From positions 310,001 through 374,000 of the forward strand of contig NZ_JAKWJP010000002.1 of the NCBI RefSeq assembly GCF_022761035.1: a DNA stretch of 64,000 nucleotides. The letters are read 5' to 3'. This document shows, piece after piece, positions 1-64,000 of the stretch (positions within the stretch are counted from its first letter, which is position 1; every line of letters begins with the position of its first letter). The notes below the pieces were generated by a model. It was not told the DNA's origin. It did no database searches and saw nothing but the letters and a program-made list of their open reading frames with translations. Position numbers and translations under genes: made by a program. The stretch comes from Microbacterium sp. SS28 (GTDB taxonomy: Bacteria > Actinomycetota > Actinomycetes > Actinomycetales > Microbacteriaceae).

Positions 1-1128
1 GCCGGGCGGAAGCGCCGCCTCGCGCTGCGGCTGGAACCGGTCGGGATCGAAGCGGTCCGGGTCGGGGAAGACGTCGGGGTTGCGCATGTTGATATGGATG
101 CCGCCCATGGCGCCCCACCCCTTCGGGATGCGGTACCCGCCGACCTCCATGTCCTCCTGCACGCGTCCGAAGAACGTCGCGGAGTTCATCGCGAAGTAGC
201 GGCGGACCTCTTTCGAGATCTGCTCGAGGTACTCCATGCGCTCGATCTGGTCCATCGTGATGGGGCCGTCCGGCGAGACCTCCAGGACCTCCGCCCGAGC
301 CCGCTCCATGATGTCGGGGTGCTGTCCGAGGATCATCGTCGTGAGGGTCAGGGGCACGAAATAGCCGCCCTGCCCCGCGAAGATGAGGTGCCGGATGTCG
401 CCCCGCAGCGTGTCGACGGGGACATCCGACTCCTGAGCCGCCGTGATCATGCGCGAGACGATGTCGTCGTAATCGCCCGTGAGGTGCCGGTCGAGCGCCA
501 CGCCGATGATCTCGTCCATTCGCTTGCGGCCCGCGATCGCCTTGCCATACGTCGTGCCGGGGATCGGGACCGGGAGGGTCATGAACGCGTCGCGCATGTT
601 GGCGAGGTGGCGGTCCATCTCGGCCGCGTGCTCTTCGCTGAGATCTCCCGTGTACAGGGCGCCCGTCAGCCGCGCCGCGAAGCGCTGCAGGTCGGCCCGC
701 AGGTTGCCGCCGCGGCCGCTCTCCAGCCACGGGTCGATCGTGCGCTGGAGCAGGTCCTGCATCGTCGGCAGATAGGACGCGATCGACGAGCGGAAGCCGA
801 CGGCGCGCAGCATGACGGATTTGCGCGAGTGATGCTCGACGCCGTCGATGAGGGCGAGCGAGTTGAGGAAGATCTGCTCGGCCGAGATCGGATCAGCATC
901 GCCGCGGACGATCCGGGCGTCCGTCGCGAACGTGTGGAAGGCCTCGTGGCCCGAGAAGACCACGAAGCTGTTGCCGAACAGCCGCGTCTTGAAGATCGGG
1001 CCGTACTTCTCGAGCCGGTCCTTGTAGAAGCCGTGGTTGTTGCGGATGATCGAGAAGGTCTCGCCCAGCCACGGAAGCCCGAACCGGCCGGGCGGGAGAG
1101 GTCGCTGCTTCTTCCGGGGGCGTGCCAT
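1..1128 (-). CDS. Cytochrome P450 with atypical I-helix (C-terminus outside window)
   Basis: The 376 visible residues carry P450 landmarks: a proline-rich start (LPPGRFGLPWLGE), the K-helix ExxR at E307-R310, and a PERF-like segment FDPDRF near residue 361. The haem-Cys loop lies beyond the window edge. The I-helix is odd. Where most P450s have AGxD/ETT, this one reads FAGQGGYF (residues 250-257), with Gly-Gly in place of the acid/alcohol pair used for O2 activation. Known hydroperoxide-rearranging P450s (CYP74 allene oxide synthases and hydroperoxide lyases) also lack that pair and carry a Gly-Gly there. I infer that it acts on a hydroperoxide rather than as a monooxygenase. It starts 2 nt after the NTF2-like gene, so it is translationally linked to an operon headed by an alpha-dioxygenase. 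Confidence 0.88.
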   Translation of the reverse strand, partial: MARPRKKQRPLPPGRFGLPWLGETFSIIRNNHGFYKDRLEKYGPIFKTRLFGNSFVVFSGHEAFHTFATDARIVRGDADPISAEQIFLNSLALIDGVEHHSRKSVMLRAVGFRSSIASYLPTMQDLLQRTIDPWLESGRGGNLRADLQRFAARLTGALYTGDLSEEHAAEMDRHLANMRDAFMTLPVPIPGTTYGKAIAGRKRMDEIIGVALDRHLTGDYDDIVSRMITAAQESDVPVDTLRGDIRHLIFAGQGGYFVPLTLTTMILGQHPDIMERARAEVLEVSPDGPITMDQIERMEYLEQISKEVRRYFAMNSATFFGRVQEDMEVGGYRIPKGWGAMGGIHINMRNPDVFPDPDRFDPDRFQPQREAALPPG

Positions 1129-1130
1129 GG

Positions 1131-1601
1131 TCAGTTCTTCTTCATCTTCTTGGGCAGCAGCTTCATCGTCCATCCGAACCAGCGCGACGAGCGGAAGACC
1201 CAGTTGATCATCCGCTGGTTCCACTCGTGGAGCCAGTACTCCTTGATCAGGTAGTTCTCGTCCAGGATGAAGATGCCCGTCGCACGTCCGGGCAGCGTCT
1301 TGATCGGCATCCGGATCTCGTACCTCAGGATCACCGTCGTGAAGGTCTCGCCCGCGGTGATGTCCAGAACCTCGCCGACGAACATGCCGTCCTTGATGAA
1401 CTGCGTGAGCTGCGTGTAGAGCCCGACGATCTCGTCGGTCGTCTTGTAGTCGCCCGACATGTGGTTCTGGCCCGGGTAATGGATGACCGCGTCGGGCGCG
1501 AGCAGCTTGCGGAAGGCGACCATGTCGGCGGCCATGAGCACGTCCCAGTACGTGCGGATCAGGTTGAACCGCGCCTCGCGGTCCTCCTCTGTCGTGTTCA
1601 T
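1131..1601 (-). CDS. SnoaL/NTF2-like fold protein
   Basis: A 156-residue protein of the NTF2-like superfamily. Its N-terminal helix (RFNLIRTYWDVLMAAD) is followed by the strand and cone pattern of these small proteins (LLAPDAVIHYPG, then YEIRMPIK). The fold includes polyketide cyclases, ketosteroid isomerase and limonene-epoxide hydrolase, all of which act on small hydrophobic substrates in a deep pocket. It sits between the alpha-dioxygenase (28 nt gap) and the P450 (2 nt gap) in one leftward operon. A role on an unstable epoxide or aldehyde made by its neighbours is possible but is only inferred. The C-terminus is basic and Lys-rich (KLLPKKMKKN). The substrate is unknown. Confidence 0.75.
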   Translation of the reverse strand: MNTTEEDREARFNLIRTYWDVLMAADMVAFRKLLAPDAVIHYPGQNHMSGDYKTTDEIVGLYTQLTQFIKDGMFVGEVLDITAGETFTTVILRYEIRMPIKTLPGRATGIFILDENYLIKEYWLHEWNQRMINWVFRSSRWFGWTMKLLPKKMKKN

Positions 1602-1629
1602 CGGACTCCTTGCCTGACGCGTCGGCGCG

Positions 1630-3480
1630 TCACTTCTTCTGGGCGACTGCGGCGGTCGCCGCGGCGGGGGCGGTGCGCGGTGCTGCGACGTTCCACGGCA
1701 CGAAGGCGTTCGGGACGCCCTCGAGCGCGCTGCCGAGCTGCGGGAAGTGCCGCAGCAGGACCGTCTTCATGGTGTTGTCGGCCACCCACTGCAGGCCCGA
1801 CTTCGTGTAGTACTCCTCCGTGTAGCACTCCGTGATGAAGCGGTCGCTCTTGAGGCGCCGGCTCGCCATGAGGATGAACACGCGGAACGCCGTGTCGCTG
1901 AACCCGAAGCCCTCGGGCGGGGTCTCGGCGTGCATCCCGACCTGCAGGTCGACCTTCTCGACGTCGCCGTAGACCTCCTCCAGCTCCTTGGCCCAGACGG
2001 GGTTGTCGGTGAGCTCGGCGAAGGTCGCGGCGGGCTTGAGGTGCAGGCGCCGCCGGAACTCGTTATAGCGGGGGACGCCGCGCTCGCGGTCGCGCGCGAT
2101 GTCGAGCGCCGCCAGGTCGAGGCGCACGCCGTCGGGCAGCGTGAGGTCCTGCATCCACCGCGGGAAGTTGTGCAGCTGGACGGCGCCCGGGTTCTGCACG
2201 CCGAACGAGTACCAGAGGTCCTGGATGCTCTGCGGGCCCTCCAGGACGCGCTGCGCGTTGAGGAGGATGATCTCCTGGAATTCCATCGAGTCCAGCAGCG
2301 AGTCATCCTCGAGCGAGCGCACGTCGAGCTGCTCGGGCAGGAGCGGGTGGAGCCGGTAGACCGCCGAGAACTCCTCGGTCAGCTGATACGGCGCGCCGTG
2401 GTGGTTGTGCGGGGATCCGGGGATGCCGCTGATGACGTCGCTCTTGCTGATGCGACCGAACCGCCGGTGCAGCTTCTCTTCGGCCAGGCCCCACCAGTTC
2501 GCCCGCATCGCGACCTTGAGGACGGGGTGCGCGATGATCGCGGGCGTCCACTCCACCGTGTGGATCTTCGCCAGCAGCGCCGAGTTGATGAGCTGCGCCG
2601 TGCCGAACAGCTCGTCCTCGGTGAGGTGCGGGTAGTCCTGCTTGAGCCGATCGCAGATCGCGTTGTGCTCGAGCGTGAAGAGGGTGTGGAGCATCCCGAG
2701 CCCCACCCACCAGTTCTCGCTGAAGCCCGTCAGCGCGACTCCCGATCGCGGGTCGAGCGGCAGCGTGCCGTCCTTCAGGACGAGCTTGCCGTCGACGAAG
2801 CTGCGCACGGCCTTCTGCTTCGCCGCCGAGCTGCCGTAGATCGAGGAGGCGTCCCACCAGTGCGACTGGCTGTTGATGTACGTCGGCGGGATGTCGCGGT
2901 CGGCGTCGACGCGCGTGCCGTCCTGCCTCGTCCGCGGGATGCGCATCGGATCCTCGAACCACCCGTCGCCCTCGGGCAGCGGGATCTCGATGTTCTCGTT
3001 CTCCTCGCGGCCGTGCGCGAACCAGTCGTGCGTCTGGAACTGGATCCAGGATGCGGCGAGCAGGTTGATCGACGTCGCGGGCGTGAACTCGCCGCGGCGC
3101 ATGAGCTTCTGGCTGACGAGCCGCGGGTTGGGCTCCATGAGCCCAGGCATGTCGGCCGGCCGCGCGTTCGCGAGCGGTACGTTGCGGGCGAAGCGCGTGC
3201 CGGCCCTGCCCATGTCGGGGTCGCTCAGGTCGTTGTACGAGCCGTCCGGCGTGCGGAACCGGCGCTCGGCGTCGGGTGCGTCGGCGAGCGCCACACCGGG
3301 CGTCCGCCCCGTGTCGCCGGGCGTCCTCGTGTCGATGAGGTTCTCCGCGCGCAGCTGATCGCGCAGGGCGATCAGGTTGAACAGCCCGAACAGGAACGGC
3401 AGCTTGTGCCACGGGGTCCGGCGATTGACCCTCGTGTAGATGCCGATCAATGCGCGTTCGAATGTCGACGGCTTGCTCAC
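1630..3480 (-). CDS. Fatty-acid alpha-dioxygenase-like haem peroxidase
   Basis: A member of the animal-type haem peroxidase/cyclooxygenase superfamily that most resembles plant alpha-dioxygenases. Those enzymes oxygenate fatty acids at C2 to 2-hydroperoxides, which lose CO2 to give shortened aldehydes. Seen: the distal haem His in AASWIQFQTHDWF (about H151), the WWDASSIYG segment, LEHNAICDRLK, and the YRLH motif holding the catalytic Tyr (about Y375) three residues before the proximal haem His (about H378). I chose the GTG at 3480 because GGAG lies 6 nt upstream. An ATG at 3492 is the alternative and has no clear ribosome site. That gives 616 aa, close to the plant enzymes. It is the first gene of the operon with the NTF2-like protein and P450. 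No signal peptide is evident. Confidence 0.88.
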   Translation of the reverse strand: MSKPSTFERALIGIYTRVNRRTPWHKLPFLFGLFNLIALRDQLRAENLIDTRTPGDTGRTPGVALADAPDAERRFRTPDGSYNDLSDPDMGRAGTRFARNVPLANARPADMPGLMEPNPRLVSQKLMRRGEFTPATSINLLAASWIQFQTHDWFAHGREENENIEIPLPEGDGWFEDPMRIPRTRQDGTRVDADRDIPPTYINSQSHWWDASSIYGSSAAKQKAVRSFVDGKLVLKDGTLPLDPRSGVALTGFSENWWVGLGMLHTLFTLEHNAICDRLKQDYPHLTEDELFGTAQLINSALLAKIHTVEWTPAIIAHPVLKVAMRANWWGLAEEKLHRRFGRISKSDVISGIPGSPHNHHGAPYQLTEEFSAVYRLHPLLPEQLDVRSLEDDSLLDSMEFQEIILLNAQRVLEGPQSIQDLWYSFGVQNPGAVQLHNFPRWMQDLTLPDGVRLDLAALDIARDRERGVPRYNEFRRRLHLKPAATFAELTDNPVWAKELEEVYGDVEKVDLQVGMHAETPPEGFGFSDTAFRVFILMASRRLKSDRFITECYTEEYYTKSGLQWVADNTMKTVLLRHFPQLGSALEGVPNAFVPWNVAAPRTAPAAATAAVAQKK

Positions 3481-3511
3481 TGCGAACTCCATTCGCGCAG
3501 GACGGCGGTCC

Positions 3512-3547
3512 CCCAGTGGACGTGCCCTCATCCCAGTGGATCTGCCC
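3512..3547. promoter_or_regulatory. Tandem 16-bp direct repeat, candidate operator
   Basis: CCCAGTGGACGTGCCC (3512-3527) and CCCAGTGGATCTGCCC (3532-3547) match at 14 of 16 positions and are 20 bp apart start to start, close to two helical turns. They lie 32-67 bp upstream of the dioxygenase GTG, in the 263-bp region between the two divergent transcription units. A regulator binding one DNA face is plausible. No regulator gene is nearby in the window. Confidence 0.45.
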
Positions 3548-3743
3548 GAATCATAGTGAAGCGCGGATGCCGGGGCCATCCTTCGCGCGAGACTTTCCGT
3601 GTCGTGTCCCTCCCGTCGTCCCTCACCCTCTTCGGTGCATGCTCGGGCGGTAATGCGTTGCGGGCGAGGGTCGCCGCTCACTAGTTTGAGGGCAGGTGCG
3701 GGACTGGGGCCGGCCACAGCATGCGAACTCACGGGAGGCTCAC

Positions 3744-6161
3744 GTGGCAGTGAAGACCGAGCATGTCGACGCCGTCGTCATCGGTTCCGGATTCGGGGCA
3801 TCCGTGTCCGCCTACCGACTCGCCGACGCAGGGCGTTCGACCGTCGTGCTGGAGCGCGGCCGCTCCTACCCGCCGGGCAGCTTCGCGCGCAATCCGTACG
3901 AGATGAGCCGCGCCTTCTGGGAGCCCAAGGACGAGCTCTTCGGGCTCTTCGACATCCGCTCCTTCCGCAAGCTCGAGGGAATCGTGTCGGCGGGCCTCGG
4001 CGGCGGATCGCTCATCTACGCGAACGTCCTGCTGCGCAAGGACGAGCGCTGGTTCGTGCACGACTCGCCGCTTCCCGGCGGCGGGTACGAGAACTGGCCG
4101 ATCGGCCGCAACGATCTCGACAAGCACTATGACGTCGTCGAGGCGATGATGACGCCGACCCCGAACCCCTACCCCGACCTGCCGAAGGCGAAGGCGCTGC
4201 GGGATGCCGCGACGAGCCTCGGGATGCCGACCTTCGCACCGCCGCTCGCGGTCTCGTTCGCCTCGCGTCCCGGCGGCACGGCGCAGCCGAAGCAGATCAT
4301 CGAGGATCCCGCTTACGGCAACATCCACGGCGCGACGCGTCTCACCTGCCGGCTCTGCGGCGAGTGCGACATCGGCTGCAACGAGGGTTCGAAGAACACC
4401 CTCGACCACAACTACCTCTCCGCGGCGGCGGCGAAGGGCGCCGACATCCGGACCCTCGCCGAGGTGTACGGCGTGACGCCGCTCGACGGGGGCGGATACG
4501 AGGTGCGCTACTGGCAGTACGGGACGGAGGCCGAGGCCGACGGCAAGCGCTCGCGCACCCAGGTGCGCATCACGTGCGACCAGGTCTTCCTCGGCGCGGG
4601 CACCTTCGGGACGACGGCGCTGCTGCTGCGCAATCGCATCGGCCTCCCCGCGCTCGGCCGTGCTCTGGGCAGCCGGTTCAGCGGCAACGGCGACCTCATC
4701 ACCTTCTGCATGGACGCCAAGGCGACCTCCGAGGCGGGCCAGACCCGCTTCATCGATCCCACCTACGGCCCCGTCATCACGACCGCCATCCGCAAGGCCG
4801 ACGGCGTCGACGAGGAGGGCAAAGGGCGCGGGCAGTACATCCAGGAGGCGGGCTTCCCCGAGTTCGCGAACTGGCTCATCGAGACGTCGCAGATCTCGAC
4901 CTCGCTGCAGGCCGCAGCAGCCCTCGTCCGCCAGATGGTCGCGAACCGCGTGAGCAACAAGAACGAGTCGACGATCTCGGCGGAGGTCGCCAAGCTCGTC
5001 GGCCAGGGCCGACTGACGTCGAGCTCGCTTCCGCTGCTCGGGATGGGGCGCGACACGCCCGACGGACGCATGACGCTCCGGGACGGCGAGCTCGACATCG
5101 AGTGGTCGACGGCGACGAGCAAGGAGTACTTCGACTCGATGCGCGAGACGATGCGCGACATTTCGGAGACCCTCGGCGGCACGTTCCGCGACAACCCGCT
5201 GTGGTGGACGAAGCGCGTCATCACGGTCCATCCCCTCGGCGGCAGTCCGATGGGCCGACATGTGCACGAGGGCGTCGTAGACAGCTGGAACGAGTCGTTC
5301 GGACACCCCGGCCTGTTCGTCGTGGATGGAGCGGCGGTGCCGGGTCCCGTCGGTCCGAATCCGTCTCTCACGATCGCCGCGATGGCCGATCGCGCCGTCG
5401 AGCACATGCTCGAGAAGCCGCGCCCGAAGCGACGGCCCGCGAAGCGCCCAGAAGCCGCGGCAGTGTCGCTCGAACCGGACACGGTTCTCGATCCCGTCGC
5501 GGGCCGCAGCATGGAATTCACCGAGAAGATGAAGGGGTACATCGCGCTCGGTGAGACCGACCCCGTGGCGGGATGGCAGCTCGGGCGGACGCTGACCCAG
5601 CAGTTCATGTTCAAGCTCACCATCACCGCGCCCGACGTCGAGCGCTTCGTCTCCAGCGAGGACCACACGGCGATCGCGGAGGGCTACATCGACAGCGATG
5701 CGCTCGGCGGCGAGCGACCCGTCCAGCGCGGGTGGGCGAATCTCTTCGTCGACACCGAGCACGAGGGGACCCGCGAGATGCGGTACCGCCTGTGGTTCAG
5801 CGACATGTCGGGCACTCCCATGACGATGTACGGCTTCAAGACCGTGCGCGACGACCCAGGCCTCGACATCTGGCGCGACACGTCGACCCTGTACATCACC
5901 GTCAGGAAGGGCCACCTGCCGCCAGGCGTCAACGGCTCAGACGACGGGACCGGCGAGGTGATCGCCGCGGGCATGCTGAAGATCCTGCCGGCCGACTTCG
6001 CGCGCCAGCTGACGACGTTCCGCGGGGCGGGGCGAGGCCCACTCACCTCGATCGCGCGATTCGGCGCCTTCTTCGGAAAATCCGTCGCGGACGCCTACCT
6101 GCCTCCCGCCCGGGGCGCCTCCGTCGCGCCGGTCCCGGTCCGCGAAGGAGCGCCGGAATGA
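3744..6161 (+). CDS. GMC-family FAD oxidoreductase (cholesterol-oxidase-like) with C-terminal extension
   Basis: An 805-residue flavoprotein. The N-terminal FAD-binding Rossmann motif is VIGSGFGASVSAYRLADAG (from about residue 13). The GMC C-terminal signature includes HPLGGSPMG and a GAAVPGPVGPNPSLTIAAM stretch. Family members oxidise alcohols, sterols among them. Residues 202-212 contain C-x2-C-x2-C-x3-C, spaced like an iron-sulfur or metal site. Residues about 600-805 form an extra domain after the GMC core (MEFTEKMKGYIALGETDP onward) that I do not recognise by name. The GTG at 3744 follows GGGAGG by 5 nt, so I preferred it to the upstream ATG at 3696. Its stop overlaps the start of the hydrolase (ATGA). 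It diverges from the dioxygenase operon. The substrate is unknown; sterol or hydroxy-lipid are guesses. Confidence 0.85.
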   Translation: MAVKTEHVDAVVIGSGFGASVSAYRLADAGRSTVVLERGRSYPPGSFARNPYEMSRAFWEPKDELFGLFDIRSFRKLEGIVSAGLGGGSLIYANVLLRKDERWFVHDSPLPGGGYENWPIGRNDLDKHYDVVEAMMTPTPNPYPDLPKAKALRDAATSLGMPTFAPPLAVSFASRPGGTAQPKQIIEDPAYGNIHGATRLTCRLCGECDIGCNEGSKNTLDHNYLSAAAAKGADIRTLAEVYGVTPLDGGGYEVRYWQYGTEAEADGKRSRTQVRITCDQVFLGAGTFGTTALLLRNRIGLPALGRALGSRFSGNGDLITFCMDAKATSEAGQTRFIDPTYGPVITTAIRKADGVDEEGKGRGQYIQEAGFPEFANWLIETSQISTSLQAAAALVRQMVANRVSNKNESTISAEVAKLVGQGRLTSSSLPLLGMGRDTPDGRMTLRDGELDIEWSTATSKEYFDSMRETMRDISETLGGTFRDNPLWWTKRVITVHPLGGSPMGRHVHEGVVDSWNESFGHPGLFVVDGAAVPGPVGPNPSLTIAAMADRAVEHMLEKPRPKRRPAKRPEAAAVSLEPDTVLDPVAGRSMEFTEKMKGYIALGETDPVAGWQLGRTLTQQFMFKLTITAPDVERFVSSEDHTAIAEGYIDSDALGGERPVQRGWANLFVDTEHEGTREMRYRLWFSDMSGTPMTMYGFKTVRDDPGLDIWRDTSTLYITVRKGHLPPGVNGSDDGTGEVIAAGMLKILPADFARQLTTFRGAGRGPLTSIARFGAFFGKSVADAYLPPARGASVAPVPVREGAPE

Positions 6162-7204
6162 CGGCGGTGACGCGGCGGCTCCACGTCGACGAGCCGCATT
6201 TCTTCCAGGCCGACGACGGCGTCCCGCTGACGCTCATCCGCGTGCGCGGACCCGAGCAGCCCACGAAGGGCCCCGTGCTGCTCGTGCACGGCGCCGGCAT
6301 GCGCGCAGAGTCGTTCCGTCCGCCCGCGACCCGTTCGCTCGTCGATCTGCTCCTCGAAGACGGCTGGGATGTCTGGCTGTTCAACTGGCGCGGCTCGATC
6401 GACCTCACGCCCCTCCCCTGGACCCTCGACGACGTCGCCCGCAGCGACCACCCCGCCGCTGTGCGCTACATCACGGCCGCGACCGGAGCGTCGAGCATCA
6501 AGGCCATCGCGCACTGCCAGGGCTCGACGAGCCTCAGCATGGCCGTCGTCGCGGGCCTCGTGCCCGAGATCGATCTCGTCGTGGCCAACTCGGTGTCGCT
6601 GCATCCGCGCGTCCCCCGCTTCTCCAAGGTCAAACTGAGGGTTCTGCGGCCCCTCCTCCAAGGCCACTCCGCCTACGTCGACATCGCGTGGGGCGACGGC
6701 CCGGAGCGCGGCTTCGGCAAGATCACACGCTCGACAGTCCGGCTGTGGCACGCGGAGTGCCGCAACGGATCATGCAACATGGCGAGCTTCGCGCTCGGGT
6801 CGGGGCATCCCGCGCTGTGGAGCCACCGGAATCTGGATGCCGCGACCCATGAGTGGCTCGGTACCGAGTTCGGCAAGATCCCGCTGAGCCTCTACACGCA
6901 GGTGGCGAGGTCGGAGCGCGCGGGCCACATCGTGTCGATCCGGCGGCTCCCGGGTCTGCCCGTGCACTACTCGGCCTCGGCGCCGCAGTCGCAGGCGCGC
7001 TTCGCGCTCTACACGGGCGCCGACAACAGGGCGTTCCTGCCCGCGAGCCAGAAGGCGACCTACGCGTACCTCCAACGTCACCAGCCGGGACGGCACTCGC
7101 TGCAGGTGATCCCCGGCTACGGCCATGCCGATGTCTTCGTGGGGCATCGGGCACACATCGACGTGTTCCCGAGCATGCTCGAGAGGCTCAACGAGCCCGC
7201 CTGA
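6158..7204 (+). CDS. Alpha/beta hydrolase with cysteine nucleophile
   Basis: A 348-residue alpha/beta-hydrolase-fold protein with the oxyanion region VLLVHGAGMRAESF. The nucleophile elbow reads AHCQGS, so Cys120 stands where Ser is usual. A candidate acid is in YTGADNRAF and a candidate His in IPGYGHADVF. Cys nucleophiles occur in dienelactone hydrolases and in some hydrolases that neighbour or fuse to cholesterol-oxidase-like proteins. The start codon overlaps the GMC stop by 4 nt, with GAAGGAG upstream, so the two are probably made together and may act on the same substrate. It could be an esterase, lactonase or acyltransferase. Confidence 0.82.
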   Translation: MTAVTRRLHVDEPHFFQADDGVPLTLIRVRGPEQPTKGPVLLVHGAGMRAESFRPPATRSLVDLLLEDGWDVWLFNWRGSIDLTPLPWTLDDVARSDHPAAVRYITAATGASSIKAIAHCQGSTSLSMAVVAGLVPEIDLVVANSVSLHPRVPRFSKVKLRVLRPLLQGHSAYVDIAWGDGPERGFGKITRSTVRLWHAECRNGSCNMASFALGSGHPALWSHRNLDAATHEWLGTEFGKIPLSLYTQVARSERAGHIVSIRRLPGLPVHYSASAPQSQARFALYTGADNRAFLPASQKATYAYLQRHQPGRHSLQVIPGYGHADVFVGHRAHIDVFPSMLERLNEPA

Positions 7205-7213
7205 GCAGCCTCC

Positions 7214-7873
7214 TCAGAGGTGCTTGAGCGCTTCCCGCACCGACAGCGGACTCAGTTCGTGCCCCGCGACGAAGTCGCGCACCCACTCGGGCGCGACGCG
7301 CGCGTGCTCGCGGAGCGCCCAGCCAATCGCCTTGCGGATGAAGAACTCCCGATCGCCGGTGTTGGGCTCGATCGCATCGGCGAGGAGCACGGGATCCAGC
7401 CGATCCCGCCTGCCGAGCTGCGACAGGATCGCGATGCGCCGGATCCAGAAGTCGTCGTCGACGCTCCAGTCGCGGACGAGCGCCGACGTCTGTTCGGGGC
7501 GCGCATCGAGCGCCTCGGCGAGCCGGTGGGCGAGGTCGTCGGTGATGTCCCACCACCGCCCCGTGCGCACCATGTGCTCGACGATGCCGATGACGGCGGG
7601 GTCGGCGCGCAGAGGCCGGAACCCGAGCAGCTGCATCGCGGCATAACGCTCTTCGCGGTGGGATGCCGCGTCCCACAGCTCGACCGCCGTCGCGCGGAGG
7701 ACCGCGGCATCCGTCGTCCCTTTCGCCGCTGCGCGGACTATGCGCTGCCCTTCGGGCTTCGCGACGCCGTAGAAGGGCATCTCGGACTTCATGTAGGCCT
7801 GCTGCCCGGGGGCGCGCAGCGGGTCGGCCGCCGCACGCAGGTCGGCGCGGATCCGGTCGGCCAGCGCGCTCAT
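7214..7873 (-). CDS. DNA alkylation repair protein, AlkD-like
   Basis: A 219-residue protein of the AlkD/HEAT-like repeat glycosylase family, which excises cationic alkylated bases such as N7- and N3-alkylpurines. Seen: an early family-type segment (YMKSEMPFYGV) and successive paired helices with conserved Trp/Asp (WWDITDDLAH, DWSVDDDFWIRRIAIL, FFIRKAIGWALREHA), as in AlkD proteins, where these residues line the DNA-binding groove. It converges with the hydrolase at a 9-nt gap and is transcribed on its own. No clear ribosome site precedes the ATG. Confidence 0.8.
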   Translation of the reverse strand: MSALADRIRADLRAAADPLRAPGQQAYMKSEMPFYGVAKPEGQRIVRAAAKGTTDAAVLRATAVELWDAASHREERYAAMQLLGFRPLRADPAVIGIVEHMVRTGRWWDITDDLAHRLAEALDARPEQTSALVRDWSVDDDFWIRRIAILSQLGRRDRLDPVLLADAIEPNTGDREFFIRKAIGWALREHARVAPEWVRDFVAGHELSPLSVREALKHL

Positions 7874-7952
7874 GCGGGGGTGCGGGGAGGCAGTTCGGCC
7901 ATGACCGAAGCGTAGCCGCCGGCCACGACACCCCGGCCCGTGGATGCCCGGG

Positions 7953-9134
7953 TCAGAGGAGTATCCGCACCTGCCGCGCGGGACTCGTCGAGCTCGACAG
8001 GGACTCCGAGCCTCCGAACGTCGCCACGATCGTGTGCAGTCCGCGGCCGAGCTTCGGCAGCCGGATCGTCGTGGACACCGAGCCCACGCCGCTGACGACC
8101 ACGGGCGGGCGGCTCTTGCCGTCGATCACGAGCACGACGGAGCCGGCGATCGGTCCCCCGAGCGGATCCGTGACGACGACGCGCGCAGTGCCCGCCGACA
8201 GCGTGGACACTCCGTAGCGCCGGTCGAGGGTCAGTCCGGTCGTCGAGGCGGTGGTTGCGGACTCCACAGCGAGGCGTGCGACCCAGATGCGCGTCGTGAC
8301 CCGGTCGGGCGCCGTGTTCGAGCCGGGAACGGTCGAGGTCGACTCGGCCCGGACCACGATGTCGTCGCCGGGCTTCGCAGGGAGGCTGCGGGGGATGGTG
8401 AAGCTGAGCACCGCCCCGTCGACGGTCGCCTCCACATCTTCGGCGGGACCCGTGGTCGTCGTGCCGCCGCCGACGGACACCTCCAGCCGCACGTCGAGGA
8501 CCGGGGTCGAGCCAGGCGGGAACCAGATGCCCGCGGGGCCGCTGATCCGCACGCGATCGCCCAGCGCAACGGGGCTGCCCGTGGCATCCCGCGCTCCGTC
8601 GAGCGGCTCGCGCTCGGTCGTTCGCGTCGCCTTGGCGGGCGACTCGTCCAACGTCAGCTGCGCCCCGGCATCGCCGGCGCCGACCAGGTTCCAGATCGAC
8701 AGGTATGACGCCTCGGCGCGAGCCGCGCAGGACGCCGTGTACGCCTCCCCCACCCCAGCCACGGCTCCGGTCGGCACGGTCAGCGTGCGGTCATACGGTG
8801 GGGACCACCACTCGTTGCTCGACCAATAGCGCTCCGCGATCAGCGAGCCGTCCGCTGCCAGGAGGTTGCAGGCGATCTCGTCGCCCTGGGGCCCGAAACC
8901 CGGGGCGAAGACGATCGTCCTGGTGTCCGGCCCGATCGTGATCAGCCGCGAGGCGGGCGTCGTCGCGCCGTACTCGAGGACGAAGCTCGAGTCGCCCGTG
9001 TTGCCGGTCGAGAAGTCCCGGACCGCGGCTGTGGCGGTCGGTGCCGCTGCCGCGGAGCCGCCCACCGCGGCGGCGCCTCCCATCATGATGACGGCTGTGA
9101 CGAGCGCGGCTCCCACACGGGATCTGGCATTCAT
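7953..9134 (-). CDS. Secreted protein with C-terminal bacterial Ig-like domain
   Basis: A 393-residue exported protein. The ATG at 9134 has GGAGGA 7 nt upstream and begins a signal peptide (MNARSRVGAALVTAVIMMGG followed by an Ala-rich cleavage region). The middle is beta-rich with no recognised enzyme motif. The last ~90 residues (from about TGLTLDRRYGVSTLSAG to VATFGGSESLSSS) have the pattern of group 3 bacterial Ig-like repeats. No LPXTG motif or membrane anchor is seen, so it is probably released or loosely wall-bound. Function unknown; adhesion or surface binding is only suggested by the Ig domain. Confidence 0.7.
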   Translation of the reverse strand: MNARSRVGAALVTAVIMMGGAAAVGGSAAAAPTATAAVRDFSTGNTGDSSFVLEYGATTPASRLITIGPDTRTIVFAPGFGPQGDEIACNLLAADGSLIAERYWSSNEWWSPPYDRTLTVPTGAVAGVGEAYTASCAARAEASYLSIWNLVGAGDAGAQLTLDESPAKATRTTEREPLDGARDATGSPVALGDRVRISGPAGIWFPPGSTPVLDVRLEVSVGGGTTTTGPAEDVEATVDGAVLSFTIPRSLPAKPGDDIVVRAESTSTVPGSNTAPDRVTTRIWVARLAVESATTASTTGLTLDRRYGVSTLSAGTARVVVTDPLGGPIAGSVVLVIDGKSRPPVVVSGVGSVSTTIRLPKLGRGLHTIVATFGGSESLSSSTSPARQVRILL

Positions 9135-9262
9135 GCGATGTCCTCCACTGGTCGACGTCGGCCAGCGGATGCACCGTCGTATCAGTCTGCGTGAGGCCGC
9201 GGAGATGCCACAAGAAGGAAATGCCACCTATGACCGGGGCGCGGACGGCGTACCGTGTGGGG

Positions 9263-9475
9263 ATGCACCGACGACAAGTGGACTCGACGGTCATCTCCGC
9301 AGCCGGTTACGACGGAGCGACCGCGGTGCTCGAGATCGAGTTCACCTCCGGGGACGTCTATCGCTATTTCGCGGTGCCGCCATCGGTGCACAGAGGTCTC
9401 ATGGGCGCGGAGAGCGCCGGCCGGTTCTTCGCGCAGCGCATCCGTCCCGTGTACCCCGCCGAGCAGGTGCGGTGA
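9263..9475 (+). CDS. KTSC-domain small protein
   Basis: A 70-residue protein matching the KTSC domain (VDSTVISAAGYD, EIEFTSGDVYRYFAVP, GRFFAQRIRPVYP), which occurs as a short stand-alone protein or fused to enzymes; its function is unknown. The ATG at 9263 is chosen because the family usually starts just before VxSS/T. An upstream ATG at 9230, with a better-placed AAGAAGGA, would add 11 residues. It is the last host gene before the integrated element. Confidence 0.7.
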   Translation: MHRRQVDSTVISAAGYDGATAVLEIEFTSGDVYRYFAVPPSVHRGLMGAESAGRFFAQRIRPVYPAEQVR

Positions 9476-9539
9476 GTCGGAGGACCCGTGCGGTGCCGCC
9501 GAGGACTCGCCCCCGTTCAGAGCGCGCCGGGAAAGCCAG

Positions 9540-9565
9540 AAAGCCCCCGGCGAACCGGGGGCTTT
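9540..9565 (-). terminator. Intrinsic terminator displaced from the host tRNA-Val gene
   Basis: AAAGCCCCCGG, loop CGAA, CCGGGGGCTTT. Read leftward it ends in CTTTCT. It lies just beyond the displaced tRNA 3' end at attL, so it was probably the original terminator of tRNA-Val(GAC) before insertion. Confidence 0.7.
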
Positions 9566-9571
9566 CACGTG

Positions 9572-9597
9572 GTGCGCGATACTGGGATCGAACCAGT
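9572..9597. other. attL core repeat (displaced 3' end of tRNA-Val)
   Basis: This 26-bp stretch is identical to 18707-18732, which is the T-arm and 3' acceptor strand of tRNA-Val(GAC). No other tRNA parts are present here, so it is the attachment-site remnant left by integration. Confidence 0.88.
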
Positions 9598-9712
9598 ATC
9601 AGCGTAACTGGGAAGAACCGCGAGATTACGCCATTATCCGCGTGTTCTTGCGGGAATCGGCAGTGCGATGTTAAGGTCACTGGAAGACGCAAGTGGACAC
9701 CGTGGGACAGAC

Positions 9713-9733
9713 GATATCCCACGGTATCCCACG
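9713..9733. other. Candidate integrase arm-type sites, left end
   Basis: Two direct copies of TATCCCACG in 9713-9733, with an inverted CGTGGGACA at 9701. The same sequence type recurs at 18638-18661 inside the other end of the element. Paired sites within both ends suit integrase arm binding. The tract is directly upstream of the integrase start and may also autoregulate it. Confidence 0.45.
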
Positions 9734-9744
9734 AAGGAGACCCA

Positions 9745-10911
9745 GTGGCCCGCACGAAAGCACGCAAGACGCGCGAGGCGTGGGGCCAGGTCGACAAGCT
9801 CCCGTCCGGTCGAATCCGTGCCCGTTACACCGGTCCTGACGGCGAGCGCTACGGCGCACCGATCACGTTCGACACGCTCACCGACGCTCGCGGGTGGCTC
9901 GCGAAGCAGCGTTCGGCGATCGACGCTGGCACGTGGTCATCACACACCGCCCAAGGTGCTGCGGCTGCGCACGTTCGTCGCGTCGACACGCTCGGCGAGT
10001 ACGCCGCGGACTGGATCAAGACCCGCGTCAGTAGGAACGGTGACCCGCTGCGCCCGCGCACCCGCGTCGAGTACGAACGGCTTCTCGCTGGGCCGCTCGC
10101 GGTGTTCACCCCGCAACGCCTCGCCAGCATCTCCCCCACGGCCATACGCGCCTGGTACGCCGCCGAACGGGACTCCGGACGGGTGACACAAGCCGCGCGC
10201 GCTTACGGCCTTCTGAAGGCGATCATGGCGACCGCTGTTACCGATGGGCGAATCCCCACGAACCCCTGCCACGTCCGGGGCGCGGCATCCGCGACGACCG
10301 GTCGCAAGATCGAGCCGCCGACCCCCGCCGAACTGCAGAAGATCGTCGACGCCATCACACCCCGCTACAGGGCCGCTGTGCTGATCGCAGCATGGGCAGG
10401 ATGCCGATATGGCGAACTCACCGAGCTGCGACGCAAGGACATCCTCATTGTTCGCGAGGGCGGAGAGGTCCGCTCGGTCGGCGTCGACGTCGCGCGCGCA
10501 GTCACCCACGTCACCGGCGTGGGTTTCGTGGTGGGCAAGACCAAGAGCGAGGCGGGCGTGCGCGCGATCGCACTACCCCCGCACATTTACGGCCCCGTGC
10601 TCGAGCATCTGAAGCTGTACACGGCCGACTTCCCCGAGTCGTTGCTTTTCCCCGCCAAAGACGGTGTGCGGCACTTGGGCGAATCGAGCTTCGTGAAGCA
10701 CTGGTACCCCGCTCGAGCGGAGGCTGGCCGCGAGGATCTCCCGTTTCACGCCCTCCGCCACTACGGCGCCACGAAGTACGCGCAGACCGGCGCAACGCTC
10801 AAAGAGATCCAGGCGCGCCTGGGGCACTCGACGGTGTCGGCCGCGATGAAGTACCAGCACGCCGCTGGGCGTGACGAAGAGCTTGCGAGGCGCATGAGCG
10901 ACCTCGCATGA
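9745..10911 (+). CDS. int: Tyrosine-type site-specific integrase
   Basis: A 388-residue phage integrase that would catalyse insertion into and excision from the tRNA-Val 3' end. Seen: an N-terminal arm-binding region (about 1-60), a SAM-like core-binding domain (about 70-175), and a catalytic domain with R221 (WAGCRYGEL), the H335-x-x-R338-H339 box (HALRH), H361 in LGH and the nucleophile Tyr370 (AMKYQH). The GTG at 9745 follows AAGGAGA by 4 nt; the longer open frame upstream is non-coding. It lies next to attL, as usual for tRNA-integrating elements. All key residues are present, so it is probably active. Confidence 0.93.
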   Translation: MARTKARKTREAWGQVDKLPSGRIRARYTGPDGERYGAPITFDTLTDARGWLAKQRSAIDAGTWSSHTAQGAAAAHVRRVDTLGEYAADWIKTRVSRNGDPLRPRTRVEYERLLAGPLAVFTPQRLASISPTAIRAWYAAERDSGRVTQAARAYGLLKAIMATAVTDGRIPTNPCHVRGAASATTGRKIEPPTPAELQKIVDAITPRYRAAVLIAAWAGCRYGELTELRRKDILIVREGGEVRSVGVDVARAVTHVTGVGFVVGKTKSEAGVRAIALPPHIYGPVLEHLKLYTADFPESLLFPAKDGVRHLGESSFVKHWYPARAEAGREDLPFHALRHYGATKYAQTGATLKEIQARLGHSTVSAAMKYQHAAGRDEELARRMSDLA

Positions 10912-10997
10912 GGTGCGGAGTTATCCCCACCTGGTAACGAAAGCGCCGGCCACCAGCTGACACTGATGACCGGCAGAACAGAGGAAGGTCAGTTCCC

Positions 10998-11198
10998 ATG
11001 TCCATCACAACCATAGAGTCCGATCGACGCTCGGCTGATACGTTCACTCGCCCGAAGATGCCAGCAGGCGTCGACGGCTCTCAAATGGCCTACTACGTCG
11101 AGTCGAAGCTCGAGGGAGGGTGGGTTCGTTCGAGATCGAGCCTGACTCCAAGGGCGTTTGGGAGATCAGCCCCGGCACAACGGATGACAAGTGGCTGA
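10998..11198 (+). CDS. Small element protein, possibly the front half of a frameshifted gene
   Basis: A 66-residue frame whose ATG is preceded by GAGGAAGG. The first ~47 residues look coding (MSITTIESDRRSADTF, MAYYVESKLEGG) and the rest becomes Arg/Ser-rich, as in an out-of-frame read. The next gene begins inside this one at 11120 in another frame. A -1 shift at the GAGGGAGGG tract (11112-11120) would join the two into one ~180-residue protein. Either they are overlapping genes or there is a frameshift, real or from sequencing. No known domain. Confidence 0.4.
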   Translation: MSITTIESDRRSADTFTRPKMPAGVDGSQMAYYVESKLEGGWVRSRSSLTPRAFGRSAPAQRMTSG

Positions 11199-11542
11199 CG
11201 GTCCAGGAGGCTCGCGCGTACGTCCGCGAGCTCCGTCTGGCGATCGCTGCGGCCGAGGCCTTGAATCGTCACAAGCCCCGAGTCATCGCGCCGTGCGACG
11301 TGGCGATCGCAACGGAAGTCAGCGCCGTCATCGCTGAACGCGAGTGGGGTCCCCAGGAAGCCGCCGCGCGTTTCGGATGGTCGACGACGAAGCTCGCGTC
11401 GAGGCTGCGCGGACACTCCTCATGGACGGTCGACGATCTTGTCGAGGTCTCGGACGGGTTGAGCGAAGACGACGGATTGGAGACGATCACGCGCCTGTTC
11501 GGGATCGGTATGGATGCGACGAAGGTCGCTCACGGAGACTGA
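11120..11542 (+). CDS. HTH repressor-like protein
   Basis: A 140-residue protein. The C-terminal half contains a Cro/CI-type helix-turn-helix: PQEAAARFGWSTTKLASRL as the two helices, followed by WTVDDLVEVSDGL. This suggests a lysogeny or copy-control repressor of the element. The start is a GTG directly after a purine-rich GAGGGAGG, so spacing is poor, and the true N-terminus may come from the preceding frame. It lies just downstream of the integrase. Its operator is not identified; the inverted repeat at 11918-11963 is one candidate. Confidence 0.6.
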   Translation: MGSFEIEPDSKGVWEISPGTTDDKWLTVQEARAYVRELRLAIAAAEALNRHKPRVIAPCDVAIATEVSAVIAEREWGPQEAAARFGWSTTKLASRLRGHSSWTVDDLVEVSDGLSEDDGLETITRLFGIGMDATKVAHGD

Positions 11543-11589
11543 GCGACGCACGATCTGACCCGACAACCGAGAATCGAAGGAGTAACCGG

Positions 11590-11910
11590 ATGCCACAGAT
11601 TCCGCTCGCGCTGTGCGACAAGCCCCGGGGCGCGCACGTCCTCGCCCGACTCGTCGCGCACGAGGGAAAGGTGGCTGTCGAGTTCGCGGCAGCAATCCCA
11701 GCCCCCACCAAGCGCACGGACTTACCTCGCCGGCGACTCTCCATACAGTCGGCGGCCTGGGGCACGCTCGCCGTTGAGTCGGAAGTGTTCCAGTCCAGCA
11801 GCACCATCCTGTTCTGCGCACCATGTCGCCGAGGCTATGTTCTCGAGTTCGACGACCTAGACATCAACGGGCGTGTGCCGATCGTTCTCGCGCGCGAGCC
11901 AAACCTGTAG
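11590..11910 (+). CDS. Hypothetical element protein with CxxC
   Basis: A 106-residue protein of unknown function. The ATG has GAAGGAG 8 nt upstream. A FCAPC pair near the C-terminus may bind metal, and LSIQSAAWGTL precedes it. It follows the repressor-like gene by 47 nt and ends just before a strong hairpin. I cannot assign a family. Confidence 0.6.
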   Translation: MPQIPLALCDKPRGAHVLARLVAHEGKVAVEFAAAIPAPTKRTDLPRRRLSIQSAAWGTLAVESEVFQSSSTILFCAPCRRGYVLEFDDLDINGRVPIVLAREPNL

Positions 11911-11917
11911 AACGTCT

Positions 11918-11963
11918 CAAACGGCAGACACGCCCACGAATGACCACGCGTGTCTGCCGTTTG
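11918..11963. promoter_or_regulatory. Perfect 16-bp inverted repeat (operator or terminator)
   Basis: CAAACGGCAGACACGC (11918-11933) pairs perfectly with 11948-11963 across a 14-nt loop. It follows the stop of the CxxC protein by 7 nt. There is no T-run on the plus strand (TTTGGGGTAAT follows), so a simple intrinsic terminator is not certain. It could be a dimer operator separating the early integrase/repressor genes from the replication block. Confidence 0.6.
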
Positions 11964-12053
11964 GGGTAATGTCCTCATTAACGCCCCGCCTACTGCTGGC
12001 GGCATCTCGTTTACTCCTTGGGCAAGGTAGACACCTCTTCGAAGGTTGTCGCC

Positions 12054-12266
12054 TTGCCTATTTCCATTTCAGGGCCCGCAGAGCCCGCATGGGTTTCCAT
12101 CCGTGACGCCGCAGAGCGTAAGCGCCTCAGCGTCAAGACGATCCGCCGCTACATTTCTGCCGGCTACATCCACGCCGAGCGAGTCGGCCCGAAGCTGATC
12201 CGTGTCAGCGTCGCTTCTCTCGACGCTCTCGGCACCCCGCTTCAGTACCGCGGCGGTGCCTCTTGA
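12054..12266 (+). CDS. MerR/excisionase-type HTH protein
   Basis: About 70 residues dominated by a winged-helix/excisionase DNA-binding motif: VSIRDAAERKRLSVKTIRRY, then SAGYIHAERVGPKLIRV and SLDAL. Such proteins bend DNA for excision or act as regulators. The start is uncertain: TTG 12054 has GAAGG 8 nt upstream, and TTG 12018 gives 82 aa but has no ribosome site. Its stop overlaps the start of the next gene, so it heads the replication operon. Confidence 0.65.
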   Translation: MPISISGPAEPAWVSIRDAAERKRLSVKTIRRYISAGYIHAERVGPKLIRVSVASLDALGTPLQYRGGAS

Positions 12267-12685
12267 ATGACGAAAGCCGCCCGGAGGCGGCTGTCGAGAC
12301 TGCTGTGGCGGCGGTCACTGCCAAGGATATCGCGAGCCTCGGACGTAGCGCCGAGACGCGCCTGACGCTCGCCCAGATCGACGCCCTGCGCTGGCGGATG
12401 ATCGCCGGCGAGGTCCCCGTCTTCGAAGTCCCCATCGAGCTCCTGGGCTGGTACTGGGCGGGCGTCGAGCAGGCACCGCACTACGAGTGTGAGCGCCGGC
12501 TTGCGATCGCCAACCGCGACGCGGACGACCTGTACTTCCGGCTCCACAATCCGGCCGAGGTCGCGGCCGACCGCGATCGCTGGTTGCGCTTCGCCGACGT
12601 CGTGCTTCGACGGAAGTCTGCCGATGAGCAATGGGCGGAACTCGACCGCGTAGCCGCTCAGCGGGCTCAGGGGGTGGCACGTTGA
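12263..12685 (+). CDS. Hypothetical protein of the replication operon
   Basis: A 140-residue protein with a TTG start that overlaps the HTH stop by 4 nt. It is acidic and mostly helical, with no recognised domain. Segments such as LAQIDALRWRMIAGEVPVF and WAELDRVAAQRAQGVAR suggest helical packing. It is sandwiched between the HTH gene and the RepA-like ATPase with 4-nt overlaps on both sides, which supports a replication-accessory role by context only. Confidence 0.6.
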   Translation: MNDESRPEAAVETAVAAVTAKDIASLGRSAETRLTLAQIDALRWRMIAGEVPVFEVPIELLGWYWAGVEQAPHYECERRLAIANRDADDLYFRLHNPAEVAADRDRWLRFADVVLRRKSADEQWAELDRVAAQRAQGVAR

Positions 12686-13815
12686 GCTACACCTCAACCG
12701 CCTACATCAACGTCAGCGACATCCTCGAGCGGGGAGACGTGAAGCCGCCCGTGCCGACCGTGGGTCGACGAAGCGACGGCACCGGACTGTTCTACCGGGA
12801 ACAGGCGAACCTCGTCTTCGGAGATCCGGAGTCAGGCAAGACACTCATCGCCCAGTGCGCCGCCGCCGACGAAATGTCCATGGGGCGCGCCGCGCTCATC
12901 ATCGACCTGGATCACAACGGGGCGGCGGCGACGATCTCGCGCCTCGTGAGCATGGGCGTCGATGAAGCAGTGCTTCGCGATCCCGACCTATTCCGCTATT
13001 GCCAGCCGGAAGACGCGGACCACCTCGCAGTCGTCGTGAAAGAGGCTGTCGAGTGGAAGCCGGCAATCATCCTGCTCGACAGCCTGGGCGAGTTGCTGCC
13101 GATGTTCGGCGCATCGTCGAACTCGCCCGACGACTTCACGCGGGTCCATGCGGCCGTCATCAAGCCGTTGACGAAGTCGGGCGCGGCCGTGCTCGTCATC
13201 GACCATCTCCCGAAGAACCGCGACTCGCAGTCGTTCGGATCGACGGGGACCACAGCGAAGAAGCGTGCGATCGGTGGCACGTCGCTTCGCGTGACCGTGC
13301 AGGAGCCCTTCCGCCCTGGGATCGGGGGCAGAGCCCAGGTCACGCTGAACAAGGACCGTCATGGCGGTCTGAGGGCCGCATGCCCCACGGAGGACCGGGA
13401 ACCGCTCGCCGCGACCTTCAAGCTCTGGAACGAGAACGGCGACATCCTCTGGCGGTTCATCCCGCCAGCCCTCGGCGAGAGGCCGCTCGCTGCAGGGTTC
13501 GTCGAGCAAGACGTCATCGAGCTCTCGGAGCTGATGCCGGCCCCGACGTCGCAGCGCGACATCAAGGAAAGGCTTGGATGGGGGTCCACTCGCGCCATGG
13601 ACGCGCTCCGTGAGTGGCGCCGCCGCGGTCAGCCGACAACGGTGCTCCCCGCTCCTGCACCCTATGTGTCAGGAGCACAGGAGCACTCTGTTACTGCTCC
13701 TAGGAGCGATATAGGAGCACAGGAGCACTCAAATGACGGTGCTCCCCGCTCCCCACACATAGGGGTGCGGGAGCAAGGAGCACTCGCCAACCCTATGAAC
13801 GGGGAGGCGGCTTGA
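12682..13815 (+). CDS. RepA-like RecA-fold ATPase
   Basis: A 377-residue RecA-fold ATPase like the RepA/DnaB-type proteins of plasmids and satellites. The Walker A is GDPESGKT (residues 47-54). The Walker B is IILLDSLGELL, and VLVIDHLPKN follows. Residues beyond about 290 include a winged-helix-like stretch (ELMPAPTSQRDIKERLGWG) and then a low-complexity tail with repeated GAQEHS. The tail is encoded by iteron-like DNA repeats that may be the replication origin. TTG 12682 overlaps the previous stop (TTGA), and GGGGTGG lies upstream. It probably supports element replication as a helicase or origin-activating ATPase. Confidence 0.75.
   Translation: MSYTSTAYINVSDILERGDVKPPVPTVGRRSDGTGLFYREQANLVFGDPESGKTLIAQCAAADEMSMGRAALIIDLDHNGAAATISRLVSMGVDEAVLRDPDLFRYCQPEDADHLAVVVKEAVEWKPAIILLDSLGELLPMFGASSNSPDDFTRVHAAVIKPLTKSGAAVLVIDHLPKNRDSQSFGSTGTTAKKRAIGGTSLRVTVQEPFRPGIGGRAQVTLNKDRHGGLRAACPTEDREPLAATFKLWNENGDILWRFIPPALGERPLAAGFVEQDVIELSELMPAPTSQRDIKERLGWGSTRAMDALREWRRRGQPTTVLPAPAPYVSGAQEHSVTAPRSDIGAQEHSNDGAPRSPHIGVREQGALANPMNGEAA
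13641..13785. repeat. Iteron-like GGAGCAC repeat cluster, candidate origin
   Basis: GGAGCACAGGAGCACTC occurs at 13672-13688 and 13714-13730, exactly 42 bp apart. A near copy (GGAGCAAGGAGCACTC) is at 13770-13785. GGTGCTCCCCGCTCC occurs at 13641-13655 and 13738-13752. CCTATGTGT (13661) is inverted as ACACATAGG (13755). The cluster lies inside the 3' end of the RepA-like gene, where iteron origins are often found, and it forces the repetitive protein tail. Confidence 0.6.
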
Positions 13816-14081
13816 TGCGCATGCGTCCGGAAGTCCGGTTCGGTGTCGCTATCGCACAGTGCAGCCCCGACGATCTCGTCTTGGCGCTCCGTGTCGTTGG
13901 CGCGATGCTCCACGACGTCGACATTGACGAGCCTGGTACACAGGTCGGTCTGGTGAAGCTGTGGAAAGGGATCGCCGCAGCCATCGGTGACGAGATCAAC
14001 ACGCGCCCCGTGCAGGACCTCATGTCGGAGGTCGACTTCGCAGCGTTCAACGGGCTCGATGACCTGGGGACCACTGACTAG
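13815..14081 (+). CDS. Hypothetical element protein
   Basis: An 88-residue, mostly helical protein (DDLVLALRVVGAMLHDVDID, VGLVKLWKGIAAAIGDE). The ATG at 13815 overlaps the ATPase stop (TGATG), with GGGGAGGCGG upstream. The gene ends 1 nt into the next start. No family recognised. Confidence 0.6.
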   Translation: MRMRPEVRFGVAIAQCSPDDLVLALRVVGAMLHDVDIDEPGTQVGLVKLWKGIAAAIGDEINTRPVQDLMSEVDFAAFNGLDDLGTTD

Positions 14082-14356
14082 TGGATCAGCGCACGGTCAG
14101 CAACGTCGTCACAGTGCTCAGGCACTTGTCGGAAGCGTTGCAGGCGGAGGGGTCGGGGTACGCGCACGTGCCGAACGAGCTCGCGCTGGTCCTCGTCCGT
14201 CCTGGCCCGTCACAGGGTTGCCGGCGCTGTGGTCGCGCGGTTCCATCCGTGCGGGTGGGCCGGCCGCGGCTGTACTGCGCGGACTGCCACCCGCCGAGAC
14301 ACAAAGTCACCACAAACGAAACGCTGAGGGAAAGTCCCTTGAAGGAGAACCCATGA
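14081..14356 (+). CDS. Zinc-ribbon-like small protein
   Basis: A 91-residue protein with a GTG start that shares one base with the previous stop. An N-terminal helix (VSNVVTVLRHLSEALQ) precedes a four-Cys zinc ribbon CRRCGRAVPSV...YCADC. It ends in a 4-nt overlap with the capsid gene. It could bind DNA or act as a capsid-linked accessory; the sequence does not say which. Confidence 0.65.
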   Translation: MDQRTVSNVVTVLRHLSEALQAEGSGYAHVPNELALVLVRPGPSQGCRRCGRAVPSVRVGRPRLYCADCHPPRHKVTTNETLRESPLKENP

Positions 14357-15558
14357 GCAACATCGAAGACGCGCTCGAGCAGCGCAGGCAGGGCCTCATC
14401 ACCGAGGCGACCAAGATCGCGCAGAAGGGCGTGGCGGAGAACCGCAGCCTGTCGGGCGAGGAGCAGTCGAAGTTCGACGGCATGATCGCCGAGGCCGAGA
14501 AGCTGCAGGAGAGGGTGCATGAGCTCCACGAGGGGGCGCAGCGTGCTCAGGAGTGGCAGCGCTCGTGGGAGCAGTCCACGGGGCGCCAGTACCGGTCCAC
14601 CGTCCAGGACGGCGCGTTCGGCAAGTGGGCTCGTGAGTCGCGCAGCGGCGACACGTACGACCTTGCCCCCGTGGCTGGCGCTGAGCGCCGCGCAGTCGCC
14701 GCCTACCGCTCGGGACAGGTCGAAGAGCGCGCGATGTCCGCGACGGGCGGTGTGGGCGCTGACGGCGTGTACGGCACGCTCTGGGAGTACGCCGTGGCGG
14801 GCAGTCAGATCCTGCAGGCCGGGTGCACGATCATCAGCACGGCGGACGGCAACACTCTTCCGCTTCCGGTCGCGACGGTCCACTCGACCGCGGCGACTGC
14901 CGCAGCGAACGCCGCGCTGACCTCGAGCGACGCGACGATCACGACGGTGAACCTGACCACGACGAAGTACCAGTACATCACTCTGGTCCCCAACGAGCTG
15001 TTGCAGGATGTCACGTTCGACATCGAGGGGTATCTCGCCCGTGCCGCAGGTCGCGAGCTCGGCAAGAACATCGCGAACGTGGCCGGCACGGCCGCTGTCG
15101 CTGGGTTCACCACGTCGGGCGCGACGGTCGCCAACGCATCGATCGCGACCGGCCTCGCCGACGCCGTGATCGATCTCTACCACTCGGTGCTCCCGGAGTA
15201 CCGCACCACCGCCGCCGCGCTCGCCAACGACGACACGCTGCTGCGGCTGCGGAAGGCGAAGACGACCGGGTCGGGCGACTACGTGTGGCAGAACAGCCTC
15301 ACCTCGGAGCGACCCGACACGCTGCTCGGCAAGGGCGTGTACGTGCACCCCGCGCTCGACTCGGCAGGCGCCGCGTCCCGGAAGATCATGTACTTCGGTG
15401 ACTGGTCCGCACTCGCCGTCCGCATCGCGGGCGGCATCCGGTTCGAGCGGTCCACGGACTACGCATTCGGCAACGACCAGACCGCGTTCCGCGCGATCGT
15501 CCGCACCGGCTCCGTCGTCGTCGACCCGAACGCGGTCAAGTACCTCGTCACGACTTAA
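14353..15558 (+). CDS. HK97-type phage major capsid protein
   Basis: A 401-residue major capsid protein of the HK97 fold. The ATG has GAAGGAG upstream. Residues 1-75 are a coiled-coil, charged delta/scaffold-like domain (EDALEQRRQGLITEATKIAQ, GEEQSKFDGMIAEAEKLQER). The body contains family-like features: VPNELLQDVTFDIEGYLA, an AAALANDDTLLRLRK segment, LLGKGVYVHPAL and a C-terminal strand FRAIVRTGSVVVDP. It would form the satellite's shell after removal of the N-terminal domain by the downstream protease. It overlaps the zinc-ribbon gene (ATGA). Confidence 0.9.
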   Translation: MSNIEDALEQRRQGLITEATKIAQKGVAENRSLSGEEQSKFDGMIAEAEKLQERVHELHEGAQRAQEWQRSWEQSTGRQYRSTVQDGAFGKWARESRSGDTYDLAPVAGAERRAVAAYRSGQVEERAMSATGGVGADGVYGTLWEYAVAGSQILQAGCTIISTADGNTLPLPVATVHSTAATAAANAALTSSDATITTVNLTTTKYQYITLVPNELLQDVTFDIEGYLARAAGRELGKNIANVAGTAAVAGFTTSGATVANASIATGLADAVIDLYHSVLPEYRTTAAALANDDTLLRLRKAKTTGSGDYVWQNSLTSERPDTLLGKGVYVHPALDSAGAASRKIMYFGDWSALAVRIAGGIRFERSTDYAFGNDQTAFRAIVRTGSVVVDPNAVKYLVTT

Positions 15559-15676
15559 CAGGCTTGCGCGTCAACCGCACCGCGCCCGACTGGACATTGA
15601 GGGCGAGCACGGACCGGATGGCCTCAGAAGGTGACTTTCACACTGCATAGATCGAGACCAGCGCGCAACACTCCCC

Positions 15677-15716
15677 CCGGCCCCGCCCCCAGCTCCTCCT
15701 CTGGGGGCGGGGCCGG
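15677..15716 (+). terminator. Strong hairpin between capsid and protease genes
   Basis: CCGGCCCCGCCCCCAG (15677-15692) and its perfect complement (15701-15716) around an 8-nt loop. There is no U-run. It sits between the capsid stop and the protease ribosome site, so it could attenuate read-through and keep protease below capsid, or protect the capsid mRNA 3' end. Confidence 0.55.
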
Positions 15717-15741
15717 CTCAGATACTCGAGAGGACCTGTCA

Positions 15742-16365
15742 ATGACCGAAGTTGAACGCCGGTACACCCCCATCCGCGTCGACCTCCGCACCACGGGCGA
15801 GCGCCGCGCGATCGGTGGCTACGCCGCGAAGTTCTCCCCCGCGATCTCGCGGAACCTGGGCGGGTTCGTCGAGCGGATCGCGCCGGGATTCTTCGACCGC
15901 TCTAAGGGCGAAGGATGGCCCAACGTCCTTGCCCGCTACAACCACGACGACAACATGCTGCTCGGCACCAGCGACGCCGGCACACTCCGACTCGCCGTCG
16001 ACAACGTCGGGCTGCTCTACGACGTCGACCTGCCCAGCACTCGCGAAGACGTGTACGAGCTTGTACAGCGCGGCGACGTGCGACAGTCCTCGTTCGCGTT
16101 CGCCGTCGACGAAGACGATTGGACCCAGGTCGACGGCTACCCGCTGCGCACACTCGTATCAGGCCGACTGTTCGACGTGGCGCCGGTGAACACGCCCGCC
16201 TACCCCGACACATCCGTGGCGCTTCGCTCGCTCGCGAAGCGCTACGGAGCGCCGCTCGACGAGGTCCGCGCGATGTCCGACGCCGGCACCCTCGGCAAAC
16301 TCACCGGCCGGGGCGGGTCCGCGCACATCGCGCTCACCAAGGCCATGCGCCTACAGGGGGCCTGA
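15742..16365 (+). CDS. Prohead serine protease (U35-type)
   Basis: A 207-residue HK97 gp4-like prohead protease. Seen: the N-terminal core IGGYAAKFSP, the catalytic His in ARYNHDD, the Ser in VRQSSFAF and the usual LFDVAPVNTPAYPDTSVALRS region (shown in part). The ATG at 15742 has GAGAGGA 7 nt upstream; the open frame extends further 5' through the GC hairpin but is not likely coding. It would cleave capsid N-termini during maturation. It lies downstream of the capsid gene, the reverse of the usual phage order. Confidence 0.87.
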   Translation: MTEVERRYTPIRVDLRTTGERRAIGGYAAKFSPAISRNLGGFVERIAPGFFDRSKGEGWPNVLARYNHDDNMLLGTSDAGTLRLAVDNVGLLYDVDLPSTREDVYELVQRGDVRQSSFAFAVDEDDWTQVDGYPLRTLVSGRLFDVAPVNTPAYPDTSVALRSLAKRYGAPLDEVRAMSDAGTLGKLTGRGGSAHIALTKAMRLQGA

Positions 16366-16367
16366 CG

Positions 16368-17552
16368 ATGGCTCAGAACGCCATCAACATCAACATCCTC
16401 GCGAACGTCCGCGAGGCAGTGAAGGGCGTCGACGACGTCGCGGATGCGGTCGAGGACGTCGAGGATCGGCTGCACGACCTCACCAAGGAAGGCAGCTCCT
16501 CCACTGACCGGATGGAGCGCGACTTCAAGGACCTCGCGAAGGCAGCGGACAAGGCATCCGACGAGATGCGCTCGAAGTTCAGGGACGCTTACCGCGACGT
16601 CAAGCGGCACTCCGACGACGCGATGGACGCCGCGAAGAGGGGTGTCGACGACTTCAAGGACGAAGCGAGCAGCACCGCGCGGGAGGCCGCCGCGTCCTTC
16701 GATGGATCAGCTGACTCGATCGGCGACGCATTCCAAGAGGTCGCCGCGAACGCCTTCGCTGGTTTCGGCCCTGCTGGCGCCGTAGCGGGCATCGCAGCCG
16801 CGGCCGGTATCGGTGCCGCGGTCGCCGGATTCGCGGCCGTCGACGAGGCGAACAAGAAGAGCCAGGAACGCATTGACGAGTGGGTCGAGAAGTTCATCGA
16901 CGGTCAGGGTCGCATCCAGGAAGAAGCCGTCCTGACGGGCGTTCAGAGCATGTTCGGCGACCCTGAGGCGATGCAGAAGGTCACTGCCATCATTGCCGCT
17001 ACTGGCCTCGAGCAGTCCACCGTGATGCGGGCGCTCTCCGGGGATATCGAAGACAATCGGCTCGTCACCGAATCTCTCACCGCCGCGCGCGACGCCCTCA
17101 CGGACGCGCAGAAGGACAACCTCGAGCAGCACAAGCCGTACATGGACGGACTGAAGGACGAGAGTCAGGAGCTGCTGAAAGCCGAGGACGCGCTGAAGAA
17201 GCACAACGGCGAGCTCGACAAAGCCACTAGCCAGTACGGCACCTACGCAGACGCGCTGTCCACCGGCCTCGTGCGCATGGCTGAAACGAAGGTCGCGGCC
17301 GGCGAAGCATCGAAGGCAATCGACGAGTTCGGCGACACCGTGTACACGCTCCCGGACGGGAAGAGCGTGTACGTCGACGCCGAGACCGGGCAGGCCACGC
17401 AGGATCTCGACGAGTTCAACCGCATCGACCTCGCCACCAAGAACGTGAAGGTCAAGGTGTACGTCGACAAGTCCGACTGGGACAACTGGACGCCGCGCGA
17501 GAAGGTCGCGCTTCTGAATCTGCGCGCCCCGGGCGGGAGGCAGGTGATATGA
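16368..17552 (+). CDS. Short tape-measure-like coiled-coil protein
   Basis: A 394-residue protein starting 2 nt after the protease stop. The N-terminal ~130 residues are charged and helical (VREAVKGVDDVADAVEDVED, RMERDFKDLAKAADKAS). A Gly/Ala-rich hydrophobic stretch follows at about 128-160 (FAGFGPAGAVAGIAAAAGIG). Later segments (YTLPDGKSVYVDAETGQA) are like those in actinophage tape-measure proteins. Real tape measures are usually much longer and occur with tail genes, which are missing here. It may instead be a scaffold, a helper-tail modifier or an inner capsid protein. Function not settled. Confidence 0.6.
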   Translation: MAQNAININILANVREAVKGVDDVADAVEDVEDRLHDLTKEGSSSTDRMERDFKDLAKAADKASDEMRSKFRDAYRDVKRHSDDAMDAAKRGVDDFKDEASSTAREAAASFDGSADSIGDAFQEVAANAFAGFGPAGAVAGIAAAAGIGAAVAGFAAVDEANKKSQERIDEWVEKFIDGQGRIQEEAVLTGVQSMFGDPEAMQKVTAIIAATGLEQSTVMRALSGDIEDNRLVTESLTAARDALTDAQKDNLEQHKPYMDGLKDESQELLKAEDALKKHNGELDKATSQYGTYADALSTGLVRMAETKVAAGEASKAIDEFGDTVYTLPDGKSVYVDAETGQATQDLDEFNRIDLATKNVKVKVYVDKSDWDNWTPREKVALLNLRAPGGRQVI

Positions 17553-17604
17553 CGACGACGATCACCCGCCAGGCGTGCCGAACCGAAGAGACACGGAGAC
17601 AGAG

Positions 17605-17871
17605 ATGACGATCAACCCCGACGAGAGCAACAACAAGCCCCAGCCCGGGTGGCTCGACTACGGCAACCCCGACCTGCAGGCGCTCATCCTCACCTTCAAG
17701 TTCGTTGGCGAGCTGATGCGCGCGGACGCCACCGCCGATCAGTGGAACGCACTGAAGGACGCTCTCGTCGCCGAGAACACCGCGGACGAGTTGGCCAACA
17801 TGCTCATCGGCGCGTGCACCATCCACGCCCGATCGATCAACGAGGCTGACGCAAGAGGCGACCGCGCCTGA
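17605..17871 (+). CDS. Small hypothetical element protein
   Basis: An 88-residue acidic protein. The ATG at 17605 has GGAG 6 nt upstream. It has a helical body (LQALILTFKFVGELMRADA, LVAENTADELANMLIGA). It is the last gene of the capsid block and is followed by a terminator. No family recognised. Confidence 0.6.
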   Translation: MTINPDESNNKPQPGWLDYGNPDLQALILTFKFVGELMRADATADQWNALKDALVAENTADELANMLIGACTIHARSINEADARGDRA

Positions 17872-17911
17872 CCGCTGACCAACCGAGGGCGAGAGCAAGC
17901 AACACGCGCGC

Positions 17912-17949
17912 GCCTCTGCCCCCCCCCCCCCCCCGGAGGGGGCAGAGGC
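17912..17949 (+). terminator. GC hairpin containing a 16-C run
   Basis: GCCTCTGCCCCC (17912-17923) pairs with GGGGGCAGAGGC (17938-17949). The left arm and loop include 16 consecutive C (17919-17934). It follows the last capsid-block gene by 40 nt and probably ends that transcript. The C-run length may be unstable or miscalled. Confidence 0.6.
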
Positions 17950-17990
17950 TCAGCCTGACCCCTCGTTCTTTCCGCAGGCTGGGCCGATAT

Positions 17991-18151
17991 GACCCGCGAG
18001 TCAAACGTCTCTCTCCCCAACGTTTTTTCCACTGCGCACACGGCTGCTGCACCACAAAAAAAGGGTTTGACTCGCGGGTCTTGGTGGCCTCGCTGGGCTA
18101 AAGAATCGCCTGAGCGCCCGGGGGGGTACACGTTTGACTCGCGGGTCTTGG
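17991..18151. repeat. Three-copy TTTGACTCGCGGGTC repeats in a 308-bp gene-free stretch
   Basis: TTTGACTCGCGGGTCTTGG occurs directly at 18066-18084 and 18133-18151, 67 bp apart. Each copy is followed 26 bp after TTGACT by CTAAAGAA. The core is inverted at 17991-18007 (GACCCGCGAGTCAAACG). No gene is seen in 17872-18179. The array could be an operator, a promoter pair or a packaging-recognition site. Confidence 0.6.
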
Positions 18152-18179
18152 GTATGCCCTGGCCCTAAAGAACCCCCTC

Positions 18180-18443
18180 TTGACCGACCGCACGCCCGAG
18201 GGCCACGATGCCACGGTGGAGACGATCCGTATCGAGTTCCCGCCCGCACTCATGACCCGTGACGTCGCGGCGTACTACCTTGGCCGCTCGACGCGCGAGC
18301 TCGACCGACTCCGTGAGAAGGGCCACATCACGGCCCGCAAGTTCCGGCCGGACTCGCCCGACGGCAGCGCGCCGTACTACGCGAAGGAAGACCTCGACGA
18401 GTTCGTTGCGTCTCTCCCCGAGAATCACCGTGAGCGTGCCTGA
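18180..18443 (+). CDS. HTH DNA-binding protein (excisionase-like)
   Basis: An 87-residue protein with a TTG start and weak ribosome site. It has the MerR/excisionase-like helix-turn-helix layout: MTRDVAAYYLGRSTRELDRL, REKGHITARKFR, then YYAKEDLDEFVASL. It sits just downstream of the repeat array and overlaps the next HTH gene (TGATG). It is a likely regulator or recombination directionality factor. Confidence 0.65.
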   Translation: MTDRTPEGHDATVETIRIEFPPALMTRDVAAYYLGRSTRELDRLREKGHITARKFRPDSPDGSAPYYAKEDLDEFVASLPENHRERA

Positions 18444-18634
18444 TGCCGAACGATCCGCGACGACAGAAGCTCGCGTACTCCGTTCAGGAGGCGGCAGAGG
18501 TCGCTTCCATCAGCGTCTCGCTCATCCGGCAGCTGATCCGCGACAACAAGCTTCCCGCGCGCCGGCAGGGGTCGAAGATCCTCATCCTCCACAGCGACCT
18601 TCTCCTGTACCTCGAGTCGCTTCCCGAGGCGTAG
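18443..18634 (+). CDS. Excisionase/HTH protein next to attR
   Basis: A 63-residue winged-helix DNA-binding protein: YSVQEAAEVASISVSLIRQL, DNKLPARRQGSKILI, then LLLYLESLP. This is the standard helix-turn-helix 'binding domain' of phage excisionases. The ATG overlaps the previous stop. It lies 4 nt from the right arm-type sites and 73 nt from attR, so it is the best excisionase candidate. Confidence 0.7.
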   Translation: MPNDPRRQKLAYSVQEAAEVASISVSLIRQLIRDNKLPARRQGSKILILHSDLLLYLESLPEA

Positions 18635-18637
18635 AGC

Positions 18638-18661
18638 GATATCCCACGTATGTCCCACGGG
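18638..18661. other. Candidate integrase arm-type sites, right end
   Basis: GATATCCCACGTATGTCCCACG resembles the left-end sites at 9713-9733 (TATCCCACG twice). Both tracts are inside the element near its ends. Confidence 0.42.
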
Positions 18662-18680
18662 TCGGTCGGACAAAGCAAAA

Positions 18681-18700
18681 ACCCCCGGAAATCCGGGGGT
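18681..18700 (-). terminator. Intrinsic terminator of tRNA-Val(GAC), supplied by the element
   Basis: ACCCCCGGA and TCCGGGGGT with a 2-nt loop. Read leftward it is followed by TTTTTG. It replaces the host terminator that integration moved to 9540-9565. Confidence 0.75.
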
Positions 18701-18706
18701 TTCAGT

Positions 18707-18732
18707 GTGCGCGATACTGGGATCGAACCAGT
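18707..18732. other. attR core repeat (3' end of tRNA-Val)
   Basis: Identical over 26 bp to 9572-9597. It covers the T-arm and 3' acceptor of the intact tRNA-Val(GAC), so the element restores a complete tRNA on insertion. Confidence 0.88.
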
Positions 18733-18779
18733 GACCTCTTCCGTGTCAGGGAAGCGCGCTACCGCTGCGCCAATCGCGC
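18708..18779 (-). tRNA. tRNA-Val (anticodon GAC)
   Basis: A 72-nt cloverleaf. Acceptor GCGCGAT/ATCGCGC, D-stem GCGC/GCGC, anticodon stem CTTCC/GGAAG with loop CTGACAC (GAC), T-stem ACTGG/CCAGT with loop TTCGATC. CCA is not encoded. It is the integration target of the element to its left. Confidence 0.93.
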
Positions 18780-18808
18780 CCGTATGGGCTTGTTCAGTTG
18801 ATGAGTGG

Positions 18809-18879
18809 AGGTGGCGACGGGATTCGAACCCGTGTAAACGGCTTTGCAGGCCGGTGCCTAGCCGCTCGGCCACGCCACC
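18809..18879 (-). tRNA. tRNA-Cys (anticodon GCA)
   Basis: A 71-nt cloverleaf. Acceptor GGTGGCG/CGCCACC, anticodon loop CTGCAAA (GCA) and T-loop GTTCGAATC. The discriminator is U73, as expected for tRNA-Cys. CCA is not encoded. Confidence 0.93.
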
Positions 18880-18932
18880 GTGTGGTTTGACCCCACGTGC
18901 CGTGATCTCCCTGAGGGAGACCCCTGCACTCG

Positions 18933-19005
18933 AGCGGATGACGAGACTCGAACTCGCGACCCCAACCTTGGCAAGGTTGTGCGCTACCAACTGCGCTACA
19001 TCCGC
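18933..19005 (-). tRNA. tRNA-Gly (anticodon GCC)
   Basis: A 73-nt cloverleaf. Acceptor GCGGATG/CATCCGC, anticodon stem CAACC/GGTTG with loop TTGCCAA (GCC), discriminator U. It is probably the first gene of the leftward Gly-Cys-Val tRNA cluster. Confidence 0.93.
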
Positions 19006-19159
19006 ATTTCGTGTCCCGGACTCTCACCCGGGCACTCGTATGACTTTAGCCCACGATCCGCGCAGTGCAAAACCGAGCGCGGCCCGCGCGTGTCACGCCG
19101 CGCGATTCGTGCGACCCCTCTGCATCCGGTAGGATCGTGACTCGGCCCCGCGGGGTCGA

Positions 19160-19232
19160 GGGCGATTGGCGCAGTTGGTAGCGCGCTTCCTTCACACGGA
19201 AGAGGTCATCAGTTCGAGTCTGGTATCGCCCA
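19160..19232 (+). tRNA. tRNA-Val (anticodon CAC)
   Basis: A 73-nt cloverleaf. Acceptor GGGCGAT/ATCGCCC, anticodon stem CTTCC/GGAAG with loop TTCACAC (CAC), discriminator A. It diverges from the tRNA cluster on its left and is followed by a terminator. Confidence 0.92.
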
Positions 19233-19236
19233 CGGA

Positions 19237-19261
19237 AACACCCCCGGAATCCGGGGGTGTT
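19237..19261 (+). terminator. Intrinsic terminator after tRNA-Val(CAC)
   Basis: AACACCCCCGG, loop AAT, CCGGGGGTGTT, followed by CCTCGTTTC. It begins 4 nt after the tRNA. Confidence 0.75.
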
Positions 19262-19291
19262 CCTCGTTTCAGGCGTCGCCGCTCCCCCGCC

Positions 19292-19840
19292 TCAGCCCAC
19301 GATCTCCCATCCGTAGCGATCGCGCAGCGCGCGGGCGACATGGTGGAAGCGCTCGGGATCCAGAGCGGCCGCCTCACGACGCATCCCGTCGCCGTGCACG
19401 CTGTACAGCTGCTCGATGTCGACCCACGAAGGCCGCCCCTGCGTGTCCCACGGGCCAGCGCCGAGCGCCAGGAAGTCCCGGTCGCCGTCGTGCGACTTGC
19501 TCGTGAGCCGGACGGCGAACACGCGCGAGCCGTCCGCCCTCCCGATCACAAGGACGGGTCGATCCTTGCCGCGGCCGTCGTTCTCGGCATACGGCACCCA
19601 GGTCCAGACGATCTCGCCGGCGTCGGGATCGCCGTCGTGATCGGGGGCATAGGCGATCCGGAGTCCGTCGGCGGGCGGCGGCTCCACCGCGGTCGTCGCG
19701 CTCGCGCCGAGACGACCAGCCCCTTCTCCGCCGTCGGAGGCCCCCACGGGGCGCGCTGTGGGAACCGTGGGGCGCGCGGCCCTCGCGGAAGGGCGCAGGA
19801 GGGACTTCAGCGCGCTCAGGAGGCTCGGGCGAGGACTCAT
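19292..19840 (-). CDS. PemK/MazF-like protein with basic N-terminal extension
   Basis: A 182-residue protein. The C-terminal ~120 residues fit the PemK/MazF fold: GEIVWTWVPYAENDGRGKDR, PVLVIGR, FAVRLTSKSH and a C-terminal PSWVDIEQLYSVHG region. MazF toxins are ribosome-independent mRNA endonucleases. Here residues 1-60 add a Ser/Arg/Ala-rich, probably unstructured extension, and there is no adjacent antitoxin gene. It may therefore be a domesticated relative and not an active toxin. The catalytic residues are not obvious to me. It is transcribed alone between a tRNA terminator and amtB. Confidence 0.65.
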   Translation of the reverse strand: MSPRPSLLSALKSLLRPSARAARPTVPTARPVGASDGGEGAGRLGASATTAVEPPPADGLRIAYAPDHDGDPDAGEIVWTWVPYAENDGRGKDRPVLVIGRADGSRVFAVRLTSKSHDGDRDFLALGAGPWDTQGRPSWVDIEQLYSVHGDGMRREAAALDPERFHHVARALRDRYGWEIVG

Positions 19841-19909
19841 GCCGCCACCCTATGCGCACACGCCAGAGGGGCGCCGCGCGATGCGCGACGCCCCTCTGCT
19901 CGGGTGAGC

Positions 19910-21184
19910 TCAGCCGCGAGCGTCGGTGAGGACGTAGCCCTCTTCGCCGTGCACCACGGTGTCGATGCCGGCGATCTCGTCCTCGTTCTTCACGCGGAAG
20001 CCGATCGTCTTCTGGATGATCCAGCCGATGGCGTAGGCGAGCACGAACGAGTAGATGAGGACCGCGAAGGCCGCGATCGCCTGGACGAGCAGCTGCGTGC
20101 CGTCGCCGCCCGTGAACAGGCCCACGTCGGTGGCGAAGAAGCCGATGTACAGCGTGCCGAGGAGGCCGCCGACGAGGTGGATGCCCACGACGTCGAGCGA
20201 GTCGTCGAAGCCGAGCTTGAACTTCAGCTCGATCGCCAGGGCGCACACGGCACCCGCGATGAGGCCGAGGACGATCGCCCAGCCCGGCGTCAGCGCGGCG
20301 CAGGCGGGAGTGATCGCGACGAGACCCGCGACGGCGCCGGAAGCGGCTCCGACCGACGTGGGCTTGCCGTCCTTGATCTTCTCGACGATGAGCCACGCGA
20401 GAAGCGCGGCGGCGGGTGCGGCGATCGTGTTGACGAAGGCCAGCGCCGCGGTGTTGTCCGCCGCGAGCTCCGAGCCGGCGTTGAATCCGAACCAGCCGAA
20501 CCACAGCAGGCCCGCGCCCAGGAGGACGAACGGCGGGTTGTGCGGGACGGCGATGCCCTTCTGGAAGCCGACGCGCTTGCCGAGGACGAGCGCGAGGGCC
20601 AGGGCCGCGGCACCGGCGTTGATGTGGACCGCGGTGCCGCCGGCGAAGTCGATCGCACCGGCGCCGAGCCACTCCTGCAGCCCGTACGTGATCCAGCCGC
20701 CGTACGAGAAGCTGCCGTCCTCGGCGAGGCCGAAGTTGAACACCCAGCTCGCGACGGGGAAGTAGACGATCGTCGCCCACACCGTGGCGAAGATCATCCA
20801 CGCGCCGAACTTGGCGCGGTCGGCGATGGCGCCCGAGACGAGCGCGACGGTGATGATCGCGAAGGTCGCCTGGAAGGCGACGAAGGCGAGCGGCGGGTAC
20901 GCCGCCCCCTCAGGCGCCTCGAGGAGGCTCGTGAGGCCGAACTCAGCGGGGTCGATCGTCCAGGGGAACTGGATTTGGCCCACGGCGGTGGCGGGGAACG
21001 CCACGGCGTATCCGTAGAGCACCCACAGCACGCCGATAAGACCCATCGCGCCGAAGCTCAGCATCATCATGCTGATCACGCTCTTGGCCTTCACGAGTCC
21101 GCCGTAGAAGAACGCCAGTCCCGGCGTCATGAGGAGGACGAGCGCGGCTGCTATGAGGATGAATGCGGTGTTGCCTTGATCCAT
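19910..21184 (-). CDS. amtB: Ammonium transporter Amt/MEP/Rh family
   Basis: A 424-residue integral membrane protein with about 11 hydrophobic segments. It would conduct ammonium into the cell. Seen: LVLLMTPGLAFFYGGLVKAK near the N-terminus, the GGTAVHINAG segment with the first pore His, and VGIHLVGGLLGTL with the second. ATG 21184 begins MDQGNTAF; the longer frame upstream crosses the promoter. A GlnR-type box 89 bp upstream points to nitrogen-limitation control, shared with glnA at 60951. No glnK follows it (a PemK/MazF-like gene is next), unlike the common amtB-glnK-glnD order. Confidence 0.93.
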   Translation of the reverse strand: MDQGNTAFILIAAALVLLMTPGLAFFYGGLVKAKSVISMMMLSFGAMGLIGVLWVLYGYAVAFPATAVGQIQFPWTIDPAEFGLTSLLEAPEGAAYPPLAFVAFQATFAIITVALVSGAIADRAKFGAWMIFATVWATIVYFPVASWVFNFGLAEDGSFSYGGWITYGLQEWLGAGAIDFAGGTAVHINAGAAALALALVLGKRVGFQKGIAVPHNPPFVLLGAGLLWFGWFGFNAGSELAADNTAALAFVNTIAAPAAALLAWLIVEKIKDGKPTSVGAASGAVAGLVAITPACAALTPGWAIVLGLIAGAVCALAIELKFKLGFDDSLDVVGIHLVGGLLGTLYIGFFATDVGLFTGGDGTQLLVQAIAAFAVLIYSFVLAYAIGWIIQKTIGFRVKNEDEIAGIDTVVHGEEGYVLTDARG

Positions 21185-21272
21185 CTCAGAAGGAACCTCT
21201 CTGCAGGGACGCAGGTATAGCGTCGGGTTCGCCCATTCTGACGAGAGACGGTTTCCACGGTTTCCGACCGGT

Positions 21273-21288
21273 GTTTCCTGACTGTTAC
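21273..21288 (-). promoter_or_regulatory. GlnR-type box upstream of amtB
   Basis: Read leftward: GTAAC-AGTCAG-GAAAC, an exact match to the gTnAC-n6-GaAAC consensus known for actinobacterial GlnR. Extra GAAAC half-sites follow toward the gene. The box at 60841 before glnA has the same form. Confidence 0.72.
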
Positions 21289-21350
21289 GCATCGCATCAT
21301 CGTGTAAACATCACGTTTCGCGACACCCGGAGTCGGCTGGCGGGCGACCC

Positions 21351-22379
21351 TCAATCGTGCGTGAGGGCGACGAGCCGCGACACCGCGCGGAGGTACTTCT
21401 TGCGATAACCGCCCGCGAGCATCTCGTCGCCGAAGACGAGGTCGAGCGGGATGCCGGTCGAGCGGATCGAGATCTGGGCGTCGTACGCCCGGTCGATGAA
21501 GGCGACGAAGCGCAGCGCGGCGGACTGGTCCTCGAGCGCGACGACGTCGCGCAGGCCGATGACGGACAGGCCGTCGATGAGCCGCAGATAGCGGCTCGGG
21601 TGGACGTGCGAGAGGTGTTCGATGAACGTCGGGAACGCGTCATCCGATGCCGTGCCGTCTACGGCGGCCGCTGCGACGGCGCGCTCGTAGTCTGCTTCGG
21701 CGAGCACGGCTGCGTGGCCGTCTACCGCGCGGTGGCGATAGTCGGTGCCGTCGATCCGGAGCGTCTGGAAGTTCGCGGACATCGCGTGAATCTCGCGGAG
21801 GAAGTCCTGCGCCGCGAAGCGTCCCTCCCCCAGCGCGTTCGGAGGTGTGTTGGATGTCGCGGCCATGCGCGTGCCGCCGGCGACGAGCTCGCCGAGCAGG
21901 CGCGTCATGACCATCGTGTCGCCGGGGTCGTCGAGCTCGAACTCGTCGATGCACAGCAGGTCCGAGCCTCGGAAGAGCTCGACGGTGTTCTGGTACCCGA
22001 GAGCGCCCACGAGCGCCGTGTACTCGATGAACGAGCCGAAATACTTCCGGCGTGCCGGCATCGCGTGATAGATCGAGGCGAGCAGGTGCGTCTTGCCGAC
22101 GCCGAAGCCGCCGTCGAGGTAGACGCCGGGCTTGAGCTCCGGGCCCTTCTTCGCCCGGCGGAAGAGGCCGCCGCGCGGGGCGGCGGCACCGACGCCCGCG
22201 AACGTCATGAGCGCGTCCTTCGCCTCCTGCTGCGAGGGGAAGGCGGGGTCGGTGCGGTACGACTCGAACGTCGCGTCGTCGAACTGCGGAGGCGGGACGA
22301 GGGCCGCCACCATCTCGGCGCCCGACACCTGCGGCTGCCGCTCTGTCAGATGGACGATTCCGGCTGCCGTGGTGGTCAT
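21351..22379 (-). CDS. zapE: Cell division protein ZapE / AFG1-like AAA ATPase
   Basis: A 342-residue AFG1/ZapE-family P-loop ATPase. ZapE associates with the division ring in proteobacteria; the role in actinobacteria is less clear. Seen: Walker A GGFGVGKTHL (about 90-99), Walker B LLCIDEFELDD, a sensor-like TSNTPPNALGEGRF, and the C-terminal FIDRAYD segment. It is divergent from the sulfurtransferase gene, with a 119-bp gap that must hold both promoters. Confidence 0.85.
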   Translation of the reverse strand: MTTTAAGIVHLTERQPQVSGAEMVAALVPPPQFDDATFESYRTDPAFPSQQEAKDALMTFAGVGAAAPRGGLFRRAKKGPELKPGVYLDGGFGVGKTHLLASIYHAMPARRKYFGSFIEYTALVGALGYQNTVELFRGSDLLCIDEFELDDPGDTMVMTRLLGELVAGGTRMAATSNTPPNALGEGRFAAQDFLREIHAMSANFQTLRIDGTDYRHRAVDGHAAVLAEADYERAVAAAAVDGTASDDAFPTFIEHLSHVHPSRYLRLIDGLSVIGLRDVVALEDQSAALRFVAFIDRAYDAQISIRSTGIPLDLVFGDEMLAGGYRKKYLRAVSRLVALTHD

Positions 22380-22498
22380 GTCGTCCTATGTCGGTCTCTT
22401 ACGGTGACGGTGCGCGACGAACCGCGGGAATCTAGGGTCGGAGAGCGCGGTTCAACCCTACGCCGTTGCCGTGAGCACCCGACCCGAGGAGCATCCCT

Positions 22499-23404
22499 TT
22501 GACCGTCGAATTCGACACCTCGTCCCCCAAGTTCGCCGATTACGCCGAGCCCGGCCGGCTCGTGACGGGCGGCTGGCTCGAGGAGCGGCTCGACGCACCG
22601 GGCATCGTCGTGGTCGAGTCCGATGAGGACGTCCTGCTGTACGAGACGGGCCACATCCCCGGCGCGGTCAAGGTCGACTGGCACACCGAGCTCAACGACC
22701 CCGTCGTGCGCGACTACCTCGACGGCGCGGGCTTCGCCGAGCTGCTGAGCCGCAAGGGCATCTCGCGCGACGACACGATCGTCATCTACGGCGACAAGAA
22801 CAACTGGTGGGCCGCGTACGCCCTGTGGGTGTTCTCGCTCTTCGGGCACGAGGACGTCCGGCTGCTCGACGGCGGCCGCGACAAGTGGATCGCGGAGGGC
22901 CGGCCGCTCACGACGGACGCCACGGTGCGGACCACGACCGAGTACCCCGTCGTCGAACGCGACGACTCGACGCTGCGCGCCTATAAGGAGGACGTCCTCG
23001 CCCACCTCGGCAGCCCGCTCATCGACGTGCGCTCGCCCGAGGAGTACGACGGCTCCCGCACGTCGGCGCCCGCCTACCCCGAAGAGGGCGCACTGCGTGC
23101 GGGCCACATCCCCTCGGCCCAGAGCGTCCCGTGGGCCCGCGCCGTCGCGGCGGACGGCGGCTTCAAGTCGCGCGCCGACCTCGACGAGATCTACCGCGGG
23201 GAGGTCGGCCTCCAAGACGGCGATGCGATCGTCGCCTACTGCCGGATCGGCGAGCGCTCGAGCCACACGTGGTTCGTGCTGCGTCACCTGCTCGGCTTCG
23301 ACGACGTCCGCAACTACGACGGCTCGTGGACGGAGTGGGGCAGCGCCGTGCGCGTCCCGATCGTGACCGGCGCCGAGCCGGGCGAGGTCCCCACGCGCGC
23401 CTGA
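22499..23404 (+). CDS. sseA: Thiosulfate/3-mercaptopyruvate-type sulfurtransferase
   Basis: A 301-residue tandem rhodanese. The N-terminal inactive domain includes [20 protein letters not shown]. The C-terminal domain has the active loop CRIGERS with Cys248, the form typical of actinobacterial SseA/CysA-type enzymes, which move sulfane sulfur from thiosulfate or mercaptopyruvate to acceptors. The TTG start has GAGGAG 7 nt upstream. The next gene is sufE-like, 39 nt away, so sulfur may be passed on toward Fe-S or cofactor sulfuration. Confidence 0.88.
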
Positions 23405-23443
23405 CCGGGTCTCGCGCGGCCGTCGCGTGGGAGGATGGGACCG

Positions 23444-23887
23444 ATGACCGAGACCGTTCTTCCCGCGACGCTCGCCGAGATCCGCGACGAGTTCCTCGAG
23501 CTCGCCGAGCCGGAGCGCCTGCAGCTTCTCCTGGAGTTCTCGCAGGAGCTTCCGGCCGTGCCGTCCGAGTACGAGGGCCATCCCGAGCTGTCCGAGCGCG
23601 TCGCCGAATGCCAGTCCCCCGTCTACATCATCCTCGAGGTCGACGACGAGGGCATCGTCGCGATGCACGCGACAGCTCCGCGCGAGGCGCCCACGACGCG
23701 CGGCTTCGCGAGCATCCTCGTGCAGGGCATCACGGGCCTCAGCGCCGCCGAAGTGCTCGCCATCCCCGACGACTTCCCGCAGTCGATCGGCCTGACGCGG
23801 GCGGTCTCGCCGCTGCGCATCGCCGGCATGACGGGCATGCTTATGCGCGCCAAGCGACAGGTCCGGGCGAGGCTGGCCGCGTCATGA
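23444..23887 (+). CDS. sufE: SufE family sulfur-acceptor protein
   Basis: A 147-residue SufE homologue. Seen: LLEFSQELPAVPSEY, the sulfur-accepting Cys in RVAECQSPVY, and FASILVQGITGLSAAEVLAI. SufE takes persulfide from SufS or a similar donor for Fe-S assembly. ATG 23444 has GGGAGG 9 nt upstream. It pairs with the sulfurtransferase in front and overlaps the reductase behind (ATGA). Confidence 0.88.
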   Translation: MTETVLPATLAEIRDEFLELAEPERLQLLLEFSQELPAVPSEYEGHPELSERVAECQSPVYIILEVDDEGIVAMHATAPREAPTTRGFASILVQGITGLSAAEVLAIPDDFPQSIGLTRAVSPLRIAGMTGMLMRAKRQVRARLAAS

Positions 23888-24615
23888 CCGCGGCATCCGC
23901 CCCGTCGATCGTCACGGAGGTCGTGCCGCGGTCCCTCGCCACGGCGACGATGGGCGCAGGCGACACGGACGAGTGGATGTCGCAGCGCTACGCCGCGCCG
24001 GACGGCCGCTTCGTGCGCCTCAACCTCGTCACGACGATCACGGGCGCCACAGCGGGCGTCGACGGCACGAGCAACAGCATCACCTCGCGCACCGACCGCT
24101 ACGTGCTCGGGGCGATCCGCCGCGCCGCCGACGTCGTGGTCGTGGGCGCCGAGACCGTGCGCGCGGAGGGCTACATGCTCCCGAAGTCGGTGCGCCTCGC
24201 GATCGTGACGGCGTCGGGCGATCTCGGCGAGAAGGGTCTGCGCACCGACGGCGACCGCCGGCCCGCGATCATCCTGTGCCCGCAGGCCCGCGCTGCGCGC
24301 GTGCGCGAGGCGCTCCGCGACGCGCCGGTCGAGATCATGCCCCTTCCCGCCCACGACGACGCTGTCGGGCCGCAGGCGATCGTCGATGCGCTCGTCGCGG
24401 CGCACCTCCCCCGCATCGTCTGCGAGGGCGGGCCCGCACTCGCGACGCAGTTCCTCGAGGCGGGCGTCGTCGACGAGGTGTGCGTCACGGTGTCACCGGC
24501 GATCGAGCCGCCGGGGCATCCGTTCGTCCAGGTGAGCTCCGCCGTCGCGACCTCCGTCGCCGGCATGCTGGTCGACGACGCGGGCTTCAGTTATCTGCGT
24601 CTGCATCCGCAGTGA
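23884..24615 (+). CDS. RibD C-terminal-like pyrimidine reductase family protein
   Basis: A 243-residue member of the RibD-C/DHFR-like fold, which reduces ribosylamino-pyrimidines with NADPH in riboflavin synthesis; stand-alone relatives often have unknown substrates. Seen: RFVRLNLVTTITGA (substrate strand), VVVVGAETVRAEGY, and IVCEGGPALATQFLEAGVVD near the C-terminus, the typical glycine-containing NADPH loop. The 4-nt overlap with sufE implies co-translation. Its 3' end overlaps the convergent hydrolase by 29 bp. Confidence 0.8.
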   Translation: MTAASAPSIVTEVVPRSLATATMGAGDTDEWMSQRYAAPDGRFVRLNLVTTITGATAGVDGTSNSITSRTDRYVLGAIRRAADVVVVGAETVRAEGYMLPKSVRLAIVTASGDLGEKGLRTDGDRRPAIILCPQARAARVREALRDAPVEIMPLPAHDDAVGPQAIVDALVAAHLPRIVCEGGPALATQFLEAGVVDEVCVTVSPAIEPPGHPFVQVSSAVATSVAGMLVDDAGFSYLRLHPQ

Positions 24616-25810
24616 CCAGGTCCTTGCGCTGCAGCCACGATCGGATCGCGCCGCTCCACCGCTCCTGGTCGTAGTTCCACAGCTTGGTGTGGCGGGCGAC
24701 CTCGAAGACCTGCATCTCGACCAGGTCGGGGCGCTGCACGACGAGGTCGTGCGACGAGTCGGACGGCACGAATCCGTCGTCGTCGCTGTGCAGGATGAGG
24801 ATCGGATGCCGCAGCTCGTGCGCGCGCGAGACGACGTCGAGGCGATCGAACGGGATGCCGCTCCCCGTGCGCGTGACGGGCGACGCCCAGTCCGACGCGA
24901 GCGCGCCGATCGCGAGCCCCGTGATCGCGCTCGGGAGGCCGTTGAGCTTCGTCTGGTGGTCGAGCACCTTGCGCCAGTCGATGACGGGCGATTCGAGCAC
25001 GAGCCCCGCGATGAGGTCGCGGTGCGCCGAGTTGAGCGCGACCTGGAGCGCGATCGCGCCGCCCATCGACCACCCCATGAGCACGACGCGGCGCGCGCCC
25101 CGGCGGCGGGCGAAGCCCACGGCGGCGTCGACATCCCGCCACTCCGTCGCCCCGAGCGTGTAGGTGCCGGTGCGGCTGCGAGGCGCCTCGCCGTCGTTGC
25201 GGTACGACACGACGAGCGACGTCACGCCCGCGGCGTGGAAGACCGGCACGGCGCGCAGGCACTCGCGGCGATCCGTGCCGCGGCCGTGGATCTGGATGAC
25301 CCACGTGTCGCCGCCGCCCGCAGCGGGAAAGAGCCACGCGGGGCACGGGCCGACCGCCGAGCCGATGAGCTCGGGCGTGAACGGCAGGTGCAGCTCTTCT
25401 GCGCGCGAGTAGTACCAGCCGCTGAACGCGGCGTCGGCCGAGAGGCTCGAGGAGGGCGCGATGTGGGTCAGCAGCTTGCGCTTGACGGTGTCGCCGTCCT
25501 CAGCGAGCACCGAGCCGAGCTTGACGTAGGTCGCCGTCCCCGAAGTGAACAGCCCGTAGCGTCCGGGGAGGCTCGTGTCGGGCGTCCGGCTCAGCGTGAT
25601 CGTCTGAGCGGCGGTGTCCAGACCGACGATCTTGGTGTCGGCGATGCGGACGGAGGGCGTCACGATGCGGCGCGCGTACCGGACCGACACGAAGCCGAGG
25701 AGAGTCAGGATTCCGGTCAGCGCGACGCTCAGCGTCACCAGCGCCGCACGGATGCCGGCGAGGAGGGCGGGGGTTGCACCACGCGTCGCGGCGCGCCTGG
25801 GAGTGACCAT
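24587..25810 (-). CDS. Membrane-anchored alpha/beta hydrolase
   Basis: A 407-residue protein. A single N-terminal hydrophobic helix (about 18-42) probably anchors it with the hydrolase domain outside the cell. The fold shows VIQIHGRGTD (oxyanion), GWSMGG with Ser248, the acid in HSDDDGFVP and His in VARHTKLW. The ~100 residues after the anchor form a beta-rich domain of unknown role. Family members are esterases or peptidases. The substrate is not predictable. It starts 25 bp from DUF3000 on the opposite strand. Confidence 0.78.
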   Translation of the reverse strand: MVTPRRAATRGATPALLAGIRAALVTLSVALTGILTLLGFVSVRYARRIVTPSVRIADTKIVGLDTAAQTITLSRTPDTSLPGRYGLFTSGTATYVKLGSVLAEDGDTVKRKLLTHIAPSSSLSADAAFSGWYYSRAEELHLPFTPELIGSAVGPCPAWLFPAAGGGDTWVIQIHGRGTDRRECLRAVPVFHAAGVTSLVVSYRNDGEAPRSRTGTYTLGATEWRDVDAAVGFARRRGARRVVLMGWSMGGAIALQVALNSAHRDLIAGLVLESPVIDWRKVLDHQTKLNGLPSAITGLAIGALASDWASPVTRTGSGIPFDRLDVVSRAHELRHPILILHSDDDGFVPSDSSHDLVVQRPDLVEMQVFEVARHTKLWNYDQERWSGAIRSWLQRKDLVTADADADN

Positions 25811-25835
25811 CGAGCCCTCACTCTAGTCTGTCCGC

Positions 25836-26426
25836 GTGGCTGAGCTTCGTCCCCCGGCGCCTTCGGCGTCGTTCGCGCGCGCGGCCGAGGAGGTGCGGAA
25901 CACGGGCTTCCGCGACGACCTCATCGTGAGGGAGATCCCTGCGCCGCCGGGGCTCGCGCCCGAGGCGATCGCCCTCGCGGGCGACGTGCGGCCCGAGGCG
26001 GAGGGCCGGGCTTCCGATCTCGGGACTGGGCGCTTCATCCTCCTCCACGACCCCGACGAGCCCGCAGCATGGGAAGGACCCTGGCGCATCGTGTGCTTCG
26101 CTCAGGCGCCCCTCGAGCCGGACATCGGCATCGATCCGCTCCTCGCCGACGTGACCTGGTCATGGCTCGTCGATGCGCTCGACGCGCACGGCGCCGAATA
26201 CGGCGCGGCATCCGGAACCGCGACGAAGACGCTCTCGAAAGGGTTCGGGTCGCTCGCGGCCGAAGGCGACGGCGCGCAGATCGAGCTGCGGGCGTCGTGG
26301 TCCCCGCAGGGCGGTGTCGGGCCACACGTGGAAGCATGGGCAGAGCTGGTCTGCATGCTCGCCGGGCTCCCGCCCGGATCGGAAGGCATCGCCGTCCTCG
26401 ACAACCGGAGGACGCCGCGTGGCTGA
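25836..26426 (+). CDS. DUF3000 family protein
   Basis: A 196-residue actinobacterium-specific protein matching DUF3000 in layout: an N-terminal FARAAEEVRNTGFRDDLIV, then IVCFAQAPLEPDIG, DVTWSWLVDAL and HVEAWAELVCMLAGLPPG. Function unknown. The GTG start lacks a ribosome site and lies just after TAGTCT, so the mRNA may be leaderless. It overlaps RNase D by 8 nt, a pairing I recall as common in actinobacteria. Confidence 0.8.
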   Translation: MAELRPPAPSASFARAAEEVRNTGFRDDLIVREIPAPPGLAPEAIALAGDVRPEAEGRASDLGTGRFILLHDPDEPAAWEGPWRIVCFAQAPLEPDIGIDPLLADVTWSWLVDALDAHGAEYGAASGTATKTLSKGFGSLAAEGDGAQIELRASWSPQGGVGPHVEAWAELVCMLAGLPPGSEGIAVLDNRRTPRG

Positions 26427-27618
26427 ATACCTCGTCATCGCCGATGCGGACGGACTGACGGATGCCGCCGCCCGCCTCGCGGAGGGGACGGGGCCCGTCG
26501 CGGTCGACGTCGAACGCGCGTCGGGCTTCCGCTACTCGCAGCGCGCCTATCTCATCCAGGTCTTCCGCCGCGGAGCGGGACTCTTCCTCTTCGACCCGCC
26601 GCCGATCGGCGACTTCCATGCGCTGCAGGACGCGATCGGCGACGTCGAGTGGGTGCTCCACGCCGCGAGCCAGGATCTTCCTTCGCTGCGCGAGCTCGAC
26701 CTCGTCCCGGTCTCGATCTTCGACACGGAGCTCGCCTCACGGCTGCTCGGTCGCGAGCGCGTCGGGCTGGGCGCCGTGGTCGAGGAGACGCTCGGCATCG
26801 CGCTTGCGAAGGCGCATTCGGCCTCGGACTGGTCGGTCCGCCCACTCCCGCACGCGTGGCTCGAGTATGCGGCGCTCGACGTCGAGCATCTCGTCGACGT
26901 GCGCGATGTGCTCGCGGCGGACCTCGAGGCGCAGGGCAAGACCGAGTTCGCCGCGCAGGAGTTCCAGGCGGTCCTCGAGCGACTTCCCAAGGCGCCGCGC
27001 GAAGAGCCGTGGCGACGCCTGAGCGGCCTGCACACGGTGAGGGGACGGCGCTCGCTCGCGGTCGCACGCGCACTGTGGACGGCGCGAGAGGAGTACGCGC
27101 GGGATGAGGATGTCTCACCCGGACGCCTCGTGCCCGACCGCGCGCTCGTCGCGGCGGTCCTCGCTGACCCCGCCACGAAGGCGGAGCTCGCACGGGTCAA
27201 GGACTTCACGGGCCGCGCGAGCCGCTCGCAGCTGGATCGCTGGTGGGCAGCGATCGAGGAAGGCCGTGCAACGGAGGACCTGCCGAACGACCGCGCGACC
27301 GGTGGGGACTCGCTGCCTCCCCCGCGCGCGTGGCCGGATCGCAATCCGCCCGCGGATGCGCGCCTGAAGGCCGCGAGGCCCGTGCTCGAGGCGCTCGCGG
27401 AGTCTCTTCAGATGCCCGTCGAGAACCTTCTGACACCCGAACTGCTCCGCCGGGTCGCGTGGGCGCCACCGTCCCCCATCGACGCGGACTCCATCGGACA
27501 GGCGCTCACGGAGCTCGGCGCGCGCAGATGGCAGATTGAGCAATCTGCACAGCCGATCGCCGATGCCTTTGTGGCTTCCGTGCAAGTCGATTCCGAGGCC
27601 CCTGAGACGGGTTCGTAG
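26419..27618 (+). CDS. rnd: Ribonuclease D (DEDD exonuclease with HRDC)
   Basis: A 399-residue 3'-5' exoribonuclease. The DEDD residues are in AVDVERA (D30, E32), HAASQDLPSL (D86) and the YAALDVEHL motif with Tyr and Asp. An HRDC domain follows at about 210-290 (LSGLHTVRGRRSLAVARAL). It would trim tRNA and other stable RNA 3' ends. GTG 26419 has GGAGG upstream and overlaps DUF3000. A GC hairpin after the stop may end the transcript. Confidence 0.9.
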   Translation: MAEYLVIADADGLTDAAARLAEGTGPVAVDVERASGFRYSQRAYLIQVFRRGAGLFLFDPPPIGDFHALQDAIGDVEWVLHAASQDLPSLRELDLVPVSIFDTELASRLLGRERVGLGAVVEETLGIALAKAHSASDWSVRPLPHAWLEYAALDVEHLVDVRDVLAADLEAQGKTEFAAQEFQAVLERLPKAPREEPWRRLSGLHTVRGRRSLAVARALWTAREEYARDEDVSPGRLVPDRALVAAVLADPATKAELARVKDFTGRASRSQLDRWWAAIEEGRATEDLPNDRATGGDSLPPPRAWPDRNPPADARLKAARPVLEALAESLQMPVENLLTPELLRRVAWAPPSPIDADSIGQALTELGARRWQIEQSAQPIADAFVASVQVDSEAPETGS

Positions 27619-27691
27619 GTTTCCGCCACCCGATTCGGGGGCCTCCGGGGCCCCTCCTAGGCTGGCTGCATCCCAACTTTCTGGAGGCAGA

Positions 27692-28897
27692 GTGGCCGAG
27701 ATTTCGGACGTCTTCTTCGTCGATGGCACGCGCACCCCCTTCGGTCGCGCCGGCGAAAAGGGCATGTACTGGAACACCCGCGCCGATGACCTCGCCGTCA
27801 AGGCGACCATCGGACTCATGGAGCGCAATCCCGGCGTTCCCAAGGACCGCATCGACGACGTGGCGATCGCCGCGACGTCGCAGACGGGCGACCAGGGGCT
27901 GACCCTCGGGCGCTCCGTCGCGATCCTGGCGGGGCTTCCGCAGACCGTTCCCGGGTTCGCGATCGACCGGATGTGCGCGGGCGCCATGACGAGCGTCACC
28001 ACGATGGCCGGCTCGATCGGCGTCGGCATGTACGACGTCGCGCTCGCGGGCGGTGTCGAGCACATGGGCCACCACCCCATCGGCGCGAACTCCGACCCCA
28101 ACCCGCGCTTCGTCGCAGAGCGCATGGTCGACCCGGGCGCCCTCAACATGGGTGTCACGGCCGAGCGCATCTTCGACCGGTTCCCGCACCTCACCAAGGA
28201 GCGCAGCGACCGGTACGGAATGCTGAGCCAGCACAAGGCGCAGGCGGCCTACGACGCGGGCAAGATCCAGCCCGACCTCGTGCAGGTCGCGATCAAGGAC
28301 GCGAACGGCGCCTGGGGTCTTGCGACCGAGGACGAGGGCCGCCGGCCGCAGACGACGATGGAGGACCTCGCGGGCCTCAAGACGCCGTTCCGTCCGCACG
28401 GCCGCGTCAGCGCCGGCACGTCCTCGCCGCTCACGGACGGCGCGACGATGGCGCTCCTCGCCGGCGGCGGTGCCGTCAAGGAGCTCGGCCTCGCGCCGAA
28501 GATGAGGCTCGTCTCGTTCGCGTTCGCGGGCGTGCAGCCCGAGATCATGGGCATCGGCCCCATCCCCTCGACCGAGAAGGCGCTCAAGAAGGCCGGACTC
28601 ACGATCGACGACATCGGAGCCTTCGAGCTCAACGAGGCCTTCGCGATCCAGGTCATCTCGCTTCTGGACCACTTCGGCATCGCCGACGACGACCCGCGGG
28701 TCAACCCGTGGGGCGGTGCGATCGCCCTCGGGCACCCGCTCGCGGCATCCGGTGTGCGTCTCATGATCCAGCTCGCGGCACAGTTCGCCGAGCGCCCCGA
28801 CGTCCGCTACGGCCTCACGGCGATGTGCGTGGGCCTCGGACAGGGCGGCTCGGTCATCTGGGAGAACCCGCACTTCGACGGCAAGAAGCGCAAGTAA
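27692..28897 (+). CDS. fadA: Acetyl-CoA C-acyltransferase (beta-ketothiolase)
   Basis: A 401-residue thiolase, the last step of fatty-acid beta-oxidation: 3-ketoacyl-CoA plus CoA gives acetyl-CoA and a shortened acyl-CoA. Catalytic set: Cys95 in DRMCAG, His348 in LGHPLAASG, Cys379 in AMCVGLGQG, and the NEAFA motif. GTG 27692 follows GGAGG. It is 13 nt upstream of fadB, so the two encode the trifunctional-type complex. A TetR regulator gene follows the pair. Confidence 0.94.
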   Translation: MAEISDVFFVDGTRTPFGRAGEKGMYWNTRADDLAVKATIGLMERNPGVPKDRIDDVAIAATSQTGDQGLTLGRSVAILAGLPQTVPGFAIDRMCAGAMTSVTTMAGSIGVGMYDVALAGGVEHMGHHPIGANSDPNPRFVAERMVDPGALNMGVTAERIFDRFPHLTKERSDRYGMLSQHKAQAAYDAGKIQPDLVQVAIKDANGAWGLATEDEGRRPQTTMEDLAGLKTPFRPHGRVSAGTSSPLTDGATMALLAGGGAVKELGLAPKMRLVSFAFAGVQPEIMGIGPIPSTEKALKKAGLTIDDIGAFELNEAFAIQVISLLDHFGIADDDPRVNPWGGAIALGHPLAASGVRLMIQLAAQFAERPDVRYGLTAMCVGLGQGGSVIWENPHFDGKKRK

Positions 28898-28910
28898 GGA
28901 CCATCGACGA

Positions 28911-31070
28911 ATGACGAACACCGCTTCCGAGCAGTACGCCCAGATCGACTTCTCGCCGCTGGACGCCCTCGCCGACGGAGAGGTGGTGACGCACTCCCCC
29001 GTGCGCGACATCCGCCTCGCCTCCGGCAAGGTCCTCGCCCTCATCACGCTCGACAACGGCCGTGACCACAACCGCCCCAACACTCTGGGACCGACGACGC
29101 TCAAAGAGCTCGGCGCGACGCTGAACTCGCTCAAGGCGCGTGCGGCCGACGGTGAGATCCACGCCGTGGCTCTCACCGGCAAGCAGTACATCCTCGCCGC
29201 AGGTGCCGACCTGTCGGACATCTCGCGGGTGGGCTCGAAGGACAACGCGCTGCTCATCGCGCAGCTCGGTCACCACGTGCTCGGCAAGCTGTCCGAGCTC
29301 GGCGTGCCCTCCTTCGCGTTCGTCAACGGGCTCGCGCTCGGCGGCGGACTCGAGATCGCGCTCAACTCCACGTATCGGACAGTGGATGCCTCGGCGGCCG
29401 CGATCGCGCTGCCCGAGGTCTTCCTCGGCATCATCCCCGGCTGGGGCGGCGCCTACCTCCTGCCGAACCTCATCGGCATCGAGAACGCGCTCGAGGTCGT
29501 CGTATCGAACCCGCTCAAGCAGAACCGCATGCTCAAGCCGCAGCAGGCGTTCGACTACGGGATCGTCGATGCGATCTTCCCCGCGGCGAACTACCTCGAG
29601 GACTCGCTCCGCTGGGCGGACGGCGTGCTCGGCGGCTCCGTCAAGGTCGTCCGCAAGAACGAGCCGGGCAAGATCGAGCGCCTCACGAAGTGGCCCATCG
29701 CCATCAAGGTCGCGCGCGGCATGCTCGAGTCGAAGATCGGCACGGTCCCGCGCTCGCCGTACGCCGCGCTCGAACTCCTCGACAAGGCGAAGAGCGGCAC
29801 GAAGGCCGAGGGCTTCGCGCGTGAGGACGAGGCGCTCGCCGACCTCGTGACGGGCGATCAGTTCGCGGCATCCATGTACGCCTTCGACCTCGTGCAGAAG
29901 CGCGCGAAGCGCCCCGTCGGCGCCCCCGACAAGGGCCTCGCGAAGAAGGTCACGAAGGTCGGGATCATCGGTGCGGGCCTCATGGCGAGCCAGTTCGCCC
30001 TGCTGTTCGTGCGCAAGCTGCAGGTGCCCGTCCTGATCACCGACCTCGACCAGGCGCGCGTCGACAAGGGCATCGCGTACATCCACGAGGAGATCGGCAA
30101 GCTCGAGGCGAAGGGCCGTCTCGACGGCGACACCGCCAACAAGCTGCGCGCGCTCGTCACGGGGACGACCGACAAGAGCCTCTACGCGGACTGCGACTTC
30201 GTCATCGAGGCCGTCTTCGAAGAGGTCGGCGTCAAGCAGGCCGTCTTCGGCGAGATCGAGCAGTTCATCGCCGAGGACGCGATCCTCGCGACGAACACGT
30301 CGTCGCTCTCGGTCGAGGAGATCGGCGCGAAGCTCGCTCACCCGGAGCGGCTCGTGGGCTTCCACTTCTTCAACCCGGTCGCCGTCATGCCGCTCATCGA
30401 GATCGTCACGACCCCGCAGACGGCGGATGCCGCCCTCTCGACCGCCTTCGTGGTCGCGCGAGGGCTCGGCAAGAACGCCGTGCTGACGGCCGACGCGCCG
30501 GGCTTCGTCGTCAACCGCCTGCTCGCCAAGGTCATGGGCGAAGCAGCGCGCGCCGTCTACGAGGGCACGCCGCTGCTGACTGTCGAGAAGGCTTTCGCGC
30601 CCCTCGGTCTGCCGATGACGCCGTTCCAGCTCATCGACCTCGTCGGCTGGAAGGTCGCGGCGCACGTACAGGACACGATGGCGCACGCGTTCCCTGACCG
30701 GTTCTACGCCAACGAGAACTTCCACCGGCTCGCGGAGCTTCCGGAGGTCGTAGAAAAGGACAAGTCCGGCCGCGTCACGGGCTGGTCGAAGGCCGCGTCG
30801 GCCGTGCTCAAGGGCGCCGTCGGCTCCGCCTCCTCGAGCGAGGAGGCGATCCTGCAGCGGGTTCAGGACGGCCTCGCGCAGGAGATCAGGATCATGCTCG
30901 ACGAAAAGGTCGTCCCCGAGGTCGAGGACATCGACCTGTGCCTCATCCTCGGCGCAGGCTGGCCCTTCATCGACGGCGGCGCCTCGCCCTACCTCGATCG
31001 CGAGGGGGCATCCGAGCGAGTCTTCGGCGGCACGTTCCACCACCCCGTCATCAAGGGGATCGCCGGCTGA
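28911..31070 (+). CDS. fadB: Multifunctional fatty-acid oxidation protein (hydratase / 3-hydroxyacyl-CoA dehydrogenase)
   Basis: A 719-residue two-enzyme protein. The N-terminal enoyl-CoA hydratase domain (about 1-300) has LAAGADLSDIS and LPEVFLGIIPGWGGA with its Glu. The dehydrogenase domain starts about 350 with the NAD motif GIIGAGLMASQFALL, then LVGFHFFNPV with the catalytic His. Two C-terminal helical domains follow. It converts enoyl-CoA to 3-ketoacyl-CoA for FadA. It is 13 nt after fadA, and a terminator follows the stop. Confidence 0.94.
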   Translation: MTNTASEQYAQIDFSPLDALADGEVVTHSPVRDIRLASGKVLALITLDNGRDHNRPNTLGPTTLKELGATLNSLKARAADGEIHAVALTGKQYILAAGADLSDISRVGSKDNALLIAQLGHHVLGKLSELGVPSFAFVNGLALGGGLEIALNSTYRTVDASAAAIALPEVFLGIIPGWGGAYLLPNLIGIENALEVVVSNPLKQNRMLKPQQAFDYGIVDAIFPAANYLEDSLRWADGVLGGSVKVVRKNEPGKIERLTKWPIAIKVARGMLESKIGTVPRSPYAALELLDKAKSGTKAEGFAREDEALADLVTGDQFAASMYAFDLVQKRAKRPVGAPDKGLAKKVTKVGIIGAGLMASQFALLFVRKLQVPVLITDLDQARVDKGIAYIHEEIGKLEAKGRLDGDTANKLRALVTGTTDKSLYADCDFVIEAVFEEVGVKQAVFGEIEQFIAEDAILATNTSSLSVEEIGAKLAHPERLVGFHFFNPVAVMPLIEIVTTPQTADAALSTAFVVARGLGKNAVLTADAPGFVVNRLLAKVMGEAARAVYEGTPLLTVEKAFAPLGLPMTPFQLIDLVGWKVAAHVQDTMAHAFPDRFYANENFHRLAELPEVVEKDKSGRVTGWSKAASAVLKGAVGSASSSEEAILQRVQDGLAQEIRIMLDEKVVPEVEDIDLCLILGAGWPFIDGGASPYLDREGASERVFGGTFHHPVIKGIAG

Positions 31071-31088
31071 GGCATCCCGATCCGTCTG

Positions 31089-31118
31089 AGGGCGGCCCTT
31101 CTGCGGAAGGGTCGCCCT
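31089..31118 (+). terminator. Intrinsic terminator after fadAB
   Basis: AGGGCGGCCCTTC, loop TGCG, GAAGGGTCGCCCT with one mismatch, then CGTTCGTG. It begins 19 nt after the fadB stop. Confidence 0.65.
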
Positions 31119-31160
31119 CGTTCGTGCGACTGGCGGGCAGGCAGCCCTTTCAGGTAGCTT

Positions 31161-31174
31161 CTGAACATGTTCAG
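31161..31174. promoter_or_regulatory. Perfect 14-bp palindrome over the TetR start codon
   Basis: CTGAACATGTTCAG is a perfect palindrome, with the ATG of the TetR gene at its centre (31167). Operators of this size are common for TetR dimers, and the position would allow tight autorepression. Confidence 0.55.
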
Positions 31175-31847
31175 TACTCCCGAGCCTGTCGCCCGCAGCA
31201 AGAGCGAGCGGACGCGCGAACGCATACGCGCAGCGGCACTCGAGTCGTTCCGCACGCGCGGCTACGACGAGACGACGATCCGCAGCATCGCCGCGGAGGC
31301 GGGAGTGTCGGTCGGCACCACGAACTACCACTTCGGGTCGAAGAACGCCCTCGTGCAGGAGCTGTACCTCGAGGTCCAGCAGGCCCACCGGTCCGCGGCC
31401 GCTCCGTTGCTGGCGACCACTGACGACCTCGTCGAGCGGCTCTCGATCGTGTACACGACGGGCCTCGACCAGCTGACGCCCTACCACGCGCACGCGCCCG
31501 AGTTCCTTTCGGCCGCCGTGTCGCCGCGCTCTCCGATCAACCCCCTCGCAGAGGAGTCGGCGCCCGCGTTCGCGATCGTCGAGGGCCTCTTCCGCGACGC
31601 CGTCGACGGTGCGGCCGACGCGCTTCCCGACGAGTTCCGCACGGCGCTCCCCCACGCGCTCGCGCTCGGCCACCTGCTGCTCGCGCTCTTCTGGGTCTAC
31701 GACTCCTCGCCGGGACAGGCCCGCTCGCGCCGTCTCGTCGAGCGCGGCCTCAAGCTGCTGCGCTTCGTGGTCCCCCTCATACGCGTGCCGCTCTTCCGCG
31801 GGCCTCTCCGGGAACTGCTAGACCTTGTCGCCGAGGTCCGCACGTGA
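31167..31847 (+). CDS. TetR family transcriptional regulator
   Basis: A 226-residue TetR-type repressor. The N-terminal HTH reads ERTRERIRAAALESFRTRGY then TTIRSIAAEAGVSVGTTNYH. The C-terminal ligand domain is helical and unassigned. It follows fadAB and likely senses acyl-CoA or a fatty acid, but that is inferred from position only. No Shine-Dalgarno is seen, and the start codon lies inside a palindromic operator, so a leaderless or very short leader is likely. Confidence 0.85.
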   Translation: MFSTPEPVARSKSERTRERIRAAALESFRTRGYDETTIRSIAAEAGVSVGTTNYHFGSKNALVQELYLEVQQAHRSAAAPLLATTDDLVERLSIVYTTGLDQLTPYHAHAPEFLSAAVSPRSPINPLAEESAPAFAIVEGLFRDAVDGAADALPDEFRTALPHALALGHLLLALFWVYDSSPGQARSRRLVERGLKLLRFVVPLIRVPLFRGPLRELLDLVAEVRT

Positions 31848-31920
31848 GTGCGGTGGATTCGTCGCCGCGGACGGAAGCCGATCCGATCGCCTCGCATCCT
31901 CCGGCGTTCGAGGACGCTCT

Positions 31921-33876
31921 CTAGTCGCGAGTCTCGCGCGCGCGCGAGAGCCCCGTGAGAGTCGGGATCTCGCTCGTCGCGGGGCGCGCGACGGGGATGC
32001 GGGTGCCGAGCACCTGGGCCACGACATCCTGCGCGATCTTCGCAGCGGTGAGGCCTGCGTCCTCGAGGATCTGCTCGCGGCTCGCGTGGTCGATGAACTC
32101 GTCGGGCACGCCCAGCTCGTCGACCGCCGTGTCGACTCCCGCTTCGCGCAGCACCTGGCGCACACGTGTGCCGATGCCGCCGACGCGGATGCCGTCCTCG
32201 ATCGTGATGACGAGGCGATGGGATGCCGCGAGTTCGACGAGCGACGGCTGCACGGGCACGACCCACCGCGGGTCGACGACCGTCGCTCCGATGCCCTGCG
32301 CGCGCAGGCGACCGGCGACATCGACGGCCATGTGCGCCATCGGGCCGATCCCGACGAGGAGCACGTCCTGCGCATCGCTCTCGACGAGGACGTCGACACC
32401 GTCCTTGAGACGGCGGACGGCGGGCAGCTCGGGGCTCACGGAGCCCTTGGGGAAGCGCAGGACGGTGGGCGCGTCGCTGACCGCGACGGCTTCGCGGAGC
32501 TCCTCGCGCAGGCGCACGGCGTCGCGGGGAACCGCGATGCGGATGTGCGGAACGATCTGCAGCATCGCGAGGTCCCAGATGCCGTGGTGGCTGGGACCGT
32601 CCGGGCCCGTGACGCCGGCGCGATCCAGGACGAACGTGACGCCGGCGCGGTGCAGCGCGACATCCATCAGCACCTGGTCGAAGGCGCGGTTCATGAACGT
32701 CGCGTAGATCGCGAGAACCGGATGCAGACCGCCGAAGGCGAGGCCCGCCGCCGAGGCGACGGCGTGCTGCTCGGCGATGCCGACGTCGTAGACGCGGTCA
32801 GGGAAGCGCTGCGAGAACGGCAGCAGACCCGTGGGGCGGAGCATCGCGGCCGTCATCGCGATGACGTCCTCGCGCTCGGCGCCGACGCGCGGGAGCTCCT
32901 CCGCGAAGACGTCGGTCCAGGACGTTCCGCCGCCGCTGCCGAGCGCCTCGCCCGTCACGGGGTCGATACGACCGACGGCGTGGAACTGGTCAGCCTCGTC
33001 GAGCAGCGCAGGCTCGTAGCCGCGGCCCTTGTCGGTGATCGCGTGGACGATGACGGGAGCCCCGTACTCCTTCGCGAGCTCGAGCGTCTCGATGAGCGAC
33101 GGCAGATCGTGGCCGTCGACGGGCCCCAGGTACTTGATGTCGAGGTTCGAGTAGAGCGCCGCGTTGTTGATGAAGCGGCTGAGGAACCCGTGCGTACCGC
33201 CGCGCAGACCGCGGTACATGGCGCGTCCCGCCGAGCCGAACTTGCCGAACAGGGATTCGGACCCTCCGCGCAGCGTCTCGTACGTGTCGGCTGTGCGGAC
33301 GCGGTTGAGATACCGGGCCATTCCGCCGATCGTCGGCGCGTACGACCGCCCGTTGTCGTTGACGACGATGACCAGGTTGCGGTCGTTGTCGTCGGAGATG
33401 TTGTTGAGCGCCTCCCACGTCATGCCGCCCGTGAGCGCGCCGTCGCCCACCATGGCGACGACGTGGCGGTCGCGTCGGCCCGTGCGCGTGAGCGCGCGGG
33501 AGACGCCGTCGGCCCAGCTCAGCGAGCTCGACGCGTGCGAGGACTCGACGACGTCGTGCGGGCTCTCGGCGCGCTGCGGATAGCCGGCGAGCCCGCCGCG
33601 GGCGCGCAGCTGCGAGAAGTCCTGACGCCCCGTCAGCAGCTTGTGAACGTAGGACTGGTGCCCCGTGTCGAAGATGATCGGGTCGTTCGGCGAGTCGAAG
33701 ACGCGGTGCAGGGCGATCGTGAGCTCGACGACGCCGAGGTTGGGACCCAGGTGCCCGCCCGTGCGCGAGACATTCTCGATGAGGAATGCGCGGACCTCGG
33801 CGGCGAGCTGATCGAGCTGCTCGAGGCTCAATGCGTCGAGATCGCGGGGTCCGGTGATGGACGACAGCAGCGACAT
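31921..33876 (-). CDS. dxs: 1-deoxy-D-xylulose-5-phosphate synthase
   Basis: A 651-residue TPP enzyme: pyruvate plus glyceraldehyde-3-phosphate gives DXP, the first step of the MEP isoprenoid route. Seen: GGHLGPNLGVVELTIALH, FDTGHQSYVHKLLTGR, the TPP motif GDGALTGGMTWEALNN, and the transketolase-type YDVGIAEQHAVASAAGLAF. Length is typical. GGAG lies upstream of ATG 33876. It is separated from acnA by a terminator hairpin. Confidence 0.95.
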   Translation of the reverse strand: MSLLSSITGPRDLDALSLEQLDQLAAEVRAFLIENVSRTGGHLGPNLGVVELTIALHRVFDSPNDPIIFDTGHQSYVHKLLTGRQDFSQLRARGGLAGYPQRAESPHDVVESSHASSSLSWADGVSRALTRTGRRDRHVVAMVGDGALTGGMTWEALNNISDDNDRNLVIVVNDNGRSYAPTIGGMARYLNRVRTADTYETLRGGSESLFGKFGSAGRAMYRGLRGGTHGFLSRFINNAALYSNLDIKYLGPVDGHDLPSLIETLELAKEYGAPVIVHAITDKGRGYEPALLDEADQFHAVGRIDPVTGEALGSGGGTSWTDVFAEELPRVGAEREDVIAMTAAMLRPTGLLPFSQRFPDRVYDVGIAEQHAVASAAGLAFGGLHPVLAIYATFMNRAFDQVLMDVALHRAGVTFVLDRAGVTGPDGPSHHGIWDLAMLQIVPHIRIAVPRDAVRLREELREAVAVSDAPTVLRFPKGSVSPELPAVRRLKDGVDVLVESDAQDVLLVGIGPMAHMAVDVAGRLRAQGIGATVVDPRWVVPVQPSLVELAASHRLVITIEDGIRVGGIGTRVRQVLREAGVDTAVDELGVPDEFIDHASREQILEDAGLTAAKIAQDVVAQVLGTRIPVARPATSEIPTLTGLSRARETRD

Positions 33877-33930
33877 CCCCGCTCCTTTCCGGCCCGGAAG
33901 GGCTCTGCAAGTCTACCCGGGGCATGAAGA

Positions 33931-33960
33931 GGGGACCGGATGCCGTAGCATCCGGCCCCC
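33931..33960 (-). terminator. Terminator hairpin after acnA
   Basis: CCGGATGC, loop CGTA, GCATCCGG, extended by a G/C-rich base with one bulge. Read leftward it is followed by CTCTTCAT. It lies between the acnA stop and dxs. Confidence 0.65.
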
Positions 33961-33970
33961 GATTCCTGTC

Positions 33971-36799
<2,829 letters not shown>

Positions 36800-36913
36800 G
36801 TGTCTGTCTCCTTCGTCGGCACGGGGAGCAGGACTCAGACGCCCCGCATCCTCCATCTTTCCCCTCGTCGCATGCCTCGGCTAGTGAGGATCGCCTAAGC
36901 GGCGAGCGAGAGA

Positions 36914-36937
36914 ATTTATCTTGATGTCAAGATAAAT
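36914..36937. promoter_or_regulatory. 24-bp AT-rich palindrome upstream of acnA
   Basis: ATTTATCTTGA, TG, TCAAGATAAAT: 11-bp perfect arms around a 2-bp centre. It is the most AT-rich spot nearby and lies between the convergent-side DUF3159 stop and the acnA start. It is very likely a dimeric regulator site controlling acnA. The leftward strand also contains TTGACA within it, so it may overlap the -35. Confidence 0.7.
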
Positions 36938-36940
36938 GTA

Positions 36941-37654
36941 TCACTTGCGCGCATGGGGGTAGAGCGCGCGGACGGCGAGCCATGTGACGGCGACGAGCGG
37001 GGCGAACAGCGGCAGGCCCATGATGAGCTTCGTCGTCGCGAGGGCTGTGACGTCGCCCGAGAAGTAGAGCGGAAGCTGGATCAGGAGGCGCAGCGCGAAG
37101 AGCGCGGCCCACGCGAGCGAGAGCCAGAAGAAGACGCGGCGCTTCCGCGCGTCACCGCGCCACTTCGTCCCCTCACCCATGAGGAAGCCGACGGCGAGGC
37201 CGATGAGCGGCCAGCCGATGAGGGCCGAGACGAGGAACGCCGTGCCGTACAGGCCGTTCGTGAGGAAGCCCCACACGAAGTTGTCCTCCGCTCGGCCCGT
37301 CCACAGCGCGAGGGCGGCGGCGGCTCCCGTCGCGACGAGCCCGCCGATCGCGGCGCTCGCAGGCTGGCGCATCGCGAGCCGCACGATCGTGAAGACCAGC
37401 GCTATGCCGACCGACACGATGAGCGCCGGCAGCAGCTCTTGCCAGAACGTGTAGATGACGAGGAACGACAGCGATGGCAGGACGGATTCCAGGATGCCGC
37501 GCCAGCCGCCCATCGCACGCCACACGACGTGGCCCGTGCTCGCCTCCGTAGCGGGGTCGAGCCCCGCGCGGCGCGCGGCGCCGCCGAGGGCCGCGCCGAG
37601 CACCTCGGACGCCGTGGGGTCCGGAGCGTCCGGTGCGGGCTTGTCGTCCGTCAT
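36941..37654 (-). CDS. DUF3159 membrane protein
   Basis: A 237-residue membrane protein of the actinobacterial DUF3159 family with about six hydrophobic segments (LSFLVIYTFWQELLPALIVS, FLVSALIGWPLIGLAVGFLM). The cytoplasmic N-terminus is Ala/Pro/Asp-rich. ATG 37654 overlaps the DUF3710 stop (ATGA). It belongs to the conserved dut-DUF3710-DUF3159 run. Function unknown; a transport or membrane-organising role is open. Confidence 0.82.
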   Translation of the reverse strand: MTDDKPAPDAPDPTASEVLGAALGGAARRAGLDPATEASTGHVVWRAMGGWRGILESVLPSLSFLVIYTFWQELLPALIVSVGIALVFTIVRLAMRQPASAAIGGLVATGAAAALALWTGRAEDNFVWGFLTNGLYGTAFLVSALIGWPLIGLAVGFLMGEGTKWRGDARKRRVFFWLSLAWAALFALRLLIQLPLYFSGDVTALATTKLIMGLPLFAPLVAVTWLAVRALYPHARK

Positions 37655-38286
37655 GCCGTGCCCGGCGTCGCGGGCATCTTGAGCGGGATGAGATCGCGCG
37701 GAGGCATGGGCGACCCGCCGCGCACGACGACGATCGAGCGGAAGAGGTCCTCGACCTTGGCGGCCGCCTCGACGTCGGTCGTGGCCGCTCCCCCGATGAC
37801 CCCGCGAAGGAACCAGCGCGGGCCGTCGACGCCGACGAAACGCGCGAGCCGCTTGCCCGCGGCGCCCTCGGCACCCGCGAGCACGGGGACCTCGGCGAGC
37901 AGCTCGGGGCCGAGCGGGCCCTCGCGCTCCTCTACGCGTCCGCCCTGCTGACGGATCTGCTGCCGGATCTGCTCGCGCGTCTCCTCCCACAGCCCGCTCG
38001 AGCGCGGGGCCGCGAACGGCTGGACCTGCAGGGTCGAGCCGGCGTAGTCCAGGCCCACAGCGACGATGCGCTTGGTCTGCTCCTCGACTTCGAGGCGCAG
38101 GTTCAGCCCTTCGCGCGGCAGGATCTTGATCCCGCCGAGGTCGATGTACGGGCGGACGGGGTTCGCCTCGGACTCGTCGAACGGACCGGCGGTGGCGCGG
38201 TCGGCGGGCTCGGCCGCCTCCGGCGCATCCGCCTCGTCAGGGGCCGCCTCGTCGGGGGTCGCATCTGAGGAAGTGGCATCGGTCAT
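37651..38286 (-). CDS. DUF3710 family protein
   Basis: A 211-residue actinobacterial protein. The acidic Ala/Asp/Glu tail (1-40) is followed by the DUF3710 core: YIDLGGIKILPREGLNLRLE, LEVEEQTKRIVAVGLDYAGS, and FVGVDGPRWFLRGVIGGAA. No known enzyme motif. It lies 74 nt downstream of dut and overlaps DUF3159, so the three may be co-transcribed. Confidence 0.83.
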   Translation of the reverse strand: MTDATSSDATPDEAAPDEADAPEAAEPADRATAGPFDESEANPVRPYIDLGGIKILPREGLNLRLEVEEQTKRIVAVGLDYAGSTLQVQPFAAPRSSGLWEETREQIRQQIRQQGGRVEEREGPLGPELLAEVPVLAGAEGAAGKRLARFVGVDGPRWFLRGVIGGAATTDVEAAAKVEDLFRSIVVVRGGSPMPPRDLIPLKMPATPGTA

Positions 38287-38360
38287 GCCAGGGCTCCATC
38301 CTTCTGTGTTGTTCGATCGCGGGGAGCTCCCCGCGAGGACTCGCTGGCGCTCGTCGGCGG

Positions 38361-38804
38361 CTACGCCGCGCCGCCGTAGCCGGTCGACCCGAAGCCGCCC
38401 TCGCCTCGTACGCTCTCGGGGAGCTCGTCGACGGGGATGAACTGCGCCCGCGTCACGGGCATGACGATGAGCTGGGCGATGCGATCGCCGACGGCGATGT
38501 CGAACGCGTTCTCGGGGTCGGTGTTCAGCAGCGTGACCTTGATCTCGCCTCGATAGCCCGCGTCGACGGTGCCGGGCGAATTGACGATCGTGATGCCGTG
38601 CTTCGTGGCCAGGCCGCTGCGCGGGACGACGAATGCGGCGAAGCCCTCCGGCAGCGCGATGCGCACTCCCGTGCCGACGAGAGCACGCCGCCCCGGCTCG
38701 AGACGAAGGGCCTCCGCGGAGACGAGGTCGGCCCCGGCGTCTCCGGGGTGGGCGTACGCAGGAACCTCGGGCGCGATAATGAGGACGTCCACGGTTTCGG
38801 TCAC
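38361..38804 (-). CDS. dut: dUTP diphosphatase
   Basis: A 147-residue trimeric-type dUTPase: dUTP to dUMP and PPi, which keeps uracil out of DNA. Motifs in order: HPGDAGADLVS (1), PRSGLATKHGI (2), SPGTVDAGYRGEIKV (3), GDRIAQLIVMP (4), RGEGGFGSTG (5). All are intact. Its ATG is only 12 bp from the divergent DUF3093 start, so promoter elements must lie inside the opposing gene or overlap. Confidence 0.95.
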   Translation of the reverse strand: MTETVDVLIIAPEVPAYAHPGDAGADLVSAEALRLEPGRRALVGTGVRIALPEGFAAFVVPRSGLATKHGITIVNSPGTVDAGYRGEIKVTLLNTDPENAFDIAVGDRIAQLIVMPVTRAQFIPVDELPESVRGEGGFGSTGYGGAA

Positions 38805-38816
38805 TCAAAGAGGGTA

Positions 38817-39317
38817 ATGCAGAAGACAGCTGGCGACAGCGCCCCCACGGGGTCGCTCGCAACGTTCCGAGAGCGGCTGAGTCCCTCGCTGTGGGTGCTC
38901 GTCAGCGCGGCGGTGGTGGCGCCTATGGCGGCCCTCGTCTTCGCGCCGATCGACACGACGATCGCACTCATCGCGGGCGCACTGCTGGGCGCGCTCTTCG
39001 TGACCCTGCTCATCGCGGGCTCGCCCGTCGTCGCCGTGCGCGACGGCGCGCTGCACGCGGGCCGCGCCCGCATCCCGCTCGACCTGCTCGGCGAGCCGCA
39101 GGCTCTCACGGGGGAGGACGCGCGCACGGCGCGGGGCCCCGGGCTGGATCCTCGCGCATGGCACGTGATCCGGGGTGGCATCGACGGCCTGCTCGTCGTG
39201 CCGGTCATCGATCCGGACGACCCGGCACCCGCATGGATCGTGTCGTCCCGGACGCCGGACCGCCTCGCAGCGGCGATCCGGCGTGGTCGGACTACGCCGC
39301 GCACTCCGCGCAGATAG
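38817..39317 (+). CDS. DUF3093 membrane protein
   Basis: A 166-residue protein with two hydrophobic helices near the N-terminus (LWVLVSAAVVAPMAALVF, IALIAGALLGALFVTLLI), then a small soluble PH-like or beta domain (PVVAVRDGALHAGRARIPLD, then VIRGGIDGLLVVPV). It matches actinobacterial DUF3093 in size and place, opposite dut. Function unknown. Its 3' end overlaps the convergent DUF4193 gene by 26 bp. Confidence 0.8.
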   Translation: MQKTAGDSAPTGSLATFRERLSPSLWVLVSAAVVAPMAALVFAPIDTTIALIAGALLGALFVTLLIAGSPVVAVRDGALHAGRARIPLDLLGEPQALTGEDARTARGPGLDPRAWHVIRGGIDGLLVVPVIDPDDPAPAWIVSSRTPDRLAAAIRRGRTTPRTPRR

Positions 39318-39585
39318 GACCGTCGGCGCGCTCGTGGTCGAGCTGCGAACGGTGCTTCACGAGGAAGCAGTTCACGCACGTGAACTCGTCCTCCTGAGGC
39401 GGGAGCACGACGACGTCGAGCTCGAGGTCGGACAGATCGGCGCCGGGCAGCTCGAAGCCCGATGGGTTGTCGGCATCCTCGACGTCGACCGACCCCGACA
39501 TCTTGTCGGGGACCCTCTCCTTGAGCGCCTCGATCGACTCGCTGTCGTCCTCGGTCTTGCGGGGGGCGTCGTAATCCGTAGCCAT
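39292..39585 (-). CDS. DUF4193 zinc-ribbon protein
   Basis: A 97-residue actinobacterial protein. It is acidic and disordered at first (ATDYDAPRKTEDDSESIE), and a C-terminal zinc ribbon has CVNC and CAEC. Strongly conserved near dut in actinobacteria. Function unknown. The 220 bp upstream (39586-39805) is shared with sepH, and I see no clear motif in it. Confidence 0.85.
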   Translation of the reverse strand: MATDYDAPRKTEDDSESIEALKERVPDKMSGSVDVEDADNPSGFELPGADLSDLELDVVVLPPQEDEFTCVNCFLVKHRSQLDHERADGPICAECAA

Positions 39586-39805
39586 GCCTGAACGTCTCTA
39601 CTTCCGAAAAATCAATATCGTTGTCGCATGCCCTGGCGGGCGGCGATAGTTTGCACGAAGGCGGGCCGAATCGCAAATGCCGGACCTGCGGGCTCTCCTC
39701 GCGTGCCAGCGTGAAACTCGCGGCGCGCCCACGATATTCCCAGGACCGGACAGGTCCCTGTGGGACCATGGCCGGACACGGCTGGATCGGAGAGGGCGGT
39801 TCGCA

Positions 39806-40846
39806 ATGGAACAGCTCAAGGTGATCGGAACCGAGGACGACAGGCTCGTCCTCGCGACCGAGACGGGCGAGCGCTATGCGCTCGCGATCGATGACGTGCT
39901 CCGTGCCGAAGCGCGCCGGGCCCGTCGTGAGCGCGACGGCGAGGAACGCGCCACGGTCCGGCCGAGCCCTCGCGACATCCAGGCCCACATCCGCGCGGGT
40001 CTGTCGGCGGAAGAGGTCGCGAAGCTCCTCGGCGCCCGCGTCGAGGACGTCGCCCGGTTCGAGGGCCCCGTCCTCGCCGAGCGCGAGCACATCGTCGGCC
40101 AGGCGCTCGCGGTCCAGGTCCTCCTCGGATCCGATCTCGATGGCGATCGCCACCCGACCTTCGGCGCGGCGGTGCGCGTCAAGCTCGCCGAGGCCGGCGC
40201 CAAGGGCGAGCGCTGGACGAGCTGGAAGGAATCGACCGGCTGGATCGTCAAGCTCGAGTTCACGGCGAGCGAGATCGACCACGATGCCCGCTGGGGCTTC
40301 GAGCCTCGCCGCTCGACTCTCTCTCCGCTGAACCCGGACGCGATCCAACTCTCGCGGCAGGGTTCGCTGCCGGAGGGCCTCATCCCCCGCTTGCGAGCGC
40401 TCGACCAGACTCCCGTCAAGGACGACTCCCGCTTCGACAGCGGAGCCTTCGGCCCGCGGCGGCTCCCCGACCCCGAGGCGGATCTCGAGTCGCCGGACGT
40501 GCCTTCGCCCGTCGCGCCCGCGGTGCAGCAGGCCGCGATCAAGCGCGCCGACGAGCCGACCACGACGACACCCGAGACGGCGGACCTCCTCGAGGCGCTG
40601 CGCCGCCGCCGCGGTCAGCGCGAGCCCCTCCCCGGTGCGGACGAACTCGCCCCCGTGCGCGGTCCGAGCCCCGTCGCGCTGTTCGACGCCCTCGAGTCCG
40701 GATACGACGAACCGGCAGCACCCGAGCCCCAGCCCGACTACGAGCCCGACCGTCCTGTCGCCGCCGAAGCGTCAGGCCGCCGCAAGGGGCGCACCTCGAT
40801 GCCCTCATGGGACGAGATCGTCTTCGGAGCCCGCGGCGAGGAGTAA
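39806..40846 (+). CDS. sepH: Septation protein SepH
   Basis: A 346-residue protein with the DUF3071/SepH N-terminal domain (about 1-190), including a helix-turn-helix-like part (LSAEEVAKLLGARVEDVARF) and the LEFTASEIDHDARWGFEP stretch. The rest is a Pro/Glu/Ala-rich disordered tail ending in SWDEIVFGARGEE. SepH binds FtsZ and promotes its assembly in Streptomyces and Mycobacterium. ATG 39806 is chosen over the upstream in-frame start at 39677. Confidence 0.9.
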   Translation: MEQLKVIGTEDDRLVLATETGERYALAIDDVLRAEARRARRERDGEERATVRPSPRDIQAHIRAGLSAEEVAKLLGARVEDVARFEGPVLAEREHIVGQALAVQVLLGSDLDGDRHPTFGAAVRVKLAEAGAKGERWTSWKESTGWIVKLEFTASEIDHDARWGFEPRRSTLSPLNPDAIQLSRQGSLPEGLIPRLRALDQTPVKDDSRFDSGAFGPRRLPDPEADLESPDVPSPVAPAVQQAAIKRADEPTTTTPETADLLEALRRRRGQREPLPGADELAPVRGPSPVALFDALESGYDEPAAPEPQPDYEPDRPVAAEASGRRKGRTSMPSWDEIVFGARGEE

Positions 40847-40885
40847 CGCCGCGCTACGCGCAGCGCGGCCCGCAGGCGCCTGAGG

Positions 40886-42013
40886 TCAGGCGAAGGCCCC
40901 GAGCCGGATGAGCGGCACCGTGCGCTCCTCGTCGGTGAGCGATCCGTGCTGCCCGATCATCTTCTGCGGAGCCTTGTCGGCCAGGCGATCGTCGTAATAC
41001 GCCACGGCGGCACGGGCGGCGACCAGGACGTCCCCGATCCGTTCGCGCACATCGTCCGCGACGGCGCCGAAGAGACCCGCCTCGATCGCCTCATCGCGCG
41101 AGAGCACCCAGGACCGGCCGGACTCGGACACCCGCCACGCCTCGAGCACGGCATCCGCTCGTCCCGGCTCCGCATACAGGTGCAGCATGCGCGGCTCGCC
41201 GCCGATCACGCGGACGCCGTCCACGAGGTCGTCGCCGGCGCGCAGCAGCAGCTGCCGGTGCCGCGGCACGTCGACGACGCCGTGGTCGGCTGTCACGAGC
41301 GCACCCGCGTCCGACGGCAGCGCCTTCGCGAGCGTCCGCGCCGCGCCGTCCACCGTCTCGAGGGCGTGCGCCCAGTCGTCGGACTCCCAGCCGCGCTGGT
41401 GAGCGATGCCGTCGAGTTCGGGCGCGTAGAGATAGACGAGGGCTCCGGGATGCCGCGCCACGAGCTCTGCGGCGAGCTCGGCGCCCTCGGCGGAGTTCTT
41501 CGCCGAGACGAACTCGGCGCCGCGCACCGTGGCCGTCGAGAAGCCGGAGCCCTCGAACTTGGCCCGCGAGACCACGAAGCACGGGCGACCCGCGTTCGAC
41601 TCGCGTTCGAGGATGGGCTGGGCGCGCTGCCACGTGTGCGGGTCGAGCCCGTCCGTCTCCCAGCCCTTGAGGAGATTGGGCGCGAGGTCGGTGCCGGGGA
41701 TGCGGACGCGATAGCCGACGAGACCGTGCTCTCCCGGCTCGACACCGGTCAGCAGCGACGTGAGTGCCGCGGCGGTCGTCGAGGGGAAGACGGAGCGCGC
41801 GACATCCCGCTTCCCTCCCGCCTCGGCGAGGAATCTCGCGTGGCCTGCGCGGGCCGAGAGGTTGCGGGCGCCGAGCCCGTCGACGACGAAGAGAACGGCG
41901 CTGCGGGCGGGGCGCAGCCACTCACCGCGCCCCTCGAGGGCGGCGACGACCTCGGGTACGACACGGGTGAGGCTCCGGGCGCGGGGCGGGTCCGCCGGTA
42001 GGCTGAGGGACAT
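40886..42013 (-). CDS. Alkaline-phosphatase-superfamily phosphodiesterase/pyrophosphatase
   Basis: A 375-residue protein of the type I phosphodiesterase/nucleotide pyrophosphatase group. Metal and nucleophile residues are in AVLFVVDGLGARNL and FPSTTAAALTSLLTG (catalytic Thr), then YAPELDGIAHQRGW and LVTADHGVVDVP (Asp-His). It hydrolyses phosphodiester or pyrophosphate bonds; the substrate is unknown. No signal peptide, so it is probably cytoplasmic. It lies 80 bp from the divergent topoisomerase gene. Confidence 0.85.
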   Translation of the reverse strand: MSLSLPADPPRARSLTRVVPEVVAALEGRGEWLRPARSAVLFVVDGLGARNLSARAGHARFLAEAGGKRDVARSVFPSTTAAALTSLLTGVEPGEHGLVGYRVRIPGTDLAPNLLKGWETDGLDPHTWQRAQPILERESNAGRPCFVVSRAKFEGSGFSTATVRGAEFVSAKNSAEGAELAAELVARHPGALVYLYAPELDGIAHQRGWESDDWAHALETVDGAARTLAKALPSDAGALVTADHGVVDVPRHRQLLLRAGDDLVDGVRVIGGEPRMLHLYAEPGRADAVLEAWRVSESGRSWVLSRDEAIEAGLFGAVADDVRERIGDVLVAARAAVAYYDDRLADKAPQKMIGQHGSLTDEERTVPLIRLGAFA

Positions 42014-42093
42014 CCGGGCCAGTCTCGCACACCCGCGGACAGCCCCCGCCGGACACTCTCCGCCGGCCCATCGTCACCCGAGGCCAGATCGTC

Positions 42094-44553
42094 ATGCCCG
42101 CACCCCGCACCGATTCCTCCCCCGCCGACCACGGCCGCATCGAAGACATCGACGTCGCCACCGAGATGCAGGGCTCGTTCCTCGAGTACGCCTACTCGGT
42201 CATCTACTCACGCGCGCTGCCGGATGCACGCGACGGTCTCAAGCCCGTCCAGCGGCGCATCCTCTTCCAGATGGCGGACATGGGCCTGCGTCCCGACCGC
42301 GGGCACGTCAAGAGCGCGCGCGTCGTGGGCGAGGTCATGGGCAAGCTCCACCCGCACGGCGACGCCCCCATCTACGACGCCCTCGTGCGGCTCGCGCAGC
42401 CGTTCTCGCTGCGGGTCCCGCTCGTCGACGGTCACGGCAACTTCGGCTCGCTCGACGACGGTCCCGCCGCCCCCCGCTACACCGAGGCGCGTCTCGCGCC
42501 CTCGTCGCTCGCCCTCACGGAGAACCTCGACGAGGACGTCGTCGACTTCATCCCCAACTACGACGGCCAGTTCCAGCAGCCCGCCGTGCTGCCGGCCGCC
42601 TTCCCCAACCTCCTCGTCAACGGCGCGGCCGGCATCGCCGTCGGCATGGCGACCAACATGGCGCCGCACAACCTCATCGAGGTCGTCGGCGCCGCGACCC
42701 ACCTGCTCGAGAACCCCGACGCGACGCTCGAAGAGCTCATGGAGTTCGTTCCCGGCCCCGACCTCCCCGGCGGCGGTGTCATCGTGGGCCTCGACGGCAT
42801 CAAGGACGCCTACGCGACGGGCCGCGGCACGTTCCGCACGCGCGCCAAGGTCTCGATCGAGCCGCTCGGCCCCCGCCGCACGGGGCTCGTCGTGACCGAG
42901 CTGCCGTACCTCGTGGGCCCCGAGCGCATCATCGAGAAGATCAAGGACGCCGTCCAGTCCAAGAAGCTGCAGGGCATCGCGGACGTCACCGACCTGACCG
43001 ATCGCCACAACGGCCTGCGGCTCGTGATCGGCATCAAGACGGGCTTCGATCCGCAGGCCGTCCTCGATCACCTTTACCGCCTCACGCCGCTCGAGGACTC
43101 GTTCGGCATAAACAACGTCGCGCTCGTCGCGGGCCAGCCGCAGACCCTGGGTCTGCGCGAGCTCCTGCGCGTCTATCTCGACCACCGCATCGAGGTCGTG
43201 ACGCGCCGCAGCCGCTTTCGGCTGCAGCGGCGCAAAGAGCGCCTGCACCTCGTCGAGGGCCTCCTCATCGCGATCCTCGACATCGACGAAGTCATCCAGG
43301 TCATCCGGCAGTCGGACGACGGCGAGCAGGCGCGCACGCGCCTCATGGACGTCTTCGACCTCTCGCAGCTCCAGGCCGAATACATCCTCGAGCTGCGCCT
43401 GCGCCGCCTCACGCGCTTCTCGCGCATCGAACTCGAGACCGAGCGCGAGACGCTCCTCGCCGAGATCGCTCAGCTCGAGGAGCTCCTGGGCAGCCAGGTG
43501 CTCCTGCGCGCACAGGTCGCGAGGGAGCTGGATGCCGCGGCCGAGACCTTCGGGACGCCCCGGCGCACGCTCCTGCTCAACGGCGGGCCCGTCGCCCCGC
43601 GCTCGCGCGCCGCGGCATCCGCTCCCGACCTGCAGATCGCGGATGCGCCCTGCCGCATCTTCCTCTCGGCGACGGGCCGCATGGTGCGCGCCGAACTCGC
43701 GGCCGACTCGGCCAACGACGGCGTCGTCACGCCGTCGCGGCGCTCCAAGCACGATGCGATTCTGTCGTCGGTGGACGCCACGACCCGCGGTGACGTGGGC
43801 GCCGTGACCTCGGCAGGGCGCCTCATCCGCTTCTCCCCCGTCGACCTGCCCTCGGTGCCCGGCAACTCCGTCCAGCTCGCCGCGGGCACCCGCGCCGACC
43901 AGTACCTGGGTCTCGGCGCGGGCGAGCACGTCGTGGGCCTCGTCCCGCTCGCGGACGCGCCGCCGATCGCCGTCGGCACGGCGCAGGGCGTCGTCAAGCG
44001 CTTCGCGGCATCCGAGATCGCGGGCAAGCACGACATCGAGATCATCGCGCTCAAGGACGGCGACCGCGTCGTGGGCGCGGCCGTCGCACCCGACGACGCC
44101 GAACTCGTCTTCGTCGCGACGGATTCGCAGCTGCTGCGGTTCTCCGCCGACTCCGTGCGCCCCCAGGGCCGCGCGGCCGGCGGCATGGCCGGCGTGCGGC
44201 TCACTCCGGGTGAGCGCGTCCTGTTCTTCGGCGTCGTGAGGGCCGAGGCGTCCGGAACCGTCGTCGTCACGATCGCGGGCAGCTCGCAGGCGCTCGCGGG
44301 AGCGGATGCCGGCTCGGGCAAGGTCTCCGACTACGCCGAGTTCCCGCCCAAGGGCCGCGCGACGGGGGGCGTGCGGGCACAGCGCTTCCTGAAGGGCGAG
44401 GACACCCTCACGCTCGCGTGGGTCGGGTCCGAGCCGCGCGCCGTGGGCGCCGACGGTGCGACGCGCACGCTGCCCGCCCCGGGCGCGAAGCGCGATGCGT
44501 CCGGCCAGCCCCTCGACGGCGTCATCGGCGCCGTCGGGACCGTCGTCAGCTGA
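42094..44553 (+). CDS. parC: DNA topoisomerase IV subunit A
   Basis: An 819-residue type IIA topoisomerase A subunit. The breakage-reunion domain shows [47 protein letters not shown] and the active Tyr129 in PRYTEARL. The C-terminal beta-pinwheel (about 500-819) has repeated [10 protein letters not shown]-type blades. With ParE on the opposite strand it would decatenate and relax DNA. The ParC name rests on the neighbour and on the lack of gyrase-specific features that I could check; a second GyrA elsewhere in the genome is assumed. Confidence 0.85.
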
Positions 44554-44580
44554 TCTGCCACTCCCGGCGGGCGGCGGGGC

Positions 44581-46656
44581 TCAGGCGTCGATGCTCTCGC
44601 GCGACAGCCGGTCGCTCGAGCTGACGATGAATTCGCGGCGCGGGGCGACCTCGTTGCCCATGAGCAGTTCGAAGACGGATGCCGCAGTCTCGGCGTCCTG
44701 CATCCGCACGCGTCGCAGCGTCCTGCCGCCGCGGTCCATCGTCGTCGTGGCCAGCTGCTCGGCATCCATCTCACCCAGGCCCTTGTAGCGCTGGACGGGC
44801 TCCTGCCAGCGTTTGCCGGACTTGCCGAGCTTCGTGAGCAGAGCGTGCAGCTCCTGCTCGCTGTAGGTGTAGATCGTCTCGTTGGGCTTGGACCCCGGGT
44901 TGACGACGACGACGCGATGCAGCGGCGGCACCGCCGCGAAGACGCGCCCCTCTTCGATGAGCGGGCGCATGTAGCGGAAGAAGAGCGTCAGCAGCAGCGT
45001 GCGGATGTGCGCGCCGTCGACGTCGGCGTCGCTCATGAGGATCACCTTGCCGTAGCGCGCCTGCTCGATGTCGAACGACCGCCCCGAGCCCGCGCCCACG
45101 ACCTGGATGATCGACGCGCACTCGGCGTTGCCGAGCATGTCGCTGATCGACGCCTTCTGGACGTTGAGGATCTTGCCCCGGATGGGCAGGAGCGCCTGGT
45201 ACTCGCTGTTGCGCGCGTGCTTGGCCGTGCCCAGCGCGGAGTCGCCCTCGACGATGAACAGCTCGGACTCGGCGACGTCGTTCGTGCGACAGTCCGCGAG
45301 CTTCGCGGGCAGCGACGAGGACTCGAGAGCGTTCTTGCGACGCTGCGTCTCTTTGTGCGTGCGGGCCGAGATGCGCGCCTTCATCTCGGAGACGATCTTG
45401 TCGAGCAGCATCGACGCCTGGTTCTTGTCGTCGCGCTTGGTCGACGCGAAGCGCGCGGCGAGCTCACGGCTGACGACGTTCGCGACGATCTGGCGGACGG
45501 CCGGCGTGCCGAGCACTTCCTTCGTCTGCCCCTCGAACTGCGGCTCGGGCAGGCGCACGGTCAGCACGACGGTGAGACCCGCGAGGATGTCGTCCTTCTC
45601 GAGCTTGTCGGTGCCGACCTTGAGGCGACGGGCGTTCTGCTCGACCTGCGCGCGCAGCACCTTCATGAGCCCGAGCTCGAAGCCCTGCTGATGCGTGCCG
45701 CCCTTGGGTGTCGCGATGATGTTGACGAAGGAGCGGCTCGCCGTGTCGTAGCCCGTGCCCCAGCGCACCGCGACATCGACGTGGCACTCGCGCTCGAGCT
45801 CGGTCGGGATCATCGCGCCCGTGGGCTGCAGGACGGGCACGGTCTCTTTGAACGTGCCTGTGCCCGTGAGGCGCCATGTGTCGGTCACGGGAGCATCGGG
45901 CGCGAGGAAATCGGCGAACTCCGAGATGCCGCCGTCGAACCGGAAGCTCGTCTCGTTGACGCCGCCTTCGCGCTCGTCGCTGATGACGATCTCGAGGCCG
46001 GGCACGAGGAACGCCGTCTGGCGTGCGCGCTGCTCGAGCTCCTCGAGGTTGAACGCGGCATCCTTCGTGAAGATCTGGCGGTCGGCCCAGTACCGGATGC
46101 GCGTGCCCGTCACACCCTTGGCGGCACGCCCCGCGACCCGCAGCTCGGAGCTCTTCTCGAACGGGCTGAAGCCCGCGTCGGGTGTCGGGCCGGCGAAGGT
46201 GCCCGGCTCGCCGCGGTGGAACGACATCGCCCATGTCTTGCCGTCGCGGTCGACCTCGACGTCGAGGCGCTCCGAGAGCGCGTTGACGACCGAGGCGCCC
46301 ACGCCGTGCAGGCCACCGGATGCCGCATACGAGCCGCCGCCGAACTTGCCGCCCGCGTGGAGCTTCGTGAAGACGACCTCGACACCCGTGAGACCCGTGC
46401 GCGGCTCGATGTCGACGGGGATGCCGCGGGCGCGGTCGCGCACCTCGACGCTGCCGTCGGCGTGCAGCACGATCTCGATGCGGCTGCCGTGCCCGCCGAG
46501 GGCCTCATCGACGGAGTTGTCGATGATCTCCCAGAGGCAGTGCATGAGCCCGCGCGAGTCGGTCGAGCCGATGTACATGCCCGGGCGCTTGCGGACGGCC
46601 TCGAGCCCTTCGAGCACCTGAAGATGGTGGGCGGAATACTCGGCTGTCACAGTCAT
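44581..46656 (-). CDS. parE: DNA topoisomerase IV subunit B
   Basis: A 691-residue GHKL ATPase subunit. ATP-site motifs: EIIDNSVDEALGG, KLHAGGKFGGGSY, GGLHGVGASVVNALS. Transducer Lys is in the NIIATPKGGTHQQG region. The TOPRIM domain shows ELFIVEGDSALGTAKHARN and SDADVDGAHIRTLLL. No gyrase-type insert is seen, which fits ParE. ATG 46656 is chosen over an in-frame ATG 6 codons upstream. It converges with parC at a 27-bp gap. Confidence 0.9.
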   Translation of the reverse strand: MTVTAEYSAHHLQVLEGLEAVRKRPGMYIGSTDSRGLMHCLWEIIDNSVDEALGGHGSRIEIVLHADGSVEVRDRARGIPVDIEPRTGLTGVEVVFTKLHAGGKFGGGSYAASGGLHGVGASVVNALSERLDVEVDRDGKTWAMSFHRGEPGTFAGPTPDAGFSPFEKSSELRVAGRAAKGVTGTRIRYWADRQIFTKDAAFNLEELEQRARQTAFLVPGLEIVISDEREGGVNETSFRFDGGISEFADFLAPDAPVTDTWRLTGTGTFKETVPVLQPTGAMIPTELERECHVDVAVRWGTGYDTASRSFVNIIATPKGGTHQQGFELGLMKVLRAQVEQNARRLKVGTDKLEKDDILAGLTVVLTVRLPEPQFEGQTKEVLGTPAVRQIVANVVSRELAARFASTKRDDKNQASMLLDKIVSEMKARISARTHKETQRRKNALESSSLPAKLADCRTNDVAESELFIVEGDSALGTAKHARNSEYQALLPIRGKILNVQKASISDMLGNAECASIIQVVGAGSGRSFDIEQARYGKVILMSDADVDGAHIRTLLLTLFFRYMRPLIEEGRVFAAVPPLHRVVVVNPGSKPNETIYTYSEQELHALLTKLGKSGKRWQEPVQRYKGLGEMDAEQLATTTMDRGGRTLRRVRMQDAETAASVFELLMGNEVAPRREFIVSSSDRLSRESIDA

Positions 46657-46824
46657 CCAGCGTATCCGCGGCATCCGACGCTGTGCCGCACAGACACCCG
46701 CGTCTCGAACACGCGTACGCGCTCAGCGAAATGTCATGCATTGGGGGCATTCTCGAAACAAGCGCGTGGTTGTATGTCATGACCAAGCGAAGCAGCACGA
46801 GTGACGATCCGAGGAGGCACCGAG

Positions 46825-47049
46825 ATGAACACGCTTTCGACCCCGACCCAGCCCGCCGCCGTCCTTGAGCACCGCCTGACCGCTGCGGACCGCTGTGACT
46901 CCTGCGGAGCCCAGGCCTACATCGCCGCCGAGGTGAACGGCAGCGAACTGCTGTTCTGCGCCCACCACGGCCGCAAGTACGAAGAGAAGCTCCGCTCGAT
47001 CGCCACGTCGTGGCATGACGAGACGGCACGGCTGAGCGAGTCCGTCTGA
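46825..47049 (+). CDS. DUF7455 zinc-binding small protein
   Basis: A 74-residue protein with a good GAGGAGG site before ATG 46825. The core LTAADRCDSCGAQAYIAAEV, then ELLFCAHHGRKYEEKL, is typical of the small actinobacterial DUF7455 family, with Cys/Cys and Cys/His-His likely holding zinc. It is usually found near sigA and parE. Function unknown. It converges with alr at a 10-bp gap. Confidence 0.85.
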   Translation: MNTLSTPTQPAAVLEHRLTAADRCDSCGAQAYIAAEVNGSELLFCAHHGRKYEEKLRSIATSWHDETARLSESV

Positions 47050-47059
47050 GCAAGTCCGC

Positions 47060-48085
47060 CTAGCGGACCACGCGCGCGACGGTCGGTGCGATCCGCACGG
47101 CGATCTCCTCGCCGATCGTGCCGACCGTCTCGGCCGCATCCGTCGCGCTGAACGGCGCTCCCGCGCCCAGCATCCGCACCTCGTCGCCGATCGCGGCGCC
47201 AGGCCAGGCGTCCAGATCGCTCTCCTCGAGCCGGATCGCGCGGACGAGCGAAGCTCCTGCCGATGTCCCCGCCTCCAGGTGCCCGGCGAGCGAGGAGGGA
47301 AGTCCGTCGAGGCTTCCCGTGCCGACAGTCACGGTGTCGGTCGAGACGCGCACGACCCGGGTCACCAGGGCCGAGATCGGATGGATGCCGAGCTCCGACT
47401 CCCCCGGACCGCCCGCGGGACGGATGCCGTACGCGAACGCCCCGATCCGCACGAGGTCGTAGCGGAACTCATCCCGTGCGAAGCCTGCGGCGGAGGCCGC
47501 GAGGTGGCGCAGGCGGGGACGCAGGCCCGCCGCGCGCGCCTGGTCCCACGCCGTCTCGAAGACGGCGCGGGCCGCGTCATCCTCCTCGTGGGAGGCCTCC
47601 GCGATGTGACTCCACACGCCCACGACCTCGATCCGGCCCGCGCGCTCGAGCTCGGCGGCGCGTGCGACGACCACGGGCCATTCCTCCGGCCGCACGCCGT
47701 TGCGATGCAGTCCTGTGTCGATCTTGAGGTGCACGCGCGCGACTCCGTCGACGGCGGCGAGGTCCTCGAGGAGCACGGCGTCGCCGACGCCGACGTCGAG
47801 ATCGGCGTCGACCGCCTCCTGCGCTTCGGCGGCGGAGGCGACGATCCAGACGAACACGCGCGGCGCGACGCCGAGGCGGGTCCTGACGGCGCTTCCCGTC
47901 CGCACATCGAACGCGCCGAACCACCGGACGCCCTCGGCCCAGGCGCGCTGGACGATCGTGCCGAGGCCGTGCCCATAGGCGTCGTCCTTGACGACGAGCA
48001 TGTGCTCGGCGGGGGCGACGGCGCGGCGCACTGCGCGCAGATTCTCGGCGAACGCGTCGAGGTCGACGCGGAGCTCGGCTGTCAT
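47060..48085 (-). CDS. Alanine racemase homologue, PLP-barrel half (lacks C-terminal catalytic Tyr)
   Basis: A 341-residue fold-III PLP protein. The barrel is intact: Lys33 in VVKDDAYGHG, KIDTGLHRNG, VWSHIAEA, LRHLAASAAGF and VRIGAFAYGI. In alanine racemase a Tyr from the partner subunit (IGYADG motif) and a Met (GRVxMD motif) complete the active site. Here the last ~110 residues have neither; instead there is VGTGSLDGLPSSLAG and a Leu/Ala-rich beta domain. The start overlaps the stop of the short racemase-like gene (ATGA), which has precisely the missing parts. I infer a heterodimeric racemase, or an enzyme with another substrate. Confidence 0.8.
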   Translation of the reverse strand: MTAELRVDLDAFAENLRAVRRAVAPAEHMLVVKDDAYGHGLGTIVQRAWAEGVRWFGAFDVRTGSAVRTRLGVAPRVFVWIVASAAEAQEAVDADLDVGVGDAVLLEDLAAVDGVARVHLKIDTGLHRNGVRPEEWPVVVARAAELERAGRIEVVGVWSHIAEASHEEDDAARAVFETAWDQARAAGLRPRLRHLAASAAGFARDEFRYDLVRIGAFAYGIRPAGGPGESELGIHPISALVTRVVRVSTDTVTVGTGSLDGLPSSLAGHLEAGTSAGASLVRAIRLEESDLDAWPGAAIGDEVRMLGAGAPFSATDAAETVGTIGEEIAVRIAPTVARVVR

Positions 48086-48798
48086 TCGACGTCCTCCCGC
48101 TGCGCGCGCAGCCCGACGGCCGTCACGAGCTCGGCCGCCGACAGCCCCGTACAGGCGACCCAGTCCGCCAGGCGCGGATCATCCGGGCCGTCGCCGAAGA
48201 ACACGACCTCGTCGCCACGCGAGACATCCGCATCTCCGATGTCGACGACGCACACGTCCATCGCCACGCGGCCGACGACGGGATGCCGCGCCGCCCCGAT
48301 GCGCACCGCAACGCGATCGCCGAGCGACCGGACGATGCCCTGCGCGTACCCGCCCGACACGAGCGCGACGCGCGTATCGACGGGCGCGCGGTGCGTGAAG
48401 CCGTACGAGACTCCCTCTCCCGCCCGCAGGCGCTTGACGACGAGCACGGAGCCGGAGAGCCGCATGGCCCCGATGCCGTCGGATCCCGGGAGCCCGTAAA
48501 CCTCGTCGGGATCGAGTGACGCCTCGCCCGCGCCGCGCACAGCCGCGCCGGGCAGCTCCGCCTCGAGCGCCTCCCGGTCGGCCTCGTCGACGACGAACGC
48601 GTCCACGCCTGCCGCCAGAAGCGTGCGCGAGACGCCGCGCGCACCGTGCCCCCACGCGTCGTGGCGGAGGTCCGCGACGGCGAACTCCCCGTCCGAGCGC
48701 AGAAGGAGAGCTTCGACGTTCGCACGCAGCGCACGGTGGTCGATGCGGGCTACGGGAGCGCTGCGCCGGAGCACCGTCATCCGATCGCCCGAAGTCAC
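48082..48798 (-). CDS. Alanine racemase homologue, C-terminal half (lacks PLP Lys)
   Basis: A 238-residue protein; full alanine racemases are ~370. The N-terminal part is a shortened barrel in which the PLP segment reads VADLRHDAWGHG, with Arg45 where Lys is expected. About 150 residues of barrel are missing. The C-terminal domain is complete: AGEGVSYGFTHRAPVDTR, then SGGYAQG with the catalytic Tyr (Y151), then VVGRVAMD with Met180. It is the upstream partner of the Lys-bearing gene (4-nt overlap). Alone it cannot bind PLP as a racemase does. It may pair with the other protein in trans. Confidence 0.78.
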   Translation of the reverse strand: MTSGDRMTVLRRSAPVARIDHRALRANVEALLLRSDGEFAVADLRHDAWGHGARGVSRTLLAAGVDAFVVDEADREALEAELPGAAVRGAGEASLDPDEVYGLPGSDGIGAMRLSGSVLVVKRLRAGEGVSYGFTHRAPVDTRVALVSGGYAQGIVRSLGDRVAVRIGAARHPVVGRVAMDVCVVDIGDADVSRGDEVVFFGDGPDDPRLADWVACTGLSAAELVTAVGLRAQREDVE

Positions 48799-48844
48799 GC
48801 CGTCTAGACTAACGGGGTCCCCCGTTCCCTACCCTGGAGCCCGC

Positions 48845-49867
48845 ATGCCTCGGAAGGGCCTCGGCCTTGCGCCCCGCCTTCGCTATCTCGCCGGACGCGC
48901 CCGTCGCATCGATGTCGGCTCCGTCGTCGTGCGCGCCAAGGAGGCGTCCCACCAGCACGACAAATGGACGCCGGCGATCGTGGTGGACATGCTGTGGCAG
49001 GCGGGATTCCGCAACGTCGGCTTCCAGGACTACATCGACTACGACTTCGCGATCCTGAACGCCGCCGAGCGCGCGACGTACATGACGCATCCCGTGTCGA
49101 ACCAGCTCTCGCAGAAGTACGACCACCCCGACTTCCGCGGGCTCTTCCAGGACAAGATCGAATTCGACCGCGTCTTCAGCGAGCACCTGCACCGCGAGTG
49201 GATGGTCGTCGAGGCGGGCAACGCCGACGCCGTGCGGGACTTCGCACAGCGCCTCGGCACGATCGTCACGAAGGAGCCCGTGGGACAGGCCGGAACCGGC
49301 GTGCACCGCTACCACGCGGCCGAGATCGAGGATTGGGATGCCTTCCACGAGGGGCTGCTCGCGCGCGGCGAGCTGCTCATCGAAGAGGTGATCGCGCAGC
49401 ACGCCGACCTCGCGGCCGTGTGCCCCGGGACGGTCAACACGACGCGCGTGACGGCCTTCTTCGACGGCGAGAAGACGCACATCCTCGCGATCGCCCAGAA
49501 GTTCGGCCGCGGCGCCGTGAGCGACCAGATGACCTACGGCGGCTTCTACACGATGCTCGACGACGAGGGCCGCTCACGCGGCAAGGGCTACGACTCGCAC
49601 GAGAACATCCACGAGTACCACCCCGAGTCGGGCGTGAAGATCGCCGACTTCCGGCTGCCGCTGATGGACGAGGTCGTCGCGTTCGTCGACCGTGTCGCGC
49701 GCGTCGTGCCCCAGGTGCAGTACGTCGGCTGGGACATCGTCGTGACGCCGACGGGCCCTGTCCTCGTCGAGGGCAACTGGGCAGCCGGCGTCTACGAGAA
49801 CAAGCCGAGCGCCACCGGCATCCGGACCGGCCACAAGCCCCGCTACCAGGCCGCCATCGGGTTCTGA
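48845..49867 (+). CDS. ATP-grasp enzyme (sugar-transfer-associated type)
   Basis: A 340-residue ATP-grasp protein. Seen: IVTKEPVGQAGTGVHRY (the ATP-binding strand and Gly-rich loop), LLIEEVIAQHADL, NTTRVTAFFDGEKTHIL, and YVGWDIVVTPTGPVLVEGNW with the metal-binding E/N at the end. It resembles the ATPgrasp_ST group. Such enzymes join an acid to an amine or sugar. ATG 48845 is preceded by GGAGCCCGC. It diverges from the racemase pair, so a D-alanine or peptide substrate is tempting but unproved. Confidence 0.75.
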   Translation: MPRKGLGLAPRLRYLAGRARRIDVGSVVVRAKEASHQHDKWTPAIVVDMLWQAGFRNVGFQDYIDYDFAILNAAERATYMTHPVSNQLSQKYDHPDFRGLFQDKIEFDRVFSEHLHREWMVVEAGNADAVRDFAQRLGTIVTKEPVGQAGTGVHRYHAAEIEDWDAFHEGLLARGELLIEEVIAQHADLAAVCPGTVNTTRVTAFFDGEKTHILAIAQKFGRGAVSDQMTYGGFYTMLDDEGRSRGKGYDSHENIHEYHPESGVKIADFRLPLMDEVVAFVDRVARVVPQVQYVGWDIVVTPTGPVLVEGNWAAGVYENKPSATGIRTGHKPRYQAAIGF

Positions 49868-49876
49868 CGCGTGCAA

Positions 49877-49910
49877 AAGGCCCGGGCTCCCCATCGGGGG
49901 CCCGGGCCTT
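49877..49910. terminator. Bidirectional terminator between convergent genes
   Basis: AAGGCCCGGG and CCCGGGCCTT around a GC loop, with A-run before (AAAA) and TTCTC after. It ends both the ATP-grasp gene and the leftward CofE-like operon. Confidence 0.75.
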
Positions 49911-49922
49911 CTCGCAATCAGG

Positions 49923-50621
49923 TCAGGAGGCGCGGACGACGCCGAGCGGCGTCGACTGGTGCCCCTGGCCGAGCGGGTTGTCGCGCAGGATCGCCACGAG
50001 TCGCTTCTCGGCGTCCTTCGAGAGGGTCGAGCCCAGGATGTTCCCGCCGATGTCGTTGATGTCGACGACGGCCACCTCGGGGACTCCGCCCAGGAGCCCC
50101 TTGAGCCGCTGCGCGACCTCGCGCGGACGGTCGGGTCCGAGCACGACGGCCTTGTTGTACGGCGGGATCGTGCCGCTCGTGGGACCGTCGATCGCACGCG
50201 CCTTGTCGCCCGCGATGCGGTAGAAGTCACCACGGCGCCCGAACAGCTTCGTGACGGCCGAGACGGACGCCGCGAAGAGGATGCGGATCGTGCCGCACTC
50301 GCGCAGCGCCATCTCCATCGTCTCCGGCATGCCGAGGCCGATGCCGTACGGCGTCTTGACGACGTACTTCGAGAGGAAGAACGCGAGACGGCGCGGCTTG
50401 ATCGAGTCGATCGGGAACGATCGGCCCTGTGTGATCGCGACGATCTTCTCGGTCACGAACAGCGTGTCGCCCGGCTTGACGACATCCGTCGCGTACTCCT
50501 TGATGAAGGCGTCGAGGTCGTCACCGGGCATGACGACGCGCGTCTTGATCGGAATGCGGGCGTAGCTCGCTCCCTCGAGGTCGACGGTCAGCGCCTTGCC
50601 GGCGTTGGCCTCACCCGTCAT
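49923..50621 (-). CDS. CofE-like F420-0:gamma-glutamyl ligase family protein
   Basis: A 232-residue protein of the CofE domain family. True CofE adds L-glutamate to coenzyme F420-0 with GTP. Seen: [57 protein letters not shown] and [16 protein letters not shown]. Whether this protein works on F420 is uncertain; related copies occur in species without F420. ATG 50621 overlaps the sigma-factor stop by 4 nt, so it follows sigA in one operon. Confidence 0.72.
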
Positions 50622-51979
50622 TCGAGGTAGTCCCGCAGCGACTGCGAGCGGGACGGATGCCGCAGCTTCGCCATCGTCTTCGACTCGATCTGGCGGATGC
50701 GCTCACGCGTCACGCCGAACGTGTCCCCGATCTGGTCGAGCGTCTTGGGCTGTCCGTCGCCGAGACCGAAGCGCATGCGGATGACGCCCGCCTCGCGCTC
50801 GGAGAGCGAGTCGAGGAGCGACTCGAGCTGACGCTGCAGCATCGTGAAGCCCACGGCGTCCGCGGGCACGACAGCCTCGGTGTCCTCGATGAGGTCGCCG
50901 AACTCGCTGTCGCCGTCCTCGCCGAGCGGAGTGTGCAGCGAGATCGGCTCACGGCCGTACTTCTGCACCTCGATGACCTTCTCGGGGGTCATGTCGAGCT
51001 CGCGGCTCAGCTCTTCCGGCGTGGGTTCGCGACCGAGGTCCTGCAGCATCTGGCGCTGGACGCGCGCGAGCTTGTTGATGACCTCGACCATGTGGACCGG
51101 GATGCGGATCGTGCGGGCCTGGTCCGCCATCGCGCGCGTGATCGCCTGGCGGATCCACCACGTCGCGTACGTGGAGAACTTGAAGCCCTTGGTGTAGTCG
51201 AACTTCTCGACGGCGCGGATCAGACCGAGGTTGCCCTCCTGGATGAGATCCAGGAACTGCATGCCGCGGCCCGTGTAGCGCTTGGCGAGCGAGACGACGA
51301 GGCGGAGGTTGGCGCCCAGCAGGTGGGACTTGGCGCGCTGGCCGTCGCGGGCGACCCACTGCAGGTCGAGGCCCAGCTGGTTCGACTTCTCGGCCGCCGT
51401 CATGTGCGAGAGCTTCTCTTCGGCGAACAGGCCCGCCTCGATGCGCATCGCGAGCTCGACCTCTTCGGCCGCGTTCAGGAGCGGCACCTTGCCGATCTGC
51501 TTCAGGTAGTCCTTGACCGGGTCGGCCGTCGCGCCCGTGATCATGGTCGAGTAGACGGGGACGTCGTCCTCGTCGGTCGTCGAGATGACGATCGCGCCGG
51601 TCGGGAGCGGCTCGGAGAACGCGGGAGCCTTGCCCTCCTCGTCCTCCTCGTCCTCGGCGGAGTCGGCTTCGCCCTCGGCGTCGCCGGCCGCGGGGGCCTT
51701 GGTGCGCGCCGTCTTGGCCGCGGGCGTCTCGTCGTCGCTGTCGTCCTCGATCGCCACGTCGTCGTCGAGTTCGACCTCGTCGTCGATCTCTTCGGACTCG
51801 TCGGGATCGGCGCTCTTGCTCGCCTTGGCCTTCGAGGCGCGCGCGGGCGCGGCCTTCGCCGGAGCCTTGGGCGCGGTGCGCTTGGCCGCGGGCTTCTTCT
51901 CCACAGCCTCGGCCGGAGCCTCGGCCTCCGTGGCCTTCGACGCTCGGGCTTTGGGTGTCGTGTTCGTGCTCAAGGTCAC
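50618..51979 (-). CDS. sigA: Principal RNA polymerase sigma factor
   Basis: A 453-residue sigma-70 group 1 factor. Residues about 1-150 are a Lys/Ala- and acid-rich extension. Then region 1.2 ([15 protein letters not shown]), region 2 ([20 protein letters not shown] and [17 protein letters not shown]), region 3, and region 4 with the [23 protein letters not shown]. It directs housekeeping transcription. The GTG start has GAGGCG upstream. The 210 bp before it hold TTGACA-like and AT-rich spots, but I could not place a firm promoter. Confidence 0.95.
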
Positions 51980-52189
51980 GTTTCGCCTCTCATCGGGTGG
52001 AGCGCGTCCCGCGCTCCCCGATCGAATTCGGACACTAGTAAGACCCTTGTCAAGTCCCCAGCCCGGCGAGCAGTGCTCGCGGACCGCGATGACAACGGGT
52101 CAGATCATCTATTGTCTCACACTCGCCGCGTGCAAACGGCGGAAGCGGACATAGGTGTCCAAGGCGGCGGGACCGAGCGTGATTCCCGT

Positions 52190-53110
52190 TCAGGGGCGCT
52201 TGTCTTCGTCTCCCGACGGTCGCGACGCGAGGAACCGCTCGAGCTCGGCGGCGAGCTCATCGGCGCTGGGAAGGTCGCCCGCGTGGATGATCGGCGTCGC
52301 GAGCGTCGACCCCGCCATGTAGGAGTCGTACCGCTCTTCGAGCCCCTGCACCATGCGCGAGAGCTCATCGCTCCCGGCGACCTGCTCCTCGACCTTGGTG
52401 AGGTACTCGCGGTTCTGCTCGCGCAGGTCGTCGCCCGAGAACACGAGGCCCGTCGCGACGGTGATGCTGTCGAGTGCGGCGAGCGTCGACGCGGGGTACT
52501 CCGTGTCGCCGAGGTAGTGCGGGACGAGGAGGACGAATCCGGCGATCGCGAAACCCGCCTCCGAGAGGCGGTACTCGATGAGGTGCCCCGCCGTCGCGGG
52601 AACCTGCGTGTGCGGCTGCCAGACCGAGTGCGCCGCCGTGAGGTCGGTGCGGGTACCGCTCACCGTCGTGCCGATGGGGCGCGTGTGGGGCACGGGCATG
52701 GGGATGGAGTGCACCCACGTCACCGTGGAGACGGCGAACGACTTCGCGAACTCGACGACGGCGGCGGCGAAGCCGTCCCAGGCGAAGTCCGGCTCGTAGC
52801 CTGCGAGGACGAGGAACGGCTGCCCCTGCGAATCGTGCGCGAGGGAGAGCTCGAGCCGCGGCGGGCGGTAGTCGGTCAGGTGATCCTGGTCGAACGAGAT
52901 GACGGGACGACGCGCGCGGTAGTCGAGCAGCACGTCGTTCGAGAAGACGACGAGCGGAGTCGGATCCAGTTCGTCGCGCACGTAGTCGACAAGCCCGCTC
53001 ACCGCGGAGCCCGCATCGGTGAACCCGGTCAGAGCGATGACCAGCGGAAGCCCCGACGGCGCCGGCGGAGCCGACGCGGCGCGCTCGAAGAGGGGTGCGG
53101 AGAGGGGCAT
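52190..53110 (-). CDS. PAC2 family protein
   Basis: A 306-residue protein of the PAC2 (proteasome assembly chaperone 2) family: LPLVIALTGFTDAGSAVSGL, YEPDFAWDGFAAAVVEFAKS, GFVLLVPHYLGDTEYPAS and a coiled C-terminus. Actinobacterial members are often near sigA. Function is not established. It ends ~210 bp before sigA. Its start is next to the tandem repeat array. Confidence 0.82.
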   Translation of the reverse strand: MPLSAPLFERAASAPPAPSGLPLVIALTGFTDAGSAVSGLVDYVRDELDPTPLVVFSNDVLLDYRARRPVISFDQDHLTDYRPPRLELSLAHDSQGQPFLVLAGYEPDFAWDGFAAAVVEFAKSFAVSTVTWVHSIPMPVPHTRPIGTTVSGTRTDLTAAHSVWQPHTQVPATAGHLIEYRLSEAGFAIAGFVLLVPHYLGDTEYPASTLAALDSITVATGLVFSGDDLREQNREYLTKVEEQVAGSDELSRMVQGLEERYDSYMAGSTLATPIIHAGDLPSADELAAELERFLASRPSGDEDKRP

Positions 53111-53200
53111 GGGTCCATGCTACGAGCCACATCCGACGGCGGGGCCACCAGCATCCCGCTGACAGCGAACACCGACCGGAACCGCGACCCCGCCGGCTGT

Positions 53201-53444
53201 GCCGAAGGCGGAGCGTATCGAAACCCGCCGGGTTGAGTGGCCCCGCCGAAGGCGGAGCGTATCGAAACCCGCCGGGTTGAGTAGCCCCGCCGAAGGCGGA
53301 GCGTATCGAAACCCGCCGGGTTGAGTGGCCCCGCCGAAGGCGGAGCGTATCGAAACCCGCCGGGTTGAGTAGCCCCGCCGAAGGCGGAGCGTATCGAAAC
53401 CCGCCGGGTTGAGTGGCCCCGCCGAAGGCGGAGCGTATCGAAAC
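53201..53444. repeat. 44-bp tandem repeat array (5 full units plus a partial)
   Basis: Units start at 53201, 53245, 53289, 53333, 53377 and 53421 (24 nt). Each holds two small hairpins (CCGCCGAAGGCGG and AACCCGCCGGGTT) joined by AGCGTATCGAA. GTGGCCCC and GTAGCCCC alternate between units, so the true period may be 88 bp. It fills the PAC2-pepA gap (53111-53458), the only other content being 90 bp without motif. It resembles GTATCGA-type REP repeats of Microbacteriaceae. Confidence 0.88.
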
Positions 53445-53458
53445 CTAGGATGGTCTCC

Positions 53459-54934
53459 ATGTCGTATCCCGACCTCGAGTACCGATCCGATCCGATCCGC
53501 GAGACCGACGCCGACGCCGTGCTCCTCGCACTGCCTCCGCTCGACAAGGACGATTCCCCCGCACTCGACGATTGGCCGGGACTGCGGGAGGCGCTCCTCG
53601 CGACCGGATTCACCGGGTCGCCCTCGTCGTTCCAGCGCGTCTATGCGCCCGAGAGCACGACGCTTCCGCTCGCGGTCGTGGGCACGGGAGCGAAGCCGGA
53701 TGCCGCGGCCGTGCGCGACGCCGTAGGCGCCGGCATCCGCACCCTCACGGGTTTCGCGACGGTCGCGGTCGGGCTGCCCGCCGCCGACGAGCTGTGGGTC
53801 GCCGCTGCGGAGGGCGCCACCCTCGGCGGCTACCGCTTCGACGGCTACAAGTCGGAGGCGCCCCGATCCCGCGCGACCCTCGTGCGCGTGCACGGCGCAC
53901 AGGATGCCGATGCCGGCGCCGTCTCGGCCGTGGAGGCGACCGCGTCCGCGGTCGCACTCGTGAAGGACCTCGTGTCGATCCCGGCCGAATGGCTCGGGCC
54001 CGCCGACTTCGCGGACCGTGCCGCGGCGAGCGTCGCGGACCTGCCTGTGACGGTCGAGGTGCTCGACGAGGCGGCGCTGGCTGCCGGCGGCTACGGCGGG
54101 ATCCTCGGGGTCGGCCAGGGTTCGGACCGCCCGCCGCGCCTCGTGCGACTCGACTACGCGCCCGAGGCCGCGACTCGTCACATCTCGCTCGTCGGCAAGG
54201 GCATCACGTTCGACACCGGCGGCCTCTCGCTCAAGCCCGCCGCGAGCATGGTCGGCATGAAGTACGACATGTGCGGAGCCGCGACGGCTCTCGCGGTGCT
54301 CCGTGCCGTCGCGACGCTCGAGCTGCCCGTGCATGTGACCGCGTGGCTCTGCATCGCCGACAACATGCCCTCGGGTCGCGCGACGCGCCCGGGCGACGTC
54401 CTCCGGATGCTCGACGGGACGACGGTCGAGGTGCTCAACACCGATGCCGAGGGGCGTCTCGTCCTCGCCGACGGGCTCGTCGCGGCCAGCCGCGAGCATC
54501 CCGATGTCCTGATCGACGTCGCGACGCTGACCGGCGCCATCACGGTCGCCCTCGGCACGCGGCACGCCGGCGTCATGGGCGACGAGGACGCCGTCTCGCG
54601 GTACCTGTCGGCCGCCGACGACGTCGACGAGCTCGCGTGGCGGCTGCCGCTCCCCGCGCACATGAACGACGACCTCGACTCCCCGATCGCCGACCTCGTC
54701 AACGCCAAAATCGGCGACCCTGCGGGCGGATCCCTGTTCGCGGGACTCTTCCTGCAGCGGTTCGTCGGACGGACGTCGGATGATGCCTCGGCGCCTCGGA
54801 TCCCCTGGGTCCACCTCGACATCGCGGGCGTCGGCATGAACAAGGGCGGCGGATTCGGCTTCACCGACAAGGGCCCGACGGCCGCGACGGTCCGCTCGCT
54901 CGTCCGCTTCATCGAGAAGGAGTCGGCGCGATGA
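53459..54934 (+). CDS. pepA: Leucyl aminopeptidase (M17)
   Basis: A 491-residue cytosolic aminopeptidase with two metal ions. Metal and catalytic motifs: GKGITFDTGGLSLKP, YDMCGAATAL and NTDAEGRLVLADGL. The N-terminal domain (about 1-160) is divergent, as in the family. ATG 53459 has AGGA 8 nt before it, and the repeat array ends only 14 nt upstream, so array transcription or folding could affect it. It overlaps lpdA (ATGA). Confidence 0.93.
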   Translation: MSYPDLEYRSDPIRETDADAVLLALPPLDKDDSPALDDWPGLREALLATGFTGSPSSFQRVYAPESTTLPLAVVGTGAKPDAAAVRDAVGAGIRTLTGFATVAVGLPAADELWVAAAEGATLGGYRFDGYKSEAPRSRATLVRVHGAQDADAGAVSAVEATASAVALVKDLVSIPAEWLGPADFADRAAASVADLPVTVEVLDEAALAAGGYGGILGVGQGSDRPPRLVRLDYAPEAATRHISLVGKGITFDTGGLSLKPAASMVGMKYDMCGAATALAVLRAVATLELPVHVTAWLCIADNMPSGRATRPGDVLRMLDGTTVEVLNTDAEGRLVLADGLVAASREHPDVLIDVATLTGAITVALGTRHAGVMGDEDAVSRYLSAADDVDELAWRLPLPAHMNDDLDSPIADLVNAKIGDPAGGSLFAGLFLQRFVGRTSDDASAPRIPWVHLDIAGVGMNKGGGFGFTDKGPTAATVRSLVRFIEKESAR

Positions 54935-56304
54935 CCGATCACGCTTTCGACGTCGTCGTGCTCGGCGGCGGCAGCGGCGGATACGCCGCGGCGCTGCGCG
55001 CGGCCGAGCTCGGCAAGTCCGTCGCCCTGGTCGAGAAGGACAAGGTAGGCGGCACGTGCCTGCACCGCGGCTGCATTCCCACGAAGGCGCTGCTGCACGC
55101 TGCGGAAGTGGCCGACACGGCGCGTGAAGCCGCATCCATCGGCGTCCGTGCGACCTTCGAGTCCATCGACCCCGACGGCGTGCGCGCGTACCGCGAGGGC
55201 ATCGTCGCGAAGAAGTTCAAGGGCCTCGAGGGTCTCGTCAAGGCGCGCAAGATCACGGTCGTCTCCGGTGAGGGACGCCTCGAGGCGGACCGCGCCGTGC
55301 GCGTCGGCGACGATCGCTACGTGGGCACGGATGTCGTCCTCGCGACGGGCTCGTACAGCCGGACGCTGCCCGGGCTCGAGATCGGCGGGCGCGTCCTGAC
55401 GAGCGAGCAGGCGCTCGACCTCGCCGAGGTCCCGCGCCGCGTCGTCGTCCTCGGCGGCGGCGTGATCGGCGTCGAGTTCGCGAGCGTGTGGCGCTCGTTC
55501 GGGGCCGAGGTCACGATCGTCGAGGCGCTCGATCATCTCGTCCCTGTCGAAGACCCGTCGCTCAGCAAGGCCCTCGAGCGCGCATTCCGCCGGCGCGGGA
55601 TCGCCTACTCGCTCGGCGTGCGCTTCTCGCAGGTCACTCAGACGACGGATGCCGTCACCGTGACGCTCGAGGACGGGAAGGTCTTCGAGGCCGACTACCT
55701 GCTCGTGGCCGTCGGCCGGGGCCCCGCCACCGCGGGGCTCGGATACGAAGAGGCCGGGGTCGCGCTGGACCGCGGCTTCGTCACGACCGACGACGCGCTG
55801 CGGACCTCTGTCGAGCACGTCTGGGCCGTCGGCGACATCGTGCCGGGCCCGCAGCTCGCGCACCGCGGATTCCAGCAGGGCATCTTCGTCGCGGAGAAGA
55901 TCGCGGGGCTGTCCCCCGTCACCGTCCTCGACACGCAGATTCCCAAGGTCACCTACTCGCGCCCCGAGGTCGCCTCGGTAGGACTCACGCAGCCGCAGGC
56001 GGAAGCCGCCCACGGCGCCGAGGAGATCGTCGCGTACGAGTACAACCTCGCCGGCAACGGCAAGAGCGAGATCCTCGGGACCTCGGGCCTGGTCAAGGTC
56101 GTGCGACGCAAGGACGGACCCGTCCTCGGCGTCCACCTCGTCGGAGATCGGGTCGGCGAGCTCATCACCGAGGGGCAGCTCGCCGTCGGCTGGGAGGCAC
56201 ACCCGGAAGACATCGCACCCTTCCTCCACGCCCACCCGACGCAGAGCGAAGCGCTGGGCGAGGCCTTCCTCGCGCTCGCGGGCAAACCGCTGCACGCCCT
56301 GTGA
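54931..56304 (+). CDS. lpdA: Dihydrolipoyl dehydrogenase
   Basis: A 457-residue FAD disulfide oxidoreductase, the E3 of 2-oxoacid dehydrogenase complexes. Seen: VVVLGGGSGGYAA (FAD), the redox pair C43/C48 (GTCLHRGC), the NAD motif VVVLGGGVIGVEFASV, and His-Glu near the end (HAHPTQSE). The start overlaps pepA by 4 nt. The next gene (E2) is 65 nt away, so E3 and E2 of one complex may be made together. Confidence 0.95.
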   Translation: MTDHAFDVVVLGGGSGGYAAALRAAELGKSVALVEKDKVGGTCLHRGCIPTKALLHAAEVADTAREAASIGVRATFESIDPDGVRAYREGIVAKKFKGLEGLVKARKITVVSGEGRLEADRAVRVGDDRYVGTDVVLATGSYSRTLPGLEIGGRVLTSEQALDLAEVPRRVVVLGGGVIGVEFASVWRSFGAEVTIVEALDHLVPVEDPSLSKALERAFRRRGIAYSLGVRFSQVTQTTDAVTVTLEDGKVFEADYLLVAVGRGPATAGLGYEEAGVALDRGFVTTDDALRTSVEHVWAVGDIVPGPQLAHRGFQQGIFVAEKIAGLSPVTVLDTQIPKVTYSRPEVASVGLTQPQAEAAHGAEEIVAYEYNLAGNGKSEILGTSGLVKVVRRKDGPVLGVHLVGDRVGELITEGQLAVGWEAHPEDIAPFLHAHPTQSEALGEAFLALAGKPLHAL

Positions 56305-56369
56305 ACTCCGACCCGCACACCGCATCACTAAGCTAGACACGACATCTGCATCTATAAGGAGACAGTCCC

Positions 56370-58109
56370 ATGAGCACTTCCGTGGTCCTCCCCGCGCTCG
56401 GTGAGAGCGTCACCGAGGGAACGGTCACCCGCTGGCTCAAGAAGGTCGGAGACACCGTTCAGGCGGACGAGGGACTTCTCGAGATCTCCACGGACAAGGT
56501 CGACACCGAGATCCCGTCGCCCGTGAGCGGCGTCATCGAGGAGATCCTGGTCCAGGAGGACGAGACCGTCGAGGTCGGCGCGATCCTCGCGAAGATCGGC
56601 GACGGCTCGGCCGCGCCGGCCGCCGCGCCCGCGCCTGAGGCAGCTGCCGCACCGGTTCCCGCCGAAGCGCCCGCCGAGCCCGCCCCGGCCGCCGAAGCCC
56701 CGGCCCCCGCGCCCGCTGAAGCCGCACCCGCACCCGCCGCTGCTGCGCCCGCCACCTCCGGCGGCAAGGAGGTCGTCCTCCCCGAGCTCGGCGAGAGCGT
56801 CACCGAGGGCACCGTGACCCGCTGGCTCAAGCAGGTCGGCGACCAGGTCGAGACGGACGAGCCCCTGCTCGAGATCTCGACCGACAAGGTCGACACCGAG
56901 ATCCCCTCGCCGTTCAGCGGCGTGCTGCAGGAGATCCTCGTCGCCGAGGACGAGACGGTCGCCGTCGGCGCCGTCCTCGCCCGTGTCGGCGACGCCGCCG
57001 CTGCTCCCGCCGCAGCCCCCGCGCCGGCTGAGCCCGCTCCGGCACCCGCAGCCCCCGCACCCGCGGCGGCTCCCGCGGCTCCCGCGCCCGCTGCCGCCCC
57101 GGCCCCCGAGCCTGCTGCAGCTCCGGCTCCGGAGGCTCCCGCTGCCGCGGCTCCGGCTCCCGCTGCTCCCGCCGCGGCCGCCCCCGCAGCGGAGGAGGCC
57201 GACGGCCCGACGTATGTCACGCCGCTCGTGCGCCGCCTGGCGCAGCAGCAGGGCGTCGACCTCTCCGCCGTCGCAGGAACCGGCGTCGGTGGACGCATCC
57301 GCAAGGAGGACGTCCTCAAGGCCGCCGAGGCACCCGCACCCGCCGCTCCTGCCGCCGCAGCCCCGGCCGCTGCTCCCGCGCTCGAGGTCTCGCCGCTGCG
57401 CGGCACGACCCAGCCGATGTCGCGACTGCGCAAGGTGATCGCCGAGCGCGCCGTCGCCTCGATGCAGGCCACGGCTCAGCTGACGACCGTCGTCGAGGTC
57501 GACGTGACGCGGCTCGCCGGGTTCCGCGACAAGGTCAAGGCGGAGTTCCAGTCCAAGACGGGCGACAAGCTGTCGTTCCTCCCGTTCTTCGCCATCGCGG
57601 CTGTCGAGGCGCTCCAGGCGTTCCCGATCATCAACGCGACGGTCGACGGCAGCGACATCGTCTTCCCCGCGGCCGAGAACATCTCGATCGCCGTCGACAC
57701 GGAACGCGGCCTCCTCACCCCCGTGGTGAAGAACGCGGCCGGCAAGAACCTCGCGCAGTTCGCGCGCGAGATCGCCGACCTGGCCGCACGCACGCGCGAC
57801 AACAAGCTGAAGCCGGACGAGCTCGCGGGCGGCACGTTCACGCTCACGAACACAGGCTCGCGCGGTGCGCTGTTCGACACCCCGATCGTGTTCCTGCCGC
57901 AGTCGGCGATCCTCGGCCTCGGCGCCGTGGTCAAGAAGCCGGGCGTCGTGACGGTGGACGGCAAGGACGCGATCTCGGTCCGCTCCTACGTGTACCTCGC
58001 ACTCTCGTACGATCACCGCATCATCGACGGTGCCGACGCGGCCCGCTTCCTGGGTGCCGTGAAGGCTCGCCTCGAGGCCGCGGAGTTCGAACCGCAGCTC
58101 GGCTACTAG
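56370..58109 (+). CDS. sucB: Dihydrolipoamide acyltransferase (E2), two lipoyl domains
   Basis: A 579-residue E2. Lipoyl domains 1-75 and 131-205 have lipoylated Lys43 and Lys173 ([14 protein letters not shown] in each), exactly 130 residues apart. An E1/E3-binding domain lies at 281-320 ([20 protein letters not shown]). The catalytic domain has SYDHRIIDG with His549 and Asp553. Ala/Pro linkers join them. In actinobacteria this is the 2-oxoacid (pyruvate/2-oxoglutarate) E2; succinyl versus acetyl transfer cannot be told by eye. AAGGAGA precedes the ATG. Confidence 0.9.
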
Positions 58110-58121
58110 CCCGCAGCTCGA

Positions 58122-59435
58122 TCACGATGGCTGATCCGCGACGTCCATGACGTCGCGGATCAGCCATTCGTCGTCTCGGAGGACGATGACGACGAGCTGC
58201 GCGCCGCCGGCCTCATCGACCGAGGTGACGCGGAGGACGGCCGCACCGCCGAAGTCGTCGATGAGCGTGATCCGACGTCGCATCGGCGCAGTGTCGACCG
58301 GTCCCGCGGCGATCGGCTTGCCCGGCTCCTCGATGATCCCGGCGAGGCAGGCGTCGTCCTGGGCGCAGGCTGCGCGGGCCACCAAGAGGGCATCGAGCAC
58401 GCCCTCGAGCCCGGCGGGCGCGGCATCCGTCGTCGCAGGATCGGCTTCTGCGGGAGGCTCCACGGGAGCGGGCGTCTGAGCCGGCGTCGCCGACCACTCA
58501 ACGGTCGCCGACGCCGCGGGCTCGGCCGTCGCGGGTCCGCCGGCGGGCCACAGCATTCCGCCCGCCACGATGACGCCGGCCGCGAGGCTCGCCACGACGA
58601 TCGGACGCCGGCGCTGCGGCGTGCGCACGCGGGTGAAGCGCCGCCACACGGCTGTCGTGGCCTGCGAGAAGGCATCCGCGAGGTCAGCGTCGACGTGGCG
58701 CGCGAGCCGGCCCAGGATCGTGCGCGTCTCCTCCGGCTCGTCGGCGAAAGTCTCGCGCGAGCCGGCCGTCGGACCGTCGATCCTCGCCGCGCGCGCCCTG
58801 CGAGGCGTGAGCACCGTCGTCGCGAGCGGCTCGGGAGCGGCGGTCTCGAACAGCTGAGCCTCGAGGCGGGGCAGGTTGCGCGCGAGGCGCGTGCCGTCGC
58901 TGATCGACTCGGTGATCTCGGCGAGCGTCGCAGCCAGCGCGCCGGACGCCGCATCGGCGACGACGTGGACGAGCTCGGACGTCAGTTCGCCCAGGGGCCG
59001 GCCCGCATCGACGAACGCGAAGACCGGCATCCCTCCCTCGCTCAGCCACCACTCCCCGCGGCTGTCGAGTCCCTCGGGCAGCCCCGTGCTCGCGCAGGAG
59101 CCGCGGAGCATGCTCACCGCCAGAGTCAGCCGCTCGCCGTCGCTGAGCGGTGCGTCTTCGCGCCGTCGGAGAAAGTCCGCGAGCCTCTCGCTGCACGGTG
59201 CCATCGCCGCGTAATGGCCGTCGCGATGGCGGACGAGGTCGAGCGGCACGAGCAGGTGCCCGTCGGCGGGGGCGATCCATCCCGGCCACGCATCCCCGAG
59301 CGACTCCGCCTCCACGAGCAGCACCGTGCCGCTCGCCTCGCTGTGAGCGAGCACTCCCGGCCATGGGGTCTCCGCCGTGGAGTCGAGGCGTCGGATGATC
59401 CGGTAGGCGTCGAGAAGAGGATCGTGGGCAGGCAC
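58122..59435 (-). CDS. Hypothetical single-pass membrane protein
   Basis: A 437-residue protein. The first ~275 residues are soluble (PLLDAYRIIRRLDS, HLLVPLDLVRHRDG, WWLSEGGMPVFAFVDAG). One membrane helix follows at about 277-296 (IVVASLAAGVIVAGGMLW), then a Pro/Ala linker, then a ~100-residue outer domain. I do not recognise a family. GTG 59435 is the likely start, without a clear ribosome site; the longer frame is non-coding. It converges with sucB (12-nt gap). Confidence 0.65.
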   Translation of the reverse strand: MPAHDPLLDAYRIIRRLDSTAETPWPGVLAHSEASGTVLLVEAESLGDAWPGWIAPADGHLLVPLDLVRHRDGHYAAMAPCSERLADFLRRREDAPLSDGERLTLAVSMLRGSCASTGLPEGLDSRGEWWLSEGGMPVFAFVDAGRPLGELTSELVHVVADAASGALAATLAEITESISDGTRLARNLPRLEAQLFETAAPEPLATTVLTPRRARAARIDGPTAGSRETFADEPEETRTILGRLARHVDADLADAFSQATTAVWRRFTRVRTPQRRRPIVVASLAAGVIVAGGMLWPAGGPATAEPAASATVEWSATPAQTPAPVEPPAEADPATTDAAPAGLEGVLDALLVARAACAQDDACLAGIIEEPGKPIAAGPVDTAPMRRRITLIDDFGGAAVLRVTSVDEAGGAQLVVIVLRDDEWLIRDVMDVADQPS

Positions 59436-59558
59436 GCCGCCAGTCTCGGGGTGCTGCCGCGCCCCCGACGTCGAAGCTTCACATCTGGGGACTGGCGCAG
59501 CTCTCCTCGTGCCTGTGCAGGAGCGGTCGGCGGGCCGCCCGAAAGGTAGTCTGGTGGT

Positions 59559-60269
59559 ATGTCCGGCCGATCGACCGCACCCGAGAAGCGCCCTGGCTTC
59601 TTCCGGCAGCTGCGCACCCTTTACACGTTCACCCAGAAGGCCTTCCGCTGGCTGCCCTGGCTGCTCGTGGCAATCTTCGTCCTCTCGATCGGCGCAGGCG
59701 TCGCCGTCGGCTTCGCGATCCCGCCCGTCCAGTGGTGGAGCATCGTGCTGTGGGGCGTCACCGGCCTCATGCTCGGCATCCTCGCGTCGCTCATGACGAT
59801 GACGCGCCTGTCCACGAGCGCCATGTACAAGCAGATCGACGGGATGCCGGGTGCCGCCGGGCACGTCCTGTCGTCGTCGCTCGGCCGCAACTGGACCGCG
59901 AGCGACATGCCCGTGGGCGTCAACCCGAAGACCCAGGACGCCGTCTATCGCGTCATCGGCCGCGGTGGCGTCGTCATCGTGGCGGAGGGCGCACGCGGCC
60001 GACTGACGCGCCTCGTCAACGACGAGCGCTCGAAGGTGCAGCGCGTGGCGGCAGGCGTGCCGGTCACGGTCATCTACGTCGGCCACGGTGAGGGCGACGT
60101 GTCGATCAACAAGCTCGCGCCGACGATCAAGGCCCTTCCGAAGAAGATCGACCGCTCGACGCAGTCGGCCGTCATCAAGCGCGTCGAGTCGGTGTCGCAG
60201 TCTCTCGCGTCGCTTCCCATCCCGAAGGGCATCGATCCTTCGAAGGCGCGCGCACCGCGCCCTCGCTGA
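59559..60269 (+). CDS. DUF4191 membrane protein
   Basis: A 236-residue actinobacterial protein with two helices (LPWLLVAIFVLSIGAGVAVG and WWSIVLWGVTGLMLGILASL) and a soluble C-terminal part (VYRVIGRGGVVIVAEG, KLAPTIKALPKKIDRST). It matches DUF4191, which is usually near lipA/glnA. Function unknown. Confidence 0.83.
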   Translation: MSGRSTAPEKRPGFFRQLRTLYTFTQKAFRWLPWLLVAIFVLSIGAGVAVGFAIPPVQWWSIVLWGVTGLMLGILASLMTMTRLSTSAMYKQIDGMPGAAGHVLSSSLGRNWTASDMPVGVNPKTQDAVYRVIGRGGVVIVAEGARGRLTRLVNDERSKVQRVAAGVPVTVIYVGHGEGDVSINKLAPTIKALPKKIDRSTQSAVIKRVESVSQSLASLPIPKGIDPSKARAPRPR

Positions 60270-60375
60270 GCTCACGCACGCAGTCGGCCGGGCCGATCCG
60301 CGACGGTCCCCACGACCGGACGAGGACCGTCCCGGCCGCTCTTTCGCGTCGACCGGTCGAGTCGCTCCGACGACA

Positions 60376-60410
60376 GATCGAGTTGGGCGCGAAGCGCCCG
60401 TATCGAGATC
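60376..60410. repeat. Degenerate REP-like element
   Basis: GGGCGC-GAA-GCGCCC followed by GTATCGAGA within GATC-ended flanks. It has the same hairpin-plus-GTATCGA layout as the 44-bp units at 53201-53444. It is the only structure seen in the 155-bp gap 60270-60424. Confidence 0.45.
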
Positions 60411-60424
60411 CGTGGCCTCCGGCG

Positions 60425-60817
60425 CTACGACCTGATCAGAACGGTCCCGGCTGCCTTATCGTGCAGCCCGCGCTGATCGGCATCCCAGACGACCGCGGGG
60501 ATCACCACGATCAGCAGGGCCGTGCGCACGATCGGCCGCCAGAGGCCGGCCCACGCGCCGTCCACTCGCACCAGACGCAGGCCGAAGATGCGGTGGCCGG
60601 GGCTCCCCTGCAGCGTCGGCAGGAAGGCGATCTGGATGATCGCGAAGATCGCGAGGATCGCGAGTGCGTCCCATCCCCAGAAGCCCGAGATGAGGTACGC
60701 GGCGCCGTAGTCGAGACACAGCGCACCGATGCGGCGACCGACGCGGGCGATGGAGCCTCGCCCTTCACGGGGCAGAGCAAGTCGCTCTCCGGGGTAGGTC
60801 TCGCCAGTCTGCGTCAC
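60425..60817 (-). CDS. RDD family membrane protein
   Basis: About 130 residues. It has the Arg-Asp-type start of the domain (SIARVGRRIGALCLDYGAAY), helices (AILAIFAIIQIAFLPTL, IVRTALLIVVIPAVV) and the GSPGHRIFGLRLVR loop characteristic of RDD proteins. The GTG at 60817 is the likely start, with no good ribosome site; ATG at 60847 or 60877 would run into the glnA regulatory DNA. Function unknown; commonly beside glnA in actinobacteria. Confidence 0.8.
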   Translation of the reverse strand: MTQTGETYPGERLALPREGRGSIARVGRRIGALCLDYGAAYLISGFWGWDALAILAIFAIIQIAFLPTLQGSPGHRIFGLRLVRVDGAWAGLWRPIVRTALLIVVIPAVVWDADQRGLHDKAAGTVLIRS

Positions 60818-60840
60818 GGCACAAGCGTACCCAGCGTCGC

Positions 60841-60856
60841 GTAACATGCCTGAAAC
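60841..60856 (+). promoter_or_regulatory. GlnR-type box upstream of glnA
   Basis: GTAAC-ATGCCT-GAAAC is an exact match to gTnAC-n6-GaAAC, 94 bp upstream of the glnA ATG. The amtB box at 21273 has the same pattern. Confidence 0.72.
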
Positions 60857-60950
60857 ATTGGTGTCACTGCAGGGCAATCCCCTCCCGGTACCGTTCAGGG
60901 GAGCCGCTGTGACGCGGTCTTTCCCGAAGTCCTACCTCCCTGGAGCCTGA

Positions 60951-62375
60951 ATGTTCAACAATTCCTCCGAGGTGCTGAAGTTCATCAAGGACGAGGACGT
61001 CAAGTTCCTCGACATCCGGTTCACGGACCTTCCTGGTGTCCAGCAGCACTTCAACATCCCCGCGTCGACGGTCGACGAGGAGTTCTTCACCGTCGGTCAG
61101 CTCTTCGACGGCTCCTCGATCCGCGGCTTCGCGAACATTCACGAGTCGGACATGCAGCTGATCCCGGACGTCTCGACGGCGTACCTCGATCAGTTCCGCG
61201 AGGCGAAGACGCTCATCATGATCTTCGACATCTACAACCCGCGCAACGGCGAGATTTACCACAAGGACCCGCGTCAGGTCGCGAAGAAGGCTGAGAAGTA
61301 CCTCGCCTCGACCGGCATCGCCGACACGGCGTACTTCGCCCCCGAGGCCGAGTTCTACATCTTCGACGACGTCCGCTTCGAAGTGAAGCAGAACTCGAGC
61401 TTCTACTCGGTCGACTCCGAGGAAGGCGCGTGGAACTCGGGTCGCGCCGAAGACGGCGGCAACCTGGCCAACAAGACGCCCTACAAGGGCGGCTACTTCC
61501 CGGTGTCCCCCGTGGACAAGACCGCCGATCTGCGCGATGACATCACGCTGAAGCTGATCGAGGCGGGCTTCACCCTCGAGCGCTCGCACCACGAGGTCGG
61601 CACGGGCGGCCAGCAGGAGATCAACTACCGCTTCGACACGATGCTGCACGCGGCCGACGACATCCTGAAGTTCAAGTACATCGTCAAGAACACCTCCGAG
61701 CAGTGGGGCAAGTCGGCGACGTTCATGCCGAAGCCGCTGTTCGGCGACAACGGCTCGGGCATGCATGTGCACCAGTCGCTGTGGCTCGACGGCAAGCCGC
61801 TGTTCTATGACGAGAAGGGCTACGGCGGCCTGTCGGACCTCGCTCGCTGGTACATCGGCGGACTGCTGGCCCACGCTCCCGCGGTGCTCGCGTTCACCAA
61901 CCCGACGATCAACTCGTACAAGCGTCTGGTCAAGGGCTTCGAAGCCCCCGTGAACCTCGTCTACTCGGCGGGCAACCGCTCGGCGGCGATCCGCATCCCG
62001 ATCACGGGCAGCAACCCCAAGGCCAAGCGTCTCGAGTTCCGCGCTCCGGATGCCTCGGGCAACCCCTACCTCGCCTTCGCGGCGCAGCTCATGGCGGGCC
62101 TCGACGGCATCAAGAACCGCATCGAGCCCCACGAGCCGGTCGACAAGGACCTCTACGAGCTGCCGCCCGAGGAGGCGAAGGGAATCCCCCAGGTTCCGAA
62201 CTCGCTGCAGGACTCGCTCGACGCGCTCGCGGCCGACCACCAGTTCCTCCTCGAGGGCGGCGTCTTCACGCCCGAGCTCATCGAGACCTGGATCGACTAC
62301 AAGATCGAGAACGAGATCAAGCCGATCGCGCAGCGACCGCACCCGTTCGAGTTCGAGCTGTACTACGGCGTCTGA
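60951..62375 (+). CDS. glnA: Glutamine synthetase type I
   Basis: A 474-residue GSI: glutamate + NH3 + ATP to glutamine. Motifs: [48 protein letters not shown] (ATP/metal), and the adenylylation site Tyr402 in [10 protein letters not shown], so it is a GSI-beta form regulated by GlnE. A GlnR box lies upstream. It shares nitrogen control with amtB. Confidence 0.95.
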
Positions 62376-62466
62376 TCCAAACTGCAACTGACCAGGGGAT
62401 CTTGTTCGACTGAGAACGGCTCCGACCGCACTCAGTCCACAGAATTCCGGCTCCACTGAAAGGGGG

Positions 62467-62494
62467 CGGCTCTCCCGTGTTCGCGGGAGGGCCG
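62467..62494 (+). terminator. Intrinsic terminator downstream of glnA
   Basis: CGGCTCTCCCG, TGTTCG loop, CGGGAGGGCCG with one wobble, then TCCTCTTT. It lies 91 nt after the glnA stop. The rest of 62376-62657 shows nothing else I can support. Confidence 0.7.
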
Positions 62495-62657
62495 TCCTCT
62501 TTGTGCATCGAGCCCGCGAACTCTTCTGGGGGCGGGCGGCATGCTCGGCGGCCGGGATACGGGGACCCGACTCGGCCGCGTTTACAGATCCCGACCCGAG
62601 GCGGAGTTCATGCGTGCTGTTCGATCAGTCGTTGCGCAGTCCCGCGTGGAGGCGTTG

Positions 62658-63270
62658 TTAGGGGCAGGCGACGAGGTTAGCGGCCGGCTCGGAGACTGAG
62701 CTCGGATCTCCCATCACCACACGAGAGCGTGAGTAGTGCCTTCCGATGGAGTCAGCGACAACTTGGGGTGTGCACTGTGGGGGCGTTATGTAGATCGGCG
62801 CGCCGGGTCGACCGGCCACAGCGGCGGCCGCCAGCGCATCCGGTAAATTGGTGCCGTTCGTCACGAACAAGGCATCGGTCTGGTAGTGGAAGTAGGCATC
62901 GTCTATGAGGACCGCCGTTTCGTAGCGTCCTGCGCCGCCATATCGATTCACCGAGAATCCGAGGCACTCGAGCTGCGTCTGCATCGTCCCGGAGACGGAG
63001 TTCTCGTCGCCCACGATCGAGATCGTCTGAACGCCCAGCCGGGTAGTTCGGCGATGGTTGGTTCGGGTACCGATGGTGATGTCGGGGTTCCATCCCAGTT
63101 AGCGAGTTACGGTCGCTTCACCGTTGGCGAATGTGAAGGAGAACTGCGTGGGGTCGGCGTCGCTGGCTGCGTGCGCGGGACCCACCGAACGGCGTTGCGG
63201 CCGCGGCGCCAGCAATCGTGGCTGCCAGTGCCACTCCGACGCGGAGCCCACGCGCAGTTGCGGACTACCA
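62658..63270 (-). pseudogene. Decayed CWB2 surface-protein gene
   Basis: Pieces of one exported protein in different leftward frames. A signal-peptide-like run (GLRVGVALAATIAGAAAATP) lies at about 63249-63180. A short piece (DPTQFSFTFANGEATVTR) follows and stops near 63110. A CWB2 repeat runs from about 63030 to 62658 (VGDENSVSGTM, RYGGAGRYETAV, NGTNLPDALAAAAVAG). Joining them needs at least two frameshifts, so it looks inactivated, although a GTG at 63014 could still give a 118-residue CWB2 fragment. It is a likely duplicate of its neighbour. Confidence 0.6.
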
Positions 63271-64000
63271 TCAGCGGAGGGACTTGCGGTAGCCGGCGGC
63301 GACTGCCGCCGATTCGGTGCTGAAGCACTCTTCAGGGTTGGTGGCGTCGTAGAACTGGCCGCCGGGCATGTGGTAGATCATCGAGTCGGCGTTGCCCTTG
63401 ATCGGTGCCCATGCAGGGCAGTTCCACGTTCCCGTGATGGGTTTGGTGCGGCTGGGGTATCCGACAGCGCCGGTTGCCGCGGAGGTGGCGGACGCTCCGA
63501 GGTAGCCGGTCGCGGAGCCGGTGACTTGGACGGCGATGCTCTTGCCCGCGAGTGCCGAGGTGAGGAGGAGGGTGCTACCCGTGCCGGAGACCGGCGATCC
63601 GTTGGCATACCACTGATATGAGAACTGGGTGCCGGCGGTCCACGGACCCGGGTTCGCCGAGAGAGTGCTGTTCACTGTCGTCGTGCCACTTATCGTGGGC
63701 TGGCCGACGGTCATGCAGCCGAGGTTGGCGGCGGCGGCATCACCGACCGACTTCGTGTCCCCCATCACGACCCGGGCCGAGCCGCCGACCCGGTTCAGCG
63801 AGACGTGCACGGCTTCCGGAACACACGGCTGGGCAGTGATGTAGAGCGGGGCGCGCAGGTAACCGGCCAGTGCCGCCGCGGAGAGCGCGTCGGGGAAGTT
63901 CGACCCTGCAGCCACGAACGCGGTACTGACGGCGCCCGGGAAGTAGGCGTCGTTGATCATCGCCGCGGTTTCGTAGCGTCCTGCTCCCCCGTAGCGCGTC
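63271..64000 (-). CDS. CWB2 / Ig-like / sunset-domain surface protein (N-terminus outside window)
   Basis: At least 243 residues; the 5' end is beyond 64000. It begins within a CWB2 cell-wall-binding repeat (TRYGGAGRYETAAMINDAYF, then FVAAGSNFPDALSAAALAG). An Ig-like repeat follows (TAGTQFSYQWYANGSPVSG). The end is a sunset-type domain (WNCPAWAPIKGNADSMIYH then FYDATNPEECFSTESAAVAA). CWB2 repeats hold proteins on the wall. The other parts suggest an exported, wall-attached protein of unknown ligand. Confidence 0.82.
   Translation of the reverse strand, partial: TRYGGAGRYETAAMINDAYFPGAVSTAFVAAGSNFPDALSAAALAGYLRAPLYITAQPCVPEAVHVSLNRVGGSARVVMGDTKSVGDAAAANLGCMTVGQPTISGTTTVNSTLSANPGPWTAGTQFSYQWYANGSPVSGTGSTLLLTSALAGKSIAVQVTGSATGYLGASATSAATGAVGYPSRTKPITGTWNCPAWAPIKGNADSMIYHMPGGQFYDATNPEECFSTESAAVAAGYRKSLR

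Follow-up and report, generated by a model that had tools for sequence, protein, structure and literature searches.

The window, a stretch of 64,000 nucleotides of Microbacterium sp. SS28, carries on its reverse strand two overlapping genes, upstream U and downstream D, whose products are both related to alanine racemase (Alr):

48082..48798, reverse strand: U, a degenerate Alr paralogue of 238 amino acids (profile search and predicted fold)
47060..48085, reverse strand: D, an Alr paralogue of 341 amino acids with a complete PLP barrel (profile search and predicted fold)
48082..48085, reverse strand: ATGA overlap of the U stop codon with the D start codon (sequence)

The coordinates, the strand, the two reading frames and the 4-nt overlap were as given in an earlier note on this DNA. 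U contains a complete C-terminal domain (PF00842, 107.1 bits) and a remnant of the first barrel strands, which matched positions 1-60 of the 220 of PF01168 with 19.6 bits, below the cut-off of 24.1. D contains the full barrel (PF01168, 169.1 bits, profile positions 1-220) and a C-terminal domain that lacks the tyrosine loop and scored 22.1 bits with PF00842, under the cut-off of 25. Neither protein reached the curated Alr threshold of TIGR00492 (168 bits, compared with 124.1 for D and 106.1 for U). Single-chain AF2 models were obtained with an alignment comprising 40 full-length Alr-type proteins as input (pLDDT 95.0 and pTM 0.90 for D; pLDDT 91.4 and pTM 0.87 for U). Both predicted models have the Alr fold and match S. 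coelicolor Alr entries of the PDB, such as 5fag for D (Z 42.6, rmsd 1.6, 341 aligned) and 5fac for U (Z 24.3, rmsd 1.8, 229 aligned).

The active site of alanine racemase combines the lysine of one chain with the tyrosine of the other, these being Lys38 and Tyr270' in the S. lavendulae enzyme according to a portion of PMC3485190. The codons for the corresponding residues of U and D, and for other positions discussed below, were located by alignment:

48664..48666, reverse strand: Arg45 of U, at the PLP lysine position of active Alr
48403..48405, reverse strand: Tyr132 of U, in the motif GVSYG, equivalent to the catalytic Tyr265'
48259..48261, reverse strand: Met180 of U, equivalent to Met312'
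47987..47989, reverse strand: Lys33 of D, the PLP lysine
47108..47110, reverse strand: Glu326 of D, at the position of the specificity gate Tyr354

In the alignment, Tyr270' of S. lavendulae falls in the GVSYG motif, so the catalytic tyrosine of U is Tyr132. The earlier note had assigned this role to Tyr151, which lies in the motif GGYAQG and is instead the equivalent of the entryway or gate residue Tyr284'; U keeps both tyrosines, and Arg157 as well. The remainder of its description of U held, namely an arginine (Arg45) in place of the lysine, the retention of Met180 and the loss of most of the barrel. It had also described D as keeping the PLP barrel and Lys33 without the catalytic tyrosine and methionine, and on this profile search and alignment agree: the segment that bears the tyrosine is absent and the methionine is substituted, and the same-chain cofactor residues are present (Lys33, Tyr37, Lys121, Arg128, His160, Ser198 and Arg213). 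An Alr barrel with a PLP lysine (Ala_racemase_N) is thus found in D (Lys33) but not in U (Arg45). Tyrosine and methionine do not lie on the lysine's own polypeptide as in Alr, the lysine being in D and the other two in U.

This division of residues was tabulated for 74 of the 77 U-D pairs extracted from Microbacteriaceae; a pair at a contig end (G112) and the alr-locus pairs of G140 (parse error) and G278 (outside the counts) were left out. The table was set against 42 full-length controls, which are not a free sample, as they consist of the window genome's alr and 41 loci, out of 80 named ones, selected by a filter for the PLP motif and MDQF. All 74 D proteins have K39, Y43, K129, R136, H166, S204, R219 and G221. 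At K39, lysine was found in none of the 74 U proteins (58 Arg, 6 Ala, 5 Asp, 2 Glu, 1 Thr, 1 Ser and one gap), and their other same-chain residues were retained in none (H166, S204), one (R136), two (R219), 31 (G221) or 37 (Y43) of the 74. The catalytic Y265' is present in 74/74 U and 0/74 D proteins, M312' in all 74 U, and R290' in all 74 U and 2 D. Y284' was found in 70 U and 12 D, R309' in 71 U, and D313' in 68 U and 38 D. For the two catalytic bases the split between the chains is therefore absolute, and at the minor positions it is less strict. Since the division of lysine and tyrosine is identical in all the aligned pairs, it is more than chance, and the conservation in Microbacteriaceae that the earlier note had proposed to check was indeed found.

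We considered the possibility that U and D form a non-catalytic PLP-binding complex serving, for example, cofactor homeostasis, as PLP-barrel proteins of such a kind exist (YggS type). This function would need neither conserved catalytic bases in separate chains nor Arg136 and Met312', and we regard it as highly improbable.

The tabulated pairs span 21 genus codes, with 36 pairs from Microbacterium (3 of which possibly repeat other genomes in the set). Seven further loci, consistent by eye, bring the total to 27 of 85 genus codes; the pair is complete in G001, G015, G030 and G067, D is truncated by the contig end in G012 and G038, and the genes are fused in G234. In a scan of 49 genomes, no full-length U match lay outside Microbacteriaceae. 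As read from the listed matches, the best one was of the U type in 48 of the 59 sampled Microbacterium genomes; ten others, at least 99% complete, have no U and have alr, and one poor genome is without any match. The 4-nt overlap is exact in 66 of the 77 extracted pairs. Among Microbacterium pairs, dN/dS ranged from 0.05 to 0.12 for U (11 of 18 comparisons computed) and from 0.04 to 0.09 for D (3 of 20 computed), these values being limited to pairs of at least 68% identity, with dS near saturation. The recurring overlap and the low dN/dS where computable indicate that the U-D pair is maintained.

These data are difficult to reconcile with a degraded duplicate, consisting of pseudogenes or of one gene split by a frameshift or an assembly error, as could be suspected from the canonical residues missing from both proteins and from their scores below the TIGR00492 cut-off. 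The layout is the same in all extracted pairs, dN/dS is about 0.04-0.12 where computable, and both reading frames match the C-terminal domain (D weakly), so that no frameshift would merge them into a single Alr. We attach virtually no probability to this explanation: recurrence in 77 pairs and low dN/dS rule out a frameshift or pseudogene, and recurrence excludes the sequencing error that the earlier note had named as a possible cause of the split.

We propose that U and D are very probably the two halves of an obligate heterodimer that has one active site of the alanine racemase type. D would provide the PLP barrel with its lysine and the cofactor residues of the same chain, and U would provide the part of the second subunit, i.e. 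the catalytic tyrosine, the substrate-binding methionine, and the entryway tyrosine and arginine. Of the two sites that the ancestral homodimer had, one would have been given up in both chains, together with most of the barrel of U. The gene overlap would couple the synthesis of the two proteins and could plausibly lead to equal amounts of them. One active site per obligate heterodimer, as put forward in the earlier note, finds strong support from comparison: the residues are divided between the chains, the overlap recurs, dN/dS is low where computable, natural fusions exist, and in some genomes a split or fused version is the only enzyme of the alanine racemase type that was found. Gene order and the predicted single-chain folds were likewise observed; dimerisation, one site per dimer, activity and substrate are what we infer from comparison and prediction.

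Fusions occur in both orders. In G234, the order is U-D, in a single reading frame with a linker. Fusions with the order D-U, 601-665 amino acids long, are found in five genomes of genus g21 (G020, G100, G255, G293 and G211) and in one of g74 (G136); G161 was not parsed as a fusion. In these six, the PLP lysine is present only in the first half, and the tyrosine and the methionine only in the second (motifs, by eye). The fusion is also the sole strong Ala_racemase_N match of each of the six genomes, with barrel scores of 169.7 to 195.7 bits in five and 126.2 bits in G211, the next best match being at most 69.8 bits. Two full-length U proteins (344 amino acids in G126 and 343 in G268), with an aspartate at the lysine position, resemble intermediates as judged from their sequences.

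The fusions bear on the possibility that D is active alone, another residue or water taking the place of the tyrosine, and that U is a regulator or a chaperone. D has the full barrel and the cofactor site, its monomer fold is predicted with confidence, and it might dimerise by itself and act slowly. Yet the tyrosine and methionine of the six D-U fusions are confined to the U half, and U keeps Tyr, Met and Arg290' without exception among the tabulated pairs, which would be unexpected for a mere regulator. We therefore consider activity of D alone very unlikely.

Some genomes appear to depend on split or fused versions. In genus g78, each of the five genomes gave two strong barrel matches (174 to 208 bits), a third never exceeding 67, and no intact alr was found in them. 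At the sigA locus, G140 and G278 carry a pair in the order U-D; at their alr locus the pair has the order D-U, and the gene that follows it resembles tsaE (by eye). The remaining three genomes have a U match beside an alr-type barrel. The 0.93-Mb genome G015, one contig of 927,303 bp, has as its sole barrel match the D protein of its U-D pair, which adjoins gatD- and murT-like genes and has an acidic gate, with Asn replacing Tyr43 in D. As a split or fused version is the sole Alr-type enzyme found in some genomes, we argue that a site made of one lysine half and one tyrosine half would be sufficient for a living cell, other routes to D-alanine being possible.

As to the substrate of the putative heterodimer, Tyr354 restricts the pocket of alanine racemase to alanine (portions of PMC3485190, PMC3245724 and PMC4517790). 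D has Glu326 in place of this tyrosine, and the position is acidic in 74/74 D proteins (51 Glu, 23 Asp), compared with 35 Tyr, 6 His and 1 Glu in the 42 motif-filtered controls. Lysine-preferring racemases have Thr or Ala there (part of PMC3485190), and charged residues at 354 reduced the racemisation of L-Ala by another enzyme (part of PMC4517790). The latter effect fits with another substrate for the pair, and equally with low activity. Glu or Asp at 354 would pair well with a basic side chain.

The pair adjoins parE, and its neighbours in the window are the following:

46801-47049: small DUF7455 gene (PF24254), between parE and the pair
48845..49867, forward strand: ATP-grasp protein (PF14397), divergent neighbour, candidate bridge ligase
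49923..50621, reverse strand: F420-0:gamma-glutamyl ligase-like protein (PF01996), neighbour

The ATP-grasp gene also adjoins U in L086, L092 and L066. In many other genera, murT-gatD occupies the interval where the window has the F420-ligase-like gene; in the window, this gene and the ATP-grasp gene take their place. Of 19 sigA-locus stretches compared, 14 contain a MurT-like gene according to Pfam, in most cases accompanied by a GatD-like one. The F420-ligase-like gene stands in the place of murT-gatD in L066, L081 and L283 as well, and in at least one Microbacterium genome (L013, G106) murT- and gatD-like genes are still beside the pair. MurT/GatD amidate the D-Glu of lipid II, and type B walls are linked via this D-Glu, often with a D-diamino acid. 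The pair is thus co-located with genes of the stem peptide or of the putative bridge. Together, the acidic gate and the locus suggest a substrate other than alanine.

Four genomes (G329, G316, G334 and G313) gave no U or D match at E 1e-5 within the locus and keep the rest of it, i.e. parC, parE, DUF7455, ATP-grasp, F420-ligase-like and sigA. The DUF7455 gene is accordingly also seen in four genomes without the pair. The best full-length match to the ATP-grasp protein of the window had 70-82% identity in 8 of 10 pair-bearing genomes, none being found in the other 2; in ten pair-less genomes, two were at 70% and eight at 52-57% or 38-41%. Some pair-less Microbacterium, e.g. L274 (G313), have two tandem ATP-grasp genes with 38-41% identity.

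Microbacterium walls contain D-Orn, L-Lys or Dab, depending on the species (part of PMC10757982). U is present in M. oxydans, which belongs to the D-Orn clade (G337, same contig, contains the pair). G562 (strain Yaish 1), with an alr that shares 96% identity with the one of M. arborescens (L-Lys), is without U, as are G557, G548 and G403 of the M. arborescens clade; U was present in 5 of the 12 genomes compared. This apparent correlation with the wall type comprises one D-Orn genome and one near-L-Lys genome, too few for statistics, and it would be contradicted if one of G557, G548 and G403 were M. radiodurans (reported to have D-Orn), which could be the case. A search of the open-access literature on genes of the type B bridge, which included parts of PMC6113628 and PMC10978784, was without result.

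The genome of the window contains a complete alr with a product of 374 amino acids, followed by a gene that resembles tsaE (by eye), and thus has a racemase besides the pair. The role of cell-wall alanine racemase, which the earlier note had suggested for the pair if no other alr existed, was consequently abandoned as regards a sole enzyme of this genome. The same heterodimer could still be a second alanine racemase, making D-Ala and no D-diamino acid. It has the fold and the catalytic residues of an alanine racemase, and the pair of G015 is the only Alr-type protein found there; having only a pair with an acidic gate, G015 may also need to make D-Ala with it, unless D-Ala is otherwise supplied. 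Moreover, split versions that keep Tyr354 are the only Alr-type enzymes of g78 besides the sigA-locus pair, and fusions that keep it are the only strong matches in the five g21 genomes and G136. Against this reading stand the full alr of the window genome, the ten complete Microbacterium genomes that do without U and have alr, and the gate, which is Glu or Asp in every tabulated D and remains Tyr in the alr-locus D proteins (G140, G278) and the six fusions. Taken together, the data lead us to favour somewhat a racemase converting an L-diamino acid (Orn, Lys or Dab) into the D-diamino acid of the type B peptidoglycan bridge, a second alanine racemase appearing rather unlikely. As a whole, the explanation by a one-site U-D heterodimer, most likely acting on a diamino acid, is in our opinion a probable one.

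Alanine racemase is a textbook homodimer and an antibiotic target. The homodimeric enzyme (TIGR00492; PDB 5fac, 1vfh, 1xfc) shares with U-D the fold, the PLP lysine, the catalytic Tyr and Met, and the origin of Lys and Tyr from different chains, whereas U-D consists of two unlike chains, each missing a half-site, with one site expected and the barrel of U mostly gone. In trypanosomes, AdoMetDC requires its inactive paralogue, the prozyme, as an activator; there a dead partner activates, whereas U and D would each give one catalytic base. The lysine racemase Lyr and the broad-specificity racemase Bar also have the Alr fold with Tyr354 replaced and accept basic amino acids; unlike U-D, with its two chains and its Glu or Asp, they are homodimers with Thr or Ala at 354 (all from a portion of PMC3485190). 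PddB, a racemase of Dab, is likewise an actinobacterial diamino-acid racemase, but PLP-independent and weakly DapF-like (part of PMC8225329). We found no description of a heterodimeric or split alanine racemase in the open-access literature, subscription papers being mostly outside the search. A widespread two-chain version with one site would be a natural test of why alanine racemase needs two chains. It would also show clearly how duplicated genes can undergo complementary losses, with intermediate-like forms surviving, and would offer a candidate for the racemase behind the D-diamino acid of type B peptidoglycan, which has long served as a taxonomic character.

The nearest full-length relative of D is Alr2 of other Microbacteriaceae (e.g. 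L098 and L204, Curtobacterium pusillum), which has an acidic residue at 354 and shares a clade with D. Unlike D, Alr2 combines Lys, Tyr and Met in one complete chain, and its gene lies in tandem with alr. Eleven such proteins with Glu or Asp at 354 were identified, all in loci of Microbacteriaceae, and Alr2 is in tandem with alr at all seven loci where both were seen (L098, L099, L100, L102, L103, L104 and L204). Thirty-one D and the 11 Alr2 proteins form one clade separate from alr (support 100/99). In a barrel-only tree, D proteins stand beside two different Alr2 groups, and a single D clade was rejected (AU p 3.2e-5), the tested grouping having been prompted by an earlier tree and not named beforehand. 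The tree of the U C-terminal domain, based on few columns, groups the 31 sigA-locus U proteins (88/88). A single simple history of the split was set aside on account of this disagreement, which implies either at least two splits or at least two restorations. In both trees, the alr-locus D of g78 groups with normal Alr; as it also keeps Tyr354, it has a separate origin. We tentatively suggest, with slightly less than even confidence, that Microbacteriaceae repeatedly turned homodimeric Alr into a two-part enzyme with one site: Alr2 at the sigA locus would have given a D-Orn, D-Lys or D-Dab racemase for the type B2 bridge, and separately alr, which is split in g78 and forms a one-chain pseudo-dimer by fusion in g21, would be the main and presumably essential alanine racemase there. 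L101 (G246) and L108 (G033) contain a further, third type of full-length Alr, in which the catalytic tyrosine lies in GVGY and the gate residue is His.
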